A stretch of 64,000 nucleotides of DNA from a virus, in IMG/VR virus record IMGVR_UViG_3300045921_000463, positions 16,457 through 80,456 of that record. One strand, given 5' to 3'. The notes under the pieces are model-generated. The model was not told the DNA's origin and did no database searches. It saw nothing but the letters and a program-made list of their open reading frames with translations. The translations under genes were made by a program, and so were the position numbers. Positions 1 through 64,000 of this stretch are shown here, piece after piece; the stretch's first letter is position 1; every line of letters begins with the position of its first letter.

Positions 1-195
1 AACCATGTAGCCGCCATTAACGGGAGTTAGTTCGGTGTAGCGTTTCCAGTGCTTTGAGGGCTTGAAGTCGAGGCCGACACGAAAAACGGTAGTCGTGCTG
101 CTTTCCTTTACCGGAAGCGCACGAAGGCTCTTGTGAGGACGCCTCAGCTTATTGGGTAACTCTGGATCGAACCACCAGAGTTTTCTATTAGGCAT
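1..195 (-). CDS. Hypothetical protein, 3' end cut by window edge
   Basis: An open frame starts at the ATG at 193-195 (minus strand) and runs off the left edge, showing 65 codons beginning MPNRKLWWFD. It is basic and aromatic-rich, with no motif I recognise. It follows the terminator hairpin at 235-262, so it may belong to a separate transcript from the replication operon upstream. No convincing ribosome-binding site precedes the start, so the start is uncertain. Confidence 0.5.
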   Translation of the reverse strand, partial: MPNRKLWWFDPELPNKLRRPHKSLRALPVKESSTTTVFRVGLDFKPSKHWKRYTELTPVNGGYMV

Positions 196-230
196 TATAC
201 GTTTTTTCAGCATTCGGCATAGCCCTGGTC

Positions 231-262
231 AAAACAAAGGGCGCGGTTGTGCGCGCCCTTTG
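231..262 (-). terminator. Rho-independent terminator
   Basis: An 11-bp perfect stem (235-245 with 252-262, sequence CAAAGGGCGCG) with a 6-nt loop is followed on the minus strand by TTTT. It closes the transcript of the gene ending at 286. Palindrome 261-276 abuts it. Confidence 0.8.
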
Positions 263-276
263 TAACCGGTTATAGC
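261..276. repeat. Dispersed palindrome, site 1
   Basis: TAAC-2 bp-GTTA. Between the gene ending at 286 and the terminator hairpin. Confidence 0.8.
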
Positions 277-285
277 AGAACCGTA

Positions 286-1422
286 TCAGGCCGCATCTTT
301 TTCGGCTTTGACGATCTTTGCAGTAATCCGCTTCTGCTTGGTGGCGGAAGCCACGTGTTCTTCGGCCCACGCCATGATGATTCGAGCAAGGGCTTCTGCA
401 TCCGATTCGACGCCGTAGAGCTTCTTGGCTTCTGCAAGCGCCAACTGCACAGCAGTTGCGTTTTCCTCGACCAGCTTGAAGTTGAGCGTGATCGTCTTGA
501 TCGCATTGCGACCGCCAGTGCGCTGCGCAACAGCACCGCTAGGAGTCCTGCCCGATTCGTCAACGTACTTGGTGACGAGAGAGGTCTTGAGTTCCTCGCG
601 CGTCATGTTGCGGGCATCCTCAATGAGGTTTTCATAGTTGTCCTCGGTCACGTAACGCTGAATTTCACGGACCTTGGACCAGCCGATGTCGGACAGCTTG
701 GACGGATCGAAGTTAGGGATCGCTGCAAACGTGGCGTACATCCGCGCAAGGTCGCCGCCTTTCGCTCCGCTGAAACCGAATTCGGCTTGGCAGAAGTCGT
801 CCCACGCCGTTTCGCCTTCGTACTGGCCGCCATTCTCCTTGAGGTAGATGCCCTCGCGTTTGATGCGAGCCAGCAGACCACCGAGGTAGAAGAACGACTG
901 CTCGATCTTGCCGAAGGTTGTCTCGGCAGCGGCGAGAAGATCGCCATTCGCCTGCTGGATGATGTCTTCCAGTTCGCCAACCGAAGGAATCGGCAGATAG
1001 TTGTCGTTCGCTTCTGCAAGCGCACGGCCCGTCAAAGCCTGCACTTCCTGAACGGCAAGTTCCTGACCGTCGATGTTTTCATCGTCGGGATTTTCGAGGA
1101 ACGCCACATAATCGGCAGCCCGGATGCACTCGTACTTCGGAGGCGAATCCTCGGTAGCCTCGTGCACTGCAACGATGACGAGAGTATCGCCTTTCTCGAA
1201 AATGCGATCCTCGTCCGGCGTTTCGTTGACATAGCCGGTAAACTTGACAAAGGTGTTTGCCGGAAGAATGACGATTTCCGAAACCTCTTTTGAAGTTTTT
1301 TCTTTCGCCGCAGTCGCTTTCTTGGCGCGCTGCTTGGTGGCGGTGTCGGAGGCAGCTTTTTCCTTGCTGCCAGCTTTACGAGTGGTGTCCTTGGGAATGA
1401 CCTTGGGTTTGCGTGTTGCCAT
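286..1422 (-). CDS. Hypothetical protein with Lys/Ala-rich N-terminus
   Basis: 378 aa. Residues 1-45 are Lys/Ala/Thr-rich and probably disordered or nucleic-acid binding. The middle (about 165-260) is a helical region where an enzyme-like LGGLLARIK helix is followed by GETAWDDFCQ and FGFSGAKGGDLARMY; this layout resembles phage DUF3102-type proteins, but the match is weak. It is the last gene of the replication/recombination operon, followed by a terminator. The start has AAAGGA 8 nt upstream. Function unknown; a nucleic-acid-binding role is only a guess from its place and charge. Confidence 0.75.
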   Translation of the reverse strand: MATRKPKVIPKDTTRKAGSKEKAASDTATKQRAKKATAAKEKTSKEVSEIVILPANTFVKFTGYVNETPDEDRIFEKGDTLVIVAVHEATEDSPPKYECIRAADYVAFLENPDDENIDGQELAVQEVQALTGRALAEANDNYLPIPSVGELEDIIQQANGDLLAAAETTFGKIEQSFFYLGGLLARIKREGIYLKENGGQYEGETAWDDFCQAEFGFSGAKGGDLARMYATFAAIPNFDPSKLSDIGWSKVREIQRYVTEDNYENLIEDARNMTREELKTSLVTKYVDESGRTPSGAVAQRTGGRNAIKTITLNFKLVEENATAVQLALAEAKKLYGVESDAEALARIIMAWAEEHVASATKQKRITAKIVKAEKDAA

Positions 1423-1495
1423 TTCCGTATCCTTTCGCGGTATAGGCAGCGGTTAGCAGGTAGTGGCCGTGAGTATATGAATCGGTATCTTGTTG

Positions 1496-2113
1496 TCAAG
1501 CGAATTGCGCAGCTTTGTCGAGAAAAGTGAAATCCCTTGGATTGGTTCGGCGAAAATCGACCGAGAGCTTCTCCCCGCGAACAAAAGCCGCGCAAAGTCT
1601 GGCTGCGTGAAAGGCGTCGGCTTCATCGTCATTTTTGGTTGTAAAGCCAAACCGCTGTGCAGCAAGGATTTTTAGCTGCTTTCCATTATAGCCGCGAGGA
1701 ACGCGACCGTATCCTGTCGCGGCCTTGATAAGACCGTTTGGACTAACGGTCATGTAGGGAATTCTTAAACCATTACGCAAACTTCGCTTGACGATACCGA
1801 CAAGTTCTGCCCGAACAAGAATCTTGCCTGCGAATCGCCCGACGGGGCCATAGTCTTCGATACAAGCGGCTATAACGGGGTATTGCGGATTGGAAAGGTC
1901 GGCAACGATGGTATCCACTACCGAATCTATACGACTTGTGTCGGCAGTATTTTTGGATGTGGTCGTTATGTGATAGTGAAAATCAGGATGACTTTCGTCC
2001 GGTTTCAAGGACATGAGATACACGCCAGTAGAGGTAAGGGATATGTCCAGCCCTACGACATAGGGATAATCTTTTTCGAGCGCCGCCCGAAACAACTTGT
2101 CACAACTGAGCAT
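1496..2113 (-). CDS. RuvC-like Holliday junction resolvase
   Basis: 205 aa. RNase H-fold nuclease of the RuvC type: first acidic motif VGLDISLTSTGV near residue 20, second ACIEDYG near residue 83, and a C-terminal NDDEADAFHAA motif supplying the last metal ligands. It would cut branched recombination or replication intermediates in phage DNA before packaging. The start at 2113 is chosen because AAGGA lies 7 nt upstream; it overlaps the end of the upstream nuclease gene by 61 nt. It follows two other nucleases and RecA, a recombination cluster. A RuvC-fold protein of other function is possible. Confidence 0.72.
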   Translation of the reverse strand: MLSCDKLFRAALEKDYPYVVGLDISLTSTGVYLMSLKPDESHPDFHYHITTTSKNTADTSRIDSVVDTIVADLSNPQYPVIAACIEDYGPVGRFAGKILVRAELVGIVKRSLRNGLRIPYMTVSPNGLIKAATGYGRVPRGYNGKQLKILAAQRFGFTTKNDDEADAFHAARLCAAFVRGEKLSVDFRRTNPRDFTFLDKAAQFA

Positions 2114-2943
2114 CTTGCTGTCCTTGTATCCTTTACGCCTTTGCATACCCTGTGCGGCAGCAGCCCGTTTTCTATACCAGCAACAACAGACCTGCAACGC
2201 TCTATTAAAGGCTGTATTCTTTTGGCTGGAAGGACCGCAGCTTCCAGTTCCTTGAACGGCAATTCGCTGTACATTCTTGAAACACTGCGGTCGATATATA
2301 TGAACCTTACAAAATCGGCAGCATCGTAGCCGAGCTTTTTCAGAATGTAATAGTATAAGCTTGCCTGAACATGGTGATCGCCAAGAGGTGCTTTCATGTC
2401 GGAAAAAACAATATCCTGACGATCTATGGTCTTTATTTCATAAATGATGATCTTGCCGTTGTCCATGCGAAACAACAAATCAGGATGCCCCACGAGTCTT
2501 ATATCTTCTACGCGAAGATCGACTTCACGATAACACATGTTGCTTTTTTCAGCGCCGCATTTTTCGCAGGCTGCCGGTCTGTAGCAAAAACTGTACCTAT
2601 GCCCACACTTCTGACATTCCCAATCACCCCATACAAGATGACCGTATTCGACCGACGTTTCCATGAATCTCTTTATGACTACATGATCGCCTATCAGGTT
2701 TCCAGTATCCCAGAGCAGTCGCATCTTGGGGGGTACCGTACCTGTCGGAGCTACTCTGCGCTCAAAGTACCTCAGCACAAACTCCCTTGCACAGAACTTG
2801 TCCGCCGTTCCGTTTTTCAGAAGATCGGAAACATGGACATAAGGCATACCCCTGCCGGTGTTGTTTGTTCTTCCGTATACAACAGTGGGAGCATTCAACA
2901 AGGCAGCAACCGAACCTAGCGGCAGTTCATTGACCGGCATCAT
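2053..2943 (-). CDS. PD-(D/E)XK nuclease of the Cas4/RecB type with zinc finger
   Basis: 296 aa. The nuclease core is visible as GHPDLL then IIIYEIKT, the D...E-x-K metal site, followed by HHVQASLYYYIL, the Q-A-x3-Y motif of RecB/Cas4 nucleases. A CxxC...CxxC zinc ribbon (CQKCG, CEKCG) lies before it near residues 110-135. Near the C-terminus Cys residues (RVCKGV, ARCSVVTSC) may form the iron-sulfur site of Cas4-like enzymes, although spacing is not typical. A role in DNA end resection with the neighbouring RecA is likely. Two ATGs start the frame (MM); AAGG lies upstream. It overlaps the upstream gene by 17 nt. Confidence 0.7.
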   Translation of the reverse strand: MMPVNELPLGSVAALLNAPTVVYGRTNNTGRGMPYVHVSDLLKNGTADKFCAREFVLRYFERRVAPTGTVPPKMRLLWDTGNLIGDHVVIKRFMETSVEYGHLVWGDWECQKCGHRYSFCYRPAACEKCGAEKSNMCYREVDLRVEDIRLVGHPDLLFRMDNGKIIIYEIKTIDRQDIVFSDMKAPLGDHHVQASLYYYILKKLGYDAADFVRFIYIDRSVSRMYSELPFKELEAAVLPAKRIQPLIERCRSVVAGIENGLLPHRVCKGVKDTRTARCSVVTSCFGRRSKKIIPMS

Positions 2944-3304
2944 TCAACAACCTTACCAGATCGTTTACGGGTATGCACGCCACTTCACCTTCGCTCTTTC
3001 CGGTTTGTCTGTCTATGAACTCGATAACAATAGCAGGAACCTCATTGCAGGCCAAGCCTGCATTTACAATCTTGTCAATCATTTCACGAGTAACAGAAAA
3101 GGATTTGCGTGAAGTCGTCTTGTGTTCGATGCGAACAATGCCAACTTTTCTCACATCGCCTTTTTCGATCTTGTTTCCGCTTCCGTTCACTTTTCTGCCA
3201 CCAATGCGAACCGCAAGTTTCTTTTCATTGTTTTTGGATTGCCAATAGGACTTGGGTTGAGACGCCTTGCGTTCAAGTCTTTTGATAAGCGGATTCTTGT
3301 TCAT
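2927..3304 (-). CDS. Small PD-(D/E)XK protein, possible Holliday-junction-type nuclease
   Basis: 125 aa, basic at the N-terminus. The order SGNKIEKGDV, then IVRIEHKTT, then KSFSV fits a minimal PD-(D/E)XK fold: D of KGDV, E-x-K of EHK and a following Lys/Ser strand. This resembles small phage nucleases and archaeal Hjc-type resolvases. The remainder is a short alpha/beta tail. Its ATG overlaps the recA stop (ATGA), so translation is probably coupled. Assignment to a resolvase rather than another nuclease is inference. Confidence 0.6.
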   Translation of the reverse strand: MNKNPLIKRLERKASQPKSYWQSKNNEKKLAVRIGGRKVNGSGNKIEKGDVRKVGIVRIEHKTTSRKSFSVTREMIDKIVNAGLACNEVPAIVIEFIDRQTGKSEGEVACIPVNDLVRLLNDAGQ

Positions 3305-4467
3305 TCCAAATTCCAGCGGCGGCGGTAGGCGTCTACGATATTGCTAATAACGCGGTTATAGACGGTCTGGTTTTCGATTGCCCATTCGGTAAGCTGCCCT
3401 GAGCCTCTGAATTTGGTCGAAACGCCGTCAATGCTAAAAGCCGATGGGGAGCCGTGAATTACTCCTACCTTGAGCCCCGAGCTTACAACTGCCTTTGCTT
3501 GATCTACCCAACCCTCTAGCATACCGCTGTGTGGTGCACGAACAAGTCTGAACATGCCCTCTCTCAAGGGACCGCCTGTCTTGTTTTTTGTAATCTTGAT
3601 CATATGTTCGTTATACAAAACGATGTCGTCGCCAACATCGTCCTTTCCGAAATGCTCCTTGTTCTTGATTTCGAGTTGCTGCGACATGAAAAACTCGATT
3701 GCCTTGCCACCCGGCAATGTTCTTGGGTCTCCAAACACAAGGCCGATTTTCATTCGAAACTGATTCAAGCACATATGGTGCACAAGATGATCACGCTTTC
3801 GTTCAGAAAGCAGTGCGTTCTGTGCCTTTCGCACATATTTGCCGATAAGCCTTGCCTGCAAGCCCATGAATTCCTGCATTGCGCTTTCTTCGATTTCCTT
3901 CATGGGAACGAGCGCCGCGATGGAATCCGTGACAACCATTGAAACTTCCTTGGCGCGGATCACACCATCACATATGTCGATTGCGTGTTCGCCGGATTCT
4001 GGTTCTGCAATAACTATACGAGAAAGATCGCACCCGAGTTTGCGTGCCCATGCCTTATCGAAAGTTCCCTCGGCATCTATAATTACAACAGCACTGTCTG
4101 GGTATTTGCGTTGAACACTTGCAATGCACAGACATGCCGTGGTTGACTTACCGGCGGAACGCTCGCCATAGACCATTGAGGCACGGCCCATGCTGAATCC
4201 GCCACCCAAGGTCAGATCAAGCGCAAGCACGCCTGTTTCGAGACGTGGTGCTGTGAATTTCTTTGAATTCGCAATATGGAACGCTTCGCCGTAATCACCG
4301 GAATCCGTTATCTTTCGAACAAGTATTGCAAGTTCGGAGTCTGGTTTCTGCAAAATGGTTTCCGTCGGTATTTCTCGTTTCTTTACACGAGAGCTTGACA
4401 CGGCAGAGGGGGCATCGCTGCCCCCTCCTGAATTCGCGGACATTGTATTTCGCCGCTTTATTGCCAT
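3301..4467 (-). CDS. RecA-type recombinase
   Basis: 388 aa. RecA/UvsX-family strand-exchange ATPase: Walker A GERSAGKST at about 101-109, a DAEGTFD segment near 130, Walker B MVVTDSIAAL near 177, and LPGGKAIEFF, the conserved RecA region after the L2 loop. It would load on single-stranded DNA for repair and recombination-dependent replication. The N-terminal 35 residues are low-complexity. The start codon lies inside palindrome 4465-4478, which also holds the upstream gene's TAA stop; GAGGA lies 10 nt upstream. A second start (residue 9) is possible. Another palindrome lies inside the gene at 3346-3361. Confidence 0.88.
   Translation of the reverse strand: MAIKRRNTMSANSGGGSDAPSAVSSSRVKKREIPTETILQKPDSELAILVRKITDSGDYGEAFHIANSKKFTAPRLETGVLALDLTLGGGFSMGRASMVYGERSAGKSTTACLCIASVQRKYPDSAVVIIDAEGTFDKAWARKLGCDLSRIVIAEPESGEHAIDICDGVIRAKEVSMVVTDSIAALVPMKEIEESAMQEFMGLQARLIGKYVRKAQNALLSERKRDHLVHHMCLNQFRMKIGLVFGDPRTLPGGKAIEFFMSQQLEIKNKEHFGKDDVGDDIVLYNEHMIKITKNKTGGPLREGMFRLVRAPHSGMLEGWVDQAKAVVSSGLKVGVIHGSPSAFSIDGVSTKFRGSGQLTEWAIENQTVYNRVISNIVDAYRRRWNLE
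3346..3361. repeat. Dispersed palindrome, site 2
   Basis: TAAC-3 bp-GTTA. Inside the recA 3' end. Confidence 0.78.
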
Positions 4468-4478
4468 AACAGGTTATT
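4465..4478. repeat. Dispersed palindrome, site 3
   Basis: TAAC-2 bp-GTTA. Contains the recA ATG and the TAA stop of the gene before it. Confidence 0.8.
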
Positions 4479-5271
4479 CCTCGCTGGCTTCTTCCTGAAA
4501 TTTCAGAATGGCATTGATGTAGGCTGTTTTCTTTGCCTTAAGGTCAGCGCCCTTTTTCATGGTAACTTCGACTTCCCACGCTTCGGCAATTTCTTGAAGT
4601 TCGGAAAGTTTCATCCCCTTAAGTTCTTCCTCGGTGTAAGGCTCGTCTTGCTCGTCGTCGGACTCGTCGTCGGATTCCTCATCTTCGGATTCCTCATCTT
4701 CGGATTCCTCATCTTCGGATTCCTCGTCTTCGGATTCCTCATCTTCGGATTCCTCGTCTTCGGACTCGTCGTCTTCGAACAACGCCGCGAGAACAGCTTC
4801 TCGCAGTTCCTTGATGCCAAGTTTCGAGTCCACATCAAGATCGTATTCCTTGATGAGTGCACGAAGTTCCGGCGCTTTCATTGCGGCAACGTCATCGTAG
4901 GTGAGTTCGTCCGACTCTTCGGATTCCTCGGAATCGTCCGATTCGTCGGCATCTTCGGCATGGGCCTTTGCCTTGGTTTCTTCCAGTTTCTTGCCAAAGT
5001 CGGTTTCGATTTCGGCTTTCCCCTCATCGGGATCGGAATAGGAATCGAAAACAGAACCGGCAACCGAAGTGATGCGAGCCGTCAACCAATCGCTGATCGC
5101 AGCGTCGAGTTTGGTCTTGTATTCGTCTGCCTGATCAACAGGAACGTTATGAAATTCCTGTCCGACAGACACAAAAACCTCGTCTCCGACTTCGGAACGC
5201 TGTTTTACCGACACGGTTTGCTTGATCACCGTGAAAACCGGCACGGTAGCCTTGTCGTTCGTAATGGTCAT
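4474..5271 (-). CDS. Acidic repeat protein with SAP/HeH-like motifs
   Basis: 265 aa. The N-terminal 110 residues form an unassigned domain. A Ser/Asp/Glu linker follows, then two short helix-extension-helix stretches of the SAP/HeH kind (AMKAPELRALIKEYDLD and GMKLSELQEIAEAWEVE), separated by about nine copies of ESEDE/ESEDD. SAP/HeH motifs are commonly DNA-binding; the acidic block may mimic DNA or be a flexible spacer. Start 5271 gives an ATGA overlap with the upstream stop and AGGG 10 nt upstream; in-frame ATGs at 5334 and 5352 would add 21-27 residues. Lies directly before recA. Function unknown. Confidence 0.72.
   Translation of the reverse strand: MTITNDKATVPVFTVIKQTVSVKQRSEVGDEVFVSVGQEFHNVPVDQADEYKTKLDAAISDWLTARITSVAGSVFDSYSDPDEGKAEIETDFGKKLEETKAKAHAEDADESDDSEESEESDELTYDDVAAMKAPELRALIKEYDLDVDSKLGIKELREAVLAALFEDDESEDEESEDEESEDEESEDEESEDEESEDEESDDESDDEQDEPYTEEELKGMKLSELQEIAEAWEVEVTMKKGADLKAKKTAYINAILKFQEEASEE
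4650..4785 (-). repeat. 15-bp tandem repeat encoding (ESEDE)n
   Basis: The plus strand reads TCCTCATCTTCGGAT and close variants in tandem. The 15-bp unit keeps the reading frame, so copy number can change without breaking the gene. Confidence 0.85.
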
Positions 5272-5894
5272 TTGCGCATCACCCTCACTGGTCTTTTGAA
5301 TTTGGGGCGGTCGCCCTGCTTTCCTGATAGCCATTGTGCTGTAGTCTCCCATTGCTGACGAAGTTGACGGATTGTACTGTAAAGCTTTTCCTTCGTATCG
5401 AAGTGGTCTTTTCTGTAGTAGGCGAAACGTCGTTTGTGGTCGCCGATGATTGTAAGGATAGCCCGAACTTCTTCAAGATGATAGACAAGCAACTCTTTCT
5501 TGCTGATTCTTGTAAGAAGCACAGGTGACGGAATGATGGCGTCATCGCCCGAAGTCTGTCGCCAGAACGTCTGCAAACTCACTTGCAGCAGTTCTGCAAC
5601 CTTTGTCTTTGTAAAGCACGGAGCCTTGAATACCCGTCCTTTATATTCGACTTCCATGATTTCAGCCATGGTCGCAAAATAGCTAAGCGACCGCATCGGA
5701 TTGACGATTTCGAAATCCTTTGCCTTTTTCTTGCGATAATAGGCTCGCTGGTTTTCTAGGTGTTTCTGGCGAAACTCTGGATCAGTCCGGTAGCGTTCCG
5801 TACTACGATTTACGCCAATGGATTTTGCCTTTTTTTCTGTATTCTTGGACAACCGCTTGATAGCTTTTTTCGGCGGTTTGCGAATATTACGCAT
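5268..5894 (-). CDS. Hypothetical protein with helix-turn-helix segment
   Basis: 208 aa. Residues 1-60 are very basic (KKAIKRLSK, KKKAKDF). A central segment, FTKTKVAELLQVSLQTFWRQ, reads as a MerR/excisionase-like helix-turn-helix, and is followed by a mixed region with LEEVRAILTII. The C-terminus is again basic. A DNA-binding role is likely but the target is unknown. Start 5894 is preceded by GGAG at 9 nt and overlaps the end of the helicase gene by 8 nt. Confidence 0.68.
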   Translation of the reverse strand: MRNIRKPPKKAIKRLSKNTEKKAKSIGVNRSTERYRTDPEFRQKHLENQRAYYRKKKAKDFEIVNPMRSLSYFATMAEIMEVEYKGRVFKAPCFTKTKVAELLQVSLQTFWRQTSGDDAIIPSPVLLTRISKKELLVYHLEEVRAILTIIGDHKRRFAYYRKDHFDTKEKLYSTIRQLRQQWETTAQWLSGKQGDRPKFKRPVRVMRK

Positions 5895-7563
5895 TATCCG
5901 TGCTCCTGTAAGTGCTGCCACTTATGTAAGTGATCGTTGCTTTAGCATTTAGCAGAGATTTCTCCCGAGCAGAAGCTTTTTTATCAAAAAAATGATTCAT
6001 TGCTTGAGCGATCTTGATTTGCTTGTCCCAATCGGATGAAAAGCCCTTTCTAGGTGGCATAACGAAACGATCATGAATCGCATACCATTCCGGTTGAGGC
6101 TTGTAAAAACCGTCTGCGCTGCGCAGGGTTCGCCCAAGGGGCTGTGTTATGTTTCCATATGGTGTAGCTTCAACGCCCATGTCGATTCTCGGATAGTCCA
6201 CGCCTTTGGCGAATATTTTATAGGTAGCCAGTATAATATTGCAAAAATTTGCGATAGTGTCAAGAGCTTCCTGAGAAGCCTTTACTGTATTGCGAACGAC
6301 AGAGAAAGAGACGGGCATTCCTTGTCTCAGATTTTTTTTAAGGGCGAAAGGCAGAATGTCGGCGATGTCCTTGTAGTCGCCGCTATCGAGCAACATGGCT
6401 ATTCTGTTAGCTTCTGCGTTCGTAACCGCAAGATCGAGACGCTGCTGTGTCTTTCCATAGCTGTACGAGACCGTGAAGGTTTGAGCGTCATATTCGGCAA
6501 CATGCAAACCTACGCGATCTGGCTCAACGCCCATCGACAACAAGATATGCTGAATGGCTTGAAGTTGCGCAACCCTGTCTGACAATACCAGACACACACG
6601 GTTTCGCTTGTAACCGTGTTCGAATATGATGTTCGCCACGAGTTTGTTACGTCTTTTGTCGCTTGCCAGCGAATTGATCAACGTCCCGTCGCTGTAAACG
6701 TTGTACAAGGTATCTAGACGGTTTCTGACGATAAACGCCTTGGGCTTTAGAACTTCCTGTCTGGATACGACAGCCGGGGTTCCCAGATAATCGTTTACAA
6801 GTGTGCCGAACCGGCCCTTCTTGTTGGTTGCTGTCATTCCCACAAGCACTCTGGCCTTGAACATGCCGAGCGCCTTGTGGTAGCGGCTGCCGAAAATCTG
6901 AACCTCATCGTATACGACAAGGCCGAAATGACTATACAAACCTTCTGGATATTTTCTGGACATCAGGGATTGAACCATGGCGATGCAGAACGGCTTGTCG
7001 TTATAGTTGCATGAATCCTGTTGTATGCGACCTACGTTTCTGCTGGTCCATTCCCTTCCGAAGAACTTGGTGAAGTTGCGAAGAAAGCCAGCCGCGATCT
7101 TGTTGCTGTCAACGACTATGAGGGTCGGCGTATCCAGCATTATGCCGAGGTTGATAGCGGCTAGACTTTTGCCCGAACCGGTCTGCGCGTTAGCCAATAT
7201 CTGCCTAGGTCCGCGTTCTCTTGCCTGGATATGTATACCACGAAAGAAGGTTGACTGCGCGTTGTCACGCGGAGGTATCGGCTTGATGTCCATGTTGGCG
7301 CGAGGAAACACTGTCCTGTCATCAAAGAAAGACACTCCAAACCTGTTGAACGCCCAAGATCGGGGAACACCCACGTAATCGCCTTTGTAAACAAAGGCAC
7401 GAAGGACTACTGTTTCTTGTTCCTTGTGTCCCCATATTGCTCTGTACTCAGCGGAAGTTCTGACTATATCAGGAATGCTTTGTCTGTATGTCAATTCGGA
7501 ACGCATACCCTTGGTAAAGGATAGGCGCGGAATGAATGCAAGGTTTGAAACACGGGCTTTCAT
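5887..7563 (-). CDS. SF2 helicase, UvsW/RecG-like
   Basis: 558 aa. Superfamily 2 DNA helicase: Walker A QTGSGKS at about 127-133, DEVQ box near 219 in place of DEAD/DEAH, motif III MTATN near 242, and a C-terminal RecA lobe ending in a GRTLRSADG region that fits motif VI. Residues 1-110 form an unassigned N-terminal domain. It is likely to remodel branched DNA or act in recombination-dependent replication like T4 UvsW. Start 7563 has GAAGG about 7 nt upstream. Confidence 0.8.
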   Translation of the reverse strand: MKARVSNLAFIPRLSFTKGMRSELTYRQSIPDIVRTSAEYRAIWGHKEQETVVLRAFVYKGDYVGVPRSWAFNRFGVSFFDDRTVFPRANMDIKPIPPRDNAQSTFFRGIHIQARERGPRQILANAQTGSGKSLAAINLGIMLDTPTLIVVDSNKIAAGFLRNFTKFFGREWTSRNVGRIQQDSCNYNDKPFCIAMVQSLMSRKYPEGLYSHFGLVVYDEVQIFGSRYHKALGMFKARVLVGMTATNKKGRFGTLVNDYLGTPAVVSRQEVLKPKAFIVRNRLDTLYNVYSDGTLINSLASDKRRNKLVANIIFEHGYKRNRVCLVLSDRVAQLQAIQHILLSMGVEPDRVGLHVAEYDAQTFTVSYSYGKTQQRLDLAVTNAEANRIAMLLDSGDYKDIADILPFALKKNLRQGMPVSFSVVRNTVKASQEALDTIANFCNIILATYKIFAKGVDYPRIDMGVEATPYGNITQPLGRTLRSADGFYKPQPEWYAIHDRFVMPPRKGFSSDWDKQIKIAQAMNHFFDKKASAREKSLLNAKATITYISGSTYRSTDNA

Positions 7564-7581
7564 TTACAGCCTTCGAAGATT

Positions 7582-7605
7582 GCAGCGGCGCACATACGCC
7601 GCTGC
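7582..7605 (-). terminator. Intergenic hairpin, possible terminator or mRNA 3' end
   Basis: A perfect 9-bp stem GCAGCGGCG (7582-7590 with 7597-7605) and 6-nt loop. There is no T-run after it on the minus strand, so it may stabilise mRNA ends rather than terminate. A palindrome (7606-7621) abuts it. Confidence 0.5.
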
Positions 7606-7621
7606 TGTAACGCTGTTATAG
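7606..7621. repeat. Dispersed palindrome, site 4
   Basis: TAAC-3 bp-GTTA. Between SSB-like stop and hairpin. Confidence 0.8.
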
Positions 7622-7624
7622 GGC

Positions 7625-8446
7625 TTAGCCCCAATTTATACCGTCTTCCTCGTCGTCGAAACCGCCGGACTGTTCGGCAAGAAGCTTGTTGCCGCCGTAC
7701 CTTTCGATCAATTCCTGTGCAGTCGGCGTCGGGAAAATCTTGAAGTAGTCCGGCGGGCTCAGAAGTTCCTGCTTGCCGCGAACGAGTTTTTGAATCGTTT
7801 CTTCGGAAACCAGCCTATCCTTGAATTCGATGTCCTCGCCGATTGATGCTTCCTTTGCACCATGACGACGATGAATCGCAACAAGGCCACGGAAAGTTCC
7901 GTGCTTCTTCCATTGCCTTTCGAACTTGGCAATGTTTCTGGACTTGATCGGGATCAGTTTCTTGCTCAATTTGACGAGCTGACCTTCACGGTTTCGATAA
8001 GGTCTCTTGTCTAGAGCCGTGAGCATGAGCGTGTAGGTTCCTTCCTTGCCGAGCATCTTGCACAGCGGGCAGATTTCGCCTGTGTCCGCAATACATACCT
8101 CATCGTCGAAACCGCCGCGCGGATTCTTGATCGTGTGAAGTCGCACAAAGAAAGGTTGCTGGTCCAGATACAGCAATTCTACCGTGTTGTTGCCCTTGCT
8201 GATGTCTCCTTGTGTAATACGAAACGCGAAAGGCTTTTCTCTGCGCCGTTCGTATTCTTCCTGCTGACGTTTTTGCTGACGATTTGCAATGGCAAAACCG
8301 GCCTCGCCTGTGATTGCTGCCGACTTTGCCTTGCTGGTTTCGTCTTCGATAAGAGTGGAGATATGGCTTGCTCTGGAAGACGGTTTGGTAGCGGAGGTTT
8401 CGACTCTCTTGGGCTTTTGCGATTTTACGGGTCTCTTGATTACCAT
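7625..8446 (-). CDS. Putative single-stranded DNA-binding protein
   Basis: 273 aa. It has a basic N-terminus, a central region with a Cys cluster (CIADTGEICPLCKML) that could bind zinc as in T4 gp32-type proteins, several aromatic/basic strands, and an acidic C-terminal tail (GGFDDEEDGINWG) typical of phage SSBs that recruit partners. It lies between primase and helicase. The ATG at 8446 is chosen because GAAAGG lies 8 nt upstream; a longer frame to 8548 lacks support. The family call rests on architecture, not a clear sequence match. Confidence 0.6.
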   Translation of the reverse strand: MVIKRPVKSQKPKRVETSATKPSSRASHISTLIEDETSKAKSAAITGEAGFAIANRQQKRQQEEYERRREKPFAFRITQGDISKGNNTVELLYLDQQPFFVRLHTIKNPRGGFDDEVCIADTGEICPLCKMLGKEGTYTLMLTALDKRPYRNREGQLVKLSKKLIPIKSRNIAKFERQWKKHGTFRGLVAIHRRHGAKEASIGEDIEFKDRLVSEETIQKLVRGKQELLSPPDYFKIFPTPTAQELIERYGGNKLLAEQSGGFDDEEDGINWG

Positions 8447-8562
8447 GCTTCTGGCCTTTCGACGATTTTGGTTCCAGCGGGTTTGTGCGTTTGCAGCTTG
8501 TCCATGTGTGGACGAGGATAAATTAGCATGTCGAATAATGTATGTCAAAGATTTTTTGCTTC

Positions 8563-9660
8563 CTAAAACGGAATGTTATCGCTGTTCTTCCTGTACTCTG
8601 GAAGGAAAAACAAGCCGCGATAAAGCCATGAACTGGAAATCGCATGTCGTATTTCATGTATTGTAAGGCTATCCGGGTCTTTTCTGTTATCCGAGATTGC
8701 GCTTTTTGGGTATCTGGCGATCCAGACCGGAACGTGTGAGAACAAACGCTCGGCCCATGAAAGGTATGTGTTTTCCCTGAGACCTGTCTGGATGTTTATA
8801 TTTCCGAATGTAGCTGCATCGCCAGCCGCGTCGTTATCCAGAAAAAGCGTTACCGGTCGATTAAGTCTTATCAGATAGTTCACCTTGTGATCCGTTACTG
8901 CTGTTCCAAGAATAGCATGTGTGCCTCGATAGCCTGCCTGCTGACAGCGTGCATAGTCGAAAGGTCCCTCGACAAGAATGATTCGAGAATTTCCGGGCTT
9001 TCTTTTCCAGCGCGGATTGAACAAGAACAATCTGTCTTTCTGGAGACCGCCGTAGTCACGGCTTTTGGGATTCGCGCTGCTGCTTTTGCCTATGTAGCGG
9101 TCGGACATTACAGACCTGCCTGTAAATCCGCAAAGCTGCAAATTTTCGTCATATACGGGAAAAAGTACTCGTTGCTGGTTTTCGTCAAAGCGCAAACCAA
9201 GCCTCACGGCATCTAAAGGACTGTATCCGCGTTTCTTCAAGTACGGGTGAAGCGCCACGCCACCAAAGGATGGCATATTGAGCAATTTCGCATTGTCTTC
9301 CTTGGACTCATTTACAATTCCTGTATCGTCATCCCATTCCGGTACCGGCGATGTTTCGGATTCTTCGAACTCGGCCCGCTCGGCCCACGCAACAAGTTCG
9401 GAATAATCTGCCCCACGCAATTTTCCAAGCCTTGCTGGCAAAAGTGCCAGCGATCCTTTGGAGCCGCATGAGAAACACTTGTAGTGTGAGCGGCGATTGC
9501 CACTCGCAAGAACCCCAAACGACGGATGGTTATCAACTCTGTTTTTATGGTACCAAGGCGCAAACGGGCACTGATAGTTATACCAACTTCCAGATACCTG
9601 CCTTGGTTTTAGCGGTACACCAAGTTTTGAAAGTAATGCCTCAGCGGTTTCTATCTTCAT
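8563..9660 (-). CDS. DnaG-type primase with zinc-binding domain and TOPRIM
   Basis: 365 aa. Makes RNA primers for replication. An N-terminal zinc domain is suggested by Cys31, His45, Cys62 and Cys65 (YKCFSCGSKG). A TOPRIM domain follows: ILVEGPFDYARC (catalytic Glu) and LFLDNDAAGD (DxD-like). The length is shorter than bacterial DnaG (near 580 aa) and lacks the helicase-binding C-terminal domain, as is usual in phages. The start lies just downstream of palindrome 9664-9679 and has no clear Shine-Dalgarno sequence. Confidence 0.82.
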   Translation of the reverse strand: MKIETAEALLSKLGVPLKPRQVSGSWYNYQCPFAPWYHKNRVDNHPSFGVLASGNRRSHYKCFSCGSKGSLALLPARLGKLRGADYSELVAWAERAEFEESETSPVPEWDDDTGIVNESKEDNAKLLNMPSFGGVALHPYLKKRGYSPLDAVRLGLRFDENQQRVLFPVYDENLQLCGFTGRSVMSDRYIGKSSSANPKSRDYGGLQKDRLFLFNPRWKRKPGNSRIILVEGPFDYARCQQAGYRGTHAILGTAVTDHKVNYLIRLNRPVTLFLDNDAAGDAATFGNINIQTGLRENTYLSWAERLFSHVPVWIARYPKSAISDNRKDPDSLTIHEIRHAISSSWLYRGLFFLPEYRKNSDNIPF

Positions 9661-9663
9661 CCA

Positions 9664-9679
9664 TATAACGGGTTATAGC
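9664..9679. repeat. Dispersed palindrome, site 5
   Basis: TAAC-2 bp-GTTA. Contains the thyX TAA stop, 4 bp before the primase ATG. Confidence 0.82.
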
Positions 9680-10314
9680 ATGTTGGGGAAGTGTTTTGCG
9701 AGTTCCTTGCGTATCGCTTCTGCAACTTCGACATGTTCAAGCTGCGTACCGTTTCCCTCTCGAACTTCAAGATAATGTATCCACGAGCGCAAGCTTCCTG
9801 CCATGTAAAGGCGGCTCATGGTCAATCCTTCTGGAAGTATTGTACGAGCAGTTTCCTTTGCTACATCTAACCTGAGCGCATTGGAATAAACAAAATCAAC
9901 ATAACGAACAAGTATCGAAACAAGGATTTTCCACAGACGTTTTTTCCATTTCGGAAGATCATCTATGCTGTTTTGCCTGTTTTTGTGATCCTGTCGTCTT
10001 ATGTTTCGTTCACAGAACGTGGTTGCGGACGCATACCGCTGGGAGAACTCCTGAAACGAAAAACTTCTGTGTCTCAGTATCTGTCGCGCTATGTCGCGCG
10101 GACATTCTATTTCTACAACAGCGTGAACCATTTCGAAAGGGGACCAGTGCCCTTCTTTCACAAGGTAATCGAGCAGTTTTCCGCCAGTGTGATGGTGGTT
10201 TTGATTCTTTGGGTTGGAAACGCGAGCACAATACGCAACAAGAGCTTCCGGCTCCGGCGGAATACCGGAAGATTCAAGCGGCATGGTAACTGCTACAACG
10301 CGAACCCTTGTCAT
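9673..10314 (-). CDS. thyX: Flavin-dependent thymidylate synthase
   Basis: 213 aa. ThyX makes dTMP from dUMP using FAD, NADPH and methylene-tetrahydrofolate. The signature RHR-x3-SxQEFSxRYA appears at about 81-95. Length is normal for the family. It would raise the thymidine supply for phage replication; it sits in the replication operon with an ATGA overlap upstream. The TAA stop lies inside palindrome 9664-9679. I see no dUMP hydroxymethylase or other base-modifying synthase near it. Confidence 0.92.
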   Translation of the reverse strand: MTRVRVVAVTMPLESSGIPPEPEALVAYCARVSNPKNQNHHHTGGKLLDYLVKEGHWSPFEMVHAVVEIECPRDIARQILRHRSFSFQEFSQRYASATTFCERNIRRQDHKNRQNSIDDLPKWKKRLWKILVSILVRYVDFVYSNALRLDVAKETARTILPEGLTMSRLYMAGSLRSWIHYLEVREGNGTQLEHVEVAEAIRKELAKHFPNML

Positions 10315-10856
10315 TGATCGCTTCTTTTGATCCTGATCTTGCGACTGACAACAGATGGAGTCTTTGCAGAAACCGTTTTGTCGAGGGAACGCCGCGTCTT
10401 GCGCTTTATGTCGGTAGCCTGCGGAACCACGATGAACTCGTCATTTGAGTTCTCAAGATCGAGTTCCTTGATGCGGATGTTGTAGTTGTCGCCCTTGACC
10501 GGCGTTTCCAATAACAGGGTTACATCGGAACCGAGAATATTGGTAACGTCAGTCTTGCTGACGCGAATGCAGCGAAGGAACTGGTCTTCCGTGATTTCGC
10601 CGCCTTTCAACTTGGCGTACAGATCGGCAGGGTTGATGATGCTCGACTCCGCTGCATCGTAGGTAATCTCGTGACCGTTGGTGCGTATGGTTGTACCAAG
10701 CGTCCATTCGTTGGACTGAATCCTGTTCTTGAAGATGTTGCGAATTTCCGTGGAAAGACGATTGAAAGCGTTGGTGTGCTCCTTTTTCAGGCTATGCTGT
10801 TCAAGAAGCTTTACGAGAGCGGTTTTCAATTCGTTCGGAAGGGGCAACCTTGGCAT
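10311..10856 (-). CDS. Hypothetical protein
   Basis: 181 aa, mixed helical N-terminus and a beta-rich middle (VTLLLETPVKGDNYNIRIKELDLE), basic C-terminal tail of Arg/Lys-rich residues. No family recognised. Start 10856 has GGAG 7 nt upstream and overlaps the polymerase 3' end by 56 nt; the stop overlaps thyX (ATGA). Its position between polymerase and ThyX suggests a replication role, and the basic tail would fit DNA contact, both inference. Confidence 0.72.
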   Translation of the reverse strand: MPRLPLPNELKTALVKLLEQHSLKKEHTNAFNRLSTEIRNIFKNRIQSNEWTLGTTIRTNGHEITYDAAESSIINPADLYAKLKGGEITEDQFLRCIRVSKTDVTNILGSDVTLLLETPVKGDNYNIRIKELDLENSNDEFIVVPQATDIKRKTRRSLDKTVSAKTPSVVSRKIRIKRSDQ

Positions 10857-13800
10857 TGCAACGCTCCATGGGTTTTGTAGTGGTTTTATTGTATCGAGAA
10901 TTACTACTGTTGTAAAGTTTTTTCGTCGATAGTGCTGCTAGCTTTTCTTCAACCTCGCGCATTTTTGCAATAGTCTTTTCGTCCTGTGAATTTATATCTC
11001 TTAATTTTTTAAGCTCATCATTAAGAATGTGTCTGATTATATCCGTGTAAGTCCTGTTGCCGGACTCTACAGAGAAGTACTTTGGTTTTACTTCGTAGGT
11101 TTCGGCGAGGTTTCTGCCGATTTCGGCGTCAGCTACAATAGGAACGGTAGGCTTCCATCCGAACCACTTTTCGAGCGGCAGATTTTCCATTGTTTTCTTG
11201 ACAAGCCGCATCGTTTTGGCGGCATACTCTTCCTTGGCAATACAGATGATGGAATCGTGGATGAATCCGCATATCTTGATGTGCTCCCACAACCCTGTAT
11301 TGCGCAGATAGGGAACAAGAAGACCGATTGCCATGAGCCCAAGATCGGAAGCAAAGCTCTGCACTGGCGAGTTGATGCCCTGACGTATTGCCTGCTTCGC
11401 AATGGCCTCGTCGGAACTGTCAACCATCGGAAGATGTCGTATGCGTCCGTTGAAGGCCCGCACATATTTGTGCTTCTTTACCCATTGCTCGACGCGGCTA
11501 TGCCATTCTGCAAGGCGGGGATACGTCTCAAAGAACATTTCTCTAAGAGATGCCGCTTCCTCGTCCGTAAAGTCGATACCGTAATCGGTTTTGGCGTATT
11601 CGCGGAATTTTTTCCACCACATGCCGTATAAAAACCCGAAATTGACGCTGTTTCCAGAGATGGTGACACGTCCGTTTCGTCTGACAACAACATAGGAGGA
11701 CGGCACAGTGACACAGTATACTGTCTGATTGTCAGCAGTCGATACGGACCAGTTATTGCGCTTGAACGGATTACGCTCATTGCTTCTGAAAGAAACCTTG
11801 AATGTCTTGTTTGAGCAAGAAACGAGATTGCTTGTTCTGTTGGACAACGTACAGACAATCTGCACAAAATTGGCGTTCTTCCTTTTAGAAGACGAATAGA
11901 AACACAAGCTTCGTGACGACTTTTTGTAACTATGCCCATCCCAACGGGGCAACTCGTCGAGAAAGGCTTCCTTATCTATTACCGACAGTAGCGACACATC
12001 AAAAGTCTTGTCCGGCATGTATGCCATTATACGCTTTGCGACAGAATCCTTTTTCGGCAAGTAAAAGAAAGTTACTGCCTTTTTGTCAGAATCGAAAAAC
12101 ACACTGGTAGAGTAATCGACTCCAGCGGCGTCGAGCAGTTCACGGCATCTGTTTATTTTACGTTGCTTTGAAAAACCCAAACGGATTGCTCCATTGTTTT
12201 GGTAGCTTCCGTCAGCCTGAACCATTACAAGCAATCTGGTAAACAAGGGATCAGCATCAGTTGAATCTGGATAGTAACCTGCATGGCAGCTTAGTACGCT
12301 GCCAGCCGTATCGTTGTAGGTAAGGTCTTCCGCAGCACGCTCATACGGCATCTTTGTGTACCGACTGAACAAGAGCAGCCTGTGGTTTGGGGTTACGGCA
12401 AGATCGGTACTCTTGTCTTGTATGATTACTACTTTCTGATTTTCGTAGCGATGAAAAGCCAACGGCTTTACAAAGCTGATCACGCCGCTTTCCCACTGCG
12501 CAACTTCAACATCCTGCGGCAACCTGTCGAACCTGACAAATCCTGAGGTTGTCAGGATTTCCGTATCGCCAGTGTAGCATTTTGATTGGAATCTTTTGAG
12601 GTCTTGAACCTCTTTTGAAAGCTTCAAGAATTCTTCAACAGATATGCCCATGATACCCGCCGCAGTCGAGCGGTGAATGTCGCCGCCTTCCTGATAGACC
12701 TGCATCATACGTTCGTCGCCGCTGATCATTGCTGCGATTCGCAACTCGGCCTGCGAAAGGTCAAGCTGAATGTAGACATGGCCTTCCGGGGCTTGAAACG
12801 CCTTTCTGAAAGTCTTTGCCATTTTCCCGCGCTTGGGAAAATTCTGACCATTGGGCGAATCTGAGCAACTACGACCTGTAGTCGTCTTGTGAAGAGAATA
12901 AGAAGGTCTGATACGCCCGTCATAGATGTACTTGTAGAAGCCCGAAATGTATGTATTCAGCATTTTCTGGTTCTTGATGTAGTCAGTAAGCCGCGCAATG
13001 AACGGATGGTCAGCAACATAGTAGGGAAGCGCCGTCTTTGACGAAACGGACGGCTTGCCGGTCTTGGTGTACTGCATTGGCTTCAAGCGCAGACCGTCGG
13101 GATGGTTGTAAAGGTAATCGACAAGGATTGCGTCACGATCAGGTTGCAGACCTACGCCTGTGTCTTTGTGAATGGACTTGATACTTACTGGAATCTGCGA
13201 AAGCAGCCATTCCTTTTCCTTCTCTTGGATGCCTCGCAAGTATTGCTCGAACTCTCTTAGGGCATCCACGTTTATGTAAAAGCCGGTCTGCTCCATGTAG
13301 CAGAAGGCGCGAATAGCGCGCATTACAGTCTTGCGATAGCAAGCCCAAAGTCTCTTGTCGCGCCGCAGTTTCGGCAATAACGTGTTATAGAGACGCAAGG
13401 CAGCGTCTGTATCGCCGCATCCGTAAGCTATCATCTTGTACGGCGGAACAAGGTCCATGCGCGTCTTGGACTGATGCACGGGGTCTTTGTTGAACTCGTC
13501 CGCATACCCCGCCATGGCAGGGACATGAAGTCTTGCAAGATCGTCTAGACTCTTGGAAAGGAGGTTTTCATCAATAAGGTGCGCCATCAGGATGGTATCG
13601 GCATGATAATTGGCAATCTGTATGCCGAGCTTGTAATGAAGCATCAGCCAGTCAAATTTCAGGTTATGGCCGATGACCTTTACTTTCGTATTCTCAAGCA
13701 GCCGTTTCAGTTGGGCAACTATTTTCGGTCTGTAGGTTTCATAGCCGCCCGGAAAGTCGATCACGTTGTGAAAGCGCAGATCGCCTGCATCATAATCTAC

Positions 13801-14529
13801 AGGCACAATGATACTTTCACCCGGCTTGATGCCGAGTTGAACCGTGAGAAGCCTAGTACTCGGATCGAACGGATACAATCCGACACTTTCGACATCGAGG
13901 GAAATGAGGCTTGGCGGGTCTTTCAGCAGATGTTCAAGATCGTAACACCAACGATAATTCACAGCGATCCTTGCGTGTGAGGCTTCGGCCTTGAACCCTC
14001 CTCTTGCAACGCGACCGAGAGTTTCAAGGTCTGCGAGGAAGATGTTCTCGGACTCCGGGTGCTTCCTTGCGAAGAATGGTGAGGTCATGGGAAGAACAGG
14101 AGTAGTTCCGAAGCTTTTGCTGGACTCCAGTACCTGCCCTCGAACCTTGGTTATCTGGACACTGCGCCCGATCACCTGTTGACAGGCTTTGGCACCCATC
14201 GGAACGATAATGAATGGCCGGAGTTCGTTTACAACCTCGACAAAGTGAGGCTCCCATTCCTTTAGAATCGAAGATACTGTCCTGTTGCTTGTGGATTCTT
14301 CGTAGGTAATGGAACGCGCGCACGAGAGAAATATTACGTCCTTTTCTTTCAGGCCGGTATGTTTCAATACGCGGGAACCAAGCCATTCAAGATCGTCCTT
14401 GCGAAGTGGAATGCTCAATGGCTGCGCAGAAATTACCGGATCGAGTACGACCATTACCTTGGCAGTCGTTCTTCCGAGGTGCGGAAGTCGTATTTCTACG
14501 CTGGCGTTTCTGTTGGTTGCCGCACTCAT
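10801..14529 (-). CDS. DNA polymerase I with N-terminal UDG-like domain and an intein
   Basis: 1242 aa precursor. Residues about 20-175 resemble a uracil-DNA-glycosylase fold (VVLDPVISAQ, a PMGAKAC segment, MTSPFFARKHPES), as known for phage SPO1 polymerase. A DnaQ-like 3'-5' exonuclease follows (LDVESVGL, IGHNLKFDW, YGCGDTDAALR). The family A polymerase has motif A DLSQAELRIAA, the O-helix, and motif C FIHDSIIC, where Ser replaces the usual Glu after Asp. A 310-aa intein (651-960) splits the O-helix after its Lys. Removing it leaves 932 aa. A charged C-terminal tail of about 70 aa follows the polymerase domain. Start overlaps the helicase stop (ATGA). Confidence 0.9.
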   Translation of the reverse strand: MSAATNRNASVEIRLPHLGRTTAKVMVVLDPVISAQPLSIPLRKDDLEWLGSRVLKHTGLKEKDVIFLSCARSITYEESTSNRTVSSILKEWEPHFVEVVNELRPFIIVPMGAKACQQVIGRSVQITKVRGQVLESSKSFGTTPVLPMTSPFFARKHPESENIFLADLETLGRVARGGFKAEASHARIAVNYRWCYDLEHLLKDPPSLISLDVESVGLYPFDPSTRLLTVQLGIKPGESIIVPVDYDAGDLRFHNVIDFPGGYETYRPKIVAQLKRLLENTKVKVIGHNLKFDWLMLHYKLGIQIANYHADTILMAHLIDENLLSKSLDDLARLHVPAMAGYADEFNKDPVHQSKTRMDLVPPYKMIAYGCGDTDAALRLYNTLLPKLRRDKRLWACYRKTVMRAIRAFCYMEQTGFYINVDALREFEQYLRGIQEKEKEWLLSQIPVSIKSIHKDTGVGLQPDRDAILVDYLYNHPDGLRLKPMQYTKTGKPSVSSKTALPYYVADHPFIARLTDYIKNQKMLNTYISGFYKYIYDGRIRPSYSLHKTTTGRSCSDSPNGQNFPKRGKMAKTFRKAFQAPEGHVYIQLDLSQAELRIAAMISGDERMMQVYQEGGDIHRSTAAGIMGISVEEFLKLSKEVQDLKRFQSKCYTGDTEILTTSGFVRFDRLPQDVEVAQWESGVISFVKPLAFHRYENQKVVIIQDKSTDLAVTPNHRLLLFSRYTKMPYERAAEDLTYNDTAGSVLSCHAGYYPDSTDADPLFTRLLVMVQADGSYQNNGAIRLGFSKQRKINRCRELLDAAGVDYSTSVFFDSDKKAVTFFYLPKKDSVAKRIMAYMPDKTFDVSLLSVIDKEAFLDELPRWDGHSYKKSSRSLCFYSSSKRKNANFVQIVCTLSNRTSNLVSCSNKTFKVSFRSNERNPFKRNNWSVSTADNQTVYCVTVPSSYVVVRRNGRVTISGNSVNFGFLYGMWWKKFREYAKTDYGIDFTDEEAASLREMFFETYPRLAEWHSRVEQWVKKHKYVRAFNGRIRHLPMVDSSDEAIAKQAIRQGINSPVQSFASDLGLMAIGLLVPYLRNTGLWEHIKICGFIHDSIICIAKEEYAAKTMRLVKKTMENLPLEKWFGWKPTVPIVADAEIGRNLAETYEVKPKYFSVESGNRTYTDIIRHILNDELKKLRDINSQDEKTIAKMREVEEKLAALSTKKLYNSSNSRYNKTTTKPMERCNAKVAPSERIENRSRKAS
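11650..12579 (-). other. Intein with LAGLIDADG homing endonuclease, in polymerase O-helix
   Basis: 310 aa. It starts at Cys (CYTGDTEIL, block A), has block B with TPNH, a LAGLIDADG motif LLVMVQADG near residue 116 and a second, degenerate one (FLDELPRWDG), and ends ISGN before +1 Ser. The penultimate residue is Gly, not the usual His. The flanks FQSK and SVNFGFLYG join into a normal O-helix. Low in the dispersed palindrome, consistent with separate origin. Splicing is predicted, not shown. Confidence 0.88.
13374..13390. repeat. Dispersed palindrome, site 6
   Basis: TAAC-2 bp-GTTA. Inside the polymerase exonuclease region. Confidence 0.78.
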
Positions 14530-15917
14530 CGCATGAAATCCAACATGCTGGGGTTGGGTGCAAGCGAGTTTCCTCGGCTTCGGGAAGATCGTGCCTGCGG
14601 CCTTTCCATTATTTCGATTCGCGGATCGTCCGGCTGCAAGAGCGAAAGGTCTATCGGCGAAGTCCTGTTTTCAGGATAGTTGCAGTACCAGTATCCGTCC
14701 TCGCCCTCGCGGCCCTTGAGAATGCCGAACACCCTTACCGATTTCTCGAAAGGATGAGGTCCGAGGTCCAGTCCGAAAACATGCGAAGCGGATTGGCCGA
14801 TAACGTCGGTTTCGCCGATTACCTCGACTCCAAGGTGTGCTATCGGATTGAAGCGCCGCGTCGATCCTGCCTGCTGTTCTTCATTGCGCTTTTGTGCGGC
14901 GCGGCGTCTTTCCTCGGCCTGCCTGTTGAACTGCATGGTGCTGACGATGGGTATTTTCCTGTCGGCAGCGCATTTTTTAAGTTCCTCAGCAACATCGGAT
15001 ATGGTTTCTCTGCGACCCGAGGAACCATATCTCTTTGTCTGCGGTTTTAGCAGGTACCCCGCGTCTATGTAGGAAATGTCGGGCTGGAACTGGTCTATGT
15101 AGGCTTCTACCTGCGGAACGGACCTGTCGAAATTGGCAGTCACCATGAACAAGGGCTGCATTTCGTTCATTTCCGCTATGGAGCGGCGAACAAGGTCTTG
15201 AGACGCGGTTGACACCGTTCCTGTGCGTATCAGGTTCGGGTTTATGCGGGAATGGAGACCTACCATTCGCCGCATCGTGGCACGTCCTTCCATCTCGTTC
15301 GAGACGAAAAGGATGCGATGACCCGCTTTCCATGCGTTATAGCACTGGTATAGAAGCGACCACGATTTTCCACGACCTACCCTGCCTACCCACACGATGT
15401 GATCGCCGGGCTGATAACCGCCGGTAACGTCATCAACCGCATCCCAGCCCGTAGTTACGCCGCGAAGTCCGTGGTAGGTGCTGCTGTCTTCGAACTCTTG
15501 AAGAATCTGCGCAAGAAGCGCGCGGCTGTCCTCGACACCGGAAGAGTCCGGCCCGAACCTGCGGCGTATGCTCGCAATCTCGTCGATGATCGCAAGCATC
15601 GCGGATACGTCGGATTGAGAACCCTTGAAACTTTCTCCGAGTCTGGCATACGGCTCCCGTAACAGGTTATAGAAAGCCCTGCGCTTTGCTTCATCGTAGT
15701 AGTATGAAGATGGCTCGTCAGGGTATGCGTTGATGCTGAAACGCCGCCGAAGCGTGTTGATAGTCGGAAACTTGTTGTGCTGCGCTACATGTACTCTGAC
15801 AAATTCGTAAAGTCGTTTTTCATCGTCTGTCCTGAGAAACTCGGATGGTATGTTCAGGAGACGGGAGCGTGACTTTTCCTTTACGACGGAAAGGACGAGG
15901 CTGATACCGACGCTCAT
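14526..15917 (-). CDS. Replicative DNA helicase, DnaB type
   Basis: 463 aa. RecA-fold hexameric helicase: TTGWDAVDDVTGGYQPGD, then Walker A GRVGRGKS at about 178-185, Walker B region ISYIDAGYL, and a later STMQFNRQ segment typical of DnaB. The N-terminal 140 residues are a reduced helical domain. It unwinds the fork ahead of the polymerase encoded immediately downstream. The C-terminus after residue 430 is low-complexity. Its ATG at 15917 is 6 nt after the preceding gene, without a strong Shine-Dalgarno sequence. Confidence 0.85.
   Translation of the reverse strand: MSVGISLVLSVVKEKSRSRLLNIPSEFLRTDDEKRLYEFVRVHVAQHNKFPTINTLRRRFSINAYPDEPSSYYYDEAKRRAFYNLLREPYARLGESFKGSQSDVSAMLAIIDEIASIRRRFGPDSSGVEDSRALLAQILQEFEDSSTYHGLRGVTTGWDAVDDVTGGYQPGDHIVWVGRVGRGKSWSLLYQCYNAWKAGHRILFVSNEMEGRATMRRMVGLHSRINPNLIRTGTVSTASQDLVRRSIAEMNEMQPLFMVTANFDRSVPQVEAYIDQFQPDISYIDAGYLLKPQTKRYGSSGRRETISDVAEELKKCAADRKIPIVSTMQFNRQAEERRRAAQKRNEEQQAGSTRRFNPIAHLGVEVIGETDVIGQSASHVFGLDLGPHPFEKSVRVFGILKGREGEDGYWYCNYPENRTSPIDLSLLQPDDPRIEIMERPQARSSRSRGNSLAPNPSMLDFMR
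15659..15672. repeat. Dispersed palindrome, site 7
   Basis: TAAC-2 bp-GTTA. Inside the DnaB-type helicase gene. Confidence 0.78.
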
Positions 15918-15923
15918 GTGCGC

Positions 15924-16562
15924 TTAAGCGATTACGGTATCGTACAGTATCAGGTCCACAGTAGAGTCGGTGTAGATCGCTTCAAGATGCTTTCGAACAG
16001 TTGGCATATCCGGTTTCTTGGTTGGAAACCGCCAAGCCCCGAAAATTATCCTTCCGTGCAGGGAATGCTTGGCGATGCTGAGAAACTCGTAGAAGTGAGC
16101 CATAGCAGCAGGCTCGGACTTGAAGAATTGCTGCTGATGGCCGGACACTGCATCCGCGATGAAGATGTAATCCGATTCTTCTGCGTATTCGATGATACTT
16201 GGGGTGCCTCGCAGCGTGTTCTTGATCTGCGCAAGAGCAATGGTTGCTGGCGTGGCGTAGAAGACTGTTCCGATGCCGCACAGCAGGAATTCCGTTGCCG
16301 ATCCGCTGAAATCGGATTCATTCGTGATGAAAAGGCTGCGCGGAGCAACTTCGGCATTGACGATGTATTGAAGTTGCTTCTGGATTTCGGAAGAAACAAG
16401 TGATTTCGGAAGATCGCAAACTTTCATGTCTTTGATGGAGCGATTGCCGATCAGGGAACGAAAATAATCCAGCGGAACAACCGCCTTCGAAAGGTCTTCC
16501 ATGAGAACAGTAACCGGCATACTGCTTTCGCGAGGAAATAGCGTGTTATTGGCAGACGGCAT
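15924..16562 (-). CDS. Hypothetical protein, possible helicase-associated factor
   Basis: 212 aa alpha/beta protein. Strands LFITNESDF and SDYIFIADAVSG, and FGAWRFP, look like a Rossmann or AAA-like core, but I see no Walker A. It immediately precedes the DnaB-type helicase gene, where helicase loaders often lie, so a degenerate loader is conceivable. Start 16562 is chosen because GGAG lies 6 nt upstream; a longer frame to 16574 exists. A near-copy of the dispersed palindrome lies at 16537-16553 in its 5' end. Confidence 0.65.
   Translation of the reverse strand: MPSANNTLFPRESSMPVTVLMEDLSKAVVPLDYFRSLIGNRSIKDMKVCDLPKSLVSSEIQKQLQYIVNAEVAPRSLFITNESDFSGSATEFLLCGIGTVFYATPATIALAQIKNTLRGTPSIIEYAEESDYIFIADAVSGHQQQFFKSEPAAMAHFYEFLSIAKHSLHGRIIFGAWRFPTKKPDMPTVRKHLEAIYTDSTVDLILYDTVIA
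16537..16553. repeat. Dispersed palindrome, near-copy
   Basis: TAGC-2 bp-GTTA, one mismatch, with the TTGGC flank of other sites. Inside the gene ending at 15924. Confidence 0.55.
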
Positions 16563-16564
16563 GG

Positions 16565-17218
16565 TTACTCCCATTCAGGTATGTTTTTCGCAGGTTTCGC
16601 TTTGCGAGGTCGCTTTATAGCAGGCTTTTTCTCGGATTGCAAGTCCCGGATTTTTGCTCTCAGCTTCATGATTTCGAATTCGCGTTTTCTGATTTCTTCC
16701 TGAGCGATGCGAACGACCTTGATGAGCGATTCCTGCTTCTCGGCAGCGCGCTCGTTTTCGCGCTTCCGTTCCGGCTCCTCGAAAACGCCATCCTTGAGCC
16801 GCTGGTAGTCGTAGAAGCACGAAACGTACAAGTCCGCGAAACGGAAAAGCCACGCCAGCGCAGGATACTCGGGATACTTCGAAAAACTGCGGAACTGCCG
16901 GGAATGCCGTATCGGCTTCCAGTTGTGAACGACGAAACCGGCAAAGTCCTGTACCGACAAACCCGCATCGCGGAGCGGTACCACGATCAACCGTTTCAGT
17001 TGCGGCACATCCCGTTTCTTCGACATCTGCATTACGGGAGCCGCAGGGAAGGACTCCCTGATCGCGGCACGCCAATAGCTATCGAAGATTCGAACGCCAT
17101 CTTCGATAGTATACCGCTTCGACCACTGGTCCAGCTTTTGCGCTTTCAGCGTCAGCGCGTGCGCTATCGCTTCCTGAGCGGAGGTGAACTGCTTGAGTGT
17201 ATGTGTACGTTTTTTCAT
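16565..17218 (-). CDS. Hypothetical protein with C-terminal coiled coil
   Basis: 217 aa. Helical N-terminal two thirds with aromatic residues, then a coiled coil from about 150 to 195 (QEEIRKREFEIMKLRAKI) and a basic Lys/Pro/Arg tail. It starts at 17218 just after an AT-rich leader with AAAAATCTA elements. First gene after a noncoding block full of palindromes, so probably first in the replication operon. Function unknown; primosome or origin factor is a guess from location. Confidence 0.68.
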   Translation of the reverse strand: MKKRTHTLKQFTSAQEAIAHALTLKAQKLDQWSKRYTIEDGVRIFDSYWRAAIRESFPAAPVMQMSKKRDVPQLKRLIVVPLRDAGLSVQDFAGFVVHNWKPIRHSRQFRSFSKYPEYPALAWLFRFADLYVSCFYDYQRLKDGVFEEPERKRENERAAEKQESLIKVVRIAQEEIRKREFEIMKLRAKIRDLQSEKKPAIKRPRKAKPAKNIPEWE

Positions 17219-17366
17219 ACTCTACCCTTGTTTAGATTTTTCTCGATTACACTAATTTCACATTTTTACTCTGATCTTTAGTTTTTAGATTTTTCCCTTT
17301 CTGCCTCGCGCGCGTACGCGCGCGTAGGTTGTATGTTGTTTAATATACCGTAAGGTATATTATATA

Positions 17367-17408
17367 GAGTCCGGCTGACCGGACTCTGGAGTCCGGCTGA
17401 CCGGACTT
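17367..17408. repeat. Two tandem GAGTCCGG-CTGA-CCGGACTC palindromes
   Basis: Copies at 17367-17386 and 17389-17408 (last base differs), 22 bp centre to centre, about two helical turns, with a TATAAT on the minus strand directly beside the first. They read as paired operators or as two RNA hairpins. Confidence 0.75.
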
Positions 17409-17503
17409 AGATTTTTCACAAAAACTGCTTTGTTTTGACCATTTTTTGAAGAATCCAGAATGTATGTTGAAGAATACGAGATATAAGAATTTGACATTTG
17501 AAC

Positions 17504-17523
17504 GAGTCCGGTGGACCGGACTC
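17504..17523. repeat. Third GAGTCCGG palindrome, loop TGGA
   Basis: Same arms as the pair at 17367-17408 with loop TGGA. It lies 13 bp downstream of the gene ending at 17536, so it could be that gene's 3' hairpin. Confidence 0.7.
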
Positions 17524-17535
17524 TGTAAAAATTTG

Positions 17536-18066
17536 TCAACGGTTTTCATCTTTTTCCCTCGCAATAAAGCCGCGAAGTGCCGCTCTGTCGAGCAAAATTT
17601 CATACTTGGAAGCGTAATGGATTGTGGCTTCCATTATAGCTGACATTATGGCTTGTCCGCGTTTTTTGTCGGATAGTAGGGCTTTTTTCAGTTCTTTTTC
17701 CGAACACACGTAATCGTACGGATAACAAGTTATTGAGAAGCCGCGTTTTTCTTGTTTTATCAGACCCATTTGTTTTAGTTTGTTGACAGACTCGTAAAAT
17801 TGTGATCGTCCTACTGCTGGCGCAGGTATGAGGAATTTCAGTTTCGCATAAGGCGTTTTTCCGCGTATGAGGTCTTCATACGTCATTGGTACGGGATCGG
17901 CTGCTCCAAACCTTGAAGTACGATCCCATATCCCCATGATTATCGCCTGCTCTGTCAGAGTCAAATATGGCAATATTGCGAACCGCAGAAACGTGACCGA
18001 ATCAAGCGCGTCATTGCGCAGATAATCGAAGGCTTGACAAACTTTCCGGTATTCGCTATTTATCAT
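17536..18066 (-). CDS. Putative winged-helix protein
   Basis: 176 aa. Residues 25-120 read as a winged helix: LTLTEQAIIMGIW, then VGRSQFYESVNKLKQMGLI (recognition helix and wing), like phage replication-organiser or regulator proteins. The C-terminus is a charged helix. Start 18066 has GAGGAG 6 nt upstream. It lies alone between two noncoding blocks; the operator-like palindromes just downstream are an attractive target for it, which is inference. Confidence 0.68.
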   Translation of the reverse strand: MINSEYRKVCQAFDYLRNDALDSVTFLRFAILPYLTLTEQAIIMGIWDRTSRFGAADPVPMTYEDLIRGKTPYAKLKFLIPAPAVGRSQFYESVNKLKQMGLIKQEKRGFSITCYPYDYVCSEKELKKALLSDKKRGQAIMSAIMEATIHYASKYEILLDRAALRGFIAREKDENR

Positions 18067-18304
18067 GACAGCTCCTCTCGTGGCTTCGTGCATTGAGTCT
18101 CCCTTTGCAGCTCCCTGTATGGGTGCTTCTCTGGTAGTTTTTCAATGCAGGTTTCGCAGCTTGAAGTTACGACGAGGGGCGGCTGGAGTCAAGCAGACGG
18201 GCTTCGGCCTTTGGGGGGAGAGCAGGCAAGCACTCTCCCCCTTTTTTTATTTCATGTTTTTGATTGGCGCGCGATCCAGCAGTGCCTTACCGTTTATAAC
18301 AATG
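18067..18304. other. Intergenic region with a plus-strand terminator
   Basis: 238 bp between the SLOG-type gene and the winged-helix gene, with no credible protein frame. It contains a hairpin with a T-run facing the plus strand. I see no clear promoter on either strand. Confidence 0.5.
18214..18248 (+). terminator. Rho-independent terminator facing the plus strand
   Basis: 9-bp stem GGGGGAGAG/CTCTCCCCC (18214-18222, 18233-18241) followed by seven T on the plus strand. On the minus strand the hairpin is followed by CAAAGG, so it does not fit the genes around it. Confidence 0.7.
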
Positions 18305-18311
18305 TTATAGC
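18294..18311. repeat. Dispersed palindrome, site 8
   Basis: TAAC-3 bp-GTTA. Contains the stop of the SLOG gene. Confidence 0.8.
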
Positions 18312-18691
18312 TCCTTTCTCTTGTCTATCAGACGTATTGGTAGCCCTGATTTGATGGCTTTTCGAACCCTGTTAACCATGTCGTCTGTTTCGCGTCCACC
18401 CGGAGCCGCCAATACCACGTGCGGGTTTGTTTCGCGCAGCATCTGGTTGTTTCTTATGACGCCCGCGGCGTCTCCAAGCTCGGACCACCTGGCAGGGAAC
18501 ACCCGTATTCTGAATCCTGCTTGTCTTGCAATACGGCCAGCCAATCTGTCTGCGCCACGAGCACCGCCGTGTATAAGTTGTATCTGATCGCTTTCAAGAT
18601 CATTACCGACAGCTTCGAAAATCCAGCGACGAAGTTTGTCTTCATCGTGGAAATCCCTGCCGCCAGTAACAAGTAACCGCATTTTGATCAT
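18305..18691 (-). CDS. SLOG-domain protein (DUF2493 type)
   Basis: 128 aa. Rossmann-like nucleotide-binding protein of the SLOG superfamily: LLVTGGRDF at the N-terminus, LIHGGARGADRLA in the middle, PARW and RNNQML later. Members of this group may bind or process nucleotide ligands; the phage role is unknown. A second SLOG-type gene lies at 58893-59276. The start overlaps the upstream stop (ATGA), and its TAA stop lies within palindrome 18294-18311. Confidence 0.8.
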   Translation of the reverse strand: MIKMRLLVTGGRDFHDEDKLRRWIFEAVGNDLESDQIQLIHGGARGADRLAGRIARQAGFRIRVFPARWSELGDAAGVIRNNQMLRETNPHVVLAAPGGRETDDMVNRVRKAIKSGLPIRLIDKRKEL

Positions 18692-18987
18692 TTACAATCT
18701 TTCAAGTAGTAAAAAGATTGTATGCCGAACGATTTGTCTATTTCCAAAAATACCAGAGAAACGGGTTTTGAGGGCAAAGTGGCAGGAACATCGACAGGGG
18801 GCGTTTGAATGTCGTAGTACAGCGGTTTTCTCGGGGGTCTTCTGTATACAGGGGTGGTAGGAAGAAAAGGGCGCGGCGGGTCGTCAAGGATTGGCGGAAA
18901 GGGCTCCCTGACAGGATATGCAACAACAACATCAAGACAGGGAGGCGAGGTCATAAGCAATGCAGCCGCCACAACAAGGTATTTCAC
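18688..18987 (-). CDS. Secreted proline-rich small protein
   Basis: 99 aa from a GTG start at 18987, with AAAGGA 7 nt upstream. An N-terminal signal-like segment (YLVVAAALLMTS) is followed by a proline-rich middle (about 25-70) with PPR, TTPVY and PLYY segments. It is probably exported or membrane-bound; a single Cys at residue 17 is not in a standard lipobox. Function unknown. Overlaps both neighbours by 4 nt. Confidence 0.6.
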   Translation of the reverse strand: MKYLVVAAALLMTSPPCLDVVVAYPVREPFPPILDDPPRPFLPTTPVYRRPPRKPLYYDIQTPPVDVPATLPSKPVSLVFLEIDKSFGIQSFYYLKDCK

Positions 18988-19259
18988 GTCCAGTCCTTTC
19001 CTGATGCATCGAATTCAGGCAGTTCAAGAACACCGATGCTGATACCGTGCACAAGATCGTCGGCTCTGGCGCAGCCCAGAAAATTGCTCGCACATCTTGC
19101 CATGTCGTTTTTGGAAAGCCCGCAGTAAACACACTTGTAAGTGCTATCGGCAAGAAATGCGCAAAACTTGTCGTTCTCGGCGACAAGGCGCTCGTTTTTT
19201 TCTTTTCGGAACCTGTTGCACAAACCGAACGCCTTGCTTATGCTGTCAAGAAGACGCAT
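18984..19259 (-). CDS. Small cysteine-rich protein, likely zinc-binding
   Basis: 91 aa. Helical N-terminus, then Cys residues as CVYCGLSKNDMARCASNFLGC, a C-x2-C-x9-C-x6-C cluster that fits a zinc site. Such small zinc proteins are common in phage accessory regions and have no general function. Its start coincides with the stop of the preceding gene. Confidence 0.65.
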   Translation of the reverse strand: MRLLDSISKAFGLCNRFRKEKNERLVAENDKFCAFLADSTYKCVYCGLSKNDMARCASNFLGCARADDLVHGISIGVLELPEFDASGKDWT

Positions 19260-19618
19260 CAGAATACTATTCCCTTTTTACGAAGTGCCACAAGACACAT
19301 GCGTTCGTATTCGACGGCCCTTTCGTATGTATCGAACAGCAGGGTTTCATTTTCTATGAGAATTGCCGTCGAAGATGTGATACCAAACCCAAAAATGCTA
19401 CAATGCATGTAAATTTTATGCACGTCATTGGCGTAAGGGCCCTTGAGCCATTTGACCATGTAGCGTTTGGTTTCCTTGTGCATACAGATGTCGGTTACTC
19501 GAAGCATGTCTCCGATTTCAAACATGTCATCGAGAATGGCGTGGGCTGCGCTGTCGCCGCGAGTAAATTGCGCATTGCCTTCCGGCGTAAAAGTAATGAC
19601 TGTGGGGATGTCGATCAT
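19259..19618 (-). CDS. Hypothetical protein
   Basis: 119 aa, beta-rich start (PTVITFTPEGNAQF) and a C-terminal helix (YERAVEYERMCLVAL). No family recognised. Start at 19618 follows palindrome variant 19645-19660 by 26 nt, without a clear promoter between. First gene after the terminator at 19673-19701, so likely first of the small-gene cluster down to 18305. Confidence 0.65.
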   Translation of the reverse strand: MIDIPTVITFTPEGNAQFTRGDSAAHAILDDMFEIGDMLRVTDICMHKETKRYMVKWLKGPYANDVHKIYMHCSIFGFGITSSTAILIENETLLFDTYERAVEYERMCLVALRKKGIVF

Positions 19619-19644
19619 GCTTAGGCTCCGTAGTCGGCTTTTAT

Positions 19645-19660
19645 TATAACCCGTTTATAA
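19645..19660. repeat. Dispersed palindrome, near-copy
   Basis: TAAC-CC-GTTTA, one extra T. Between the terminator and the 119-aa gene. Confidence 0.55.
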
Positions 19661-19672
19661 CAACCGAACAAG

Positions 19673-19701
19673 AAAAAGTCCTCGGCCTTTCGACCGAGGA
19701 C
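19673..19701 (-). terminator. Rho-independent terminator of the Ig-like gene
   Basis: 8-bp stem GTCCTCGG/CCGAGGAC (19678-19685, 19694-19701), followed on the minus strand by TTTTTCTTG. Confidence 0.85.
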
Positions 19702-19735
19702 AGTTGCTTCCGTAAGGGAGGACCGGAAGATGTTA

Positions 19736-20473
19736 TCAGGGGGCAACCACGACAATGCCGGGCGAAAGCCACGAATTGCTGCTGTTCGCGTTGGTCGCGG
19801 TGACACGAACCTGAATGGTCCTGCCAAGATCACCGGGCGTCGGCGGCACCGGCGGATCGTCGTTCGGGTCTCCGGGATCGGTTACAACGAGCGCAAACGT
19901 GTTGTTCGTTGCGCCAGCCACTGCAACAGAGTTGCGGTACCACTGGTAGGCAAAGGTCGGAGTCGGGCCAGTCCACGTGCCGTTCGTGACGGAAAGCGTC
20001 TGACCTTCGTTCGGCGTACCGCTGACAGTCGGAGCCGTCAACAGTTGCGGCGGCTGCAACGCATCCTCGATGAAGTCGGAGTTCGCATCGGTCCATGTCG
20101 GCGTGTAGTTGTTGTAGGAAATGCCGAACACGCTTCCGGGGGCTGTGTCTTCCCGCAAATCCTTGATGATCCGGTCAACAAGTTTCACGATGAGTTCGCG
20201 CTTTGCGTTCGCATTGGACCAGTTAAACGAGCGATCAACCAGTTTATTCTCAAACTCGTCCAGTGCAAGTTCAAGGCCGTAGCTGCCATAATACACGTAT
20301 CCGGGCTCGCCGCGAGCGGGAGGGACGGCCACGCCGGTTGCGCTTGCAAGCATGTCAAGGAGAAGCTGCCTCTTGTGAGTCGGGGCAACACCGTTTCTAT
20401 GGAAGGAACGCCACGCATCGAGCTTTGCCAGTGCGTTGGTTACTGTGGCGTGCGTCAGGTCTGCCTGCGGCAT
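19736..20473 (-). CDS. Ig-like domain protein, probable virion decoration
   Basis: 245 aa. The N-terminal 130 residues are an unassigned helical domain. From about 140 it has a bacterial Ig-like repeat: PTVSGTPNEGQTLSVTNGTW, FAYQWYRNSVAVAGA and IQVRVTATNANSS. Such domains commonly decorate phage capsids or tails and bind carbohydrates or cell surfaces. It forms a single-gene unit with its own promoter (20654-20682) and strong terminator, which suits an abundant protein. Start 20473 has AAAGGAT 6 nt upstream. Virion location is inference. Confidence 0.75.
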   Translation of the reverse strand: MPQADLTHATVTNALAKLDAWRSFHRNGVAPTHKRQLLLDMLASATGVAVPPARGEPGYVYYGSYGLELALDEFENKLVDRSFNWSNANAKRELIVKLVDRIIKDLREDTAPGSVFGISYNNYTPTWTDANSDFIEDALQPPQLLTAPTVSGTPNEGQTLSVTNGTWTGPTPTFAYQWYRNSVAVAGATNNTFALVVTDPGDPNDDPPVPPTPGDLGRTIQVRVTATNANSSNSWLSPGIVVVAP

Positions 20474-20653
20474 TTCATATCCTTTCGGTTCCTGTCGGTT
20501 TTCTTTATCGTAGAATGACCGGATTTGTCTTAAACGGTTCGATACGACATAGTGAAAGCGCGTTTGTACTTTTGCGCGTCTTGCTGACTATATAGAAACA
20601 AAGACACGGGCGCTGCCCGCATAGAAGATGCTTGTAGTCGATTACTCGTTTAC

Positions 20654-20682
20654 TTTATATAGCGATTTACTGTAACTGGCAA
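20654..20682 (-). promoter_or_regulatory. Sigma70-like promoter for the Ig-like gene
   Basis: TTGCCA (20677-20682), 17 bp, TATAAA (20654-20659) on the minus strand. Palindrome 20707-20721 is centred about 68 bp upstream of the likely start. Confidence 0.6.
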
Positions 20683-20706
20683 CTTTTTCGTTTTTGGTTG
20701 AGTCGC

Positions 20707-20721
20707 TGTAACAGCGTTACA
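20707..20721. repeat. Dispersed palindrome, site 9
   Basis: TAAC-3 bp-GTTA with TGTAAC/GTTACA arms. Upstream of the Ig-like promoter. Confidence 0.78.
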
Positions 20722-20812
20722 ATCTTCTGCGGCTACTTTTGCCACAAATCTTGCATGGCTTGTGTTTTTTTCTTGAATTGCGATTTCTTCGACAAACGCA
20801 TGGGGCAAAAGG

Positions 20813-20835
20813 ATACCCAGATGCAACTCTGGGCA
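20813..20835 (-). terminator. Hairpin downstream of tRNA-Arg
   Basis: CCCAGA/TCTGGG stem with a 6-nt loop, followed on the minus strand by TATCCTTTTG. It is a weak terminator candidate or a processing signal. Confidence 0.45.
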
Positions 20836-20866
20836 CCTTTACAATCTTTGCTTTGGTATGCTGTAG

Positions 20867-20942
20867 TGGTCCGCCCCGCAGGATTCGAACCTGCAACCGA
20901 TGGATTAGAAGTCCATTGCTCTATCCGTTGAGCTAGGGGCGG
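20867..20942 (-). tRNA. tRNA-Arg, anticodon UCU
   Basis: 76 nt including an encoded CCA end. Perfect 7-bp acceptor stem (CCGCCCC/GGGGCGG), discriminator A, D-arm GCTC...GAGC, anticodon stem-loop with TCT, T-arm GCAGG-TTCGAAT-CCTGC. It reads AGA, which is normally rare in GC-rich alphaproteobacteria, so it probably supplements the host pool. Lies just downstream of the DUF2997 gene. Confidence 0.95.
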
Positions 20943-20962
20943 GGATATGTTCGGCAATCGCG

Positions 20963-21157
20963 TCAGTAGATGACACGCTCGCCGTTATCCTTTCTTGGTC
21001 CGCATTCGCCTGCGGATTGTCGTTCTCGCTCTACCTTGCCGAGCAAGGATTCGAAGGGCGCGGTGGCATCAACACAGGTACCGCCCTGAAACCCCTCGGC
21101 CTCGATTTTTGTCACGCCGATACTGTCGATTGTCATCACGATCCGCTGAACTGCCAT
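20963..21157 (-). CDS. DUF2997 family small protein
   Basis: 64 aa. Short beta-rich start (IVMTIDSIGVTKIEAEGFQG) then CVDATAPFESLLGKV, which matches the DUF2997 pattern of a strand pair, G-x-G/S-C and a helix. In bacteria and cyanobacteria DUF2997 proteins are often encoded beside Ycf35/DUF1257 proteins, as here (recalled knowledge). Biochemical role not known to me. Its start overlaps the DUF1257 stop. Confidence 0.75.
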   Translation of the reverse strand: MAVQRIVMTIDSIGVTKIEAEGFQGGTCVDATAPFESLLGKVERERQSAGECGPRKDNGERVIY

Positions 21158-21579
21158 TATGCTGCCCTTTCCATGACGAGAGAGACTGATCCGTTATCGT
21201 GTTTGATTCGCTGTGTGCCGAATCCGCTTTGCGCTGCCTTTATTTCTGCGGCCCGCAGTAGGTATTCCTGCGCGAGTGCGCCAACGTAGATGTTCTCGTT
21301 GTATCCGTTGTGTACGCTTCTGGCAGCGAAAACCATGTCCATTGCATACGGATCGAAAACAAGGTCATACCCGCCATCGTTGCGGCGACGAAGACCAATA
21401 TCGTGAGGGCCGGGCATCACGATGCAATGGTCGCAATCGTCGGGTTGGCCCTTGAAAGTCCTGAATCTGGTTTGGTTACGTACGAGACGCGCTTTTCCAT
21501 TAGACAAGTCATGTACGACTTGTTCAAGCAGTTTCAAGTCGTCGTAACGCACTTTGGACAGTACTATGTTGTGCGACAT
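21157..21579 (-). CDS. Ycf35/DUF1257 family protein
   Basis: 140 aa. The opening MSHNIVLSKVRYDDLKLLEQVVHDL matches the DUF1257/Ycf35 pattern (MSH...I...I.D...L..AL..L), and the middle has GYDLVFDPYAMDM and the C-terminal helix LAQEYLLRAAEIKA before a short strand. Ycf35 is conserved in cyanobacteria and plastids and in some phages without assigned activity. Together with DUF2997 and the Ycf46-like ATPase this looks like a functional set. Start 21579. Confidence 0.75.
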   Translation of the reverse strand: MSHNIVLSKVRYDDLKLLEQVVHDLSNGKARLVRNQTRFRTFKGQPDDCDHCIVMPGPHDIGLRRRNDGGYDLVFDPYAMDMVFAARSVHNGYNENIYVGALAQEYLLRAAEIKAAQSGFGTQRIKHDNGSVSLVMERAA

Positions 21580-21655
21580 GGTGTGTTGGTCCGTTTCGTG
21601 GTTGTCGTGTTGTTAGTGTAGCTTGCGAGTTCTTTTGTCGCAAGCGATTATGGGG

Positions 21656-22300
21656 TTAAAGTTTCAACCTCTTTACTCTTTGGATTGCAATCGGCTTGTC
21701 CCTGACCTTGATGGTTTTTCTGATTTGCGGTTTTGCTTTTTCAAGCTCTGTGAAGCTCCATGAAGAAAGTTCGGAGTCTTTCTGCGTTGCTTCGACAACG
21801 AAGTTGCTGGTTGCTCCGAGCAACTTCTTGAACGCGGCGAGTTCGTTTGCCGTCAGCTTGTCGTGCGAAACCACTCTTTGCGCATTCCATATGAAATCGA
21901 GGTATGTCAGGTTTGCGTGCGGATGCTCTGGAAAGGAAAGCTGGGCGCGAAGCAGCGAGGCATCACGAAAGGATCGAACAAGAAGGGTTTGTGTGTCGAA
22001 TTCGAATATGCCACCTGAACGTTTCTTGTAGATCAGGCACCAGAGGGCACCGGAACGAACCTCGGCCCTGTAGTAATACCAATTACCCGGAGATACTGCC
22101 AAGACGTTGCTTGCAGGCACAACCTTGTGCACCTTGTCAACTTTACAGACATCGCCCTTGTTTGTGAGATATTTCGGATTTTCGAACAGGCCCGACTTCG
22201 GGTTATACACAAGAGCGGTAAGTGTTACCGCTCTCGGGTCGTGTCCTTGCGCTGCCCGAAAGCTGTCCGATCCTGTAACGTATTCGAATATTCCAGACAT
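21656..22300 (-). CDS. Unknown protein within the Ycf46/Ycf35 module
   Basis: 214 aa. Residues 1-120 are beta-rich with many aromatic residues (GIFEYVTGSDSF, VSPGNWYYYRAEV, GGIFEFDTQ), then helical (FPEHPHANLTYLDFIWNAQ), with a basic C-terminus. No family recognised. Start 22300 has AAGGAG 6 nt upstream, and palindrome 22315-22330 just before that. It is candidate substrate or partner of the AAA ATPase encoded upstream, purely from context. Confidence 0.7.
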   Translation of the reverse strand: MSGIFEYVTGSDSFRAAQGHDPRAVTLTALVYNPKSGLFENPKYLTNKGDVCKVDKVHKVVPASNVLAVSPGNWYYYRAEVRSGALWCLIYKKRSGGIFEFDTQTLLVRSFRDASLLRAQLSFPEHPHANLTYLDFIWNAQRVVSHDKLTANELAAFKKLLGATSNFVVEATQKDSELSSWSFTELEKAKPQIRKTIKVRDKPIAIQRVKRLKL

Positions 22301-22314
22301 GTATTCTCCTTGCT

Positions 22315-22330
22315 TGTAACACGGTTATAG
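22315..22330. repeat. Dispersed palindrome, site 10
   Basis: TAAC-3 bp-GTTA. Between the AAA gene and the 214-aa gene. Confidence 0.8.
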
Positions 22331-22332
22331 AC

Positions 22333-24060
22333 TCAGTGCAACCTGTCAGGCGCTTTTTTGAGTGATGGGCGTTTTGCCGGATTGACCTTGCGTACATTAT
22401 TGTACGTTTTCGGCTCCGCCGAGGCAATTCTGGCATGTGTCCGGCCCCATTCCTCGATTGCTCTGAAATCCTCTGCAAAGCTTTCTTTCAAGGGTTTCAG
22501 GTACTGTCTTTCTTTCAGAAAGTTTTTTAGCGTAAGAGTCGTGTGTCCTTCCTGATATGCGCGAATCAGGCATTGCTCGACGATGGACTCGATTTCAGCA
22601 CCGACAAGGCCATCCGAGTGCGTAACCATCTGGTTTATTTCGTCTTCGATTATACGCAACTTGCGCTTTTTTGCATGAATACGAACGATTTCCTCGCGCT
22701 CGTCACGGTTAGGACTGTTTACTGCCCAAAGCTCGTCCAGACGCCCTTTTCGCATCAGTTCGGGCGGAAGTCCATGTACGCGATTTGCCGTAAAGACGAT
22801 GAACACCGGACGTTCGCTCTGTTTGCGTTCCTGCATCCACGTCAAAAATGTGCCAAACACGCGCATGGACGTTCCGCTGTCGTTGTTGCCGCCGCGTGCA
22901 GTTCCTGCAAACCCCTTGTCTACCTCATCTACCATAAGCACGAGCGGTGCCATCGCGTCGATGAGTTTCAATGCGCTTCGCATCTTGCTTTCGGATTGTC
23001 CCACATACGAACCGAATACCCTGCCGATGTCGAATCGGATAACAGGAAGATCGAGTTGTGCACCCGCTGCCTTGGCGATCAAGGATTTGCCGGTTCCGGG
23101 CACACCAAGAACAAGAACGCCGCGCGACGGTGTGATGCCTTGAGCGATGGCATTTGCCTCATAGGTCAGGCGGCGTATTTCCATCCATTCCTTGTAGTTC
23201 TGCAAGCCGCCGATCTGATTTATACCGACGGGTTCCTGTAATTCCAGAACCTCGGTTTTTCGCAGAGCTTCTGTCTTGTATTGCCGTATCCAGCAACAAA
23301 CATGGTCGAAACTCACGGGCGTGGGTGTTTCTCCGTTGTGCGATGCATCCTGATGCCAATCGGTAATGGATAGAGCCAAGGCATTTTCGAACGCGGTCTT
23401 GCTCATGCCAAGACCGTTTCGGCATATGGTTCGCTTTTCGTTTTCGCTGAAATCGGGCTGGTGCTCTGGTTCAAGGTTCTCGATCATAAGATCGAACAGC
23501 ATCCTGAGTTCGGTTAGCTTGGGGTATTCATATTCGATAAGGTGCAGAAACGGGGCAATGTTGTCAGGCAGGCTCGCCGTTTCCGGCATGACCATGAACA
23601 GCCGCTGATCGCTGTCATAGGCACGCTGCGCCTGCCGCCTGATCGCGGCTTCCATTTGCGGTTCTTCAAGATAATGATGCGCGTCGATCATGACATAATA
23701 GCAGTCGTCGGGGTATTGTCGAATGTCCCGATCATCGTCCGCGATTTTTTGCAATGCCGTCGCATACGAAATGGCCGACTTGTCTTCCGAATACGGCTTT
23801 ATCGGGTTAAAGGTCTTTTCCTCGCCGTCCATAAGGCTGGCAAGGTCTGAAACGATGTCTTCCTCGTATTGCGCCCAGCCCGTAAGCATGGACCACATAC
23901 GAAATGCGGAACCATTGGACCGTGCAGCAAGATAGATTGTTTCGACCACCCGAAAAACTTCGGTTACGGGGCATCGTATTGCAATTATTCCCATGCTGGC
24001 GCGCGTAGTAATGTCTATCTGCCGCCGCAGCGAATCCATCGAAGTAGATTCATTGTCCAT
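22333..24060 (-). CDS. Ycf46-like AAA+ ATPase
   Basis: 575 aa. N-terminal half (about 20-200) matches the Ycf46 layout: a helical/strand region, ILR-type IIAIRCPVTEVFRVV, and a strand YYVMIDAHHYL followed by LFMVMPETASLP. The C-terminal AAA module has Walker A GVPGTGKS (319-326), Walker B VLMVDEVDK (about 374-382) and second region of homology FTANRVHGLPPELMRKGR. It is likely to remodel a protein partner. Start 24060 is uncertain; no clear Shine-Dalgarno sequence. Expressed from the strong promoter at 24223-24250, with a leader hairpin. Confidence 0.82.
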   Translation of the reverse strand: MDNESTSMDSLRRQIDITTRASMGIIAIRCPVTEVFRVVETIYLAARSNGSAFRMWSMLTGWAQYEEDIVSDLASLMDGEEKTFNPIKPYSEDKSAISYATALQKIADDDRDIRQYPDDCYYVMIDAHHYLEEPQMEAAIRRQAQRAYDSDQRLFMVMPETASLPDNIAPFLHLIEYEYPKLTELRMLFDLMIENLEPEHQPDFSENEKRTICRNGLGMSKTAFENALALSITDWHQDASHNGETPTPVSFDHVCCWIRQYKTEALRKTEVLELQEPVGINQIGGLQNYKEWMEIRRLTYEANAIAQGITPSRGVLVLGVPGTGKSLIAKAAGAQLDLPVIRFDIGRVFGSYVGQSESKMRSALKLIDAMAPLVLMVDEVDKGFAGTARGGNNDSGTSMRVFGTFLTWMQERKQSERPVFIVFTANRVHGLPPELMRKGRLDELWAVNSPNRDEREEIVRIHAKKRKLRIIEDEINQMVTHSDGLVGAEIESIVEQCLIRAYQEGHTTLTLKNFLKERQYLKPLKESFAEDFRAIEEWGRTHARIASAEPKTYNNVRKVNPAKRPSLKKAPDRLH

Positions 24061-24124
24061 GCAGGATACCGTGGTGTTTTCGTTTCGGTTTCCCGAAATA
24101 TATACGTGGCACACCTGAAAGAAA

Positions 24125-24168
24125 AGAGTAAAACGCGGGGCCAATGACTAGGTAAGGTCGTCAGCCCC
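24125..24168 (-). terminator. Leader hairpin, possible attenuator
   Basis: CGCGGGGC arms pair across a 22-nt loop, then GTTTTAC on the minus strand. It lies between promoter and gene, so partial termination is plausible. A T-run also follows on the plus side. Confidence 0.55.
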
Positions 24169-24222
24169 GCGTCATTTTTTCCAGAAGGAAACCAACAGGT
24201 ATCCTTTTCAACCACAACTCAA

Positions 24223-24250
24223 ATAATACACATTCAATAATTTTTGTCAA
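24223..24250 (-). promoter_or_regulatory. Strong sigma70-like promoter for the AAA/Ycf35 module
   Basis: Perfect TTGACA (24245-24250), 16 bp, TATTAT (24223-24228) on the minus strand in an AT-rich stretch. Palindrome 24276-24294 is centred about 70 bp upstream of the likely start. Confidence 0.78.
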
Positions 24251-24275
24251 GAACTCTTTTCAACTATTTTTACAC

Positions 24276-24294
24276 GCAATAACTGGTTATTGGC
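24276..24294. repeat. Dispersed palindrome, site 11
   Basis: TAAC-2 bp-GTTA, arms extended to GCAATAAC/GTTATTGGC. Upstream of the AAA promoter. Confidence 0.85.
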
Positions 24295-24321
24295 ATCGGC
24301 ACAGGCGACACGCACTGGCAA

Positions 24322-25407
24322 CTAGCGCAATATGTGAGGCAGCATGTGACGTGCGACTGCCTCGATCATCGGAACAACAACCGAGTTGCCAAACTGCTTG
24401 TATGCCTGACTGTCGGAAACGACGATCCTGAACCGCGACTCTCCGGGTTTGTCGAAACCCATCAATCTGGCACATTCGCGCGGTGTGAGTCTGCGCGGGT
24501 TTGCTCCTTTGCCTCTGTTTACCAGAATGTCAGAGCCGTCCTTGTGGTACCTTGCCAACAAGGCACGTGCTACGCCGGAATTATCAACAAGGCTAAATCC
24601 GAAATTGCATCCACGAACACGCAGCTCAGCCGCACGATTTTTCAGGTATTGCCACAAACGATCACTCAGAATGTATTTCGGATTTACGCTGCCATCAGGC
24701 AGAGTGTATGGCAGTTCCGGTTCTTCCGTTCCGTCTTCTGGATGCAGGATTGTGTGTAGCTTTGGTCCATCCTGCGGCGATGGTATGTACAAATCGTCAA
24801 AACTAAACTCGCATCTTTCCCTGAAACCGACGATGATTATGCGCTCTCTGTTTTGAGGAACGTAACCGCGAGCATTGATTATGCAAGGCGACGGAACGTA
24901 ATACCCAAGGTTTCTCAAGGTGTGCATAATGACGGCAAACGTAAATCCGCCATCATGCTTTACAAGATTCTTGACGTTTTCCAGAAGGAATGCTTTTGGG
25001 CGACAATCTCTCAGTATACGCTCAATCTCAAAGAACAGGTTTCCCTGTTTTTCGCACGCAAAGCCGTGCGGCTGACCTAATGCCTTTCTGCTGCTTACAC
25101 CTGCGATGCTGAACGGTTGACACGGAAAACCCGCAACAAGCACATCGTGTTCTGGTATGTCCTTTGTTGAGACATCCCTGATGTCGCCTGCAATTTCATG
25201 CTTGTCCTGCGTAAAATTTGCTCTGTATGTCTGCTGCGCAAACTTGTTGTATTCAGACGTAAAGACACATTTTCCACCAACGGCTTCAAAACCAAGTCTG
25301 ATACCGCCTATGCCCGCAAACAGATCAATGAATGTAAACGTTGAACACTTCTTTGTCTCGAATCTGTTTCGATATGCAGCCTTGAGTCTTTTTGCCATAG
25401 CTGTCAT
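24322..25407 (-). CDS. DNA (cytosine-5) methyltransferase
   Basis: 361 aa. Class m5C methylase: motif I FIDLFAGIGGIRLGFE near 28-42, motif IV AGFPCQPFS with catalytic Cys near 96, motif VI LENVKN, motif VIII VPQNRERI, motif X NSVVVP. Target sequence not predictable. It probably protects phage DNA from host restriction. No nuclease partner follows, so it is an orphan. Start 25407 has GAGG close upstream; a shorter start at 25398 is possible. Stop is 28 bp before palindrome 24276-24294. Confidence 0.93.
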   Translation of the reverse strand: MTAMAKRLKAAYRNRFETKKCSTFTFIDLFAGIGGIRLGFEAVGGKCVFTSEYNKFAQQTYRANFTQDKHEIAGDIRDVSTKDIPEHDVLVAGFPCQPFSIAGVSSRKALGQPHGFACEKQGNLFFEIERILRDCRPKAFLLENVKNLVKHDGGFTFAVIMHTLRNLGYYVPSPCIINARGYVPQNRERIIIVGFRERCEFSFDDLYIPSPQDGPKLHTILHPEDGTEEPELPYTLPDGSVNPKYILSDRLWQYLKNRAAELRVRGCNFGFSLVDNSGVARALLARYHKDGSDILVNRGKGANPRRLTPRECARLMGFDKPGESRFRIVVSDSQAYKQFGNSVVVPMIEAVARHMLPHILR

Positions 25408-25463
25408 CAACCTCGCTTGACTTCTACAACAGGAGTGAAGGCACGCTGCGGAGCAACTCCTTG

Positions 25464-25492
25464 CCTATATGGCATAAAATGCACTACCTTAA
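25464..25492 (-). promoter_or_regulatory. Possible weak promoter for the cytosine methyltransferase
   Basis: TTAAGG (25487-25492), 17 bp, TATAGG (25464-25469). Weak match; palindrome 25517-25533 is centred about 68 bp upstream of the likely start. Confidence 0.4.
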
Positions 25493-25516
25493 AACGAGTT
25501 GCCTTGCAAGACATAT

Positions 25517-25533
25517 GCTATAACCGGTTATTA
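25517..25533. repeat. Dispersed palindrome, site 12
   Basis: TAAC-2 bp-GTTA. After the spanin lipoprotein gene, upstream of the cytosine methyltransferase promoter. Confidence 0.82.
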
Positions 25534-25546
25534 CTTCCCTCGCGGT

Positions 25547-25771
25547 TTACCGATTCTTTACACACGCTGCCTCGAAGCCGATCACTACGTCTGCGCCCGC
25601 ATTGCCAACCGCATCCGGCGTCTCTGGATGAGCCAGAAGCTGCCGCCTAAGGTTAGCGACATACGGGGCCAGCGGCGCGCATACTGCATCACTTGCGACG
25701 ATGCGGGTCTGTGGCGCGCAAGCGGCGAATCCAGTCAGGCTCGCCAGTGTAAGTAGCAGAATTCGGCTCAT
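25547..25771 (-). CDS. Lipoprotein, probable outer-membrane spanin subunit (Rz1-like)
   Basis: 74 aa from 25771. A signal segment (ILLLTLASLTGFAAC) ends in a Cys with a lipobox-like FAAC, so the mature protein would be a lipoprotein of about 56 aa. It overlaps the upstream membrane-protein gene in another frame (25689-25771), the arrangement of Rz/Rz1. With that partner it would fuse inner and outer membrane as the last lysis step. Mature Cys residues could form a disulfide. Stop is followed by palindrome 25517-25533. Confidence 0.68.
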   Translation of the reverse strand: MSRILLLTLASLTGFAACAPQTRIVASDAVCAPLAPYVANLRRQLLAHPETPDAVGNAGADVVIGFEAACVKNR

Positions 25772-26000
25772 CTGTTTTACTCCTTTCCTCTCTTTCAACA
25801 ATAGCAGTTCGGCTTTCGGCGATTGCCTGCTCTACAGCGCCAGCAACCATGTCCCGTCGTTCTATTTCTCGCATGGCAGCCTTGCCTTGTGCTTCGATGG
25901 AACCGATTTTTCGTCCACGCCTAGTACCCAAGACAGCACCAAGCACACCACCTAAAACAGTGCCGATTACAGTAACAACCGTTGCAAGAAACCACGTCAC
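25689..26000 (-). CDS. Small membrane protein, probable inner-membrane spanin
   Basis: 103 aa. N-terminal membrane segment with glycine zipper (VVTVIGTVLGGVLGAVLG) followed by a charged helix (AQGKAAMREIERRDMVAGAVEQAI). The GTG at 26000 is chosen because AAGGAG lies 7 nt upstream; the longer frame to 26030 begins with TTG. The nested lipoprotein gene supports an i-spanin role; the helical periplasmic part is shorter than in lambda Rz. Confidence 0.6.
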   Translation of the reverse strand: MTWFLATVVTVIGTVLGGVLGAVLGTRRGRKIGSIEAQGKAAMREIERRDMVAGAVEQAIAESRTAIVEREERSKTDEPNSATYTGEPDWIRRLRATDPHRRK

Positions 26001-26054
26001 ATTCGAACTCCTTGTGTTTGCGTCTGGCAAGTTAGAGGTTTGTCAGACCGTTGC

Positions 26055-26651
26055 TCATTCTCTTTCGAGAAGATGAAAAATAACCGCATCTGTTCTATCC
26101 GGCGTTCTCACACCGGCACAATCGTATTCCAAGTCTAGATACAATTCTACCCTACCCGGTTGTAGTTGTTGCGGCGGTATCACGTCTAGCCGCAACCTTG
26201 TCGATTCTACCCCAATCTGTCTAACGGGGGGAATTGGTCTCCCTGCGTATGTAATTCCAGTCTCGTCTGTAAATAACGGGATTGCCTCAAGGAACCGGCA
26301 CAGGGCACCTAGTCGTGTTCTCTGAATTACGAGATAAAGCTTTACGTTATCACCTACGTAGACGGGTTCCCGGACGTAAGACAAACCGGGTGTTTGGCGA
26401 ATTACACGATCTTCGCCGGTAGCGCGAGCTACATCTACGCTTATGCTGCGTAGTGTCTGCTCCAACTCATGAATATCGTGACGAATCACGGAAATGTCGT
26501 TTGTACTATTCCAAACCGCAGTTATCTTATCCCATACAGGTGTCAGGACAAATACGAATGCGACGATCACGCTCCACAGCATACCGCGTACCAGCAGTTT
26601 CTTGGCTTCCTCGACAAAGAGTTTGCCAGTGTTCGTGATTTGCTGGTTCAT
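26055..26651 (-). CDS. Membrane-anchored protein in lysis cassette
   Basis: 198 aa. A single membrane segment near 22-40 (GMLWSVIVAFVFVLTPVW), a short helix, then a beta-rich soluble domain of about 130 aa. The topology suggests an N-terminal anchor. No family recognised. It lies between the holin-like and spanin-like genes; a lysis or superinfection role is inference. Confidence 0.65.
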   Translation of the reverse strand: MNQQITNTGKLFVEEAKKLLVRGMLWSVIVAFVFVLTPVWDKITAVWNSTNDISVIRHDIHELEQTLRSISVDVARATGEDRVIRQTPGLSYVREPVYVGDNVKLYLVIQRTRLGALCRFLEAIPLFTDETGITYAGRPIPPVRQIGVESTRLRLDVIPPQQLQPGRVELYLDLEYDCAGVRTPDRTDAVIFHLLERE

Positions 26652-26751
26652 CTGGTCTTTCCGTCAGGCAAAGGTTTCCTCTCGGTACAGGCTCGACTCG
26701 TACGCACTCTGTTTTTTTGCGATTTTGTTCAGTGACGAATCTACGAGAAAC

Positions 26752-26982
26752 TCAGTCACCATCGCGAAAACCTCGTTCGAGCCGGTCACGCAGACCAATA
26801 AGGCCCAGACCGAGGGCGATCAACGCGGCTGGCGATGCATCGCTAGACCCGGCAAGAATTATGATAATGCGAGCCAATTCTCCAAGAGGTCTTGTAGTTG
26901 GCATTACCATTAATGCAACACCGACAGATAAGGCAAAAACTCCCGACCACCAAGTAAGCGAAGTTGGACGAATGTAACGCAT
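26752..26982 (-). CDS. Holin-like small membrane protein
   Basis: 76 aa with two membrane segments (WWSGVFALSVGVALMVM and ASPAALIALGLGLIGL) and a charged C-terminus, fitting a class II-type holin. Start 26982 has GGAG 8 nt upstream. It follows the lysozyme gene, as expected. It would form lesions in the inner membrane that release or activate the lysozyme; assignment is from topology and neighbours. Confidence 0.62.
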   Translation of the reverse strand: MRYIRPTSLTWWSGVFALSVGVALMVMPTTRPLGELARIIIILAGSSDASPAALIALGLGLIGLRDRLERGFRDGD

Positions 26983-26986
26983 GGGA

Positions 26987-27658
26987 TCAGCTCCTCTTTG
27001 TCAAGTTGATGAAAAACTGGATCAACCTAGATAGCCAACTGGACGTTATAACCGGTTGTTGCGAAGATACAGGCACTGTGGTTGCAGGCTGCGCGCGCAA
27101 CAGTTCCAGCGCTTCAACCTCGGTCAATCGTCGGATCGCTCGCGAAAAATCCACACGACCGCTTTCGTTCACTGTCCAGACCGGAATCTGGCCACTAGGG
27201 TAACGGCCATGACGGAACAGATCGCGCTCAGCTTCACGGCGCGGGATAATCGAGGCCGGTCGCCGCCAATTCATAAACGCCTCAGCCGCTGTCTCCCGCT
27301 TGCCTTCGTTCAGTTTTTGCGTCAAGGCGGCCCTCGCAATGCCACCTGTATTGTAGTGAAACGAAACCAGCGCGTCAAACTCATGCTGAGCAAGCGGAAC
27401 CTTTACAGCACGGCGCACATCTGCTTCGTAGGCAGCTATGTCAGACGCAAATAGCCGAAATGCCTGACGGATTGCAGCATCAAGATCGGCTGGCATACCG
27501 CGCGACATTTTTTCGGGGTCCGGCGGCCCGGCTGAGGCGGTATGTCCTATTCCAAACGTCCAGACGTTTTTGCTGTCGAGATATGGTCCGGGCACTACGC
27601 CTTCGTGCCGGACGATGGCCAGCTTGCCACGGTCGGTGGTTCGAATTGCTCCTGTCAT
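26987..27658 (-). CDS. GH24 (T4-type) lysozyme
   Basis: 223 aa. Catalytic Glu in RHEGV near 17-21, then PYLDSKNVWTFGIGHT with the Asp and Thr of the GH24 triad, and the helix DALVSFHYNTG. It hydrolyses peptidoglycan glycan strands. C-terminal residues 195-215 are hydrophobic (SWLSRLIQFFINL), perhaps an amphipathic anchor. Strong start context at 27658. A variant palindrome lies in its 3' end (27046-27062). A second endolysin-type gene exists at 60343. Confidence 0.88.
   Translation of the reverse strand: MTGAIRTTDRGKLAIVRHEGVVPGPYLDSKNVWTFGIGHTASAGPPDPEKMSRGMPADLDAAIRQAFRLFASDIAAYEADVRRAVKVPLAQHEFDALVSFHYNTGGIARAALTQKLNEGKRETAAEAFMNWRRPASIIPRREAERDLFRHGRYPSGQIPVWTVNESGRVDFSRAIRRLTEVEALELLRAQPATTVPVSSQQPVITSSWLSRLIQFFINLTKRS
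27046..27062. repeat. Dispersed palindrome, near-copy
   Basis: TAAC-2 bp-GTTG, one mismatch. Inside the lysozyme gene. Confidence 0.55.
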
Positions 27659-27675
27659 TGTCCCTGCTCCCGCGT

Positions 27676-27858
27676 TTATGGTGAACCAGATAATGCCAAA
27701 TCAAGCGTGAATTTCGGCAACTCCGCAAGCAATATCTCCGGGTTTAGCGACAACAAACCGCTCCGTTTATGCACCGCAACCGCCGTTTGCCAAACAATAT
27801 CTTGCCATTTGGCGATTCGGGTAGTTAGGGTGAAAGCCGTAACAGCATCATCACTCAT
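27676..27858 (-). CDS. Small hypothetical protein
   Basis: 60 aa, uncharged mix with a central helix. The start at 27858 is preceded by AGGAGG at 4 nt, one of the best ribosome sites in the window, and overlaps the preceding gene by 8 nt, so it is likely real. No function recognised; lies between fibre genes and lysozyme. Confidence 0.6.
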   Translation of the reverse strand: MSDDAVTAFTLTTRIAKWQDIVWQTAVAVHKRSGLLSLNPEILLAELPKFTLDLALSGSP

Positions 27859-28237
27859 TGTCCTCCTTTACTGCTGTCGAATCCATTGCTTTCACAGCGG
27901 TGTCAACTTCGCGCCAGCCGTCGGCGCCCGGCTCCGAGACGTTGCCCGCCGTGGTGCTGGCCCATGCTTTTCCTTTGTGCCAGACCTCGAATCCCTCGGG
28001 AAAGCCGCGCGCGCCCCCGTCGGCCTCGGTGTCGGCCCCGAATATCTGCTGCCAGTGGGGCAGATACCGACCCTCGTGATGGCGAGTCCCCAGCCTCGGC
28101 AAGTCGGCGCAATCGCGCCAGATGCCGGGCAGGCCGATGCTGGCGCAGTAGGCAGCCGCGTCGGCTTCCTCGGGCGGGATTACGATGACTTGCACCACAT
28201 TTTCGTTGTCGTCCAAGCGCGCTGCATAACGTTCCAT
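27851..28237 (-). CDS. Tail-fibre-associated protein with possible carbohydrate-binding motif
   Basis: 128 aa. The C-terminal third, FEVWHKGKAWASTTAGNVSEP and DGWREV, has the W...GK.Y/W...N...P.....W pattern of small chitin-binding or tail-associated domains. The gene sits at the end of the fibre block and could be a fibre chaperone or an adhesion accessory. It is GC-rich like its upstream neighbours. ATGA overlap at start. Confidence 0.6.
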   Translation of the reverse strand: MERYAARLDDNENVVQVIVIPPEEADAAAYCASIGLPGIWRDCADLPRLGTRHHEGRYLPHWQQIFGADTEADGGARGFPEGFEVWHKGKAWASTTAGNVSEPGADGWREVDTAVKAMDSTAVKEDNE

Positions 28238-29109
28238 CAGGCCACTCCGATCTTGTAGCGCACCACGACGATGCCCGACCCGCCGTTGCCGCCAAGCCCC
28301 GCCTGAGCGCCGCCACCACCGCCGCCCCTGTTTGTGGCGCCGTTCTGGGCGTTCACCGACAGGTTCGCCCCGTTGCCGCCGCCACCCGTGCCGCCAGCGC
28401 CGCCGGTGTTGCCGCCACTACCGCCGGTGCGTCCGCCGCCGCCGCCCCCGGCATAGACAACCGAGGTTCCGGTGATCGACGATGCAAGCCCGGCTCCGCC
28501 ATTCCCGCCAAACCCATTGACCGCTGTCTGCCCCGCGGCGCCCGCTCCACCGCCCCCGCCGCCCGCCGCGATGTTGTTTCCGCCATTGGGCGAGCCCGCG
28601 CCACCCGCGTTGCCCTGCCCGGCGGTCCCCGCTCCGCCCGCGGACTGCCGCGTTCCGCCGCCGCCGCTGCCGCCGGGCAGGCCCTGGGACGACTGCCCGG
28701 TGCCGACAACACCGCCCCCACCCCCGCCCAGCGCGGTGATGGCATTGAAGCTGCTGCTGCTGCCCGACGATCCATTCGTGCCACCGGCGCCACCCGCCCC
28801 GCCAGCCCCCACCACGATGGGAAAGCTACCGGCGCTGATTTCGACCGTGCCGCTCAGCATACCCCCCGCGCCGCCGCCGCCGCCCGCCGAGGTGCCCGCG
28901 CCCCCTCCGCCCCCGCCCCCGACGATGAGGTATTCGACCTCGCCGCCGCGCGTGACCGCAAGGATGCCCGAGGCGGTGAAGGTGTGCACCCGCCACTGGA
29001 AGCCGCCTGCGGTGATCGTGGTCTCGGCGCCGCCTGTGGCGGCGGTGTTGAAGCCTCTCCGCCCCCCGAATGGCGAACGAAGGCCGAAAGTGTCGAAGGG
29101 GTCACGCAT
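28237..29109 (-). CDS. Glycine-rich tail fibre protein
   Basis: 290 aa from 29109. After about 50 residues and a strand-rich stretch (FQWRVHTFTASGILAV, VEYLIVGGGG), it is dominated by glycine-rich runs with Ala, Ser, Thr and Asn, and ends SGIVVVRYKIG. This is the usual glycine-rich fibre tip type with poly-glycine helices that bind host receptors. Start choice is by the overlap with the upstream stop; an in-frame extension to 29166 is possible. Very GC-rich compared with the rest. Confidence 0.8.
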   Translation of the reverse strand: MRDPFDTFGLRSPFGGRRGFNTAATGGAETTITAGGFQWRVHTFTASGILAVTRGGEVEYLIVGGGGGGGAGTSAGGGGGAGGMLSGTVEISAGSFPIVVGAGGAGGAGGTNGSSGSSSSFNAITALGGGGGGVVGTGQSSQGLPGGSGGGGTRQSAGGAGTAGQGNAGGAGSPNGGNNIAAGGGGGGAGAAGQTAVNGFGGNGGAGLASSITGTSVVYAGGGGGGRTGGSGGNTGGAGGTGGGGNGANLSVNAQNGATNRGGGGGGAQAGLGGNGGSGIVVVRYKIGVA

Positions 29110-29380
29110 GGCTGACGCTCGCCACCGCTTGACCTTGGTAAGTGCGGGCATAGAGGCGGTTCGCACCAGTCAGCCCGGCAAAGTGCTCCGACATGACAAT
29201 CACCAGCCCCTGACCTGACCTCAACAAAATCGCCCCGCGAAAACTGGACGGCGGAGTTACGCCTACTGCTGCCTGTACAAGTATTGGAATATTGGAAATA
29301 TTTTGCACTCGGCAGGTCGTGACGTTCGATGATGTCAGAAGCGTGGCCGTGGTGGTCACTGTGATGTTGGCAACAGGCAT
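29102..29380 (-). CDS. Small beta-rich protein of the fibre block
   Basis: 92 aa, Thr/Val-rich (ITVTTTATLLTSSNVTTCRV), likely beta-sandwich, similar in feel to small phage proteins that cap or connect tail fibres. AGGAGG lies 6 nt before the ATG at 29380. Overlaps both neighbours. No family assigned. Confidence 0.65.
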   Translation of the reverse strand: MPVANITVTTTATLLTSSNVTTCRVQNISNIPILVQAAVGVTPPSSFRGAILLRSGQGLVIVMSEHFAGLTGANRLYARTYQGQAVASVSHA

Positions 29381-29625
29381 CGGGGCCTCCTGAGGTTCGG
29401 CAGGAAAAATCGGTGCAAGAGCGTAACGCTGGCTTTCGCCGCCCGTTTGGGCATGTCAATGGCGGTGTAGCGGGCCAGATGCGCGGCTGATTCATGGCCG
29501 AGCGCCTGCACCACGATATGGAAACGTCCGGTGCGCGCATCAACGTCAGTCCAGACAATGCTGCTTGCAGTGCCACAACCACGACAGGTGGCATTGTTTG
29601 CAGAATTTGCTGTAAACTGTACCAT
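29356..29625 (-). CDS. Small hypothetical protein of the fibre block
   Basis: 89 aa. Begins MVQFTANSANNATCRGCG with a CxxC; the second half is basic. Start overlaps the DUF2793 stop (ATGA). The last 25 bp overlap the next gene. Weakest call of the fibre block, but the ATGA coupling supports it. Confidence 0.55.
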   Translation of the reverse strand: MVQFTANSANNATCRGCGTASSIVWTDVDARTGRFHIVVQALGHESAAHLARYTAIDMPKRAAKASVTLLHRFFLPNLRRPRCLLPTSQ

Positions 29626-31094
29626 CAGCTCCGCCCCGTCGCCCTCTGGTAGCCCGCGATTGTGCCCATCCCCATGGAATAGGGCACGACAATCGTGGTC
29701 GCGGTTCCTTCGCTGGCCGTGGCGACAATGCCAGCGCCGAAAGCATTGGCGGCTGAAACGGGAATGTCCGAGGTGTTGATCACGTCGAGCACTGGCGTAG
29801 CGTTCAAGCCCTCCCAGACGCGGAACCGAACTGATGCAGCATTAGCCGGAACGTCGATTTCGAGCACATAAGCCTGCGCAACGTCTAGGGTCAGCGTCGT
29901 GCCATGGGTGGTTCTGGTGCCGTCCGCCGCAGTCTTGCAGGACAGGACATTGCCATTGATTTCGAAGTAAGCGCCATCGGTTGCGTCGGCGTGAGTTGTG
30001 GTGTCCAGCCAGCCGACCCGCACGAGGCCGGTGGCGACAGTCGTTTCCGGCGTGCCGATCCGGCCACGGAATTTGCGGGAGGTCACGCCGAACCAGTCGG
30101 AAGCGAATGCGTTGGTAACATACCGGTAGCCGCTGTTGGCCGAGGTCGATGACCGCAGCGCAAAGCCGTACGGATTGAACGCCTGCCGCAGGATGTTCAA
30201 TGCGACATTGGCGATAGTGCCGGACGCGATTGCTGTTCCCGCCCACAGGTCGTAGGAATTGGCATTGACATTCGAAAACCAGTTTTCGTTCCAATGATCC
30301 CACTGATCCAGCACCGGACCCGCAGTCGAGGGCGCGATGACAACGCTTTGCCCGGCAGACCGACATTTTACCTCGCCCGTCGTGCTGTTCAGCCAGAGCA
30401 TCCCATTGGTCGGGCTTGGGGGATCACTGGCCTGCCCGCCCAGCAGGACGGGTTCGGGCAACGTGACGCGCCCCGAGGCAGGATCGGTTCCCAGCGCCGT
30501 GAACCACGCCGCCCCGTCGGCGCTGACCTTGATTTCGAAGCTGTCGCTGCCTGCGGTGCCCATTTCGGCGCGGCCCGAAAAGCCGGTCTGGAACAAAAGA
30601 CTGGCTGTGTTGCTCGCAGCAGCCTTGTTGATTTTTATTTGATGACCATTACCGGCATGGTTAAACAACGAAGCCGCAGACGACAGCGCAAGTTTGTTTG
30701 TGTTGTCGAACGATGTGTTGATTCCTATTCCTGCAAGGTTGTTGAAATTGAGCGAGGACGCAAAATCTATCCAGTTGGATCCGTTATAAATGCGAAAAAG
30801 ACCGGTTGATTGTACATATGCGAGATAGCCAGTGGCAGGAAGCAGGCGTATCCATGCGTTACCGACACGAAAGGCTATGCTTTTGTCCCAGCCGGACCAG
30901 CTTCCAGTTGCACCTGTCGGTACGATGTATCTGTCGCCGTTGTTTGGAGAACCCGGTGGACTGCTTGTGCTGTCGGACAGCACCGAAATTTGCGCAAGTG
31001 CATCAATGAAGCGCAACGCTTCATTGATCGTAACGTGCTTTTGCGCCTGACCCGCCGCTAGCAGCGGCAACCCCATGATGGTGGTGACGGCCAT
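29625..31094 (-). CDS. DUF2793 tail protein, mosaic
   Basis: 489 aa. The N-terminal 115 residues match the DUF2793 pattern (GLPLLAAGQAQKHVTINEAL, PNNGDRYIVPTGATGSW, WIRLLPATGYLAYV), common in alphaproteobacterial phages and GTA-like elements. A Ser/Ala/Asn-rich connecting part follows, then a beta-rich C-terminal domain that likely contacts the receptor. The DNA changes from moderate GC (31094 to about 30620) to GC-rich (about 30620 to 29625), so the C-terminal part was probably exchanged. The protein would be at the tail tip beside the megatron. Confidence 0.82.
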   Translation of the reverse strand: MAVTTIMGLPLLAAGQAQKHVTINEALRFIDALAQISVLSDSTSSPPGSPNNGDRYIVPTGATGSWSGWDKSIAFRVGNAWIRLLPATGYLAYVQSTGLFRIYNGSNWIDFASSLNFNNLAGIGINTSFDNTNKLALSSAASLFNHAGNGHQIKINKAAASNTASLLFQTGFSGRAEMGTAGSDSFEIKVSADGAAWFTALGTDPASGRVTLPEPVLLGGQASDPPSPTNGMLWLNSTTGEVKCRSAGQSVVIAPSTAGPVLDQWDHWNENWFSNVNANSYDLWAGTAIASGTIANVALNILRQAFNPYGFALRSSTSANSGYRYVTNAFASDWFGVTSRKFRGRIGTPETTVATGLVRVGWLDTTTHADATDGAYFEINGNVLSCKTAADGTRTTHGTTLTLDVAQAYVLEIDVPANAASVRFRVWEGLNATPVLDVINTSDIPVSAANAFGAGIVATASEGTATTIVVPYSMGMGTIAGYQRATGRS

Positions 31095-31095
31095 T

Positions 31096-34000
31096 TTACA
31101 CCTTGAGCTCGTATTCGGCTACCAGGGGTTTGACAAGAACATTCGATAGCTGCCTGATTCGTACCCTCAGGGTAGAGTTTCTCGGCAGTACGATTCCAAA
31201 ATCGGCTATCTGCTGACTACCTGTATACGTATAGGTTGTACTGTTGTTTACAGTAACTTCTCTGACAATATCGGTATTGTCCAATATTGTCAATCTGTAG
31301 GACTCAGAGGACTCGGAAAGCGGGATTTCCTCTAGGTTGAATGAATCGGACTGCAAGGAACGATCCCTGCGAATCCAGTTTATAACGATGTTATTATCCG
31401 TTCTGTATGTTATCGGGTGTACCGAAATAACCGGAGCATACGGAGAAAGTCCCCTGCCATCCGGTGTATATTCGATTTCAGAAAACCGTTGGTCTGACAA
31501 CGGTACACCCAGAGGGCCTACTGTTATACTGGTTTCGATGCCGATGTCTTCGATGCCGTAAGGTAGTTCGTTTCCTTGTCTGCGCAGTAGCACAAGTATG
31601 CTATCGACAGGTTTTTCCTGCGAACTGTTCACATCGGTTCCGAACAAACCCCTTATCAGTTTGCTGAAACGGTAGGTTCTTGTTCCTACAAGTTGTATGT
31701 TCTGTACAGAAATGATTTCGTATTCGTTATTCGGGTGTACTACCGCAAACAGATTTATGTTGTTCAGGAATTCGCTGTCGCTAACGCTGACCATCGTCTG
31801 TTCGCTCATTACGGCAGTAAATTCTGTCCCGTGATCTATGACATGAGGCTGGCCCGGCGGTAACTCTGTCAACAGAACACCGAAAATGGACGGTGTTTCT
31901 ATAGCCACGGACTCGCCTCCTTCCGTGATGACTACGGCGCCAAGCCCCCACTGCGGAGAGAACGACCTCACTTCTACGCTGGTTTGGCTCTGTTCGTTTC
32001 TATATACCGGCAAATCTAGAACCTGTGTAAAGAACCCGCTGATGCGTCTGTCTGTTTGCGTAGTATCCTTCGGGATTATATCGTCATAAAACGCTGCATC
32101 GAGAATTGCCGGATTGAACGACCTGCATTCGATTTTCAGCATGTCGAGAAAATCTGTACGAGCAACCGTATACCTGTAGACATTGCCGTTTTCGTTCACT
32201 ACTTCTATGCTATCGCCGGGATGAACAACGCCATAGGACGGCGGAAGCGATCCTTGAAGTATGTTGCGGGAAGCCCATGTGTTGTAGTGATAGATGTGGG
32301 CCTGCCTGTAAAGACATGCAGGATATGCCGAAAACGGGAAGTTTTCGGCGTTTCTCGAATCAGAAACCGGAGACTCATAGTAGCTGTCAACCATGATGGT
32401 CTTGTAGCCGCCATCGGACCTCTGCGCCGACCATGACAGATATGCAGGCAATTCCTTGTCTGCTATTCTCTCTACCGACACGGATGGTTCTTCATCTCCT
32501 TCGTTCCAGAGAAAATGCTCGAACGGTATTCTGTGATCGGAGCCGTTACCCCTGTGTGAAAATTGCAGTATGCCTTCCTTTTCGTATCCGTCGAAAAGGA
32601 AAAATCTTGCAACAGGCTCTATACACTGTGTCGCAGACATTGCGGTGATTATGACGTAACCCTCTACCTGCCCGTATAGTTTGTAGGTATCTATCCTGTT
32701 TGGATCGACACCGGCTTCTTTGCACAATTCGTAAACAAGCCCAGCTACGTCGGCTGATCCTATACGTCCGGTAATCCAGTGCCCGAACTCCCAGTTTGCA
32801 CGGTCATTCCACATGTCGTTTTCGACTGGAAACTCTGGATAAGGCCGAGCATCCCAAGTCCATATGGACGTGTTGTTCAGATCGAGCATCGGAAGGTTGG
32901 TAACAGTCGATAACGGGTTATTGGCGGAGTCCGACCAATAGTAATGTAGCGCCTTTATGTATTGTCTTTGAATTATCGTATCGAACCACGATCTTGAGAA
33001 ATAGGGAACCGCACTTTCCGAGGACTTCGGATCGAAAAACACGTTTGGCTGGTTCGTGCCTCGGTCGATGGCGGGGCATCCGGCTTCCGTAAACCAGAAC
33101 TGTTTCGACTCCGGCACCCATGCCGTAGGTGCACCGCTTTCTATCCCGTTCGGGCGATTGAAGTGTTGATTCGACCACCAGTTGCGCAAATCCTTGTAAC
33201 GAAATACCCACGGCTTGTTGTACGCACCATCTGTTATTGGCGTTCTGATCTGCGCTTCGCGGTCGGCATTCGAAGCGTAGAACCAGTCATAGCCCTCACC
33301 ACGTGCAATGTTGTTTTTCAGGTAATCTATGTCGTATATTGTCTTCCACCCCTCTTGCGCGTCGAGGTGATTGAACCCGTCGCGCCAGTCGGAGAGCGGC
33401 ATGTAGTTGTCGATGCCGATAAAGTCGATGTTCGAGTCTGACCAGAGCGGGTCGAGGTGGAAGAACACATCCCCACTGCCATCTTGCGGCTGGTGGCCGA
33501 AGTATTCCGACCAGTCCGCAGCATAGCTTATCTTGGTGCTGGACCCAAGAATGGCTCTGACATCGGCAGCAAGTTCTATAAATTTTTGCACTGCGGGGTA
33601 GTTGGATGCGTTAGAGCGGATTGTGGTAAGCCCGCGCATTTCTGAACCGATCAAAAAAGCATCCACACCTCCCGCTGCTGCACAGAGGTGTGCATAGTGC
33701 AAAATCATCCTGCGAAAACCCCACTCTGTCGGCGATCCGGTCCACGACACGTTTGTGCCGGAGACAGAAAAATCTGTGATAGAGGCATTTCCAAAAAAAC
33801 TGTTCACTTGCGCAGCGGCAGCGGCAGTTTTATCTACGCTTCCCGCATATCCACTTGCCGGGGAACAGGTAATCCTGCCCCGCCAAGGAAAAACGGATTG
33901 TCCCGTCTGCGAGGCGTTATCGCTGTAGGGATCGGGCAGAGTATTGTCAGGCGGCACGTCCATCAGGATAAACGGGTAAAAGGTGACTTTCAGCCCGCGC

Positions 34001-35082
34001 GCCTTTATGGCTGCAATAGTCTCGACAATGGAGTTATCAGAAGGCGTGCCGCCATAATAAGGTCGATTATTCGAGTCTTGACTTACCAAGTAAGCAGAAC
34101 TGCGCGTAACGCCGTTTACAGACCAAGACAACGGATCGGTTGCTACGCCGAACGTTTCCACGCCGGGACGAATTGTGCAGTCACCCGCTCTAAGATCGGT
34201 ACCAAACCAGGATACGACAATGGATACGGATTCCACATTCGGGCACGACGCTACGAGATTCGACAACGACTGCTCGACATGTGCAACACCGTGGCTGGTC
34301 AAGTTTACAAGTTCTGCTGTGTCTTCCGAGTTGGTTATGATCTGTATATCGTTTGGCGGAAGCACATTAGATGTTATCGGCGTAGTGGCATAAACGAACT
34401 CGCCGGAAGAAGGTATCAGTGTTACGGACCTGATCATTGTTTCTGCGCTGTATTCGTTATCGACAGGTTTCATTACCTCAAACTGTATCTGCGGAATCCT
34501 GTTTCCGTAGTCGGTAAGCAGCAAGTCTTCGAACACCACATAGCACAGCCCACGGTAGGCAGGTGTATTGTCTACCCCTTCTATGCCTTGTATGAGTGTG
34601 TCCGGCTGCTGGCCTTCCGTTCCTAGGTATACACGTGCATTGAAATCGGCGATATTGGCCGGTTCGCCGTCAACCCACATTCTGCCCAGACCGCCGACCG
34701 GCCCCTCGCATATACCGATGGCAAAACTGGCATAGTAGTTGTAAGTAGTCTGTGTTTGTTTACGAACTCCCTTGCGACCTCCTACTTTTTGTGTGACGAT
34801 TTCCTCGCGAAAATCCGTAGCCCATATGATGTTTCCGCCTATGCGTACCCTTCCGTAAACACGCGGTATCGGAACACCCTCTGTAGAAGTTGTGACAAGC
34901 AGATTGTCCAATCTTGGCCCGTATATGGGCTGAGGTCTCGGACCGAACAACCAACTATCGACATAGCCGCCGAGGAGCTTGCCAGCATAGGTGCCGATTG
35001 ATGCGGCACTTATTCCAAGAATAGCACCTCCGATCTTGCTGCCTACCAAACCACCTACTGCTGCAAACAGTAACGTTGCCAT
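31096..35082 (-). CDS. GTA gp15-like megatron tail protein with TIM-barrel-like domain
   Basis: 1328 aa, near RcGTA gene 15 in type. N-terminal hydrophobic Gly/Ala segment (LLFAAVGGLVGSKIGGAILG), then phage-tail protein region (GNIIWATDFREEIV), a TIM-barrel-like glycoside-hydrolase domain in the middle (about 440-740; LRGLTTIRSNASNYP, KISYAADWSEYFG, FIGIDNYMPLSDW, FWFTEAGCPAIDRG) and a C-terminal hub/baseplate region. It would form the tail tip and might act on surface glycans; the catalytic role is not established. Two palindromes lie inside (31380 and 32909). Confidence 0.9.
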   Translation of the reverse strand: MATLLFAAVGGLVGSKIGGAILGISAASIGTYAGKLLGGYVDSWLFGPRPQPIYGPRLDNLLVTTSTEGVPIPRVYGRVRIGGNIIWATDFREEIVTQKVGGRKGVRKQTQTTYNYYASFAIGICEGPVGGLGRMWVDGEPANIADFNARVYLGTEGQQPDTLIQGIEGVDNTPAYRGLCYVVFEDLLLTDYGNRIPQIQFEVMKPVDNEYSAETMIRSVTLIPSSGEFVYATTPITSNVLPPNDIQIITNSEDTAELVNLTSHGVAHVEQSLSNLVASCPNVESVSIVVSWFGTDLRAGDCTIRPGVETFGVATDPLSWSVNGVTRSSAYLVSQDSNNRPYYGGTPSDNSIVETIAAIKARGLKVTFYPFILMDVPPDNTLPDPYSDNASQTGQSVFPWRGRITCSPASGYAGSVDKTAAAAAQVNSFFGNASITDFSVSGTNVSWTGSPTEWGFRRMILHYAHLCAAAGGVDAFLIGSEMRGLTTIRSNASNYPAVQKFIELAADVRAILGSSTKISYAADWSEYFGHQPQDGSGDVFFHLDPLWSDSNIDFIGIDNYMPLSDWRDGFNHLDAQEGWKTIYDIDYLKNNIARGEGYDWFYASNADREAQIRTPITDGAYNKPWVFRYKDLRNWWSNQHFNRPNGIESGAPTAWVPESKQFWFTEAGCPAIDRGTNQPNVFFDPKSSESAVPYFSRSWFDTIIQRQYIKALHYYWSDSANNPLSTVTNLPMLDLNNTSIWTWDARPYPEFPVENDMWNDRANWEFGHWITGRIGSADVAGLVYELCKEAGVDPNRIDTYKLYGQVEGYVIITAMSATQCIEPVARFFLFDGYEKEGILQFSHRGNGSDHRIPFEHFLWNEGDEEPSVSVERIADKELPAYLSWSAQRSDGGYKTIMVDSYYESPVSDSRNAENFPFSAYPACLYRQAHIYHYNTWASRNILQGSLPPSYGVVHPGDSIEVVNENGNVYRYTVARTDFLDMLKIECRSFNPAILDAAFYDDIIPKDTTQTDRRISGFFTQVLDLPVYRNEQSQTSVEVRSFSPQWGLGAVVITEGGESVAIETPSIFGVLLTELPPGQPHVIDHGTEFTAVMSEQTMVSVSDSEFLNNINLFAVVHPNNEYEIISVQNIQLVGTRTYRFSKLIRGLFGTDVNSSQEKPVDSILVLLRRQGNELPYGIEDIGIETSITVGPLGVPLSDQRFSEIEYTPDGRGLSPYAPVISVHPITYRTDNNIVINWIRRDRSLQSDSFNLEEIPLSESSESYRLTILDNTDIVREVTVNNSTTYTYTGSQQIADFGIVLPRNSTLRVRIRQLSNVLVKPLVAEYELKV
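31380..31396. repeat. Dispersed palindrome, site 13
   Basis: TAAC-3 bp-GTTA. Inside the megatron gene. Confidence 0.75.
32909..32925. repeat. Dispersed palindrome, site 14
   Basis: TAAC-2 bp-GTTA with TTGGC flank. Inside the megatron gene. Confidence 0.8.
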
Positions 35083-35083
35083 G

Positions 35084-35542
35084 TCAGGTCAGCCCCTTTG
35101 GTTGTGCCGGAAAAGCTGCAACAGCCGCAATTCGCTTGATCCAGAAAGCAGAAAGTGCCTGATACACTACTCCCCTACCTTCGTAGGCATGTATGAACAT
35201 GTCGTTATAACCGGTTATGCCGACATGTTTACAATCTGCGTTCGGAAACATCCTGAACACTATGACTCTGCCCGAGGTTCGATACGTCATCGGGTTGCAC
35301 TCGACAAGGTACTTTCTGACGGAATTCAACAGCAAGTCGTCGCCACGCCGTTCACCCCACAAGCGATTGTATGGCGGAACCGCCTGCGGCTCCTCCAAAT
35401 CGTAAAGGTCACGCCAGATGCCGCGTAACAAACCAAGACAATCGCATCCGACACCTTTCAAGGATGCCTGATCGACATAGGGCGTTCCAAGCCAGGATTC
35501 GGCTACAGCCAACACAACATTATCGGGAATTGTGCCGAGCAT
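35084..35542 (-). CDS. NlpC/P60 family tail peptidase (GTA gp14-like)
   Basis: 152 aa. NlpC/P60 cell-wall hydrolase: SWLGTPY at 17-22, catalytic Cys in GCDCLGLLRG (Cys35 most likely), His in CKHVGI near 115. It cleaves peptidoglycan peptides during DNA entry. Placement between DUF2163 hub and megatron matches the gene transfer agent order. A full palindrome lies inside at 35205-35220. Start 35542 follows AGGAG, with a spacer of 11 nt. Confidence 0.88.
   Translation of the reverse strand: MLGTIPDNVVLAVAESWLGTPYVDQASLKGVGCDCLGLLRGIWRDLYDLEEPQAVPPYNRLWGERRGDDLLLNSVRKYLVECNPMTYRTSGRVIVFRMFPNADCKHVGITGYNDMFIHAYEGRGVVYQALSAFWIKRIAAVAAFPAQPKGLT
35205..35220. repeat. Dispersed palindrome, site 15
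   Basis: TAAC-2 bp-GTTA. Inside the NlpC/P60 gene. Confidence 0.8.
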
Positions 35543-35550
35543 CTAGATTT

Positions 35551-36420
35551 TTACTCCTTGACCTTCGGTATTGCGACTCTCAACACGCTATCGCTACTTG
35601 GTATGTGCGGAAAACCTCGAAAGTTTGTAACATTGTTGAACTTGTTGGTACATGCAGAGAGCGACTTGTTGCATCCGGCTACTATGTTGAACACGTCACC
35701 CGCCTGCATATCCTTGGTGGTAGCTTCGTTGAACGTCAGAAACGCATTCGATCCGATACGCCGATGAACAGCGACATGAACCTTTTTGGTTTGCAATATT
35801 CCTGTATTGAAGGTAGCGTATCCGCGTGAAAAAAACTTGTCATCGAAAGACAACAACCCTGAAACTCTGACATCCGTATCCGAAAGCACCTCGACAATGG
35901 CTCCCGATCCGTTATAGACCGGGAGGCTCAGATCGACACCGCAACGAGTGTCTCCAAGCCGCGCATCACACATCGACTGGTAAAATCTTCCACGTTCCTG
36001 AGAAAGCATGGAAGTCATGCCGGAAACTTCGGCTACGAACTTGCCGACCTTTCTTGTGACCTTGCCTATCTCGCCAAACCTTACGAGCTTTCGTTCGTTG
36101 GTGTTTTTCCAGTTTACAAGGTAGACTTCAACTGTTGCGCCATTCCAGAAACCATTGATGATGTCGTCTTCCGTTATCCTGTCGTCCGTTATGACGCCAT
36201 CTATGTCTTGAAAATCTTCACCAAGATTGTTTTCATACCTCAATGCCGTTGGGTCGATCAAGTCGGATGGTGAATAAGTAACCGCGCCGAATACAAGATT
36301 TTCGTCGTGATCTGTAAAACCCAGCACAGTTCCGTTAGCAAGAGAAATCTTCCAGCAAAAGCATACTGTCGAAGCACCGAGGGACATGTGCCTTTCAAGA
36401 TCGCGTGCAGCCTGACTCAT
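35551..36420 (-). CDS. DUF2163 tail hub protein (GTA gp13-like)
   Basis: 289 aa. Recognised by the family layout: GTVLGFTDHDENLVF, SPSDLIDPTALRYENNLG, a middle strand region, and a C-terminal Cys cluster (SMCDARLGDTRCGVD, VAGCNKSLSACTNKF). In the Rhodobacter GTA the hub protein binds an iron-sulfur cluster, and the four Cys residues here fit that, based on recalled structural work. ATGA overlap upstream. Distal tail. Confidence 0.87.
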   Translation of the reverse strand: MSQAARDLERHMSLGASTVCFCWKISLANGTVLGFTDHDENLVFGAVTYSPSDLIDPTALRYENNLGEDFQDIDGVITDDRITEDDIINGFWNGATVEVYLVNWKNTNERKLVRFGEIGKVTRKVGKFVAEVSGMTSMLSQERGRFYQSMCDARLGDTRCGVDLSLPVYNGSGAIVEVLSDTDVRVSGLLSFDDKFFSRGYATFNTGILQTKKVHVAVHRRIGSNAFLTFNEATTKDMQAGDVFNIVAGCNKSLSACTNKFNNVTNFRGFPHIPSSDSVLRVAIPKVKE

Positions 36421-37037
36421 TTTATTTCCTCAAGCTTGATATTGCCAAACTCGAACAACTCAGGGATCGGTAAGGTTCTGGTCAGGGTATCGGTTACAAA
36501 TCGTACTTCTACATGATAAGCAAAACCCGCAGTTATTTCTACTCCCGAAGCGGGGGCTGTGGCAAAGGTTATCACACCGCCTGATTCGGAATAACCGGAA
36601 AGCTGCACAACGTTGTTTAACGCCACCAAAAGCGAACCGGGAACAATTCTACGAATTTTTCTGTTGTAGACAAAACCATCGTACTCGTAGGGTTTGACTA
36701 TCTGAAACGACGTGGTTGTATTATTCCCCAGCCCTATCAGACAATCGTTTGCGCTTATGGTATTTCGCATTGACCTGGTTGACTTGTAATCCGATACGTC
36801 GTTGAACAGGAAAGACGCATTGTTCTCGTGCACGTTTTCAAAGAAAGCTGTAACGGATTCGAAACGATGCAATTTGTCCAAGGAGTAGGAAATTTCATAC
36901 ACTCTCTTGGAGTGCGCTATTCTGGAAAGCCGCTCTTCGTGGCCTGCTATCGAGACCATTACCGATGTTTTTCTGCTTATGGTTATCTTGGGTTTTGCCG
37001 ACAGTTCGAGAGGAAAGAGTGCAGCTATGAAAGTCAT
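36417..37037 (-). CDS. DUF2460-type distal tail protein, copy 2
   Basis: 206 aa from the ATG at 37037 (ATGA overlap). Shares with its upstream neighbour a middle pattern FQIVKPYEYDGFVYNRKIRRI and a C-terminal pattern of VEITAGFAYHVEVRFVTDTLTRTL, the DUF2460 end. It would form the distal tail ring like RcGTA gp12. Presence of two related genes in tandem suggests stacked or mixed rings. Confidence 0.8.
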   Translation of the reverse strand: MTFIAALFPLELSAKPKITISRKTSVMVSIAGHEERLSRIAHSKRVYEISYSLDKLHRFESVTAFFENVHENNASFLFNDVSDYKSTRSMRNTISANDCLIGLGNNTTTSFQIVKPYEYDGFVYNRKIRRIVPGSLLVALNNVVQLSGYSESGGVITFATAPASGVEITAGFAYHVEVRFVTDTLTRTLPIPELFEFGNIKLEEIK

Positions 37038-37789
37038 GGTTCTACCCACTCATACATGTGCCATTCTTGGAGAAACGTTAGCCACTGAGAGACTGTAGGC
37101 GTAGGTCCGTACTGCTCCATAAAGCTACGATAGATGGTAGATTCCGCGTGAACCATCGGCCTAAGAACCTCTTTTAGCTCTACGGAACCAGCAACCATGT
37201 ACATGCCATTTTGAAGCACCAGCGACAAATTATCGCTGCCGAAGCGCGTCACGGTATGAAAGAGGAAACCACACGTAATAACCGCGTTATTGGCGGGCGG
37301 AGAATCGAAAAGCAGCACTCCAGAGTCCGTAATCTTGTATCCGCTGTTCAACGGAGTTCCGTCTACTGCAACCGTAAATGTATCAGGTACCAGCGCCTGT
37401 ATCGGTCTTTTGTAGTGTTGCGGCCCTGTCCCGTAGGTTTTCGTTACCTGAAACATGTTGGATACGCCGTTTCCGATACCTATGGTCTGATCCAACGGGG
37501 TTATGTCTGTGCCTATTCCCTTTCCCGTAGAGGAATAGTCGGACCAGTCGTGAAACCTGAAAGAATACAGTCTGCCCATACGGCACTCGAAAAAGCTTAT
37601 CAGATTTCGATGAACTGCGGCATCCTTTATCGAGAATGACAAATCGTAGTTGCGAAAGGTGTACTTGCTGACAAATGATACCTTTGCATGGCCGGAATCG
37701 GCTTCCTTGGTAACACGTCTGCGCACATGCTGTATGCGGGGTTCCAAGTCCGCACAGTCGATGAACAGCGTATCGTGAAAGGTTCCCAT
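37034..37789 (-). CDS. DUF2460-type distal tail protein, copy 1
   Basis: 251 aa. Layout parallels the next gene: an N-terminal tube-like domain, FQVTKTYGTG, PIQALVPDTFTVAVDG and VITCGFLFHTVTRFGSDNLSLVL near the end. Extra N-terminal 30 and C-terminal 40 residues. Start 37789 overlaps the tape measure stop (TAATG). A palindrome lies inside at 37275-37293. Could adapt the tail tube to the hub. Confidence 0.78.
   Translation of the reverse strand: MGTFHDTLFIDCADLEPRIQHVRRRVTKEADSGHAKVSFVSKYTFRNYDLSFSIKDAAVHRNLISFFECRMGRLYSFRFHDWSDYSSTGKGIGTDITPLDQTIGIGNGVSNMFQVTKTYGTGPQHYKRPIQALVPDTFTVAVDGTPLNSGYKITDSGVLLFDSPPANNAVITCGFLFHTVTRFGSDNLSLVLQNGMYMVAGSVELKEVLRPMVHAESTIYRSFMEQYGPTPTVSQWLTFLQEWHMYEWVEP
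37275..37293. repeat. Dispersed palindrome, site 16
   Basis: TAAC-3 bp-GTTA with TTGGC flank. Inside a DUF2460 gene. Confidence 0.8.
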
Positions 37790-40700
37790 TATCTAACCAT
37801 TCTGTTAAGGTCCGCCATGATCTGTGCGCGGCTTTGCCGAAAACTTTCTGGATTCGGAGACTGTACATTGAAAACGACGGTCTGCGGCTGTCTGCTCGAA
37901 GTTAACAATTCCTTCAATATTGCGGCAGTGTCCGACCGTCCGATTACTTGTGCTGGTCCGGTTACAATCTCCGGGCCGCGCTCGCCAACGATTCCGAACC
38001 GGTTCCTGCCGATGGTGCCGCCATTGTCATAGAACCCCGAAAAAGCTCTGAACAGACCACCAAACAGAGTTCTGAAAAGGCTTCTGCCCGCACCTGCGGG
38101 TTGTGTGCCTTGCATGGCGAGATTCAATACCTGTCCGAACTGAGTTCCAAAATCATTCAATAGCTGAATCAGGTTTTGCAGAAAATCATTGAATACCTGA
38201 GACATTCCTTGAACAAGCTGGTTCAGGGCATCGCTGATCGCTATAACATGTTCTTGGAACGGCCCGGCGTATTGCGGCGCTGCGGCTGCTGCTGTTACGC
38301 CGCTGCCTGCGGGAATGCCGAAGATGCTGCCGAAAATTCTTGCGAATATCCCGGCACCGACCTGTGCGGCACCGGCACCTACAGGCGATACGCCTGCGGC
38401 AGTCCCGGATGCCATCATGCTAGACAAAGACATTGCAAACTCTTGTAGAATTCGTCTTGTAGCGTTCGTTATAAGCTCTCTGGTTGCATTAAGGAAAGTT
38501 TCTCTTAGCATTTCGAGGAAATCGCCTTGACCTGTAATCCAGCGTCCAACGGCATCCGACAAGCCGTCGAGTATGGTGACGCTATACTGCGCAACGTTAT
38601 CTACCGTAGTGAGCAGGTCACGCTGATACTGCAACAATCCGGCCTGTATGCCTAGGAACACACGCTGCGACTCGCGATTTACTGTCATGGACAAGTTGCG
38701 CAACTGGTCTATCTGCATATCTATAGCGCGATTGCGACGTTCGACCATTGCGGTGAATGTCTGTGTATAGGCAATCTCCGCGTCTCGCGCTGCCTCGACT
38801 TCTCTGATTATTTCCCGATATGCTTCCGCAAGTCTGTTCAATTCGAGGGGTTGTCCCTCGAAACGTTTGTTCAGGTCTTCGAGTTCGCGTTGCAGCCTTA
38901 TGATCTGATATTCGTAACGACTGCGAATGTCGGCAACATCCAGTTCCAGCAGTATATCGACCCGAGTTCGAATATCGAATACCCCGGATTCAAGTTGTGC
39001 ACGCTGAGCTTGCCTGCGTATACTCTCTATTTCTCTAAGCGCATCCTCGAATTGGCGGCGAGCGCGCTTGGCTTCTTCTGCGGGGTCTCTGCCCCTACCC
39101 CCGCTGTTGCGACGGTTGAAACGATCTGTTGCAACCGTCGTTTGCGCTTCAAGTGCGGCTATCCCTGCGTTGATTGCATCTACGAGGTTTCGAGACGATT
39201 CTTCCAACGATTGGCGTATCTGATCCGCTACGTTATCAGTGATTGCGCCTGCTTGAAGCATTTCTGCAAGAATGGCATTAACAAGTAGCAGGTACTCGTT
39301 TCGTCTTGTTTCTGCAAAGGCAAATATGTCTTCGTAGCTCACACCGGCATCGACCATTTCTTCGATGGCTTCGGCAAACCCGGTAAACGACAATGCCTCG
39401 CCAAGCGAGAGACCGGCAGCATCAAGGGTCAGATTGAGTGCTCTTGCAATTTCACCAGCGTCGATGCCTAGACGCCTGTTGAACAGGTTTATTTCTCCAA
39501 AGGCGGCCTGAATGCCCTTGGATTGTTCGTTCACCACGTCCCTTACGATAGAAATAAGTCTGGAATTCTCGGAAAGACGAATAGAGCGAAGTTCTGTTTC
39601 AAGGTCTTCTGTAGCAGATGCCTGCGCTCTTGCAATCTGCAAGGCGAGTTCCCTCGCTCTGTCTCTTGCGGCAGCCCTTACTTCTGAAAAGTTCAATGCA
39701 AGCTGATTGATTTGATTGGCGGTAAGGTCGATCAGGCCGTCTCTGATCTGCTGAGGAATGGTTTGATCACGCCGCAGCCGTTCGAATACATCGCCTATTT
39801 GAAGAAACCCGGTTTCCCCGCTCTCAAAAGCTTCGATCAAGCCTTGTACGAGCGCGTTCTGGTTTTCCCGAAGATACGCGATTACAGATTCGCGCGCATC
39901 TTCCCGTATGAATCTGCGAGCCTCAGGAGAACGCTCGGTGATGATGTCGTCGAAAAACTGGTTATAGCCTAGAGTCAGATTGTTAAGAGCATTGGCAAGC
40001 TCGGTATCGGCTTGCTGTACAAGAGTCTCAAGTTCTTCCATACGCTGTTGTCGGGCTGCGACAGCCGCTGCAAATACAGGATCACGCAACGCATCGCTTT
40101 GACGATCAAAACTTTGTCGAAGTCTATCGAGTTCTTCGACAAGTTGACTTTCCTGATTCTCTAGAGAATTTAGCTGAGACCTTCTTTCTTCGGTAAAGGT
40201 TCCCCCCTCCGACAGCAATCCGAATATGCTGTTACGAACATCTTGAAGGTTTTGTTCCACCTCTCTTATAGCGTTTCGGAAATTGGCAACAGGCATCCTG
40301 AAATCAGAGAAATTGGTCGAAAGCTCCGCGCGAAGATTTTCCAACTCGTCAATCAGAATTTGCCGTTCTTCCCTGATGGAATTACGCAAGACAGAGATAG
40401 TAGCGTTCGAAAGATCGAGACCGGAACCCGGTCTGCCAGCGTAGAGGTTGTATGCGGCTTGCAGATCAAACTGCGCTGTTTCTATGCGCCGTCGAGAATC
40501 CGCCAGATTCATCAGGTTATTAAGCCTGACAAGATCATCGTAGGCGCCTTGCAGCGCCTCTCTGGAAGCTTCGCGGTTTTCCCGCCACCGCCTTGTGAGT
40601 TCGACAACACCCCAAATTACGCCACCCACTCCAAGCAGGGCAAGACCTATTGCGCCAAAACCCGTTGCTGTAGCAACTGCGGCAGCCTTGGCCGTACCAA

Positions 40701-42063
40701 GGGCAGAAACAAAGGAGAGCAGGCGCGGCAATGCCGCCATTATGTTGAAACCGATAGCCTGAATAAATCCGATGAAGTTCAGACTCATGACACCCATAAT
40801 GGCCGTTCTTGTAGCTCCGAGAGCGCCGACCAGTACGGTTGTGGATGTAACCAGAGAAAAGACCGCCGCAACAGCCCTTGCAATAAAAGACACCAAGCCA
40901 AGAATGGAAACTCCAATGGACTTGATTATCGTGAAGGCAACCGTGGCTATCGCCACATAGGCGACCCACCGCACGATGTTTTCTCTTGTTGCTTCATCAA
41001 GTTCTCTAAATGCAACAACAGCATAACGAACATATCCGACAAATTCCTGAATAACACCGGCACCGGCTCGACCTATTTCGATAAAGAAATCGTTGATAGC
41101 GTTTCGTGCCAGATTCATGGCACCATCGAACGTATTCAACTGCCTGACAAAAAGTTCGAACGCCCGGTTTGTTCCGGTAATGGATTCTCTCATGCGATCA
41201 AGCGAGCCGGACATGGCAGCCTCGATCAAGGCAATACCGCCTGCAACGCCCTCGACACCGAAAATGACGGAAAGATCGGACGTGGAGAGTCCGGCTCTTC
41301 CCAAATCTATGAGTATGTCTCTCAGATTTCGCAGCGAACCGTCTGCCTCGACAGTCTGTATGTTGAATTGGCGCATCAAGTCCCGTGCGGTACCAACCGG
41401 GCGGGCAAGACGAACATAGAGGTTGCGAAGCTGGGTACCGGCCTGCTCGCCTCGCAGACCTATGTTGTAAAGCTCGGCAAGCTGTGCGGTAACGTCTTCA
41501 AGACTTGCGCCCATTGCAGCCGCAGCAGGAGCCACCTGACGCATCGAGAAAGCGATCTTGTCCAGAGTCGCTTGCGAGTTGGTAATTGCGGCTGCAAACA
41601 CGTTTGAGAGGCGTGTGGTATCTGCGGCTTCGAGGCCAAAGGCCCTGATGTTGGAAGCAACGACATCCGCAGTAAAAGCCACGTCCATGAGGGTAGACTG
41701 CGAAAGCAGCAGCACGCCGTTCATGGCAGCCAGGGATTCTTCGACACTGAAACCTGCGGATGCCAGAAAATAAAGAGCCGAAGCCGCTTCTGTAGCTGAC
41801 GTAGAAGTAGCAAGTGCAAACTGCCGAACCGCCTGTTCCATCTGGCGAAACTGCTCGGCGGTTCCGCCAGCGACGGAGTTTGTCAGCACAAGCTGACGTT
41901 CGAACTCGCGAAAAACGCTTACTGTCTGCCCAAAAAGCGTAGCACCGGATACAAGCGAGGCAAAGTTGAAAACTGCCTGTTGCAGTTGTTCATTGAGCGA
42001 ACTGAACTGGTTAAAGCCCTGACCCGCGTTCCGACCCGCGTTCCGACCTGTGCTACCGGCCAT
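37789..42063 (-). CDS. Tail tape measure protein
   Basis: 1424 aa. TP901-type tape measure: N-terminal motif QFALATSTSATEAASALYFL and TQLRNLYVRLARP; four to five hydrophobic stretches at about 370-480 (VSILGLVSFIARAVAAVF, GFGAIGLALLGVGGVIWG), long helical coiled region rich in Gln/Arg/Glu, Gly/Ala-rich C-terminus ending in a small domain. At roughly 0.15 nm per residue it suggests a tail near 210 nm. Start ATG at 42063 (GAGAGG 6 nt upstream); the frame extends to a TTG at 42069. No sheath gene seen. Confidence 0.92.
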   Translation of the reverse strand: MAGSTGRNAGRNAGQGFNQFSSLNEQLQQAVFNFASLVSGATLFGQTVSVFREFERQLVLTNSVAGGTAEQFRQMEQAVRQFALATSTSATEAASALYFLASAGFSVEESLAAMNGVLLLSQSTLMDVAFTADVVASNIRAFGLEAADTTRLSNVFAAAITNSQATLDKIAFSMRQVAPAAAAMGASLEDVTAQLAELYNIGLRGEQAGTQLRNLYVRLARPVGTARDLMRQFNIQTVEADGSLRNLRDILIDLGRAGLSTSDLSVIFGVEGVAGGIALIEAAMSGSLDRMRESITGTNRAFELFVRQLNTFDGAMNLARNAINDFFIEIGRAGAGVIQEFVGYVRYAVVAFRELDEATRENIVRWVAYVAIATVAFTIIKSIGVSILGLVSFIARAVAAVFSLVTSTTVLVGALGATRTAIMGVMSLNFIGFIQAIGFNIMAALPRLLSFVSALGTAKAAAVATATGFGAIGLALLGVGGVIWGVVELTRRWRENREASREALQGAYDDLVRLNNLMNLADSRRRIETAQFDLQAAYNLYAGRPGSGLDLSNATISVLRNSIREERQILIDELENLRAELSTNFSDFRMPVANFRNAIREVEQNLQDVRNSIFGLLSEGGTFTEERRSQLNSLENQESQLVEELDRLRQSFDRQSDALRDPVFAAAVAARQQRMEELETLVQQADTELANALNNLTLGYNQFFDDIITERSPEARRFIREDARESVIAYLRENQNALVQGLIEAFESGETGFLQIGDVFERLRRDQTIPQQIRDGLIDLTANQINQLALNFSEVRAAARDRARELALQIARAQASATEDLETELRSIRLSENSRLISIVRDVVNEQSKGIQAAFGEINLFNRRLGIDAGEIARALNLTLDAAGLSLGEALSFTGFAEAIEEMVDAGVSYEDIFAFAETRRNEYLLLVNAILAEMLQAGAITDNVADQIRQSLEESSRNLVDAINAGIAALEAQTTVATDRFNRRNSGGRGRDPAEEAKRARRQFEDALREIESIRRQAQRAQLESGVFDIRTRVDILLELDVADIRSRYEYQIIRLQRELEDLNKRFEGQPLELNRLAEAYREIIREVEAARDAEIAYTQTFTAMVERRNRAIDMQIDQLRNLSMTVNRESQRVFLGIQAGLLQYQRDLLTTVDNVAQYSVTILDGLSDAVGRWITGQGDFLEMLRETFLNATRELITNATRRILQEFAMSLSSMMASGTAAGVSPVGAGAAQVGAGIFARIFGSIFGIPAGSGVTAAAAAPQYAGPFQEHVIAISDALNQLVQGMSQVFNDFLQNLIQLLNDFGTQFGQVLNLAMQGTQPAGAGRSLFRTLFGGLFRAFSGFYDNGGTIGRNRFGIVGERGPEIVTGPAQVIGRSDTAAILKELLTSSRQPQTVVFNVQSPNPESFRQSRAQIMADLNRMVR

Positions 42064-42065
42064 AG

Positions 42066-43075
42066 TCAACCTCTCCCAAGTATCCTTGTCGGTTTTCTGG
42101 GTACATGTACCGGAGCCTGTGCATCTGGATTTACAACCTTTGGATCAATCATGCCCTGATTGTCCACATAGGCTTCGGTAGGAGAAATTCGTGACCCGAC
42201 TTTTCGTTTTTCGTTTTCCTGCAACTCTCTTTCGGCGTTGATCTTCAAACCAACCATCGCCATTATTGCAGGATAAAGGCAGGGTTGCGAACCTAGACCT
42301 CCGGGTTCTGGAAGTATACCCTTGTCATAGGCACTGTAGGCGATGCTTACTTCATTCCACCAAAAACCGCCATCTTCCTTGATCGGATAGAGCGGGCATA
42401 TGTCATCCCACTCTCCGTTGGCATGTTTCCAGTACCGGCCCTTGCTGCTGCTTACGCCGCATCCTCGTTCTCTTTGCTGCCGCTCGTCACAGCTTTTACA
42501 AGACCATCCAGAGAAGGCGGGTCTGAGGGTTGCCGCAACAGCCCTTCCAACTTTTTTTCGAGTTCGCTGGTCACTCCATTGATACGCAGGATTTCACCGG
42601 CAAGTTCGCGCACCACGTCGATATGCAGCATGTTGAGCGATTTTTCCGAAACAACCTTGCGTGGCTGTCCTGTTTCAGAAACGCCGGGAACAATTTCAAA
42701 CGGAATTTGGTTGCCGTTTTCGTCGAGATAGTTTTCCCATCCGAGTAGGGCGCGTTTCACACACTCGTACATGCGCAATGTGTTCTGGTTTTTCATTCGC
42801 ATGTTGCCTTCTCTGGTCTGCTCGATATTGCCGAGAAGGTCCGAAAGGAAAATCTTGTCGCTGTGGGCAAGGTTTCCGAGAATAAAGACAGTGGGTTCAC
42901 CTGCTTCGTTGCGAACGGCGATTTCTACAGCCATGCGCTCCTGTTCGCCGATTTTATTGCCACCAATAGCGGCAAGACGTTTTTCGACCTCTGCTGAAAT
43001 ATTGTCAGGATGTGCAGGGTCATCCTTGAGAATGTAACGATGGCGCTCGGCCATCGAAAGTCCGCGAACTGCCAT
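42066..43075 (-). CDS. Tail assembly chaperone, -1 frameshift product (G-T type)
   Basis: Predicted 336 aa protein. The first 175 codons are those of the 43075 start; ribosomes slip -1 at A AAA AAG (42551-42557) and read 161 further codons (from GTT at 42551) to the TGA at 42066. I checked the -1 frame codon by codon: no stop. The added part includes a Trp/Tyr-rich stretch (GRYWKHANGEWDD, GGFWWNEVSIAYSAYDKG) and an Arg/Pro C-terminus. Tail chaperone frameshifting is widely conserved in siphoviruses; it sets the ratio of short and long forms that hold the tape measure. Confidence 0.82.
42452..43075 (-). CDS. Tail assembly chaperone, short form
   Basis: 207 aa helical protein with conserved layout for phage gpG-like proteins: ERHRYIL, a helical core (NMRMKNQNTLRMYECVKRALLGW), and a C-terminal acidic tail. 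Start 43075 has AAAGGA 8 nt upstream. Lies between tail tube and tape measure, as in other siphoviruses. The slip site is at codons 173-175. Confidence 0.8.
   Translation of the reverse strand: MAVRGLSMAERHRYILKDDPAHPDNISAEVEKRLAAIGGNKIGEQERMAVEIAVRNEAGEPTVFILGNLAHSDKIFLSDLLGNIEQTREGNMRMKNQNTLRMYECVKRALLGWENYLDENGNQIPFEIVPGVSETGQPRKVVSEKSLNMLHIDVVRELAGEILRINGVTSELEKKLEGLLRQPSDPPSLDGLVKAVTSGSKENEDAA
42551..42557 (-). promoter_or_regulatory. Slippery heptamer A AAA AAG for -1 frameshift
   Basis: Minus-strand GAA AAA AAG in frame 0 at codons 173-175 fits X XXY YYZ exactly. I did not model a downstream stimulatory stem. Confidence 0.8.
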
Positions 43076-43098
43076 AAGTGCTTCCTTTCCCGATGCTG

Positions 43099-43272
43099 CT
43101 ATGGCGTTTCCTTGTCGGCTTGTAGCTTTATGACCTCTGCTCCTTCATAGCGAGCCGCGATTGTTTCGGCTGCCAGACGAGTGAGCTTCACATCAACTAC
43201 GACGACATACTCTACCCCATCTTCCCTGTATTGTCCAGTTCTTTGCCTGACAAGATAGACGGGTATTTTCAT
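43099..43272 (-). CDS. Small hypothetical protein
   Basis: 57 aa beta-alpha-beta protein (MKIPVYLVRQ, VEYVVVVDVKL, GAEVIKL). The start at 43272 lies 4 bp past palindrome 43276-43293 and has no Shine-Dalgarno site. An in-frame extension to 43308 would cross the palindrome. Lies between tail tube and chaperone genes; function unknown. Confidence 0.55.
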   Translation of the reverse strand: MKIPVYLVRQRTGQYREDGVEYVVVVDVKLTRLAAETIAARYEGAEVIKLQADKETP

Positions 43273-43275
43273 CGC

Positions 43276-43293
43276 TTGTAACCCGGTTATAAG
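43276..43293. repeat. Dispersed palindrome, site 17
   Basis: TAAC-3 bp-GTTA. Between the tail-tube terminator and the 57-aa gene. Confidence 0.8.
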
Positions 43294-43296
43294 AGA

Positions 43297-43323
43297 AAGG
43301 CGGCGCAATTCTGTGCGCCGCCT
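43297..43323 (-). terminator. Terminator after the tail tube gene
   Basis: Perfect 10-bp stem AGGCGGCGCA (43298-43307 with 43314-43323), followed on the minus strand by TTCTCTT. The high copy need of tail tube fits a strong stop. Confidence 0.75.
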
Positions 43324-43359
43324 CGTTCCATCGTTGTACTACATCTCCGAAAACCGGTA

Positions 43360-44937
43360 TCAGGTGATCGGGAAGGCGATTCTCAATTCGTCGTCGCCAA
43401 AAGGCGATACGGCGTTCAACCGAAAAGTTGGTTCCATAACCTGCGAACGGTTTCTGTCGGATAGGGAAATGCCGGTATAGGTAGTGTTGTCCATGTAGAA
43501 CCTGACCATGTTGTTAAGCTGCGTTCCAACACGAAGATGAAGCGGTACTTCTTCGCCGCTTGAAAAGTCGCCCCACATGTTGGTGTATACTTCAAGCGTA
43601 CCTTCGGGGTTGACGGTTGCAGTGGGCGAGCGACCGGAAACCTGAGAGCCGGAGTACCCGTCTGCGGCATTCATGCACAAGCGTTCGTTGATTTCGTTCG
43701 CATATGTGATCGTAAAGCTTTCGGCACAGAAATCCGAATCTCCACGAATCGACATTTGCGCCAATTCCACTTTTGGCGGACGCGACAGTTCGTACCGCAA
43801 GTTCGGAGGAAGCGGCTGTTGCTCAGGCGGGTTATAGTTTCCGGTAAACTCGAATTGCGCAGAACCGTATTCTCCTGCGGTTCCGTTGAAGGTAACGGTG
43901 CCGAGAGCCGCAGTGCAGCGATACATTTGCCCGTCGATATAGACATGAATTGTCATCGTCGGCGTTTCTTCGCTGTCCGAGGTCGGGCGATACATGTACC
44001 CGGTTTCGTAAAGCTGGACAATCCACATCTGACCCTTTACGAGGCTTCCGGTCCACGTCATTGTCAACTGCGCGCCGGAATCTCCGAGAGGAATCTGTGT
44101 AGTGCCCGAGGTGACGGTAACAGGTGCCGCATTGCTGGCAAACGTCACAGTCACGACGTTGCTCGAAGCTGATGCAACCAACAAGGGATGCGGGTTGATC
44201 AACGCGGCAAGAGCCGTTGCAACGGCCTGATCCGGGTTGGGATCGCCTGCCATCGCCGCTGTCACACGAAGGCGGAACACATTACCTCCAACTACTGCGT
44301 AAAGCGTATCGCCCTCGGTGACGGTGCCGCCTACGGTAAAGGTGAGCGAAGTTTCGTTGGACATGTTCAGCGTCAGTGTAGTCTGCGCGTAGTAGTTTGT
44401 AACCGCTTCGTGCCTTGTATTCATCAGGACGGTGTTATCGGTGTCTGCCTGATTCCAGCGGAAAACCTGGACCTGAGCCGTTCCGGAAACACCGCCAGTA
44501 ACAACTCTGAGGAGGTAGGAACCGAAGCGTTGCGTAGGTGCAGCAGTCTTTCCGAACGTAACACTCGGGCCATTGATCGTCCCTGCGATGATCGGGTTTT
44601 CGATCTGGTTGGCAGGACCAGCCGTGACAAGCGTTTCGCGCATCATGCAGCCGTTGAGCAGGGTGCCCAACTTGGGGCGAGTTGCAGAATTGCCGCTGCC
44701 CTTGATTTCATGCGTAAAGGAAACCTTCATTACTTTGCGACCAACCACAGCCGGAGTCGCCGAAAACGAAGGCCGGTAGATGTCGCGCTCAAGAAGCTGT
44801 GGTTCAAGGCCGATTTCGACGTTGCCGCAGAGAAATGCATCAACAAGCGGATCGGGTGCCGAATCGACACCGCGAACAGCTTCGGGTTTGACCAGTACCG
44901 CTGTACGTTCGATAAAAACACGAGGTCCGTTGCTCAT
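43360..44937 (-). CDS. Major tail tube protein
   Basis: 525 aa, beta-rich with Thr/Val/Gly. Ends with the family-like TYANEINERLCM and ELRIAFPI region. An inserted stretch between about 150 and 320 (TLTLNMSNETSLTFTVGG, VTVTFASNAAPVTVTSG) looks like an added Ig-like domain, so the protein is longer than typical tube proteins. AAAGGA 7-8 nt before the ATG. Followed by the terminator at 43297. Confidence 0.8.
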   Translation of the reverse strand: MSNGPRVFIERTAVLVKPEAVRGVDSAPDPLVDAFLCGNVEIGLEPQLLERDIYRPSFSATPAVVGRKVMKVSFTHEIKGSGNSATRPKLGTLLNGCMMRETLVTAGPANQIENPIIAGTINGPSVTFGKTAAPTQRFGSYLLRVVTGGVSGTAQVQVFRWNQADTDNTVLMNTRHEAVTNYYAQTTLTLNMSNETSLTFTVGGTVTEGDTLYAVVGGNVFRLRVTAAMAGDPNPDQAVATALAALINPHPLLVASASSNVVTVTFASNAAPVTVTSGTTQIPLGDSGAQLTMTWTGSLVKGQMWIVQLYETGYMYRPTSDSEETPTMTIHVYIDGQMYRCTAALGTVTFNGTAGEYGSAQFEFTGNYNPPEQQPLPPNLRYELSRPPKVELAQMSIRGDSDFCAESFTITYANEINERLCMNAADGYSGSQVSGRSPTATVNPEGTLEVYTNMWGDFSSGEEVPLHLRVGTQLNNMVRFYMDNTTYTGISLSDRNRSQVMEPTFRLNAVSPFGDDELRIAFPIT

Positions 44938-44957
44938 GGTCGATTCCTTTCAATGGG

Positions 44958-45464
44958 TCAGCCGGGATCGCCTGCACGTCTGTAAGGATCGTGTCTGGCG
45001 TGTTCGTATTCAACTACAAAGACAACTGTGCCACCGGGGTAGGCATCCTTCGTGTTCAGGATGCGATGGGCGTTGCTGTCTTCTCTTATGTCGCGCAGAT
45101 GAGGGTACTGATCGTGGTTTTCATGTAACGATAGAAAGGCAAACTGTATCAAGCCCAGATAATACTTGAATACATCCAGTTCATCAACCCCCTTGGGAGC
45201 GTTAAAGCGAAAATGAACAAATACAGGTAGCTCCTTTATTGTGCAACCGCCGTACATTTCTATGTTGTTTTCCGTACCCTCGTCCAGTGAAGCAAAAGGT
45301 GCACCTCTGTTATCGAGGTCTTCAATATCTCCGACATAGACTTTTTGCCACACCGGAACCGGAGGGTTTCCGTCTGTCATGTTTTCCAGAGTTGATTTCA
45401 ACCCGTCGATTATCTGTTGTCTTAAAGTTCGACCGCGTACTGATGTTGTAATTGTGGTGGTCAT
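44958..45464 (-). CDS. Tail terminator-type protein
   Basis: 168 aa. The N-terminal helix (LRQQIIDGLKSTLENMT), strand VWQKVYVGDIEDL, CTIKELPVFVHFRF and a C-terminal VVFVVEYEHARHD give the beta-alpha layout of tail terminators, which cap the tail and join it to the head. Placement between the connector genes and tube supports this. ATGA overlap upstream. Confidence 0.7.
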   Translation of the reverse strand: MTTTITTSVRGRTLRQQIIDGLKSTLENMTDGNPPVPVWQKVYVGDIEDLDNRGAPFASLDEGTENNIEMYGGCTIKELPVFVHFRFNAPKGVDELDVFKYYLGLIQFAFLSLHENHDQYPHLRDIREDSNAHRILNTKDAYPGGTVVFVVEYEHARHDPYRRAGDPG

Positions 45465-46129
45465 GTGAAAGAACCTCCGCCTTTAACATAGGCATCATTC
45501 ACAAGCGAAACGCCAAGATTGCTTATGACGATATTCCCCCATTCAGTTGCAAGCGAGGGTAACTGGTTGTTCCATGCGTTCTGCGCCCACCCCTTGTGCT
45601 TGCGAAGCTGCACCTGATCAAGCAGCAGATATAGTACGGAAACCTTGCCGGAAGCGGTTTTTCTTGCGATATACAACTGCCCGGTTCTTTTGGATTTGTA
45701 TACGAAGCTGCCGAGCATCTTCCAACTGCGCGCACTAGGAAGTTTTGGTGTGCCGTCTGCCCGCAAACCATCGAACACAGGTACGGTAAGGTATTTCGAA
45801 TTTACGGGGGTTATGGTTGAACCGCGATCTTGAGCTATGAGATACAAAGGAGCCGTTATATGACCCCTGAGATAGCGAATTCCGGTGCCGAACGCTTGCG
45901 CCCTTTTCCTTACCATTGCATACCCCCTTCCAGTCCTTTTTGGAAAGGAGCCGTCCTGATATGCGTTGTCCATCGCTTCATTTAGCGCATTTCTCAACGC
46001 TTCTCGCATCTGTCGCGCAATTACAGTCTGCAACTTGCGAGTAACAGGAGACCTCGAAAGGGCAGACATCAGACCTGACGCCTCGCGCCCCAGGTCAACG
46101 TCAAGAAGTCTGGCGCGGCGCGAAGCCAT
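45461..46129 (-). CDS. Head-tail joining protein (HK97 gp10-like)
   Basis: 222 aa. Basic N-terminus with helical stretch (IARQMREALRNALNEAM), then strands with aromatic residues (SFVYKSKRTGQLYIARK). Fits the position and size class of minor tail/neck proteins of the gp10 type. Family link not firm. ATGA overlaps at both ends. Confidence 0.65.
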   Translation of the reverse strand: MASRRARLLDVDLGREASGLMSALSRSPVTRKLQTVIARQMREALRNALNEAMDNAYQDGSFPKRTGRGYAMVRKRAQAFGTGIRYLRGHITAPLYLIAQDRGSTITPVNSKYLTVPVFDGLRADGTPKLPSARSWKMLGSFVYKSKRTGQLYIARKTASGKVSVLYLLLDQVQLRKHKGWAQNAWNNQLPSLATEWGNIVISNLGVSLVNDAYVKGGGSFT

Positions 46130-46773
46130 CAGAACCCCGTCAACGAACGCACATGAGGAGAAATCAGGCCGTGAACTTCACGGATAAACCCCGATCCTAG
46201 TATATCGAACGTCTTTCCGCCTGACTTGTCCTGATGGCGAGAAAAACCGATGGTTTCGTTTTTGGCGCGCGAGAACATGAAAGCCGCCTGCATTGCGCAG
46301 GCTTCGCGTATATCCTGACTGGCTAAAAAAAGGTCTGGATCGTTAGGGTCGGTTTCAAACCCTGCGTAATATTCTATTTTCAGTGCACGCGGCATTTGCG
46401 GAGCGTTATGCAATAACAAGGTTATAGAGTGGCTGTGCTCATCGACCGCGAAATCGGATGGTTCGAAAACCAGATTCGAATGTATGGCAGACAAAGGCTC
46501 GTAGGTAATGACGGGTCTTGGTGTCGAACGCAGCGGGCGTTCCCTTGTAAATATCTTTTGCAGGCGCCGCTCTGGTTGAATTTGCCAGTTTATATTGGAA
46601 ATATCAACGAAATCCACATATTTTCCGTAGAGCCAATTCCTGCGGGTAAATGAAACTATCTTGGCCGTAACCTGCTCGATGAACCTGATGATTTCCTGAT
46701 CGGAACCAGCATATTGCATTGCAACATTGGCATAGGTTTTCACGTCATCGACAGTGCAGAAACGCTTGGCCAT
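46129..46773 (-). CDS. Head-tail connector protein (gp6-like)
   Basis: 214 aa. N-terminal TVDDVKTYANV and later IIRFIEQVTAKIVSFTRR and EACAMQAAFMFSR helices match the gp6-type adaptor fold, which extends the portal. A longer inserted beta stretch lies in the middle. A palindrome lies inside at 46411-46427. ATG at 46773 has a weak ribosome site. Confidence 0.75.
   Translation of the reverse strand: MAKRFCTVDDVKTYANVAMQYAGSDQEIIRFIEQVTAKIVSFTRRNWLYGKYVDFVDISNINWQIQPERRLQKIFTRERPLRSTPRPVITYEPLSAIHSNLVFEPSDFAVDEHSHSITLLLHNAPQMPRALKIEYYAGFETDPNDPDLFLASQDIREACAMQAAFMFSRAKNETIGFSRHQDKSGGKTFDILGSGFIREVHGLISPHVRSLTGF
46411..46427. repeat. Dispersed palindrome, site 18
   Basis: TAAC-3 bp-GTTA. Inside the connector gene. 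Confidence 0.78.
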
Positions 46774-46782
46774 GACTGACTT

Positions 46783-47088
46783 CTAGATTTTTCGGATGGT
46801 TCTACGACCGCGAGACTCGCCAGCGGGTATTCTTTTTCTCTCGGAAGAATCGGATGTAGTCTGCATTGCAACGCCGCGCTCTACCATAAAGATGGGCTTT
46901 TCCACTTCCTCGTCGTCCGAATCCGTTACAATCTCATGAAGTTCCTCGCAGAGACGAATGATGTTTTCGTCGTCAACAAAACGCGGCTTGCCGCGCTCGA
47001 AAGTGTAGGAACCCTTTCTCCTGTCCATCGGATGGACGACGGAATAGTTACGTCCGCGAACAAGAGTGATGGTTGCGCCTTTAGACAT
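46783..47088 (-). CDS. Small head-region protein
   Basis: 101 aa. Beta-type start (ATITLVRGRNYSVV, YTFERGKPRFV) followed by a charged tail ending in Arg-rich residues. It could be a head decoration or connector accessory from location after the major capsid gene. GGAG 10 nt before the ATG. Function not recognised. Confidence 0.62.
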   Translation of the reverse strand: MSKGATITLVRGRNYSVVHPMDRRKGSYTFERGKPRFVDDENIIRLCEELHEIVTDSDDEEVEKPIFMVERGVAMQTTSDSSERKRIPAGESRGRRTIRKI

Positions 47089-47151
47089 CGGTACAATCTC
47101 CGCAATGTGTGATGGTTAGGTTTGAAGTGGTCGAAAAGGATAACTGTAAAT

Positions 47152-47175
47152 GCAGGGGCGACAACGCGCCCCTGC
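47152..47175 (-). terminator. Hairpin after the major capsid gene
   Basis: 9-bp stem GCAGGGGCG/CGCCCCTGC with a 6-nt loop, followed by ATTTACAG on the minus strand: a modest terminator. A degenerate palindrome is adjacent. Confidence 0.6.
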
Positions 47176-47178
47176 TTG

Positions 47179-47193
47179 TTATACGGTGTTATC
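47179..47193. repeat. Dispersed palindrome, degenerate copy
   Basis: TTATAC-GGT-GTTATC, one base missing in the left arm. Between the capsid gene stop and its hairpin. Confidence 0.45.
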
Positions 47194-48187
47194 AGGTCGG
47201 AACGTAGAGGCCGAGGTTGTCCACACGAACCACCTGATCTTCCTGTTCGAGCTTGACATCGAAACGCATCGTAACGACGATGATCAGGACACGTTCGCGG
47301 GTATCCTTGTCGTACTCGATCCGCATCTGCCGCTGCATACCCATGATGATGTTTTGCGGATCAATGAGAATTGCCTTGTCGTTCGGCATGTTCGGAACGC
47401 CGACCATAGGAACGCCGAAGGGCGAGAACGGACCCATGCCGCGACCAGTGCCACCGCCCTGACCGCCACCGACAAGAACCGTATCGCCAAGCGCCGTTTG
47501 CCGCATCGCAATCTGCAACATGTAGTCAAGCACCCGCGAATGCGAGGCATACATGCGGAAACGCGGCATCAGTCGCTTGAACTGCACAGGCACAGAATCG
47601 AGAACGGTTTTCATCAAAACCGCATCGAACGGGCCGCCTGCATTGTTCACCACGTTCGAAGATGCCTGACGAAGGATACCGTCACGAATTGACAGGAACG
47701 GGTCTGCCGAAGTCGTGTCGCCGTTGATAACGAGGTCTTCAATATCGATTCTGATACGCTCTGCAAGACGAGACAAAACCGTTTCCTCGAAACGGGTATT
47801 GTCGATCTGACCGCCTTCGATGTTGTCTTCCAGAACCTCGTAGGGAATATTTACCTCGGCAATCGCCTCGAAGGTATTAAGATCGATCTTGCTGGTAGTG
47901 ACCTTGGTACGGTCGATACGCGGCAAGGCCCGCTCGCCGAAGTCGCCGCTGTTCGGCGAACTGATTGCGCCCTGATTGGCCACGCGAAGGGCGCGCTCGG
48001 CAAGATTAAGCTTGTTGATTACCATTTGCGGACGGTTCATGCGAACCATGCGCACTTCGGATAGCATGGGTGCGTCCTCCATCATGATTCGGAGGAACGT
48101 GTTCGATTGTTCGGGCTGCATGTACCCGCCGTTGAACAGATCGGCCAGAGCAATGTCGGCCTTCTGTAGCAGTTGTTTTGTGTTCAT
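47192..48187 (-). CDS. Major capsid protein
   Basis: 331 aa from 48187 (AAGGA 8 nt upstream). HK97-fold features: N-terminal region TKQLLQKADIALADLFNGG, an E-loop-like stretch, VNIPYEVLEDNIEGG, RIDIEDLVINGD, and a C-terminal beta region (VLIIVVTMRFDVKL). The region after residue 235 holds a Gly-rich loop. Encoded between scaffold and connectors. No sign of cleavage site other than possibly near residue 20. Confidence 0.85.
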   Translation of the reverse strand: MNTKQLLQKADIALADLFNGGYMQPEQSNTFLRIMMEDAPMLSEVRMVRMNRPQMVINKLNLAERALRVANQGAISSPNSGDFGERALPRIDRTKVTTSKIDLNTFEAIAEVNIPYEVLEDNIEGGQIDNTRFEETVLSRLAERIRIDIEDLVINGDTTSADPFLSIRDGILRQASSNVVNNAGGPFDAVLMKTVLDSVPVQFKRLMPRFRMYASHSRVLDYMLQIAMRQTALGDTVLVGGGQGGGTGRGMGPFSPFGVPMVGVPNMPNDKAILIDPQNIIMGMQRQMRIEYDKDTRERVLIIVVTMRFDVKLEQEDQVVRVDNLGLYVPT

Positions 48188-48219
48188 TTGTGGTTTCCTT
48201 TTCTGGAATCTCAAAGGCT

Positions 48220-49554
48220 TTAGCGCCCGAAGATAACGGAGCCGAACTCGTCAGCCACCTTTTTGGATATATTATCCTTCCTGTCGTTGAAAGACGTTGC
48301 GTCCTCGTCCTTCGACAAGTCAGAGGTAGGAACCGACTTCGATATTTGCCTGCGAGCAGCAATCCTGTCAACCACTTTTGCAAGCTGTTCGACGGAATCT
48401 GCGACAGGCGTGATGTACTTCCTTACAACTTCCTCGATGTCAGGCTGCGCAATAACCCGGTTATTGGCGGTATCGGGCATGGTCCGTTCGGCGGACTTTT
48501 CTGCAACAAAACCGTCTTCGATGAGCGCCATGCCGAAGCCGGTTGCCCATTTCTGCAACGATTCGAAGGTTTCCGGCGTCGTATGTTTCATGACTTCTTC
48601 GGGTTCCGATTCAACAAAGGACTCAAAAAGAGCATTCTGTGCAAGGACGAGGGAAACGACAGATTCCGCATCCTTGCGAAGCTGCGATTCAAGATCGTCG
48701 CCGCCTGCATTGAGAGATTTGCGGACTGCCTGAGTAAACGTCCACATCACTTCCTCGAACCCCGGCACCGCCCCGCCTTTCATTCCGGCCTTTAGAAGTT
48801 TGGCGAACGAGGTATCGTTTTGCTCGATCCATATTTCATAGTGGTCGAACTTGCGAATGGCAGGCGTGTTCGACTTTCGCAGATTTTCGAGAAACACTGC
48901 CCTCTTGGAAAGCGCCACAGGCATTTCGGCAGCAATGGAATCGCTTTGTTTGGACACGGAAATTGCATTCTCCTTGGCGCTGACCTCGGTTTCTTCCTTG
49001 TCGTTTGCTTCTTCTGCGACGTGATTTTCCGAAGCGTCTTCGGAATCGTTCTCCGAACCGTCCTCGGAATTTGCAGCCTTGACGAAATAGGCACCGACTT
49101 CGGCGATGACCCCATCCTCTCCGGTGTCGATTTCATCTTTTCTGACAAATTCGACACCCTCTGCATCCTTGTTGAGGACAGTGATTACAGTATCGCCGTC
49201 AACGAATTCCATTTCGCCTTCAAAATCCGAGTTTTCCATGAAATTCCTTACGTCCTCGACAGAAGCGAAATGCTCCTTTTCGAAGACGAACTTTGTAATC
49301 ATGGTTTCCCGCTTGTTGGCAACTTCCTCGACGTATTTGCGTTTCTGGGAAGTGTTGACTGCCTTGTTGGATTTCTGTGCAGCCTGCTTTTCGGGGGCCG
49401 TGTTCCGGCGCTTGATATTCATCTGGATGTCCTCTTGCTTGACAACGACGAAGGGCGAACCTGTTGCACCTCTGTTTACAACCGAAACAAACGAGGGTGT
49501 CGCATCGACAAGGGCCGTGACCTTGCGTCGATACGTTTTTTTGACAGGTTTCAT
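48220..49554 (-). CDS. Scaffold/capsid assembly protein with XkdF-like N-terminus
   Basis: 444 aa. Starts with VTALVDATPSFVSVVNRGATGSPFVVVK, a pattern typical of XkdF-type phage proteins. Then a charged, Asp/Ser/Glu-rich linker (about 150-195), and helical C-terminal half with acidic and basic patches, fitting a scaffold. A palindrome lies inside at 48449-48468. Position between protease and major capsid gene is the usual scaffold spot. Follows the protease stop by 7 nt. Confidence 0.72.
   Translation of the reverse strand: MKPVKKTYRRKVTALVDATPSFVSVVNRGATGSPFVVVKQEDIQMNIKRRNTAPEKQAAQKSNKAVNTSQKRKYVEEVANKRETMITKFVFEKEHFASVEDVRNFMENSDFEGEMEFVDGDTVITVLNKDAEGVEFVRKDEIDTGEDGVIAEVGAYFVKAANSEDGSENDSEDASENHVAEEANDKEETEVSAKENAISVSKQSDSIAAEMPVALSKRAVFLENLRKSNTPAIRKFDHYEIWIEQNDTSFAKLLKAGMKGGAVPGFEEVMWTFTQAVRKSLNAGGDDLESQLRKDAESVVSLVLAQNALFESFVESEPEEVMKHTTPETFESLQKWATGFGMALIEDGFVAEKSAERTMPDTANNRVIAQPDIEEVVRKYITPVADSVEQLAKVVDRIAARRQISKSVPTSDLSKDEDATSFNDRKDNISKKVADEFGSVIFGR
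48449..48468. repeat. Dispersed palindrome, site 19
   Basis: TAAC-3 bp-GTTA, extended GCAATAAC/GTTATTGGC. Inside the scaffold gene. Confidence 0.85.
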
Positions 49555-49561
49555 GCTCCCC

Positions 49562-50194
49562 TCACAAGACTATTCGGTGGGTGTGGTTATTGGTAGCATC
49601 CGTCACGGACAAATCGCTTATGCTATGAGTATGGCCTTCGGTTCCGCCCTGTCCGGTAAATCCTCGGGCTACGTTCCCTGCACTGTCCATCTGTACCAGA
49701 TAAAGATGTGTGTGTCCATCCTCGGAATGCGGCATGGTCTCTCCTATGGACCACGCCATGAATTCGATTTCGGCTTCATGCTCGATAGTGAAGGCGCGTA
49801 CTTCCATGCTGTAGCCGTTCAATTCTCCGCGCTTGATCCTTTCCCACACTACCGGGTCGTTTATTTTCGTGGTAGCGATCCATGAGCCCGCCTGCGCAAA
49901 CTCCGTATCTTCGCGCTGGATGTAGCTTTCGACGACAACCGCAGAAATCGGTTTGTTGTCATGCATGATGTCAACTTGTTTCTGCAAGCCCCTTTCGAGA
50001 AAGGCGTGGGCTGTCTTTTCGATTTCGTCTGCGGTCATGTAGTGACCATGACTGTCAAGAACAAAGGGACTGTAGACAACACCCGTTACCAGATGCTGCT
50101 CGTTGTCGATCTTGTGTATCTTGTAGTCTATCCTTACGGCAACGTTGCCGTTATCGGTTTCCCATTTTCTTAGCAGTTTTCTCGTGTCAAACAT
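49562..50194 (-). CDS. XkdF-like prohead protease
   Basis: 210 aa. Matches the XkdF/prohead-protease layout: VTGVVYSPFVLDSHGHYMTADEIE, VDIMHDNKP, GSWIATTKINDPVVWERIKRGE and GYSMEV (Ser). The C-terminus has three HTH-type histidine motifs (DGHTHLYL, EGHTHSI, NNHTHRI), perhaps metal-binding. Start 50194 has GAGAGG 7 nt upstream and palindrome 50208-50224 just before. It would mature the procapsid. Confidence 0.78.
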   Translation of the reverse strand: MFDTRKLLRKWETDNGNVAVRIDYKIHKIDNEQHLVTGVVYSPFVLDSHGHYMTADEIEKTAHAFLERGLQKQVDIMHDNKPISAVVVESYIQREDTEFAQAGSWIATTKINDPVVWERIKRGELNGYSMEVRAFTIEHEAEIEFMAWSIGETMPHSEDGHTHLYLVQMDSAGNVARGFTGQGGTEGHTHSISDLSVTDATNNHTHRIVL

Positions 50195-50207
50195 CTGAAT
50201 ACCTCTC

Positions 50208-50224
50208 TGTAACCGCGTTATTGC
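50208..50224. repeat. Dispersed palindrome, site 20
   Basis: TAAC-3 bp-GTTA. Contains the portal TAA stop. Confidence 0.82.
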
Positions 50225-51957
50225 GAGGCAGATGCGCGTTTTACGTTTTCGAGAAGCTCGTCCAGCATCAGATGAACCGAGTTGGCAATCTCGTTTTGGG
50301 CATCGGGCGGTGAAGCACCGGCAACGCCTTCCGAAAACCCGTTCACGATATACTCGAATCCCTTTACTCGTGCGCCACGGTTGAGGTTGACAAGTGTTGC
50401 ATTCCAAGGCATGTCGCCCCATTCCTCGGTTATGGATTCGACAGACAGATTCAGGTATCTGTTTGCCAGTTCGATGCAGACGTTCGGAGTAAGTGCGCCC
50501 TGCGCACCAAGAACCCCGAGAAGTTGCGAAATCTCTTGTGGATCGTTGTAGGAAGGCTGCGAGGATCGCACAGACCAGTACTGCAAATCCCAATCGCGCA
50601 ACACCACGTTTTCCATGAAGGAATCCCACATCCGGCGCTCCGGGACAAAAACCTGCTGCTCTGCTGTCTGCATGGACGCAAAGGCAGATGCGCGGTTGTA
50701 TTCTTCGGCTGATCCGATGTAGATCGGAGGCAGGCGGAAAGACTGTCTGATCTTTTCGGACGCATCCTTGATGTACTTCGAAAACAGACCCTCATGCTGC
50801 CTGTCGGAAAGCATGGGCTTGATGTCAACCTTGGGTGCGGGGGCAGAGCCGTCTATGGAAGCCATTTCGGATGCCTCGGTAGTCGCTTCAAGAACAACGA
50901 TCCGGTTCATGGAACCTTGCCCGCGAACTGCGTTGAAGTAATTTACAATCTTCGAATAGCTTTCTTCGGTAAGCGCACCGCCGGACACGAGAACCGCAAG
51001 CGCCGGAATGGCATTGTCGCGGAAGAAGGACAAGTTGACCATTTCGGCTTCGCGGCTTCCGAGCAATGCCGGAATACAGCCAGACCATTGCGGAGTGCCA
51101 TACGGGGAACCGGGCGTATAATACGAGTCATACCATATGGAGGTGGCTTCTTCTTCAATGGACAGCGAATTGTCCACCTTTCCTGTTGCGGGGTCGATCT
51201 TTCTTGGATCGCCCCACTCCTTGTAGTATATCATGCGACCGAAAACGTCGCGTTGAACAAAGCGGCGAAAACGACGTTTCTGCTGCACAAAGGTTCCGAG
51301 CCGGTTATTGTATACGGGTACTTCGACAGGTTCCTTTTCGAGTCTGGTCAACAGGAGCGTGTTTGTCGGAATGCGCGCTATGTTTACTACGCGACCAAGC
51401 GCGTCCTGAATTACCTCGAAAGCACGAGAACCTATTACTTCCTTGTCGATACGGGAACGCATCCTCGCTTGTTGAAGCGTCTCTCCGTTGATTACAAGTG
51501 TTTCAAGAAACGCTTCCAGTCTCTCGTACTCTCGACGGGAGGGGCGGCTGTCGCGTCTGCCTTCGGGTCCGATATACTCGATCTTGATGCCATAGCTCTC
51601 GATATTGGTGACGTAAGCCGAAACACACTCCCGCAAGGTTGTGCTGGCCAGATAAAGCTGCGAAAGCTGCTTGAACGGAAATATAGGGTTTACAATAGGC
51701 AGTTGCTCGTCATTCGACGAGGTGATGTCGAAGATCACGGTTCCATCGCTTTCGAAAGTCGAAAGGTCGTTGAATCCGAAAAGTCCCTTCTGGATCGTTC
51801 TTGCTTCAAGAAGAGGTTGCAAGTGACCGGTTACGAACTCCTGCCGCTTTCCAATCGGTATTTCCCTGCCCAACGACTTGCGCAAGGATGTGCCATACGG
51901 ATACAACGAACCGGGGTTGGCGGATGCCCGATTGCTGCCAATATTCGTTTTTGCCAT
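50218..51957 (-). CDS. Portal protein
   Basis: 579 aa. Phage portal of the PBSX/HK97-like class: TLRECVSAYVTNIES, an ARIPTNTLLLTRL strand region, SIWYDSYYTPGSPYGTPQW, GALTEESYSKIVNYFNAVRG and IRQSFRLPPIYIG, all standard portal elements. It forms the ring at the capsid vertex for DNA entry. Its TAA stop is inside palindrome 50208-50224. Start lacks a clear ribosome site. Confidence 0.88.
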   Translation of the reverse strand: MAKTNIGSNRASANPGSLYPYGTSLRKSLGREIPIGKRQEFVTGHLQPLLEARTIQKGLFGFNDLSTFESDGTVIFDITSSNDEQLPIVNPIFPFKQLSQLYLASTTLRECVSAYVTNIESYGIKIEYIGPEGRRDSRPSRREYERLEAFLETLVINGETLQQARMRSRIDKEVIGSRAFEVIQDALGRVVNIARIPTNTLLLTRLEKEPVEVPVYNNRLGTFVQQKRRFRRFVQRDVFGRMIYYKEWGDPRKIDPATGKVDNSLSIEEEATSIWYDSYYTPGSPYGTPQWSGCIPALLGSREAEMVNLSFFRDNAIPALAVLVSGGALTEESYSKIVNYFNAVRGQGSMNRIVVLEATTEASEMASIDGSAPAPKVDIKPMLSDRQHEGLFSKYIKDASEKIRQSFRLPPIYIGSAEEYNRASAFASMQTAEQQVFVPERRMWDSFMENVVLRDWDLQYWSVRSSQPSYNDPQEISQLLGVLGAQGALTPNVCIELANRYLNLSVESITEEWGDMPWNATLVNLNRGARVKGFEYIVNGFSEGVAGASPPDAQNEIANSVHLMLDELLENVKRASASQ

Positions 51958-52021
51958 GAAAGCCGCACCGTCTGGGGGTTACGGCATGACTATAGCTCTT
52001 TGGCAAGGCGACTTCAACGCC

Positions 52022-52510
52022 TCATTTGCGGTGCTGCGGCAAACGCTTCAATGCTCTTGTCGGTTTTATCTGTTTTCTCGGCTCTGATAGAAGTTCCATC
52101 GAACCTTTTTTTCTGAAACTGCGCGCAAGTTCCGGCATGTCCCACAGAAATATCTGTCGGTAGATGAGCGGCAACCCGCTATTCAGCGCCTCGATTTGTT
52201 CCAGCATTTTGCGTGAGTAAAGATGCCGCACAAGTCCGTTGTAATCCGGGTCGGAAAGCGGAGATACTCCGCAACCACGCCACATGATGCTGCACAAGAA
52301 ATACAGAAACAACTTGTGGTCGAGTCTCATTGTCTGAAAGCTGTTGCCGCTTTTTGCTTCCGCGACCATGTTCAAAAGATCAAGAGCCGAAACGCTATGG
52401 CAATAACGTGTTATAGCACATATGAACCTATGCCGCATTGCTCTGCGCCAACAATCGCCGTAAAGGGCGTCCATTTGTTCTTCCGGTGTCAGCCGCTTGC
52501 GCAATTTCAT
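52022..52510 (-). CDS. Hypothetical helical protein
   Basis: 162 aa. The start at 52510 has GGAG 6 nt upstream and overlaps the upstream stop (ATGA). Helical, with basic C-terminus (KQIKPTRALKRLPQ). A full palindrome lies inside at 52399-52417. No family recognised; its place just before portal would fit an assembly or packaging helper. Confidence 0.68.
   Translation of the reverse strand: MKLRKRLTPEEQMDALYGDCWRRAMRHRFICAITRYCHSVSALDLLNMVAEAKSGNSFQTMRLDHKLFLYFLCSIMWRGCGVSPLSDPDYNGLVRHLYSRKMLEQIEALNSGLPLIYRQIFLWDMPELARSFRKKGSMELLSEPRKQIKPTRALKRLPQHRK
52399..52417. repeat. Dispersed palindrome, site 21
   Basis: TAAC-2 bp-GTTA, extended GGCAATAAC/GTTATAGC. Inside the gene 52022-52510. Confidence 0.85.
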
Positions 52511-52938
52511 TTGCGACTCCTGTAAGGATTCCTCCCGAATCTGAAAGCCCACAGCGGGCACGTAACGTCTGCGCATTCGGTTACAAGTTTTCGAGAACCC
52601 GTACACACTATGCACATGGCGGTTATTGCAGTGTGCCTGTTACGAACTCTGTTGCGATAACGCTGCTCTGTAGGTGTTGACTTGTCGAACGGGGTTCTCA
52701 GCAACTTGAAACGATCAGCGATTGACAACGGAATAAGGTCCGGCAGATCGCCACATGCCGCAGCAAGATTACCGAAGCCACGGGCAGTAGCCCCATCAAG
52801 AGAGTCCATGTTCTTGAAAAATCCTGTATTTTCGACAGGCTTTTTCGGCTTTGCTTCGATGGTCGGAAACTTTTTGGGCGCGGTTTCGTTTTCCATCATC
52901 GGTGAATTTGCGGGTAATTCGCGTTTCCTGATTGCCAT
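52507..52938 (-). CDS. CPLW zinc-finger protein, copy 2
   Basis: 143 aa. The C-terminal region reads TAITAMCIVCTGSRKLVTEC then CPLWAFRFGRNPY: four Cys as C-x2-C...C-x4-C, a likely zinc site, with the ending shared with the gene upstream (CPLWNFRMGTDP). N-terminal half is Pro/Lys-rich, probably disordered. Follows the paralogue with stop and start adjacent. Such small proteins occur in phage packaging regions; role unknown to me. Confidence 0.7.
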   Translation of the reverse strand: MAIRKRELPANSPMMENETAPKKFPTIEAKPKKPVENTGFFKNMDSLDGATARGFGNLAAACGDLPDLIPLSIADRFKLLRTPFDKSTPTEQRYRNRVRNRHTAITAMCIVCTGSRKLVTECADVTCPLWAFRFGRNPYRSRK

Positions 52939-53499
52939 TCAGTCCTCTGCATCTTCGTTGTCTTCATCCTCGTCGTCCGCGAAAAGGTCTGAATCGAAAT
53001 CGTCGTTTTCGACTGCATCGGAAGGTTCCGAAACGGGCAATGGAGGAGGTGGCTCATGGCCTCGAAGCGGATCGGTACCCATGCGGAAGTTCCATAGAGG
53101 ACAGGTAAGCATTGCACATTCCTTGACTCCGGCAACGGAACCGCCTTGGCAGTCTATGCAATATGCACGAATTGCGGTTGCCGGATTTTTTACACGAGCC
53201 CTGTACTTGTCTACAAGAGCATCTTCGTGCAATGGCTGATTGCAAACTTCGCGCAACTTGTCTTTACTGAGAATTCGGGGGTCGGCGCCCTGCCAAGACA
53301 AGCAATATTCTACGCGATTGCAGTACCGCCCGATTTTCATGCGCTTAATCGGGTTTTTCTCGTTTTCCAGTTGTTCTTGCAGGGTTTCCAGTTTTTTTTC
53401 GAGCAAAATTCGGAAACCTGACGATTCTTCTGATAGCGGCTTGTCGTAGTGGTCCGGCACTGTCGTTGGTCTTGGTCTTGTGCTCTGGTTGTCTGTCAT
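52939..53499 (-). CDS. CPLW zinc-finger protein, copy 1
   Basis: 186 aa. An N-terminal coiled coil (LEKKLETLQEQLENEK) and then TAIRAYCIDCQGGSVAGVKEC and CPLWNFRMGTDPLRG, paralogous to the next gene. Acidic C-terminal tail (DLFADDEDEDNED). GGGAG lies 9 nt before the ATG at 53499. It overlaps the upstream gene by 155 nt; a start at residue 54 (53340), just after that gene's stop, would remove the overlap but has no ribosome site. Confidence 0.68.
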   Translation of the reverse strand: MTDNQSTRPRPTTVPDHYDKPLSEESSGFRILLEKKLETLQEQLENEKNPIKRMKIGRYCNRVEYCLSWQGADPRILSKDKLREVCNQPLHEDALVDKYRARVKNPATAIRAYCIDCQGGSVAGVKECAMLTCPLWNFRMGTDPLRGHEPPPPLPVSEPSDAVENDDFDSDLFADDEDEDNEDAED

Positions 53500-53749
53500 C
53501 TACGCGGCTCCCTTGCTGTTCGATAGCCATAGCCAATACGTTCAAGAGTGCATCGAAGCAGTTGTCGTCTACCTTTACTGCCCAAGGCCGTGTCGCATCG
53601 AGGTAACGAACGATTGCCTGAAAGCTGACAGGACGAATAGATGACATGCCATTGGAAAGATCATACCGTGCCACTCTTAGAACAAGTTCCGTGCAACCTG
53701 CCTGAAAAACATTAGCGAGAAGCTTTTCAAGTGTTATATTATCTGACAT
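53345..53749 (-). CDS. Hypothetical protein with long 3' overlap
   Basis: 134 aa from 53749 (GGAG 11 nt upstream). The first 80 residues look like a real helical domain (LEKLLANVFQAGCTELVLRV, NCFDALLNVLAMAIEQQ); the last 50 overlap the next gene in another frame and are basic and probably disordered. Function unknown. The overlap is unusual here, so a 3' extension by stop loss is possible. Confidence 0.58.
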   Translation of the reverse strand: MSDNITLEKLLANVFQAGCTELVLRVARYDLSNGMSSIRPVSFQAIVRYLDATRPWAVKVDDNCFDALLNVLAMAIEQQGSRVDDRQPEHKTKTNDSAGPLRQAAIRRIVRFPNFARKKTGNPARTTGKREKPD

Positions 53750-53799
53750 TGGATGTGTGCTCCGATATGTTCGAACGGTAGCGCAAAAATCTGATAAAA

Positions 53800-55827
53800 T
53801 CAAGCAGATTTATGCCTACTTGCAGATCTTCGAACAATTTTTTTTCGTAGCGTTCGCCGATGTATGCTTTCCTTGCCTTCCTGTTTCTTGAGCTCCATCA
53901 ACTCGATGTTTTCGTGCAAGGTACGACGCCCGTGCAGCATGTAGCCACCTTGTCCAACGAAAATCGGTTGCTGAGTCCAAGCTGCGCGTCTTGTCATAAG
54001 GTATGAGGCAACACCGCATACCGCATCGGCAATATCCTTGCTTCCTCCATTAGGGCGATGATCAATTTTTTCCTTGCTTCCGGCGCGAACATACTCAAGC
54101 TCTACCAGTTCCTTCATCAGATAATTATGGCGAGGCATGAATATACGACCATCGTTTATTGCATCACGAAAGGCAACATAGGGTTGCGGATTTCTGTCAA
54201 CCGAAAGATAGTCGGTTGCGTACCCCTTTTTTGCGAGAATCTGTCTGAAATCTACGGAGTTGAAACCGTCGGTAGTGACGATCTTGATAGGAAGTCCGTA
54301 TTTTTCCTTCAAATCGTATATGATCTGACGGATCATGGAAAAATCTATTTCGCCGTTGGGCGGAGGAACAATTCTTAGAACAACGTCGAAGGCAATGACG
54401 GGGAGCACTTCTGTTACTGTCTGGCCGGTTTCGAAATTTGTCCTGGTGCAGGTCTTGGTACCCGCGACATGCCCTATGGCAAGACCAGCCGCGTCCCTGC
54501 TTACGGCAAGGTCAACATGCGCTACTCGCATCTGTTTTACATCGGTACGAAGATTGGCTTCGATAACACTTGGTTTCGTGACGTGAAGATCGACTTCTTC
54601 GATGTTGTGAAGAAGCCTGTATCCGTACTGCTCCGCAAGTGACATGCAGTTGTAGATCGCTTCCCGATTCCGCAAAAACGGTCTGGTAGCCAGCGTGGTT
54701 CGACCAGCAAGGTCTCTGATCGAGCCGTCAACATCCTTGATGAATTCCGAACGGAAATCTTCCGGCACCTCTATGACTTCCATATCCGGCGGCGCAGTCT
54801 CGTTTTCGTTCAGTATACGAGACTTGTGCCGTTCGTTACCGACAAGAACGCGAAAGCTCTTGGGGCTGTACTTGTCTCTGCCTCTCGATTCCCATAGAGA
54901 CTTGGAAAACACGTAAATCTGCGGATCGGGTCCGCCCTGAGACGCTGCTTCTGCCGCTTTGATTTCCGTGAAGTCGTCAGGGTATCGTGAAGACGACACC
55001 AGAAAAAGGATACCGGGAAGTTTTCCGCGCGACATGAAACGGGAACGACGACGTTTTGAAAGATTCAGGTAAAGGTTTTTTGCCTGATCGTATTCGCCCG
55101 ATGTGTCTGCGTGTTCGTTCTTCGACTTGGCAACTTTTTGCATGAAGTTCATTTCGTCGAGCAAGCCGCCGATCACGTTCAGCGAGATTGCACCCGTGTC
55201 CGATGAAGACACTGGCATGACGGTAACGCGCTGCTCCCGAAACACCATTTCGGAAGTTATGCGCTTGTCATAAGGATACACCTTTGTGAAGTACGGCGAA
55301 TTGGAGATATAGGCCCCCATTTCCTGAAAAACGGCTTTCTTTGCCGTGCTGAGCCGAACCGACTGTATTGTAAAAACAATGGACGAATTCCTCTGCACGC
55401 CAAATGTGGCCTGCGGGTGCCTCAAACACGAAATCAGATAAAGCTGTCTCAGTATCCCAAGATTGGCGATAGTCGATTTGCCTGAACCGATACCGCCCTT
55501 GATCACAGCCTCTACGTAATTTCCGTTGTCAAGTTCGTGCAACGCTTCCGTTACCCCCGGAAAAAGTTCCGAAGGTCGAAGCCCGAGATACATCGAGCCA
55601 TAAAGAAACTCGTCCAGAGGGACAGGTGTACGGCGATATTTCGTAAGCTCGATCAACCTTTCGAAATCGCCATCCTTTCTGACCTGCTCGATTGCACGTC
55701 GAAGCTGATCGGTAATCGACGGGTCGTTCAATTGATCCAGTTCCTGCTGTAACCGGGTTATAGCTTCGTTTATTTCTACCTGCCGAAACGCTTCTAAAGA
55801 CGGCGGGAGCGTTTTTCTGGCAGGCAT
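53800..55827 (-). CDS. Terminase large subunit
   Basis: 675 aa. Packaging ATPase with Walker A GGIGSGKST (111-119), Walker B GLLDEMNFM near 225, coupling region, and a nuclease domain with the acidic triad in VAHVDLAVSRDA, IVTTDGFNS and KDIADAVCG. Basic C-terminal tail. GGAG 9 nt before the ATG. A palindrome lies inside near the start (55748-55764). Follows the small terminase gene closely. Confidence 0.92.
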   Translation of the reverse strand: MPARKTLPPSLEAFRQVEINEAITRLQQELDQLNDPSITDQLRRAIEQVRKDGDFERLIELTKYRRTPVPLDEFLYGSMYLGLRPSELFPGVTEALHELDNGNYVEAVIKGGIGSGKSTIANLGILRQLYLISCLRHPQATFGVQRNSSIVFTIQSVRLSTAKKAVFQEMGAYISNSPYFTKVYPYDKRITSEMVFREQRVTVMPVSSSDTGAISLNVIGGLLDEMNFMQKVAKSKNEHADTSGEYDQAKNLYLNLSKRRRSRFMSRGKLPGILFLVSSSRYPDDFTEIKAAEAASQGGPDPQIYVFSKSLWESRGRDKYSPKSFRVLVGNERHKSRILNENETAPPDMEVIEVPEDFRSEFIKDVDGSIRDLAGRTTLATRPFLRNREAIYNCMSLAEQYGYRLLHNIEEVDLHVTKPSVIEANLRTDVKQMRVAHVDLAVSRDAAGLAIGHVAGTKTCTRTNFETGQTVTEVLPVIAFDVVLRIVPPPNGEIDFSMIRQIIYDLKEKYGLPIKIVTTDGFNSVDFRQILAKKGYATDYLSVDRNPQPYVAFRDAINDGRIFMPRHNYLMKELVELEYVRAGSKEKIDHRPNGGSKDIADAVCGVASYLMTRRAAWTQQPIFVGQGGYMLHGRRTLHENIELMELKKQEGKESIHRRTLRKKIVRRSASRHKSA
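55748..55764. repeat. Dispersed palindrome, site 22
   Basis: TAAC-3 bp-GTTA. Inside the large terminase 5' end. Confidence 0.8.
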
Positions 55828-55828
55828 G

Positions 55829-56494
55829 TCATGGCTCCTGCGATTGCATCAACTGAAATATTGCGTTTGTCAGTGCCGCACGCTTTTCCTCGTCATGCTG
55901 AATGTTCTGCACACCGTCTCTTATTTCATGGTCGGGAACCGCACCGACACCGGCAGCGGTGTTGAGCGTCTTGCCCATGCGCAGACGCGCGTACTTTTCT
56001 ATAAGTTCGCCAAGTACCTGTACTTCCTTGTGCGTAGTGTTGAACAGTTTGCCGATGTTGCGTTCGCTGGCAAAATCAATCGAAATTCTGACCTTTTGCA
56101 GCGCAATCAGCTTGGCGAGTTCGGTTTCGGATGTCAGTATGGCAGCATTTCCGTCGAAAAGATGATCGTATGCCACGATACCGTCGGACTGGTTAGGGTC
56201 CATAAGCTTGCAAAGTTCCGGGTGCGCACGACGGAACATCGAAAGATACGCGATGGCAGTCTTGCGGTTTATCTGAAACTCGCCGCGCTCTATGAAAAAA
56301 TCGGCAATGTCGGAATTGCTTGTCCCAAGACGCATCATTGCGATGATGGTCGGATACTGGCTGTGATTCATGATGAAGTTGGTAGCAACAATGGTTTGCC
56401 TCTCGTAGGCCGTAAGAACACGCCCTTCGGTCTTGTTTGCCCCGACAGGCTTGGGAATTATGCGTCGGCGGCGGGTGTTCGGTCTGTTGCTCAT
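55829..56494 (-). CDS. Putative small terminase or DNA-binding packaging protein
   Basis: 221 aa. Basic N-terminus, then a helix-turn-helix-like region (TIIAMMRLGTSNSDIADFFIERG, INRKTAIAYLSMFRR) and long helices up to the C-terminus (VQVLGELIEKYARLRMG), fitting a small terminase that recognises packaging DNA. Sits between ParB-like gene and large terminase. ATGA overlap with the ParB-like stop. Confidence 0.68.
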   Translation of the reverse strand: MSNRPNTRRRRIIPKPVGANKTEGRVLTAYERQTIVATNFIMNHSQYPTIIAMMRLGTSNSDIADFFIERGEFQINRKTAIAYLSMFRRAHPELCKLMDPNQSDGIVAYDHLFDGNAAILTSETELAKLIALQKVRISIDFASERNIGKLFNTTHKEVQVLGELIEKYARLRMGKTLNTAAGVGAVPDHEIRDGVQNIQHDEEKRAALTNAIFQLMQSQEP

Positions 56495-57330
56495 TTACCC
56501 GCTGGCCTTTTGCGAACGACCTTCTTGTTTACAGCCTTGAGCTTTACTCCCGCACCGATTTCCCTTGCAGCGTCTGCTATGATCTTCTGCATGAATGACT
56601 GCATGGACTGTCCGGTAGAATCCAGACGATCACGCAACGCTGTTAACAGACTGTCTGTTGCGTCGTCGATCTGAACATAGTGGTGATTTTTTCCGCCGAA
56701 ACTGAAAACAAGGTACCCGGTTTCGGCTTCGCTGCCTTGTTCCTTGAAAATCTTGTGCAGGATCGAGCTCAGATCGTCTACGGATTTGATCTTTTCCTTT
56801 GCTTTTGCAAGAACCGCTTTCTGTTTGGGAGTCAGGGATTTTTCGATACCTTCGTAAACTGCCTCGAATTCCTTTTTCTCGGTGAAACCAAGCATGGTCT
56901 GCAACAGTTTCGGGTCGTACTTTCTTGCCAACTCTGTATATAGCTTGGTAAATTTCTGGGTATTCATCTGGCCGTGGACGATATTCCGCTTGACCAGCGC
57001 GATCTTTTGCTTGTCCTCGTCCCAGCTTTCCTTGATGACTGCGGGTACGTCAGCCATGCCAGCTACGCGCGCAGCCTTTACCCGATGGTGGCCGCTGGCA
57101 ATCAGATATTTTCCCTCGTCTCTGGGATGCGGAATGACGATGATCGGTTCGTCGAAGCCGCTTTCCTGTATCTCCTGAACAAGAATGTCGAACTTGTCCT
57201 CTTTCATCTCGTTAGGATTAAGCTCGTCCATTACGAGAAGTTCGAGAGGGATGTCGAACACTTGAAGCTTGCTTTGCTTCAAGTTTTCCTTGTCAGGTTT
57301 GCCAGCGGGTCGAGTAGTGAGCTTTTTCAT
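56491..57330 (-). CDS. ParB-like nuclease/CTPase-domain protein
   Basis: 279 aa. ParB N-terminal domain: LLVMDELNPNEM, VQEIQESGFDEPIIVI and the signature GHHRVKAAR at 80-88. The following region (TKLYTELARKYDPKLLQTMLGF) could be the helical DNA-binding part; the C-terminus is basic. ParB-like proteins in phages serve DNA binding, nuclease or base-modification roles. ATGA overlaps with both neighbours tie it to the glycosyltransferase and terminase. It is a candidate binder of the dispersed palindrome, as inference. Confidence 0.82.
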   Translation of the reverse strand: MKKLTTRPAGKPDKENLKQSKLQVFDIPLELLVMDELNPNEMKEDKFDILVQEIQESGFDEPIIVIPHPRDEGKYLIASGHHRVKAARVAGMADVPAVIKESWDEDKQKIALVKRNIVHGQMNTQKFTKLYTELARKYDPKLLQTMLGFTEKKEFEAVYEGIEKSLTPKQKAVLAKAKEKIKSVDDLSSILHKIFKEQGSEAETGYLVFSFGGKNHHYVQIDDATDSLLTALRDRLDSTGQSMQSFMQKIIADAAREIGAGVKLKAVNKKVVRKRPAGK

Positions 57331-58871
57331 TTGGCTGCTCTCGTGTTTGCGTAGTCTCTTTCAAAGACATCCTTGCGTACGAATACCTCATCCGGTCCAT
57401 CGCAAAGATCGACATATCCGCAATACCGCATGGCATGATGTATCGCGCCGCGTCCGTATGTCCATGTCGCGCGAATGTCAAGATTGCCTATGGACACTCC
57501 AAGGAAGCCACACTTGCGCAGATATGCCACGACATCGGCAAAAGTGTATCGTTCGCCTTTCAATTCCTCAAGGAAACCGAGTATGGCTCCCGATGTCTTG
57601 AACTTCGGCAGCGGTGCTCTTGCGATCCTTTCAAGTGCATCGACAAGTACGGAAATGTTTGTCGGCGCATCGAAAGTTCGCTTGAGATGCTGCCGCCACG
57701 GTTCGATCATGTCGCGCGCTTCATCGGGATTTTCCTTGATGAAGCGAAGATGGCCTATGAGGGCGTCACGATCCGAAGGTTTGACTACAAACGGATAATC
57801 CGGGAAAAACGTCTGCTGGTAGTCGGCTTCCGGCATGACAAGAGGCACGCCCATGTAGAGTGCTTCGCTTACCCCTACCGGACAATCGAGATGCGACATC
57901 GGAACAATACCGGCGTGCATAGTCCTTAGCAGTTTGAGGAAGGACACACGCGGATTGTTTTCAACAAGTTCGTAATACGGCTTGTCCGGTCCAAAAGTAA
58001 TACCATCCTTTGCAAGCCGTTTCTTCATTGGGCCGCCAAGCCTGCCAGAAAGCGAAACGATGAGCTTGGCATCCATGCCGGAAGCATAAAGCAGCCGCGA
58101 CCATTCGAGAAACTTTGTATAGGACACATTGATGATGCGCCCGATGCTTATCACCCTGAACCCGCTCTCGCTCTTGTACCTGTCGCGCTGATAAAGCCTG
58201 TCGAGTTCTTCTGTTTCTATCCCCGAAGGAATGACAAGACAGGTATCCAGCCAGTCCTGAATCACTTTCGGTCGGTAGATCGGCGTCATGCCCTGCACGA
58301 CTTCCGAGCGGTTGTGATCCGAAATGAAGACTGTCGCATCCGCAGCCAGATAGCCCTGACACTGTGCCAGCCAGTAAGCCTGACCGACAAACGAACGAAA
58401 CCGCGTTTGCGGATATTCCTCGATCACAATCATCGGCAAGCCATAATGCTTGTCCGTATAATAGCTGCCGTTATCGTGAAATCGCGGACTTTCGAGTATA
58501 CGCCGTATCATGCTTGCCGCGCCGGTGCGCGCGGTGCATATCACGTCGATATGGTACTTGCCTGCAATCCGGTTGAACAGATTGAAAAAATTGTCCGTAA
58601 CCAGACCATCCACAATGAACTGATCCTGAATGTACCCGGTCCTGATGATCCCCACGTTGGGGTGTTCCTCTATCGGATTCGCCTGATATTCGACATCAGG
58701 CAGCATCCAGTAGACGAAGTGCCCGCGTTTCACCAGTTCACGAACAAGCGAAACATACTTGTTGTATGTGGAGGAGGAACCAAGGTTGGCAATCTGCACG
58801 TAAACAGGATCGAGAAGAATTCTCAGACGCGGGGCCTGTACGTCTCTGTGAGCCCACTTTTTTTCTGTCAT
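57327..58871 (-). CDS. Glycosyltransferase, GT-B fold (GT4-like) with C-terminal extension
   Basis: 514 aa. GT4-like features: N-terminal Rossmann part (RILLDPVYVQ, RELVKRGHFVYWML), VISIGRIINVSYTKFLEW, and PVGVSEALYMGVPLVMPEADY, which holds the E-x7-E-like nucleotide-sugar site. Residues about 430-514 form an added domain (LEELKGERYTFADVVAYLRK) of unknown type. Acceptor unknown: glycosylation of phage DNA bases, of virion proteins, or of host surface are options. Tied by ATGA to the ParB-like gene. Start 58871 follows palindrome 58881-58898. Confidence 0.82.
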   Translation of the reverse strand: MTEKKWAHRDVQAPRLRILLDPVYVQIANLGSSSTYNKYVSLVRELVKRGHFVYWMLPDVEYQANPIEEHPNVGIIRTGYIQDQFIVDGLVTDNFFNLFNRIAGKYHIDVICTARTGAASMIRRILESPRFHDNGSYYTDKHYGLPMIVIEEYPQTRFRSFVGQAYWLAQCQGYLAADATVFISDHNRSEVVQGMTPIYRPKVIQDWLDTCLVIPSGIETEELDRLYQRDRYKSESGFRVISIGRIINVSYTKFLEWSRLLYASGMDAKLIVSLSGRLGGPMKKRLAKDGITFGPDKPYYELVENNPRVSFLKLLRTMHAGIVPMSHLDCPVGVSEALYMGVPLVMPEADYQQTFFPDYPFVVKPSDRDALIGHLRFIKENPDEARDMIEPWRQHLKRTFDAPTNISVLVDALERIARAPLPKFKTSGAILGFLEELKGERYTFADVVAYLRKCGFLGVSIGNLDIRATWTYGRGAIHHAMRYCGYVDLCDGPDEVFVRKDVFERDYANTRAAK

Positions 58872-58880
58872 GAATCACCC

Positions 58881-58898
58881 GCTATAACAGCGTTATTG
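58881..58898. repeat. Dispersed palindrome, site 23
   Basis: TAAC-3 bp-GTTA. Contains the SLOG-like TAA stop, 10 bp before the glycosyltransferase ATG. Confidence 0.85.
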
Positions 58899-59276
58899 TA
58901 TCGGAAAGACGATTGTCGTTTTCCTCGAAAATGCAGCATCGTTGAGTGCCACGACAATATACGGATTCTCGCCGCACCAGAATACCACGAGCACATCGCA
59001 CGAGTCGATGATCGTGCGGTTGCGTGCCATGAACGCCTTTTCGTGTCCGAGCGTCTTGATTTTCGGTATTACCTTTTCGAAGTCCATGCCGTGTCGGTTT
59101 GCATAATCTATCGCAAACGTCTCCGGCCCCCGACCGCCGCCGGAAATGATGACGGCGTTCTTTCCGCGATCAGGACACATTCCCATGATGGCACGTGTAA
59201 GACACGAATCCACATACTCCCTGTCCTCGAATACGCTTCCGTTTCTGCTTCTGCTCGTGATGATGCCGAATTTCAT
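58893..59276 (-). CDS. SLOG-like Rossmann protein
   Basis: 127 aa. IISGGGRGPETFAIDYANRHG then HEKAFMARNRTIIDSCDVLVVFW matches the SLOG nucleotide-binding layout, distinct from the DUF2493-type gene at 18305. C-terminal TTIVFPI strand. Stop codon lies inside palindrome 58881-58898. It may sense or handle a nucleotide ligand; target not known. Confidence 0.72.
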   Translation of the reverse strand: MKFGIITSRSRNGSVFEDREYVDSCLTRAIMGMCPDRGKNAVIISGGGRGPETFAIDYANRHGMDFEKVIPKIKTLGHEKAFMARNRTIIDSCDVLVVFWCGENPYIVVALNDAAFSRKTTIVFPIQ

Positions 59277-59317
59277 CCTTGTCTAGTCCCGTAAGGTAGA
59301 ACCTTGAACAATGTATA

Positions 59318-59869
59318 TCAACGGTTGTCCATTATCAAGTTTGCGTTGGCGAGGGTATCCGAAACAGGAACTACTGCCGTCTCTCCCTCGTTCAAGGCCA
59401 AAAAGTTATGCTTGTATTCTGACGGATAAGGGGCAAGCAGCATCACATGTTTCACAAGAATATCGACACACCGCCCGGAGCGCGGAAGCTCGCCAAGCGT
59501 TTTGGCACTTGCGTGATAATTCCCCTCCTCATCGACTTGCAATACGATTTTCACCAGAACCCTGTCCTTTGGCTTCCGGTGAACCGCATCGCGCAGCGGC
59601 CACAGGGTCTGCACGTTCTTGCCTGTGCGCGCATCTCTTTTCAATCGCGAACTGTCCGAATGCACCAACCCCATGTCGATCAGTTCGCGTACGCGCGCCG
59701 TCGCCGAAGTTCCGCGCAGTCCGCAGCCGCGCGTCACGTCGCTCCTGCAACAGCCCGGATTCTGCACTATGAACTGCCAAACATCGAAAAGTTGTCCTTG
59801 CAGATGCGGATTCCGCACCGCCGTTTCCGTTTCCCACTCGGGAGTAGCCTGATTGACATAGGATGTCAT
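59318..59869 (-). CDS. Putative winged-helix protein
   Basis: 183 aa from the ATG at 59869 (ATGA overlap); an in-frame ATG at 59878 is possible. Helix-turn-helix-like region at 20-65 (LFDVWQFIVQNPGCCRSDVT, TSATARVRELIDMGLV) with a wing of basic residues. The C-terminal half is a mixed domain (VLVKIVLQVDEEGNYHASAKTL). A regulator is likely; no partner seen. Confidence 0.65.
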   Translation of the reverse strand: MTSYVNQATPEWETETAVRNPHLQGQLFDVWQFIVQNPGCCRSDVTRGCGLRGTSATARVRELIDMGLVHSDSSRLKRDARTGKNVQTLWPLRDAVHRKPKDRVLVKIVLQVDEEGNYHASAKTLGELPRSGRCVDILVKHVMLLAPYPSEYKHNFLALNEGETAVVPVSDTLANANLIMDNR

Positions 59870-60234
59870 GTTATCCATCGCTTCGCAGATTTGCATATGG
59901 AAAGATATGCTTTTACGACAGCGTACGCAAGCGAAGTATCGGTAACTGCTGCACAAAACGACTTTCTGCTCGCCGGATAATTCTTCCAGTCGAGAACTTC
60001 TGTAAAAGACAGAAAGACACGAAAACAACGATGGTGCGGATAATTCGCCTGCAACGTTTCAACACGAGCATCGAACCGCAGGCATACAGCCTCCATGATG
60101 TTCACGTCATTTACATGAGACACACCAAGTTTTCGTCCGATCAAAAGCATCAGTTTTGTGGAATCTGTTTCCAGAAGATCGAAAGCATCGTCGATTTCGG
60201 ACTTGCGTCTGAAACGAAGTTTGCGGACAGCCAT
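59866..60234 (-). CDS. Hypothetical basic protein
   Basis: 122 aa, basic N-terminus (MAVRKLRFRRKSEIDD) and helical body (TDTSLAYAVVKAYLSICK). The start at 60234 abuts palindrome 60234-60250 and has no ribosome site. Function unknown. Coupled to the winged-helix gene by ATGA. Confidence 0.65.
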   Translation of the reverse strand: MAVRKLRFRRKSEIDDAFDLLETDSTKLMLLIGRKLGVSHVNDVNIMEAVCLRFDARVETLQANYPHHRCFRVFLSFTEVLDWKNYPASRKSFCAAVTDTSLAYAVVKAYLSICKSAKRWIT

Positions 60235-60250
60235 TATAACCCCGTTATAG
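60234..60250. repeat. Dispersed palindrome, site 24
   Basis: TAAC-3 bp-GTTA. Touches the ATG of gene 59866-60234. Confidence 0.82.
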
Positions 60251-60342
60251 ACAAGCAAAACGACCGGCACAACAGACGGTCGCCACGCAGCGTTCGTGCA
60301 ATACGCGAGGTCATGCCGAGTTTGATTAGTCAATAGATAGCA

Positions 60343-61149
60343 TCACAGGCGCACAGCCTGAATGTGTTGGTAATCGTAGTTTCTCCGACGACCGAGAGAC
60401 ACCCACCCTTCCTCTTCCCATATGCGCCACCACATGTCGTATTGCGGACGCGCGAGCCATGCCTTGTCGCCACCCGCTCGCAAAGGATTCATTTCGGGAT
60501 CGATGTCGATGGCCGCAGCCACCGCATGAACCGACAGCCGCGTACCGCCCCGCATCAGCCTGTTGTTGTAGCATCCCCCGAAAAGATCGAGGCGAAGCCG
60601 CCTTACCTCGTCGTACCCGTAATGGTCGAGCACCTTTTTCAGACACTGCATCATGCTGTCGGCGCATCGCTTGTTGACAACAATACGGTTGACCGTTGTA
60701 TTCGTGTCCCACGCCAGCCGCATCGGATACGGAAGCTCTCGTGTCACGTTATTCTCGCCGGGTTTGCCGTAAAATGCGATCATGTCCCTGTAAAGAGGCC
60801 ACCGACCTTCCGTTTTCGTATCGCCATCCACGCCCCGCAGATGGTTCTGCCAAAGCTCGATGGCATACTCTGTAGCGGGACCGTAAAGGCCGTCGATCCT
60901 GCCGCGATACCATCCATTCCTTGCGAAGAAGTGCTGATTTACAGCCAGTCTCTGTCTTTCATAAGAAAACACGATATGCCCGTGGTCGCTCCATTCGCCG
61001 TCGATACCGTGCATGACATCTACATATTGTCGTACCGCGCGTTGCGTCATCGGACCCTCGACGCCATCGACAGCACCCCCGTAAAATCCGCCGACCTGCA
61101 AGTACCGCTGCAAGTCGAATGACGACATGCCCTTGTATCGCGAGTTCAT
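60343..61149 (-). CDS. Endolysin: peptidoglycan-binding repeats and M15-type peptidase
   Basis: 268 aa. Two N-terminal peptidoglycan-binding modules (FDLQRYLQVGGFYGGAVDG; VNQHFFARNGWYRGRIDG), then an M15 D-Ala-type peptidase domain with SVHAVAAAIDIDP (H and D zinc ligands) and a C-terminal DYQHIQ. Start 61149 has GGAG 8 nt upstream. It cleaves peptide crosslinks. It is far from the GH24 lysis cassette, so it may act late in lysis or be virion associated. Confidence 0.83.
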   Translation of the reverse strand: MNSRYKGMSSFDLQRYLQVGGFYGGAVDGVEGPMTQRAVRQYVDVMHGIDGEWSDHGHIVFSYERQRLAVNQHFFARNGWYRGRIDGLYGPATEYAIELWQNHLRGVDGDTKTEGRWPLYRDMIAFYGKPGENNVTRELPYPMRLAWDTNTTVNRIVVNKRCADSMMQCLKKVLDHYGYDEVRRLRLDLFGGCYNNRLMRGGTRLSVHAVAAAIDIDPEMNPLRAGGDKAWLARPQYDMWWRIWEEEGWVSLGRRRNYDYQHIQAVRL

Positions 61150-61163
61150 CTGTTTTCTCCCGT

Positions 61164-61382
61164 TCAGAAGTTTTTCCGCAACCACCACGCTGCCACGTAA
61201 AGCTCGATTTCGTCGTCCTCAACTCCGTTTTCAAGCGTTTCGACACTATCGGGATGCAACACCGATTTCGGTACCCATACTTCTATCATTTTTCCATGTT
61301 CGTCATGTTCGAAGCTCACGCATACTGCATTAGGTGTCTCCCTGTGCAATATGCACAGAAATCCGTAATATTTCGTTTTCAT
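61164..61382 (-). CDS. Small hypothetical protein
   Basis: 72 aa. Beta-rich (YGFLCILHRETPNAVCVSF, IEVWVPKSVL) with C-terminal helix (IELYVAAWWLRKN). The VWVPKS motif recurs in small phage proteins (recollection). GAGG 8 nt before the ATG and its own promoter upstream at 61406-61434. Function unknown. Confidence 0.65.
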   Translation of the reverse strand: MKTKYYGFLCILHRETPNAVCVSFEHDEHGKMIEVWVPKSVLHPDSVETLENGVEDDEIELYVAAWWLRKNF

Positions 61383-61405
61383 GCCGCAGACCTCATGTTA
61401 AAAAT

Positions 61406-61434
61406 ATGATAGCATATGCACACGAGCAAGTAAA
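61406..61434 (-). promoter_or_regulatory. Sigma70-like promoter before the endolysin genes
   Basis: TTTACT (61429-61434), 17 bp, TATCAT (61406-61411). No palindrome nearby. The likely start is about 18 nt before the ATG at 61382. Confidence 0.55.
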
Positions 61435-61442
61435 CGATAAGC

Positions 61443-61979
61443 TCATCGTCCAGAAAATACGCGGGGCCACCCTTTGTAATACTCGTGAGTGCAGCCGCGA
61501 TCAAAGCGGTACCACGCAGCGTCCTCGAAGCCCGATTTTCCGTTCTGCAACCAGCTTATACGTCCAACCGGAACGAAATCCGACATGTATTTCATTGAAT
61601 TCGTACAAAATCGCTCGTTATTTACCAGTGCAGACGACAAAAGCAGCCAGGTCGGTCTCAAAAGCGTAAAGTGTTCGATCATTTCCCTGAGAAGATTTTC
61701 CTTCCACGGGGGATTGGTGATAATGAGTTCTGCACCGTTCAGGTGTCTTTCTTCAAGCTGACGAAAGTCTAGTCGAACTATACTGGAATGTTGCGGTTCG
61801 ATGTCGTATTTCGCAACACAGCGAGCCACGGGTTTCAACGCTCTCACAAGGTGGTTGCCGCCCGCGCACGGTTCGCAGTAGGTCATTCCCCTGACATATC
61901 GGTAAAGAGGTAAAGCCGCCTTGAGCGGAGTAGGATAGTAATCTCTTTCGTGGCGCTCGAAGTCTGACCTTTTTCCCAT
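61443..61979 (-). CDS. DNA adenine methyltransferase (small phage type)
   Basis: 178 aa. SAM motif I region MTYCEPCAGGNHLVRAL, catalytic motif IIITNPPW, and DYYPTP near the N-terminus as in short phage N6-adenine methylases of the DNMT type. GGAG 9 nt before the ATG at 61979. Expected role is protection from host restriction; specificity not predictable. Confidence 0.82.
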   Translation of the reverse strand: MGKRSDFERHERDYYPTPLKAALPLYRYVRGMTYCEPCAGGNHLVRALKPVARCVAKYDIEPQHSSIVRLDFRQLEERHLNGAELIITNPPWKENLLREMIEHFTLLRPTWLLLSSALVNNERFCTNSMKYMSDFVPVGRISWLQNGKSGFEDAAWYRFDRGCTHEYYKGWPRVFSGR

Positions 61980-62006
61980 TTGCTGTGCTCCTTTTGTAGG
62001 CGGGAT

Positions 62007-62035
62007 AAGGTAGCACGTTGTCCTTGCGTGCGCAA
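62007..62035 (-). promoter_or_regulatory. Possible promoter for the adenine methyltransferase
   Basis: TTGCGC (62030-62035), 17 bp, TACCTT (62007-62012); weak -10. Palindrome 62049-62065 is centred about 57 bp upstream of the likely start. Confidence 0.45.
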
Positions 62036-62048
62036 TAAGATACCGCTT

Positions 62049-62065
62049 CTATAACCAAGTTATAG
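62049..62065. repeat. Dispersed palindrome, site 25
   Basis: CTATAAC-3 bp-GTTATAG. Between the AT-rich repeats and the adenine methyltransferase promoter. Confidence 0.85.
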
Positions 62066-62077
62066 TTCTTTACGTTT

Positions 62078-62135
62078 TAGATTTTTAGTATTCTAGATTT
62101 TTAGTATTCTAGATTTTTAGTATTCTAGATTTTTA
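62078..62135. repeat. 16-bp tandem repeat TAGATTTTTAGTATTC
   Basis: About 3.6 exact copies. Each junction reads TTCTAGATT. The element TAGATTTTT recurs in the region to the right and in the noncoding block at 17.2-17.4 kb. Confidence 0.9.
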
Positions 62136-62159
62136 TACTACTTTTTACATATTTTTTCT

Positions 62160-62452
62160 AAAATTTTCGATACTATAAATAGTGCAGACTTTATTTTAGA
62201 TTCTTTATCTAGAATTTTTCAGACTTCATTTTACATATTCTTCCTAAAATTTTTAAGACTCTATTTTAGATTTTTCAAATAAAATTTTTTAAGACTTTAT
62301 TTTAGATTTTTCAAATAAAATTTTCGATACTATAAATAGTGCAGAGTCTATTTTAGATTTTTCAAATAAAATTTTCCAGACTCTATTTTAGATTTTTCAA
62401 ATAAAATTTTTTAAGACTTTATTTTAGATTTTTCAAATAAAATTTTCCAGAC
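62160..62452. repeat. AT-rich iteron-like repeats
   Basis: A 27-bp core, TATTTTAGATTTTTCAAAT plus AAAATTTT, starts at 62262, 62298, 62349, 62384 and 62420 (spacing 36, 51, 35 and 36 bp). Degraded copies lie left of it. The segment CGATACTATAAATAGTGCAG occurs twice (near 62168 and 62325). Confidence 0.85.
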
Positions 62453-62493
62453 ATATTGTGTTAGTGGGGGGGTGTTTTGGTGATTCGCTGAAT

Positions 62494-62524
62494 TAATTAA
62501 GCCGGGGTATCCCCGGCTTAATTA
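62494..62524 (-). terminator. Strong terminator after the 119-aa gene
   Basis: 14-bp perfect stem TAATTAAGCCGGGG with loop TAT; minus-strand downstream side is AATTC with T residues. It may work in both directions. Confidence 0.75.
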
Positions 62525-62548
62525 GAGGCTGGAATTGTCGATATTGCG

Positions 62549-62908
62549 CTAGACGAATTGCGGCAGGCAAACGCAGAGTGTATCCCCGGCGCCGTGTTGC
62601 AATATGAGGCAAGCGATTTCCCCGCGCGGCATATCGCGCAAATGCGCAATGTCGAGCAGATAATCCGGAATCGAGCAATTATTGGCTTGAATAAAACCGT
62701 CCGTGAAGGGCGGAATATCGGGGGCGTGGACGTAAAAGGCACGCGCGAGATAGGTGTTTTTGATGATTTCCGGCAAAGAATGCGCGATTTCGATATTGAA
62801 GACGTTAGCCGCAATCGCGCGAATCGCGGAATCGGTTTCCGCGATATGTTCGGGCGCGGTGGAAAAAAAGAGGAAGTTGCAAGTAAGGCCGGGCGGATAG
62901 TTGCGCAT
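62549..62908 (-). CDS. Hypothetical protein
   Basis: 119 aa. Looks globular alpha/beta with several Cys (CNFLFF, NNCSIPDYLL, EIACLILQHG, LCVCLPQF). No family recognised. Weak ribosome site. Codon use resembles the next gene (frequent GCG, CGC, GAA, ATT) and differs from the body of the genome. Followed by a strong terminator. Confidence 0.68.
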   Translation of the reverse strand: MRNYPPGLTCNFLFFSTAPEHIAETDSAIRAIAANVFNIEIAHSLPEIIKNTYLARAFYVHAPDIPPFTDGFIQANNCSIPDYLLDIAHLRDMPRGEIACLILQHGAGDTLCVCLPQFV

Positions 62909-62941
62909 GACGGGATTCCGTGGTTAGAGGTTGAAAATGAA

Positions 62942-62968
62942 TCGCGCGCGGGGTTAGCCCGCGCGCGA
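62942..62968 (-). terminator. Hairpin between the two right-end genes
   Basis: 11-bp stem TCGCGCGCGGG/CCCGCGCGCGA with loop GTTAG, then TTCATTTTC on the minus strand. May weakly terminate or balance expression. Confidence 0.55.
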
Positions 62969-62982
62969 CGATTGCGATTAGA

Positions 62983-63693
62983 TTAGACCGGCTTGCGAGT
63001 GCCGAGATAACGCGAGTCGGCCCGCGCGCGATCCGTGGCGTGCAGGCGGTTCCCGTTATCGGAAACGGCGAGAAACCCCGCTTTGACGAGACGATTGATG
63101 GCGCCCGCGTCCGTGGCTTTCGCCGAACCCGAGTAGTAGGGATTCCGGCGCTTGCCGCTGCCCGCATCGGTGCCCGCCGCATGGATTTCCGCGAGGGTCG
63201 CGGAATCCCCGCGCGGCCGCATGACGGAACCGAAGAAATAGAGGAAAGCAGAGTCGCGATCGCTGAAAGTGCCGAAATTGGTGCGGCAGGCCGCGACCGT
63301 GTCGGCATCCCGAGTCGCCGTGCGGTAGGTGATTGCTTCCGCCGCCGCCGCTTCCGCCGCCGCCGCCGCTTCCGCCGCTTTCGCCGCCGCCGCTTCCGCC
63401 GCTTCCGCCGCTTCCGCCGCTTCCGCCGCTTTCGTGGCTTTGATTGCCGCCGCTTCCGCTTCCGCCGCTTCCGCTTCCGCCGCCGCCGCTTCCGCCGCCG
63501 CTTCCGCCGCTTTCGCCGCCGCTTCCGCCGCTTCCGGCGCTTTCGCCGCCGCTTCCGCCGCTTTCGCCGCCGCTTCCGCCGCAATTTGATCGGATTCGAT
63601 AGCGGAGTCGGCAGCTTGGATCGCGGCCCGGCGCGATTCCGCTTTCGATGGAACCGCTTTAGCGCGCGGCTTGCGCTTAGAGTCGTTAAGCAT
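62983..63693 (-). CDS. Ala/Glu/Lys-repeat protein with C-terminal winged-helix-like domain
   Basis: 236 aa. Residues about 1-35 basic. Residues 37-120 are almost only Ala, Glu and Lys in helical repeats such as AEAAAKAAEAAAK, predicted to be one long helix or coiled coil. The C-terminal 110 aa (FGTFSDRDSAFLYFFGS, AGAINRLVKAGFLAVSDNG) resembles a winged helix or a small DNA-binding domain. It is expressed from the strongest promoter context at the right end. A DNA-bridging or scaffold role is speculation. Confidence 0.72.
   Translation of the reverse strand: MLNDSKRKPRAKAVPSKAESRRAAIQAADSAIESDQIAAEAAAKAAEAAAKAPEAAEAAAKAAEAAAEAAAAEAEAAEAEAAAIKATKAAEAAEAAEAAEAAAAKAAEAAAAAEAAAAEAITYRTATRDADTVAACRTNFGTFSDRDSAFLYFFGSVMRPRGDSATLAEIHAAGTDAGSGKRRNPYYSGSAKATDAGAINRLVKAGFLAVSDNGNRLHATDRARADSRYLGTRKPV
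63333..63590 (-). repeat. Triplet-based repeat encoding Ala/Glu/Lys tract
   Basis: Minus strand is (GCG)n interspersed with GAA and AAA, with no T for long stretches. Codon choice is uniform (Ala GCG, Glu GAA, Lys AAA), so the tract arose by DNA repeat expansion. Confidence 0.85.
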
Positions 63694-63759
63694 GAGAGCC
63701 CCCGATTAGGCTAAGGTTAAGGTTAGGCGAGCCGGGAAGTGAGCCCCGGCACGCAAGGC

Positions 63760-63788
63760 ATTATATAGGGCGCGCCGCGCCGCGATGC
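63760..63788 (-). promoter_or_regulatory. Strong sigma70-like promoter at the right end
   Basis: TTGCAT (63783-63788), 17 bp, TATAAT (63760-63765). The palindrome 63800-63818 is centred about 56 bp upstream of the likely start. Likely early promoter. Confidence 0.7.
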
Positions 63789-63799
63789 AAGCGAGTTGT

Positions 63800-63818
63800 G
63801 CGCTATAACCGGTTATAA
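63800..63818. repeat. Dispersed palindrome, site 26
   Basis: GCTATAAC-2 bp-GTTATAAGC. Upstream of the right-end promoter; shows that the GC-rich right end belongs to the same genome. Confidence 0.88.
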
Positions 63819-63887
63819 GCCGGGCCGCGCCGGGCCGCGCCGGGTGCCGCAGGTGCCGCCTGGTGGCACGGGCCGCGCCGGGTGCCG

Positions 63888-64000
63888 CTGGGCGCGCCGG
63901 GTGCCGCTGGGCGCGCCGGGTGCCGCTGGGCGCGCCGGGTGCCGCTGGGCGCGCCGGGTGCCGCTGGGCGCGCCGGGTGCCGCTGGGCGCGCTGGGTGCC
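63888..64000. repeat. 19-bp tandem repeat reaching the window edge
   Basis: CTGGGCGCGCCGGGTGCCG starts at 63888, 63907, 63926, 63945, 63964 and 63983 (last copy has one change). It continues past the window. 19 bp is not a multiple of three, so it is unlikely coding. Each unit contains GGCGCGCC. Confidence 0.88.

Follow-up and report, generated by a model that had tools for sequence, protein, structure and literature searches.

The closest described systems are those of the Rhodobacter capsulatus RcF phages RcDurkin (MW677511) and RcTiptonus (MW677527), for which headful packaging of the P1 type was deduced by PhageTerm, the left end being defined and lying at the pac cut (PMC8601537). Both records start with ATAGT(CA/TC)CAAAAAATTCCAGC and have TATCTCT as their last bases. 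We have taken the record start as the reported PhageTerm left end; it coincides with the upstream limit of a block of AT-rich repeats, which is where the pac cut of these relatives is then placed. The records of RcMenchie and RcKickapoo, with no end analysis described for either, begin 0.24 and 1.1 kb further upstream respectively. In RcKickapoo the region is unbroken and runs from the gene p236 through a GC-rich terminator-like sequence, CACCCCCC, AT-rich repeats and a small ORF to a methyltransferase gene. In RcKickapoo and RcMenchie a pac cut at the core would fall at TATCTCT/ATAGTCAC, in which the slash marks the predicted cut. The literature that we found on RcF-like phages describes genome ends but no site motif.

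Sets of direct repeats also flank the cut at the pac sites of SPP1 and SF6, where packaging is likewise by the headful mechanism (PMC4737164, PMC6316719). These repeats need not be sequence-specific sites, as the DNA-binding domain of the SF6 small terminase, when isolated, did not recognise the direct repeats of SPP1 pac specifically (PMC4737164). At P1 pac a defined first cut is followed by headful packaging, repeated elements lie at the cut, and the site is controlled by adenine methylation according to Sternberg and Coulby (1990), as cited in PMC7617512.

The DNA considered here (the window, the whole 64,000-nt stretch that was analysed) comprises positions 16457-80456 of an 80,456-bp virus record, which by sequence comparison is a relative of the RcF phages, including RcDurkin and RcTiptonus. 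Its recognised genes all lie on the − strand, and the order on that strand is p236, a 119-aa ORF, a hairpin, a C-run, a 28-nt core, a repeat arm, a methyltransferase gene, a 72-aa ORF and the lysin gene (Table 1). The window and RcKickapoo agree in having p236, then a non-coding AT-rich region and then a methyltransferase gene, and the published pac cut of RcDurkin and RcTiptonus occupies the corresponding position in the gene order, immediately before the AT-rich repeats. A syntenic methyltransferase is present in RcMenchie, RcKickapoo and RcTiptonus; a homologue was sought in RcDurkin and none was found. The p236 product, a syntenic marker upstream of pac, consists of an Ala-rich N-terminus and a conserved C-terminal domain of about 100 aa.

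Table 1. Features of the predicted packaging region and the terminase genes (window coordinates)
Feature	Position	Strand	Evidence or remark
p236, 236-aa ORF	62983-63693	−	tblastn, 61-63% identity to RcKickapoo, RcMenchie and RcTiptonus; five IMG/VR relatives
119-aa ORF between p236 and hairpin	62549-62908	−	no family match
Hairpin, 14-bp perfect arms (62494-62507/62511-62524)	62494-62524	−	fold -27.8 kcal/mol, z -4.1
C-run CCCCCCC (gene strand), precedes core	62466-62472	−	every aligned relative has a C-run here
Predicted pac core, 28 nt, TAACACA/ATATGTCTGGAAAATTTTATT (slash, predicted cut)	62436-62463	−	ungapped alignment with RcDurkin, RcTiptonus and five IMG/VR relatives
Eight repeats of about 35 nt (gene strand GGAAAATTTTATTTGAAAAATCTAAAATARAGTCT)	62125-62446	−	downstream of predicted cut; first copy overlaps core
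About 20-nt insert CGATACTATAAATAGTGCAG, copy 2	62325-62344	n/a	sequence; fills one 51-nt step
20-nt insert CGATACTATAAATAGTGCAG, copy 1	62168-62187	n/a	sequence; fills the other 51-nt step
16-mer TAGATTTTTAGTATTC, 3.6 copies, 100% matching	62078-62135	n/a	far end of arm
DNA methyltransferase, NPPW motif	61443-61979	−	phrog_799, E 3e-27; just downstream of arm
Candidate small terminase	55829-56494	−	directly upstream of the large terminase gene; position conserved in about 20 relatives, most of those examined
Large terminase	53800-55827	−	61% identity to annotated RcF terminases; phrog_2, E 1.6e-4

p236 is a small gene that lies beside pac in several phages, and the N-terminus of its product changes fast. 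At the place of p236 RcDurkin has an unrelated-looking C-terminal domain, yet the same non-coding region. In bacterial genomes the p236 domain gave one weak match, in a metagenome-assembled genome, which we have not used as evidence. The hairpin that follows p236 and the 119-aa ORF is plausibly, and probably, the terminator of the upstream p236 transcript; GC-rich hairpins are also found downstream of the p236 gene in several relatives, although the one in the window failed the T-run rule of the terminator scan.

A first, sequence-only reading had described the repeat block as a gene-free, AT-rich iteron array, with a 16-bp repeat, a neighbouring palindrome and a GC-rich right end, and most of this description is borne out. 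The block (62075-62455, 381 bp) has 18% GC (0.181) in a genome of about 50% GC; nowhere else in the record does a 200-bp stretch fall below 0.335 (median 0.505), so that nothing in it comes close to the block in AT-richness. It has no evident coding capacity, the longest stop-free frame being 53 codons, the 3.6 copies of the 16-mer match perfectly, and the adjoining palindrome has perfect arms. The array of AT-rich cores with 35-36 nt spacing is also real, but it now has eight copies, which in a 43-nt register are spaced by 51, 35, 35, 36, 51, 35 and 36 nt, and the same segment of about 20 nt fills both long steps, so that there are two 51-nt gaps and not the single one proposed. The GC-rich right end exists too, although the record breaks off there inside a 19-bp tandem repeat and this is an assembly end. 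Indeed GC-rich tandem repeats are present at both ends of the record (8.7 copies of a 19-mer at window 63836-64000, and four copies of a G-rich 22-mer at the left end, L004 1-88); because both ends stop inside such repeats we regard them as assembly ends and not as established genome ends, probably the places where assembly broke.

TRF, a tandem repeat finder, scores the block at 185, whereas none of 200 dinucleotide shuffles scored above 91. We found the unit of about 35 nt nowhere else in the record, and an exact 25-mer of the repeat had no match in viral contigs. The sole match in an Rfam search was a tRNA, and the curvature of the block, computed with a wedge table, is ordinary.

We examined five IMG/VR phages that carry p236 (L187, L188, L189, L190 and L196) downstream of that gene. 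In all five a C-run precedes a 28-nt core, which can be aligned ungapped with the RcF sequence across the cut; the RcF record start falls after core nucleotide 7. With position weight matrices built without the phage under test, no other position in any relative locus searched comes within 9 bits of the core, which is also the top match in the whole RcDurkin genome (25.3 versus 13.0 for the next). The copy in the window is divergent: it differs from the RcDurkin core at 14 of 28 positions and, in the same leave-one-out search, ranks fifth of 160,858 positions (tied fourth in score). It moves to rank 1 (11.6 versus 7.6) once the 16 nt upstream must contain four Cs; as this requirement was set after seeing the alignment, the result is more a description than a blind test. 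With an nhmmer profile HMM it is the second-best match over the genome (E = 2.8). The clearest pairwise likeness is to L187, which has the closest terminase (78%) among the phages carrying p236: in a 108-nt comparison the local score is 31, whereas the best of 2000 shuffles gave 28 and none (0/2000) reached 31. Pairwise comparisons of the window's core with RcF, and with phages other than L187, gave no significant or convincing match. The core is absent, as far as searched, from Agrobacterium phage JP1, which has a related terminase; blastn of the core region against phages returned no match, and a strict core pattern applied to more relatives and JP1 recovered only the sites already known.

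The core and the array overlap. The right half of the core doubles as the first repeat copy in the window, in L187 and in RcKickapoo. Further copies follow it, five in the window (with at most 3 mismatches; eight in all in a looser register), four in RcKickapoo and one in L187, while none beyond the core were detected in L188, L189, L190 and L196. AT-richness directly downstream of the cut is common to more relatives than the repeats are, this stretch being in the lowest 0-10% of the locus or genome in 8 of 9, with L190 (19%) as the exception. Because the first repeat is half of the core, the copies follow on from it, and AT-richness is shared more widely than repetition, we regard the arm as pac sequence that has expanded locally. 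The expanded unit of the RcF phages is likewise the right half of their core. Their repeats have another sequence and a period of about 50 nt with ATAACCGATT. Direct alignment of the window's arm with the RcF arm was not significant, and direct homology between the two arms was set aside. In RcDurkin ATAACCGATT is clustered in the block (40-233) in one orientation and recurs singly elsewhere in both orientations (62557, 87103-87898, 88989 and 92833); it is possibly a regulator site there.

From these comparisons we propose that the block is most likely the repeat-expanded downstream arm of a pac site and not a replication origin. We infer pac function here from homology and synteny; the predicted cut would fall between 62457 and 62456 on the − strand. 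In this model the small terminase would gather on the AT-rich repeat arm and core, the repeats serving as its putative binding sites, and the large terminase would cut inside the presumably active, though divergent, core near that position, so opening the concatemer for packaging by the headful mechanism. Packaging would then proceed leftwards in the window, first along the arm and then past the methyltransferase and lysin genes.

The likeness to the RcF pac ends extends over the place in gene order, the C-run, a divergent form of the 28-nt core and AT-rich direct repeats downstream, together with a terminase that is 61% identical, although the RcF ends are published from PhageTerm whereas that of the window is predicted. 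SPP1 pac differs in lying in and before the small-terminase gene; in the window some 6 kb separate the core from the terminase genes. We noted no relation in sequence between the SPP1 or SF6 pac and the site here. P1 pac has short hexamer repeats, and these are not seen in the window.

The gene directly upstream of that of the large terminase suits a small terminase, but as a candidate only: an AlphaFold model of its product (pLDDT 78, pTM 0.39) has a four-helix N-terminal part followed by long helices, and no significant family, PDB or fold match was obtained. In RcDurkin the small-terminase candidate is gp24. A ParB-like nuclease gene (56491-57330, −) is situated two genes upstream of the large terminase in nearly all relatives examined, where it belongs to a conserved cassette. 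The large terminase genes of RcDurkin (L093 11620-14760) and of some IMG/VR relatives (L118, L120 and L135) contain an in-gene insertion of about 1 kb near the ATP-binding motif, probably an intein, which follows the equivalent of residue ~118-126 of the window's protein; the window's own terminase is without it. The DNA polymerase A gene of the window (10801-14529, −; 1242 aa) also appears to carry an intein: its polymerase domain is interrupted at residues 687-944 by a match to the Pfam intein-splicing domain.

A replication origin, as first proposed for this block, is the alternative that survives best, although we consider it unlikely. A phage initiator would then use the repeats as iterons, and the AT-rich DNA would melt and load a DnaB-type helicase, perhaps in a region separate from pac or overlapping it. 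Direct repeats next to an AT-rich unwinding element form the layout of SPP1 oriL and oriR (PMC6316719), and the window shares with these and with plasmid iteron origins the presence of direct repeats in what is here the most AT-rich DNA of the record. The description as a non-coding, iteron-like, cis-acting control region is fair. However, the block has no DnaA box, no initiator is recognised among the family matches of the neighbouring ORFs, and the relatives place the pac cut at its edge. Moreover, what is conserved is the core across the packaging cut, whereas the number and sequence of the repeats are not kept (eight in the window, five in RcKickapoo, two in L187 and none detected in four phages). 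The cumulative GC-skew minimum does lie near the block, but it is shallow and close to the ends of the record, which are biased, and the skew of RcDurkin does not turn in this way at the RcDurkin block; the check proved uninformative and skew was dropped as evidence for an origin.

Sigma-70-like hexamer pairs also occur about once per repeat, and the array might be a set of promoters facing the methyltransferase-lysin operon, a reading we hold to be quite unlikely. Nine promoter-like sites, all on the − strand, compare with 2.4 ± 1.4 in shuffles, and since the pac of SPP1 overlaps promoters both uses could coexist. The nine sites are, however, copies of one repeat and therefore count once or twice; each scores just 9/12, no like excess is seen in RcKickapoo (4 versus 2.0 expected) or RcDurkin (1 versus 1.2 expected), and the conserved core across the pac cut is left unexplained. 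That the repeats expanded neutrally between two genes, and that only the short core has a function, is very unlikely: 35-nt tandem repeats expand readily by slippage and repeat number is highly variable among relatives, but AT-rich DNA just past the cut is common to most of them, as described, and the RcF phages have likewise expanded the right half of the core.

Returning to the packaging site, a methyltransferase gene adjoins the predicted pac here, and P1 pac is methylation-controlled; any role of the window's methyltransferase at the site is putative, and RcDurkin has P1-type ends though no methyltransferase homologue was found in it. A more elaborate and decidedly improbable version of the model is a pac that is gated by methylation and has a docking array able to expand, in which the adjacent phage methyltransferase would mark the repeats such that only the first pac per concatemer is cut, repeat number would tune packaging starts, and the arm may double as an origin.

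The window also has a tail protein gene (31096-35082, −) whose product contains a GTA TIM-barrel domain (E 1e-154), like that of the gene transfer agent of Rhodobacter.

Packaging initiation is an ordinary phage function, and what the locus provides is a useful sequence signature for it in RcF-like phages: a C-run, a 28-nt core and an AT-rich repeated arm. With this signature, small-terminase recognition and any methylation control become directly testable in phages that infect a laboratory bacterium; the gene transfer agent of this host has genes in common with its phages.
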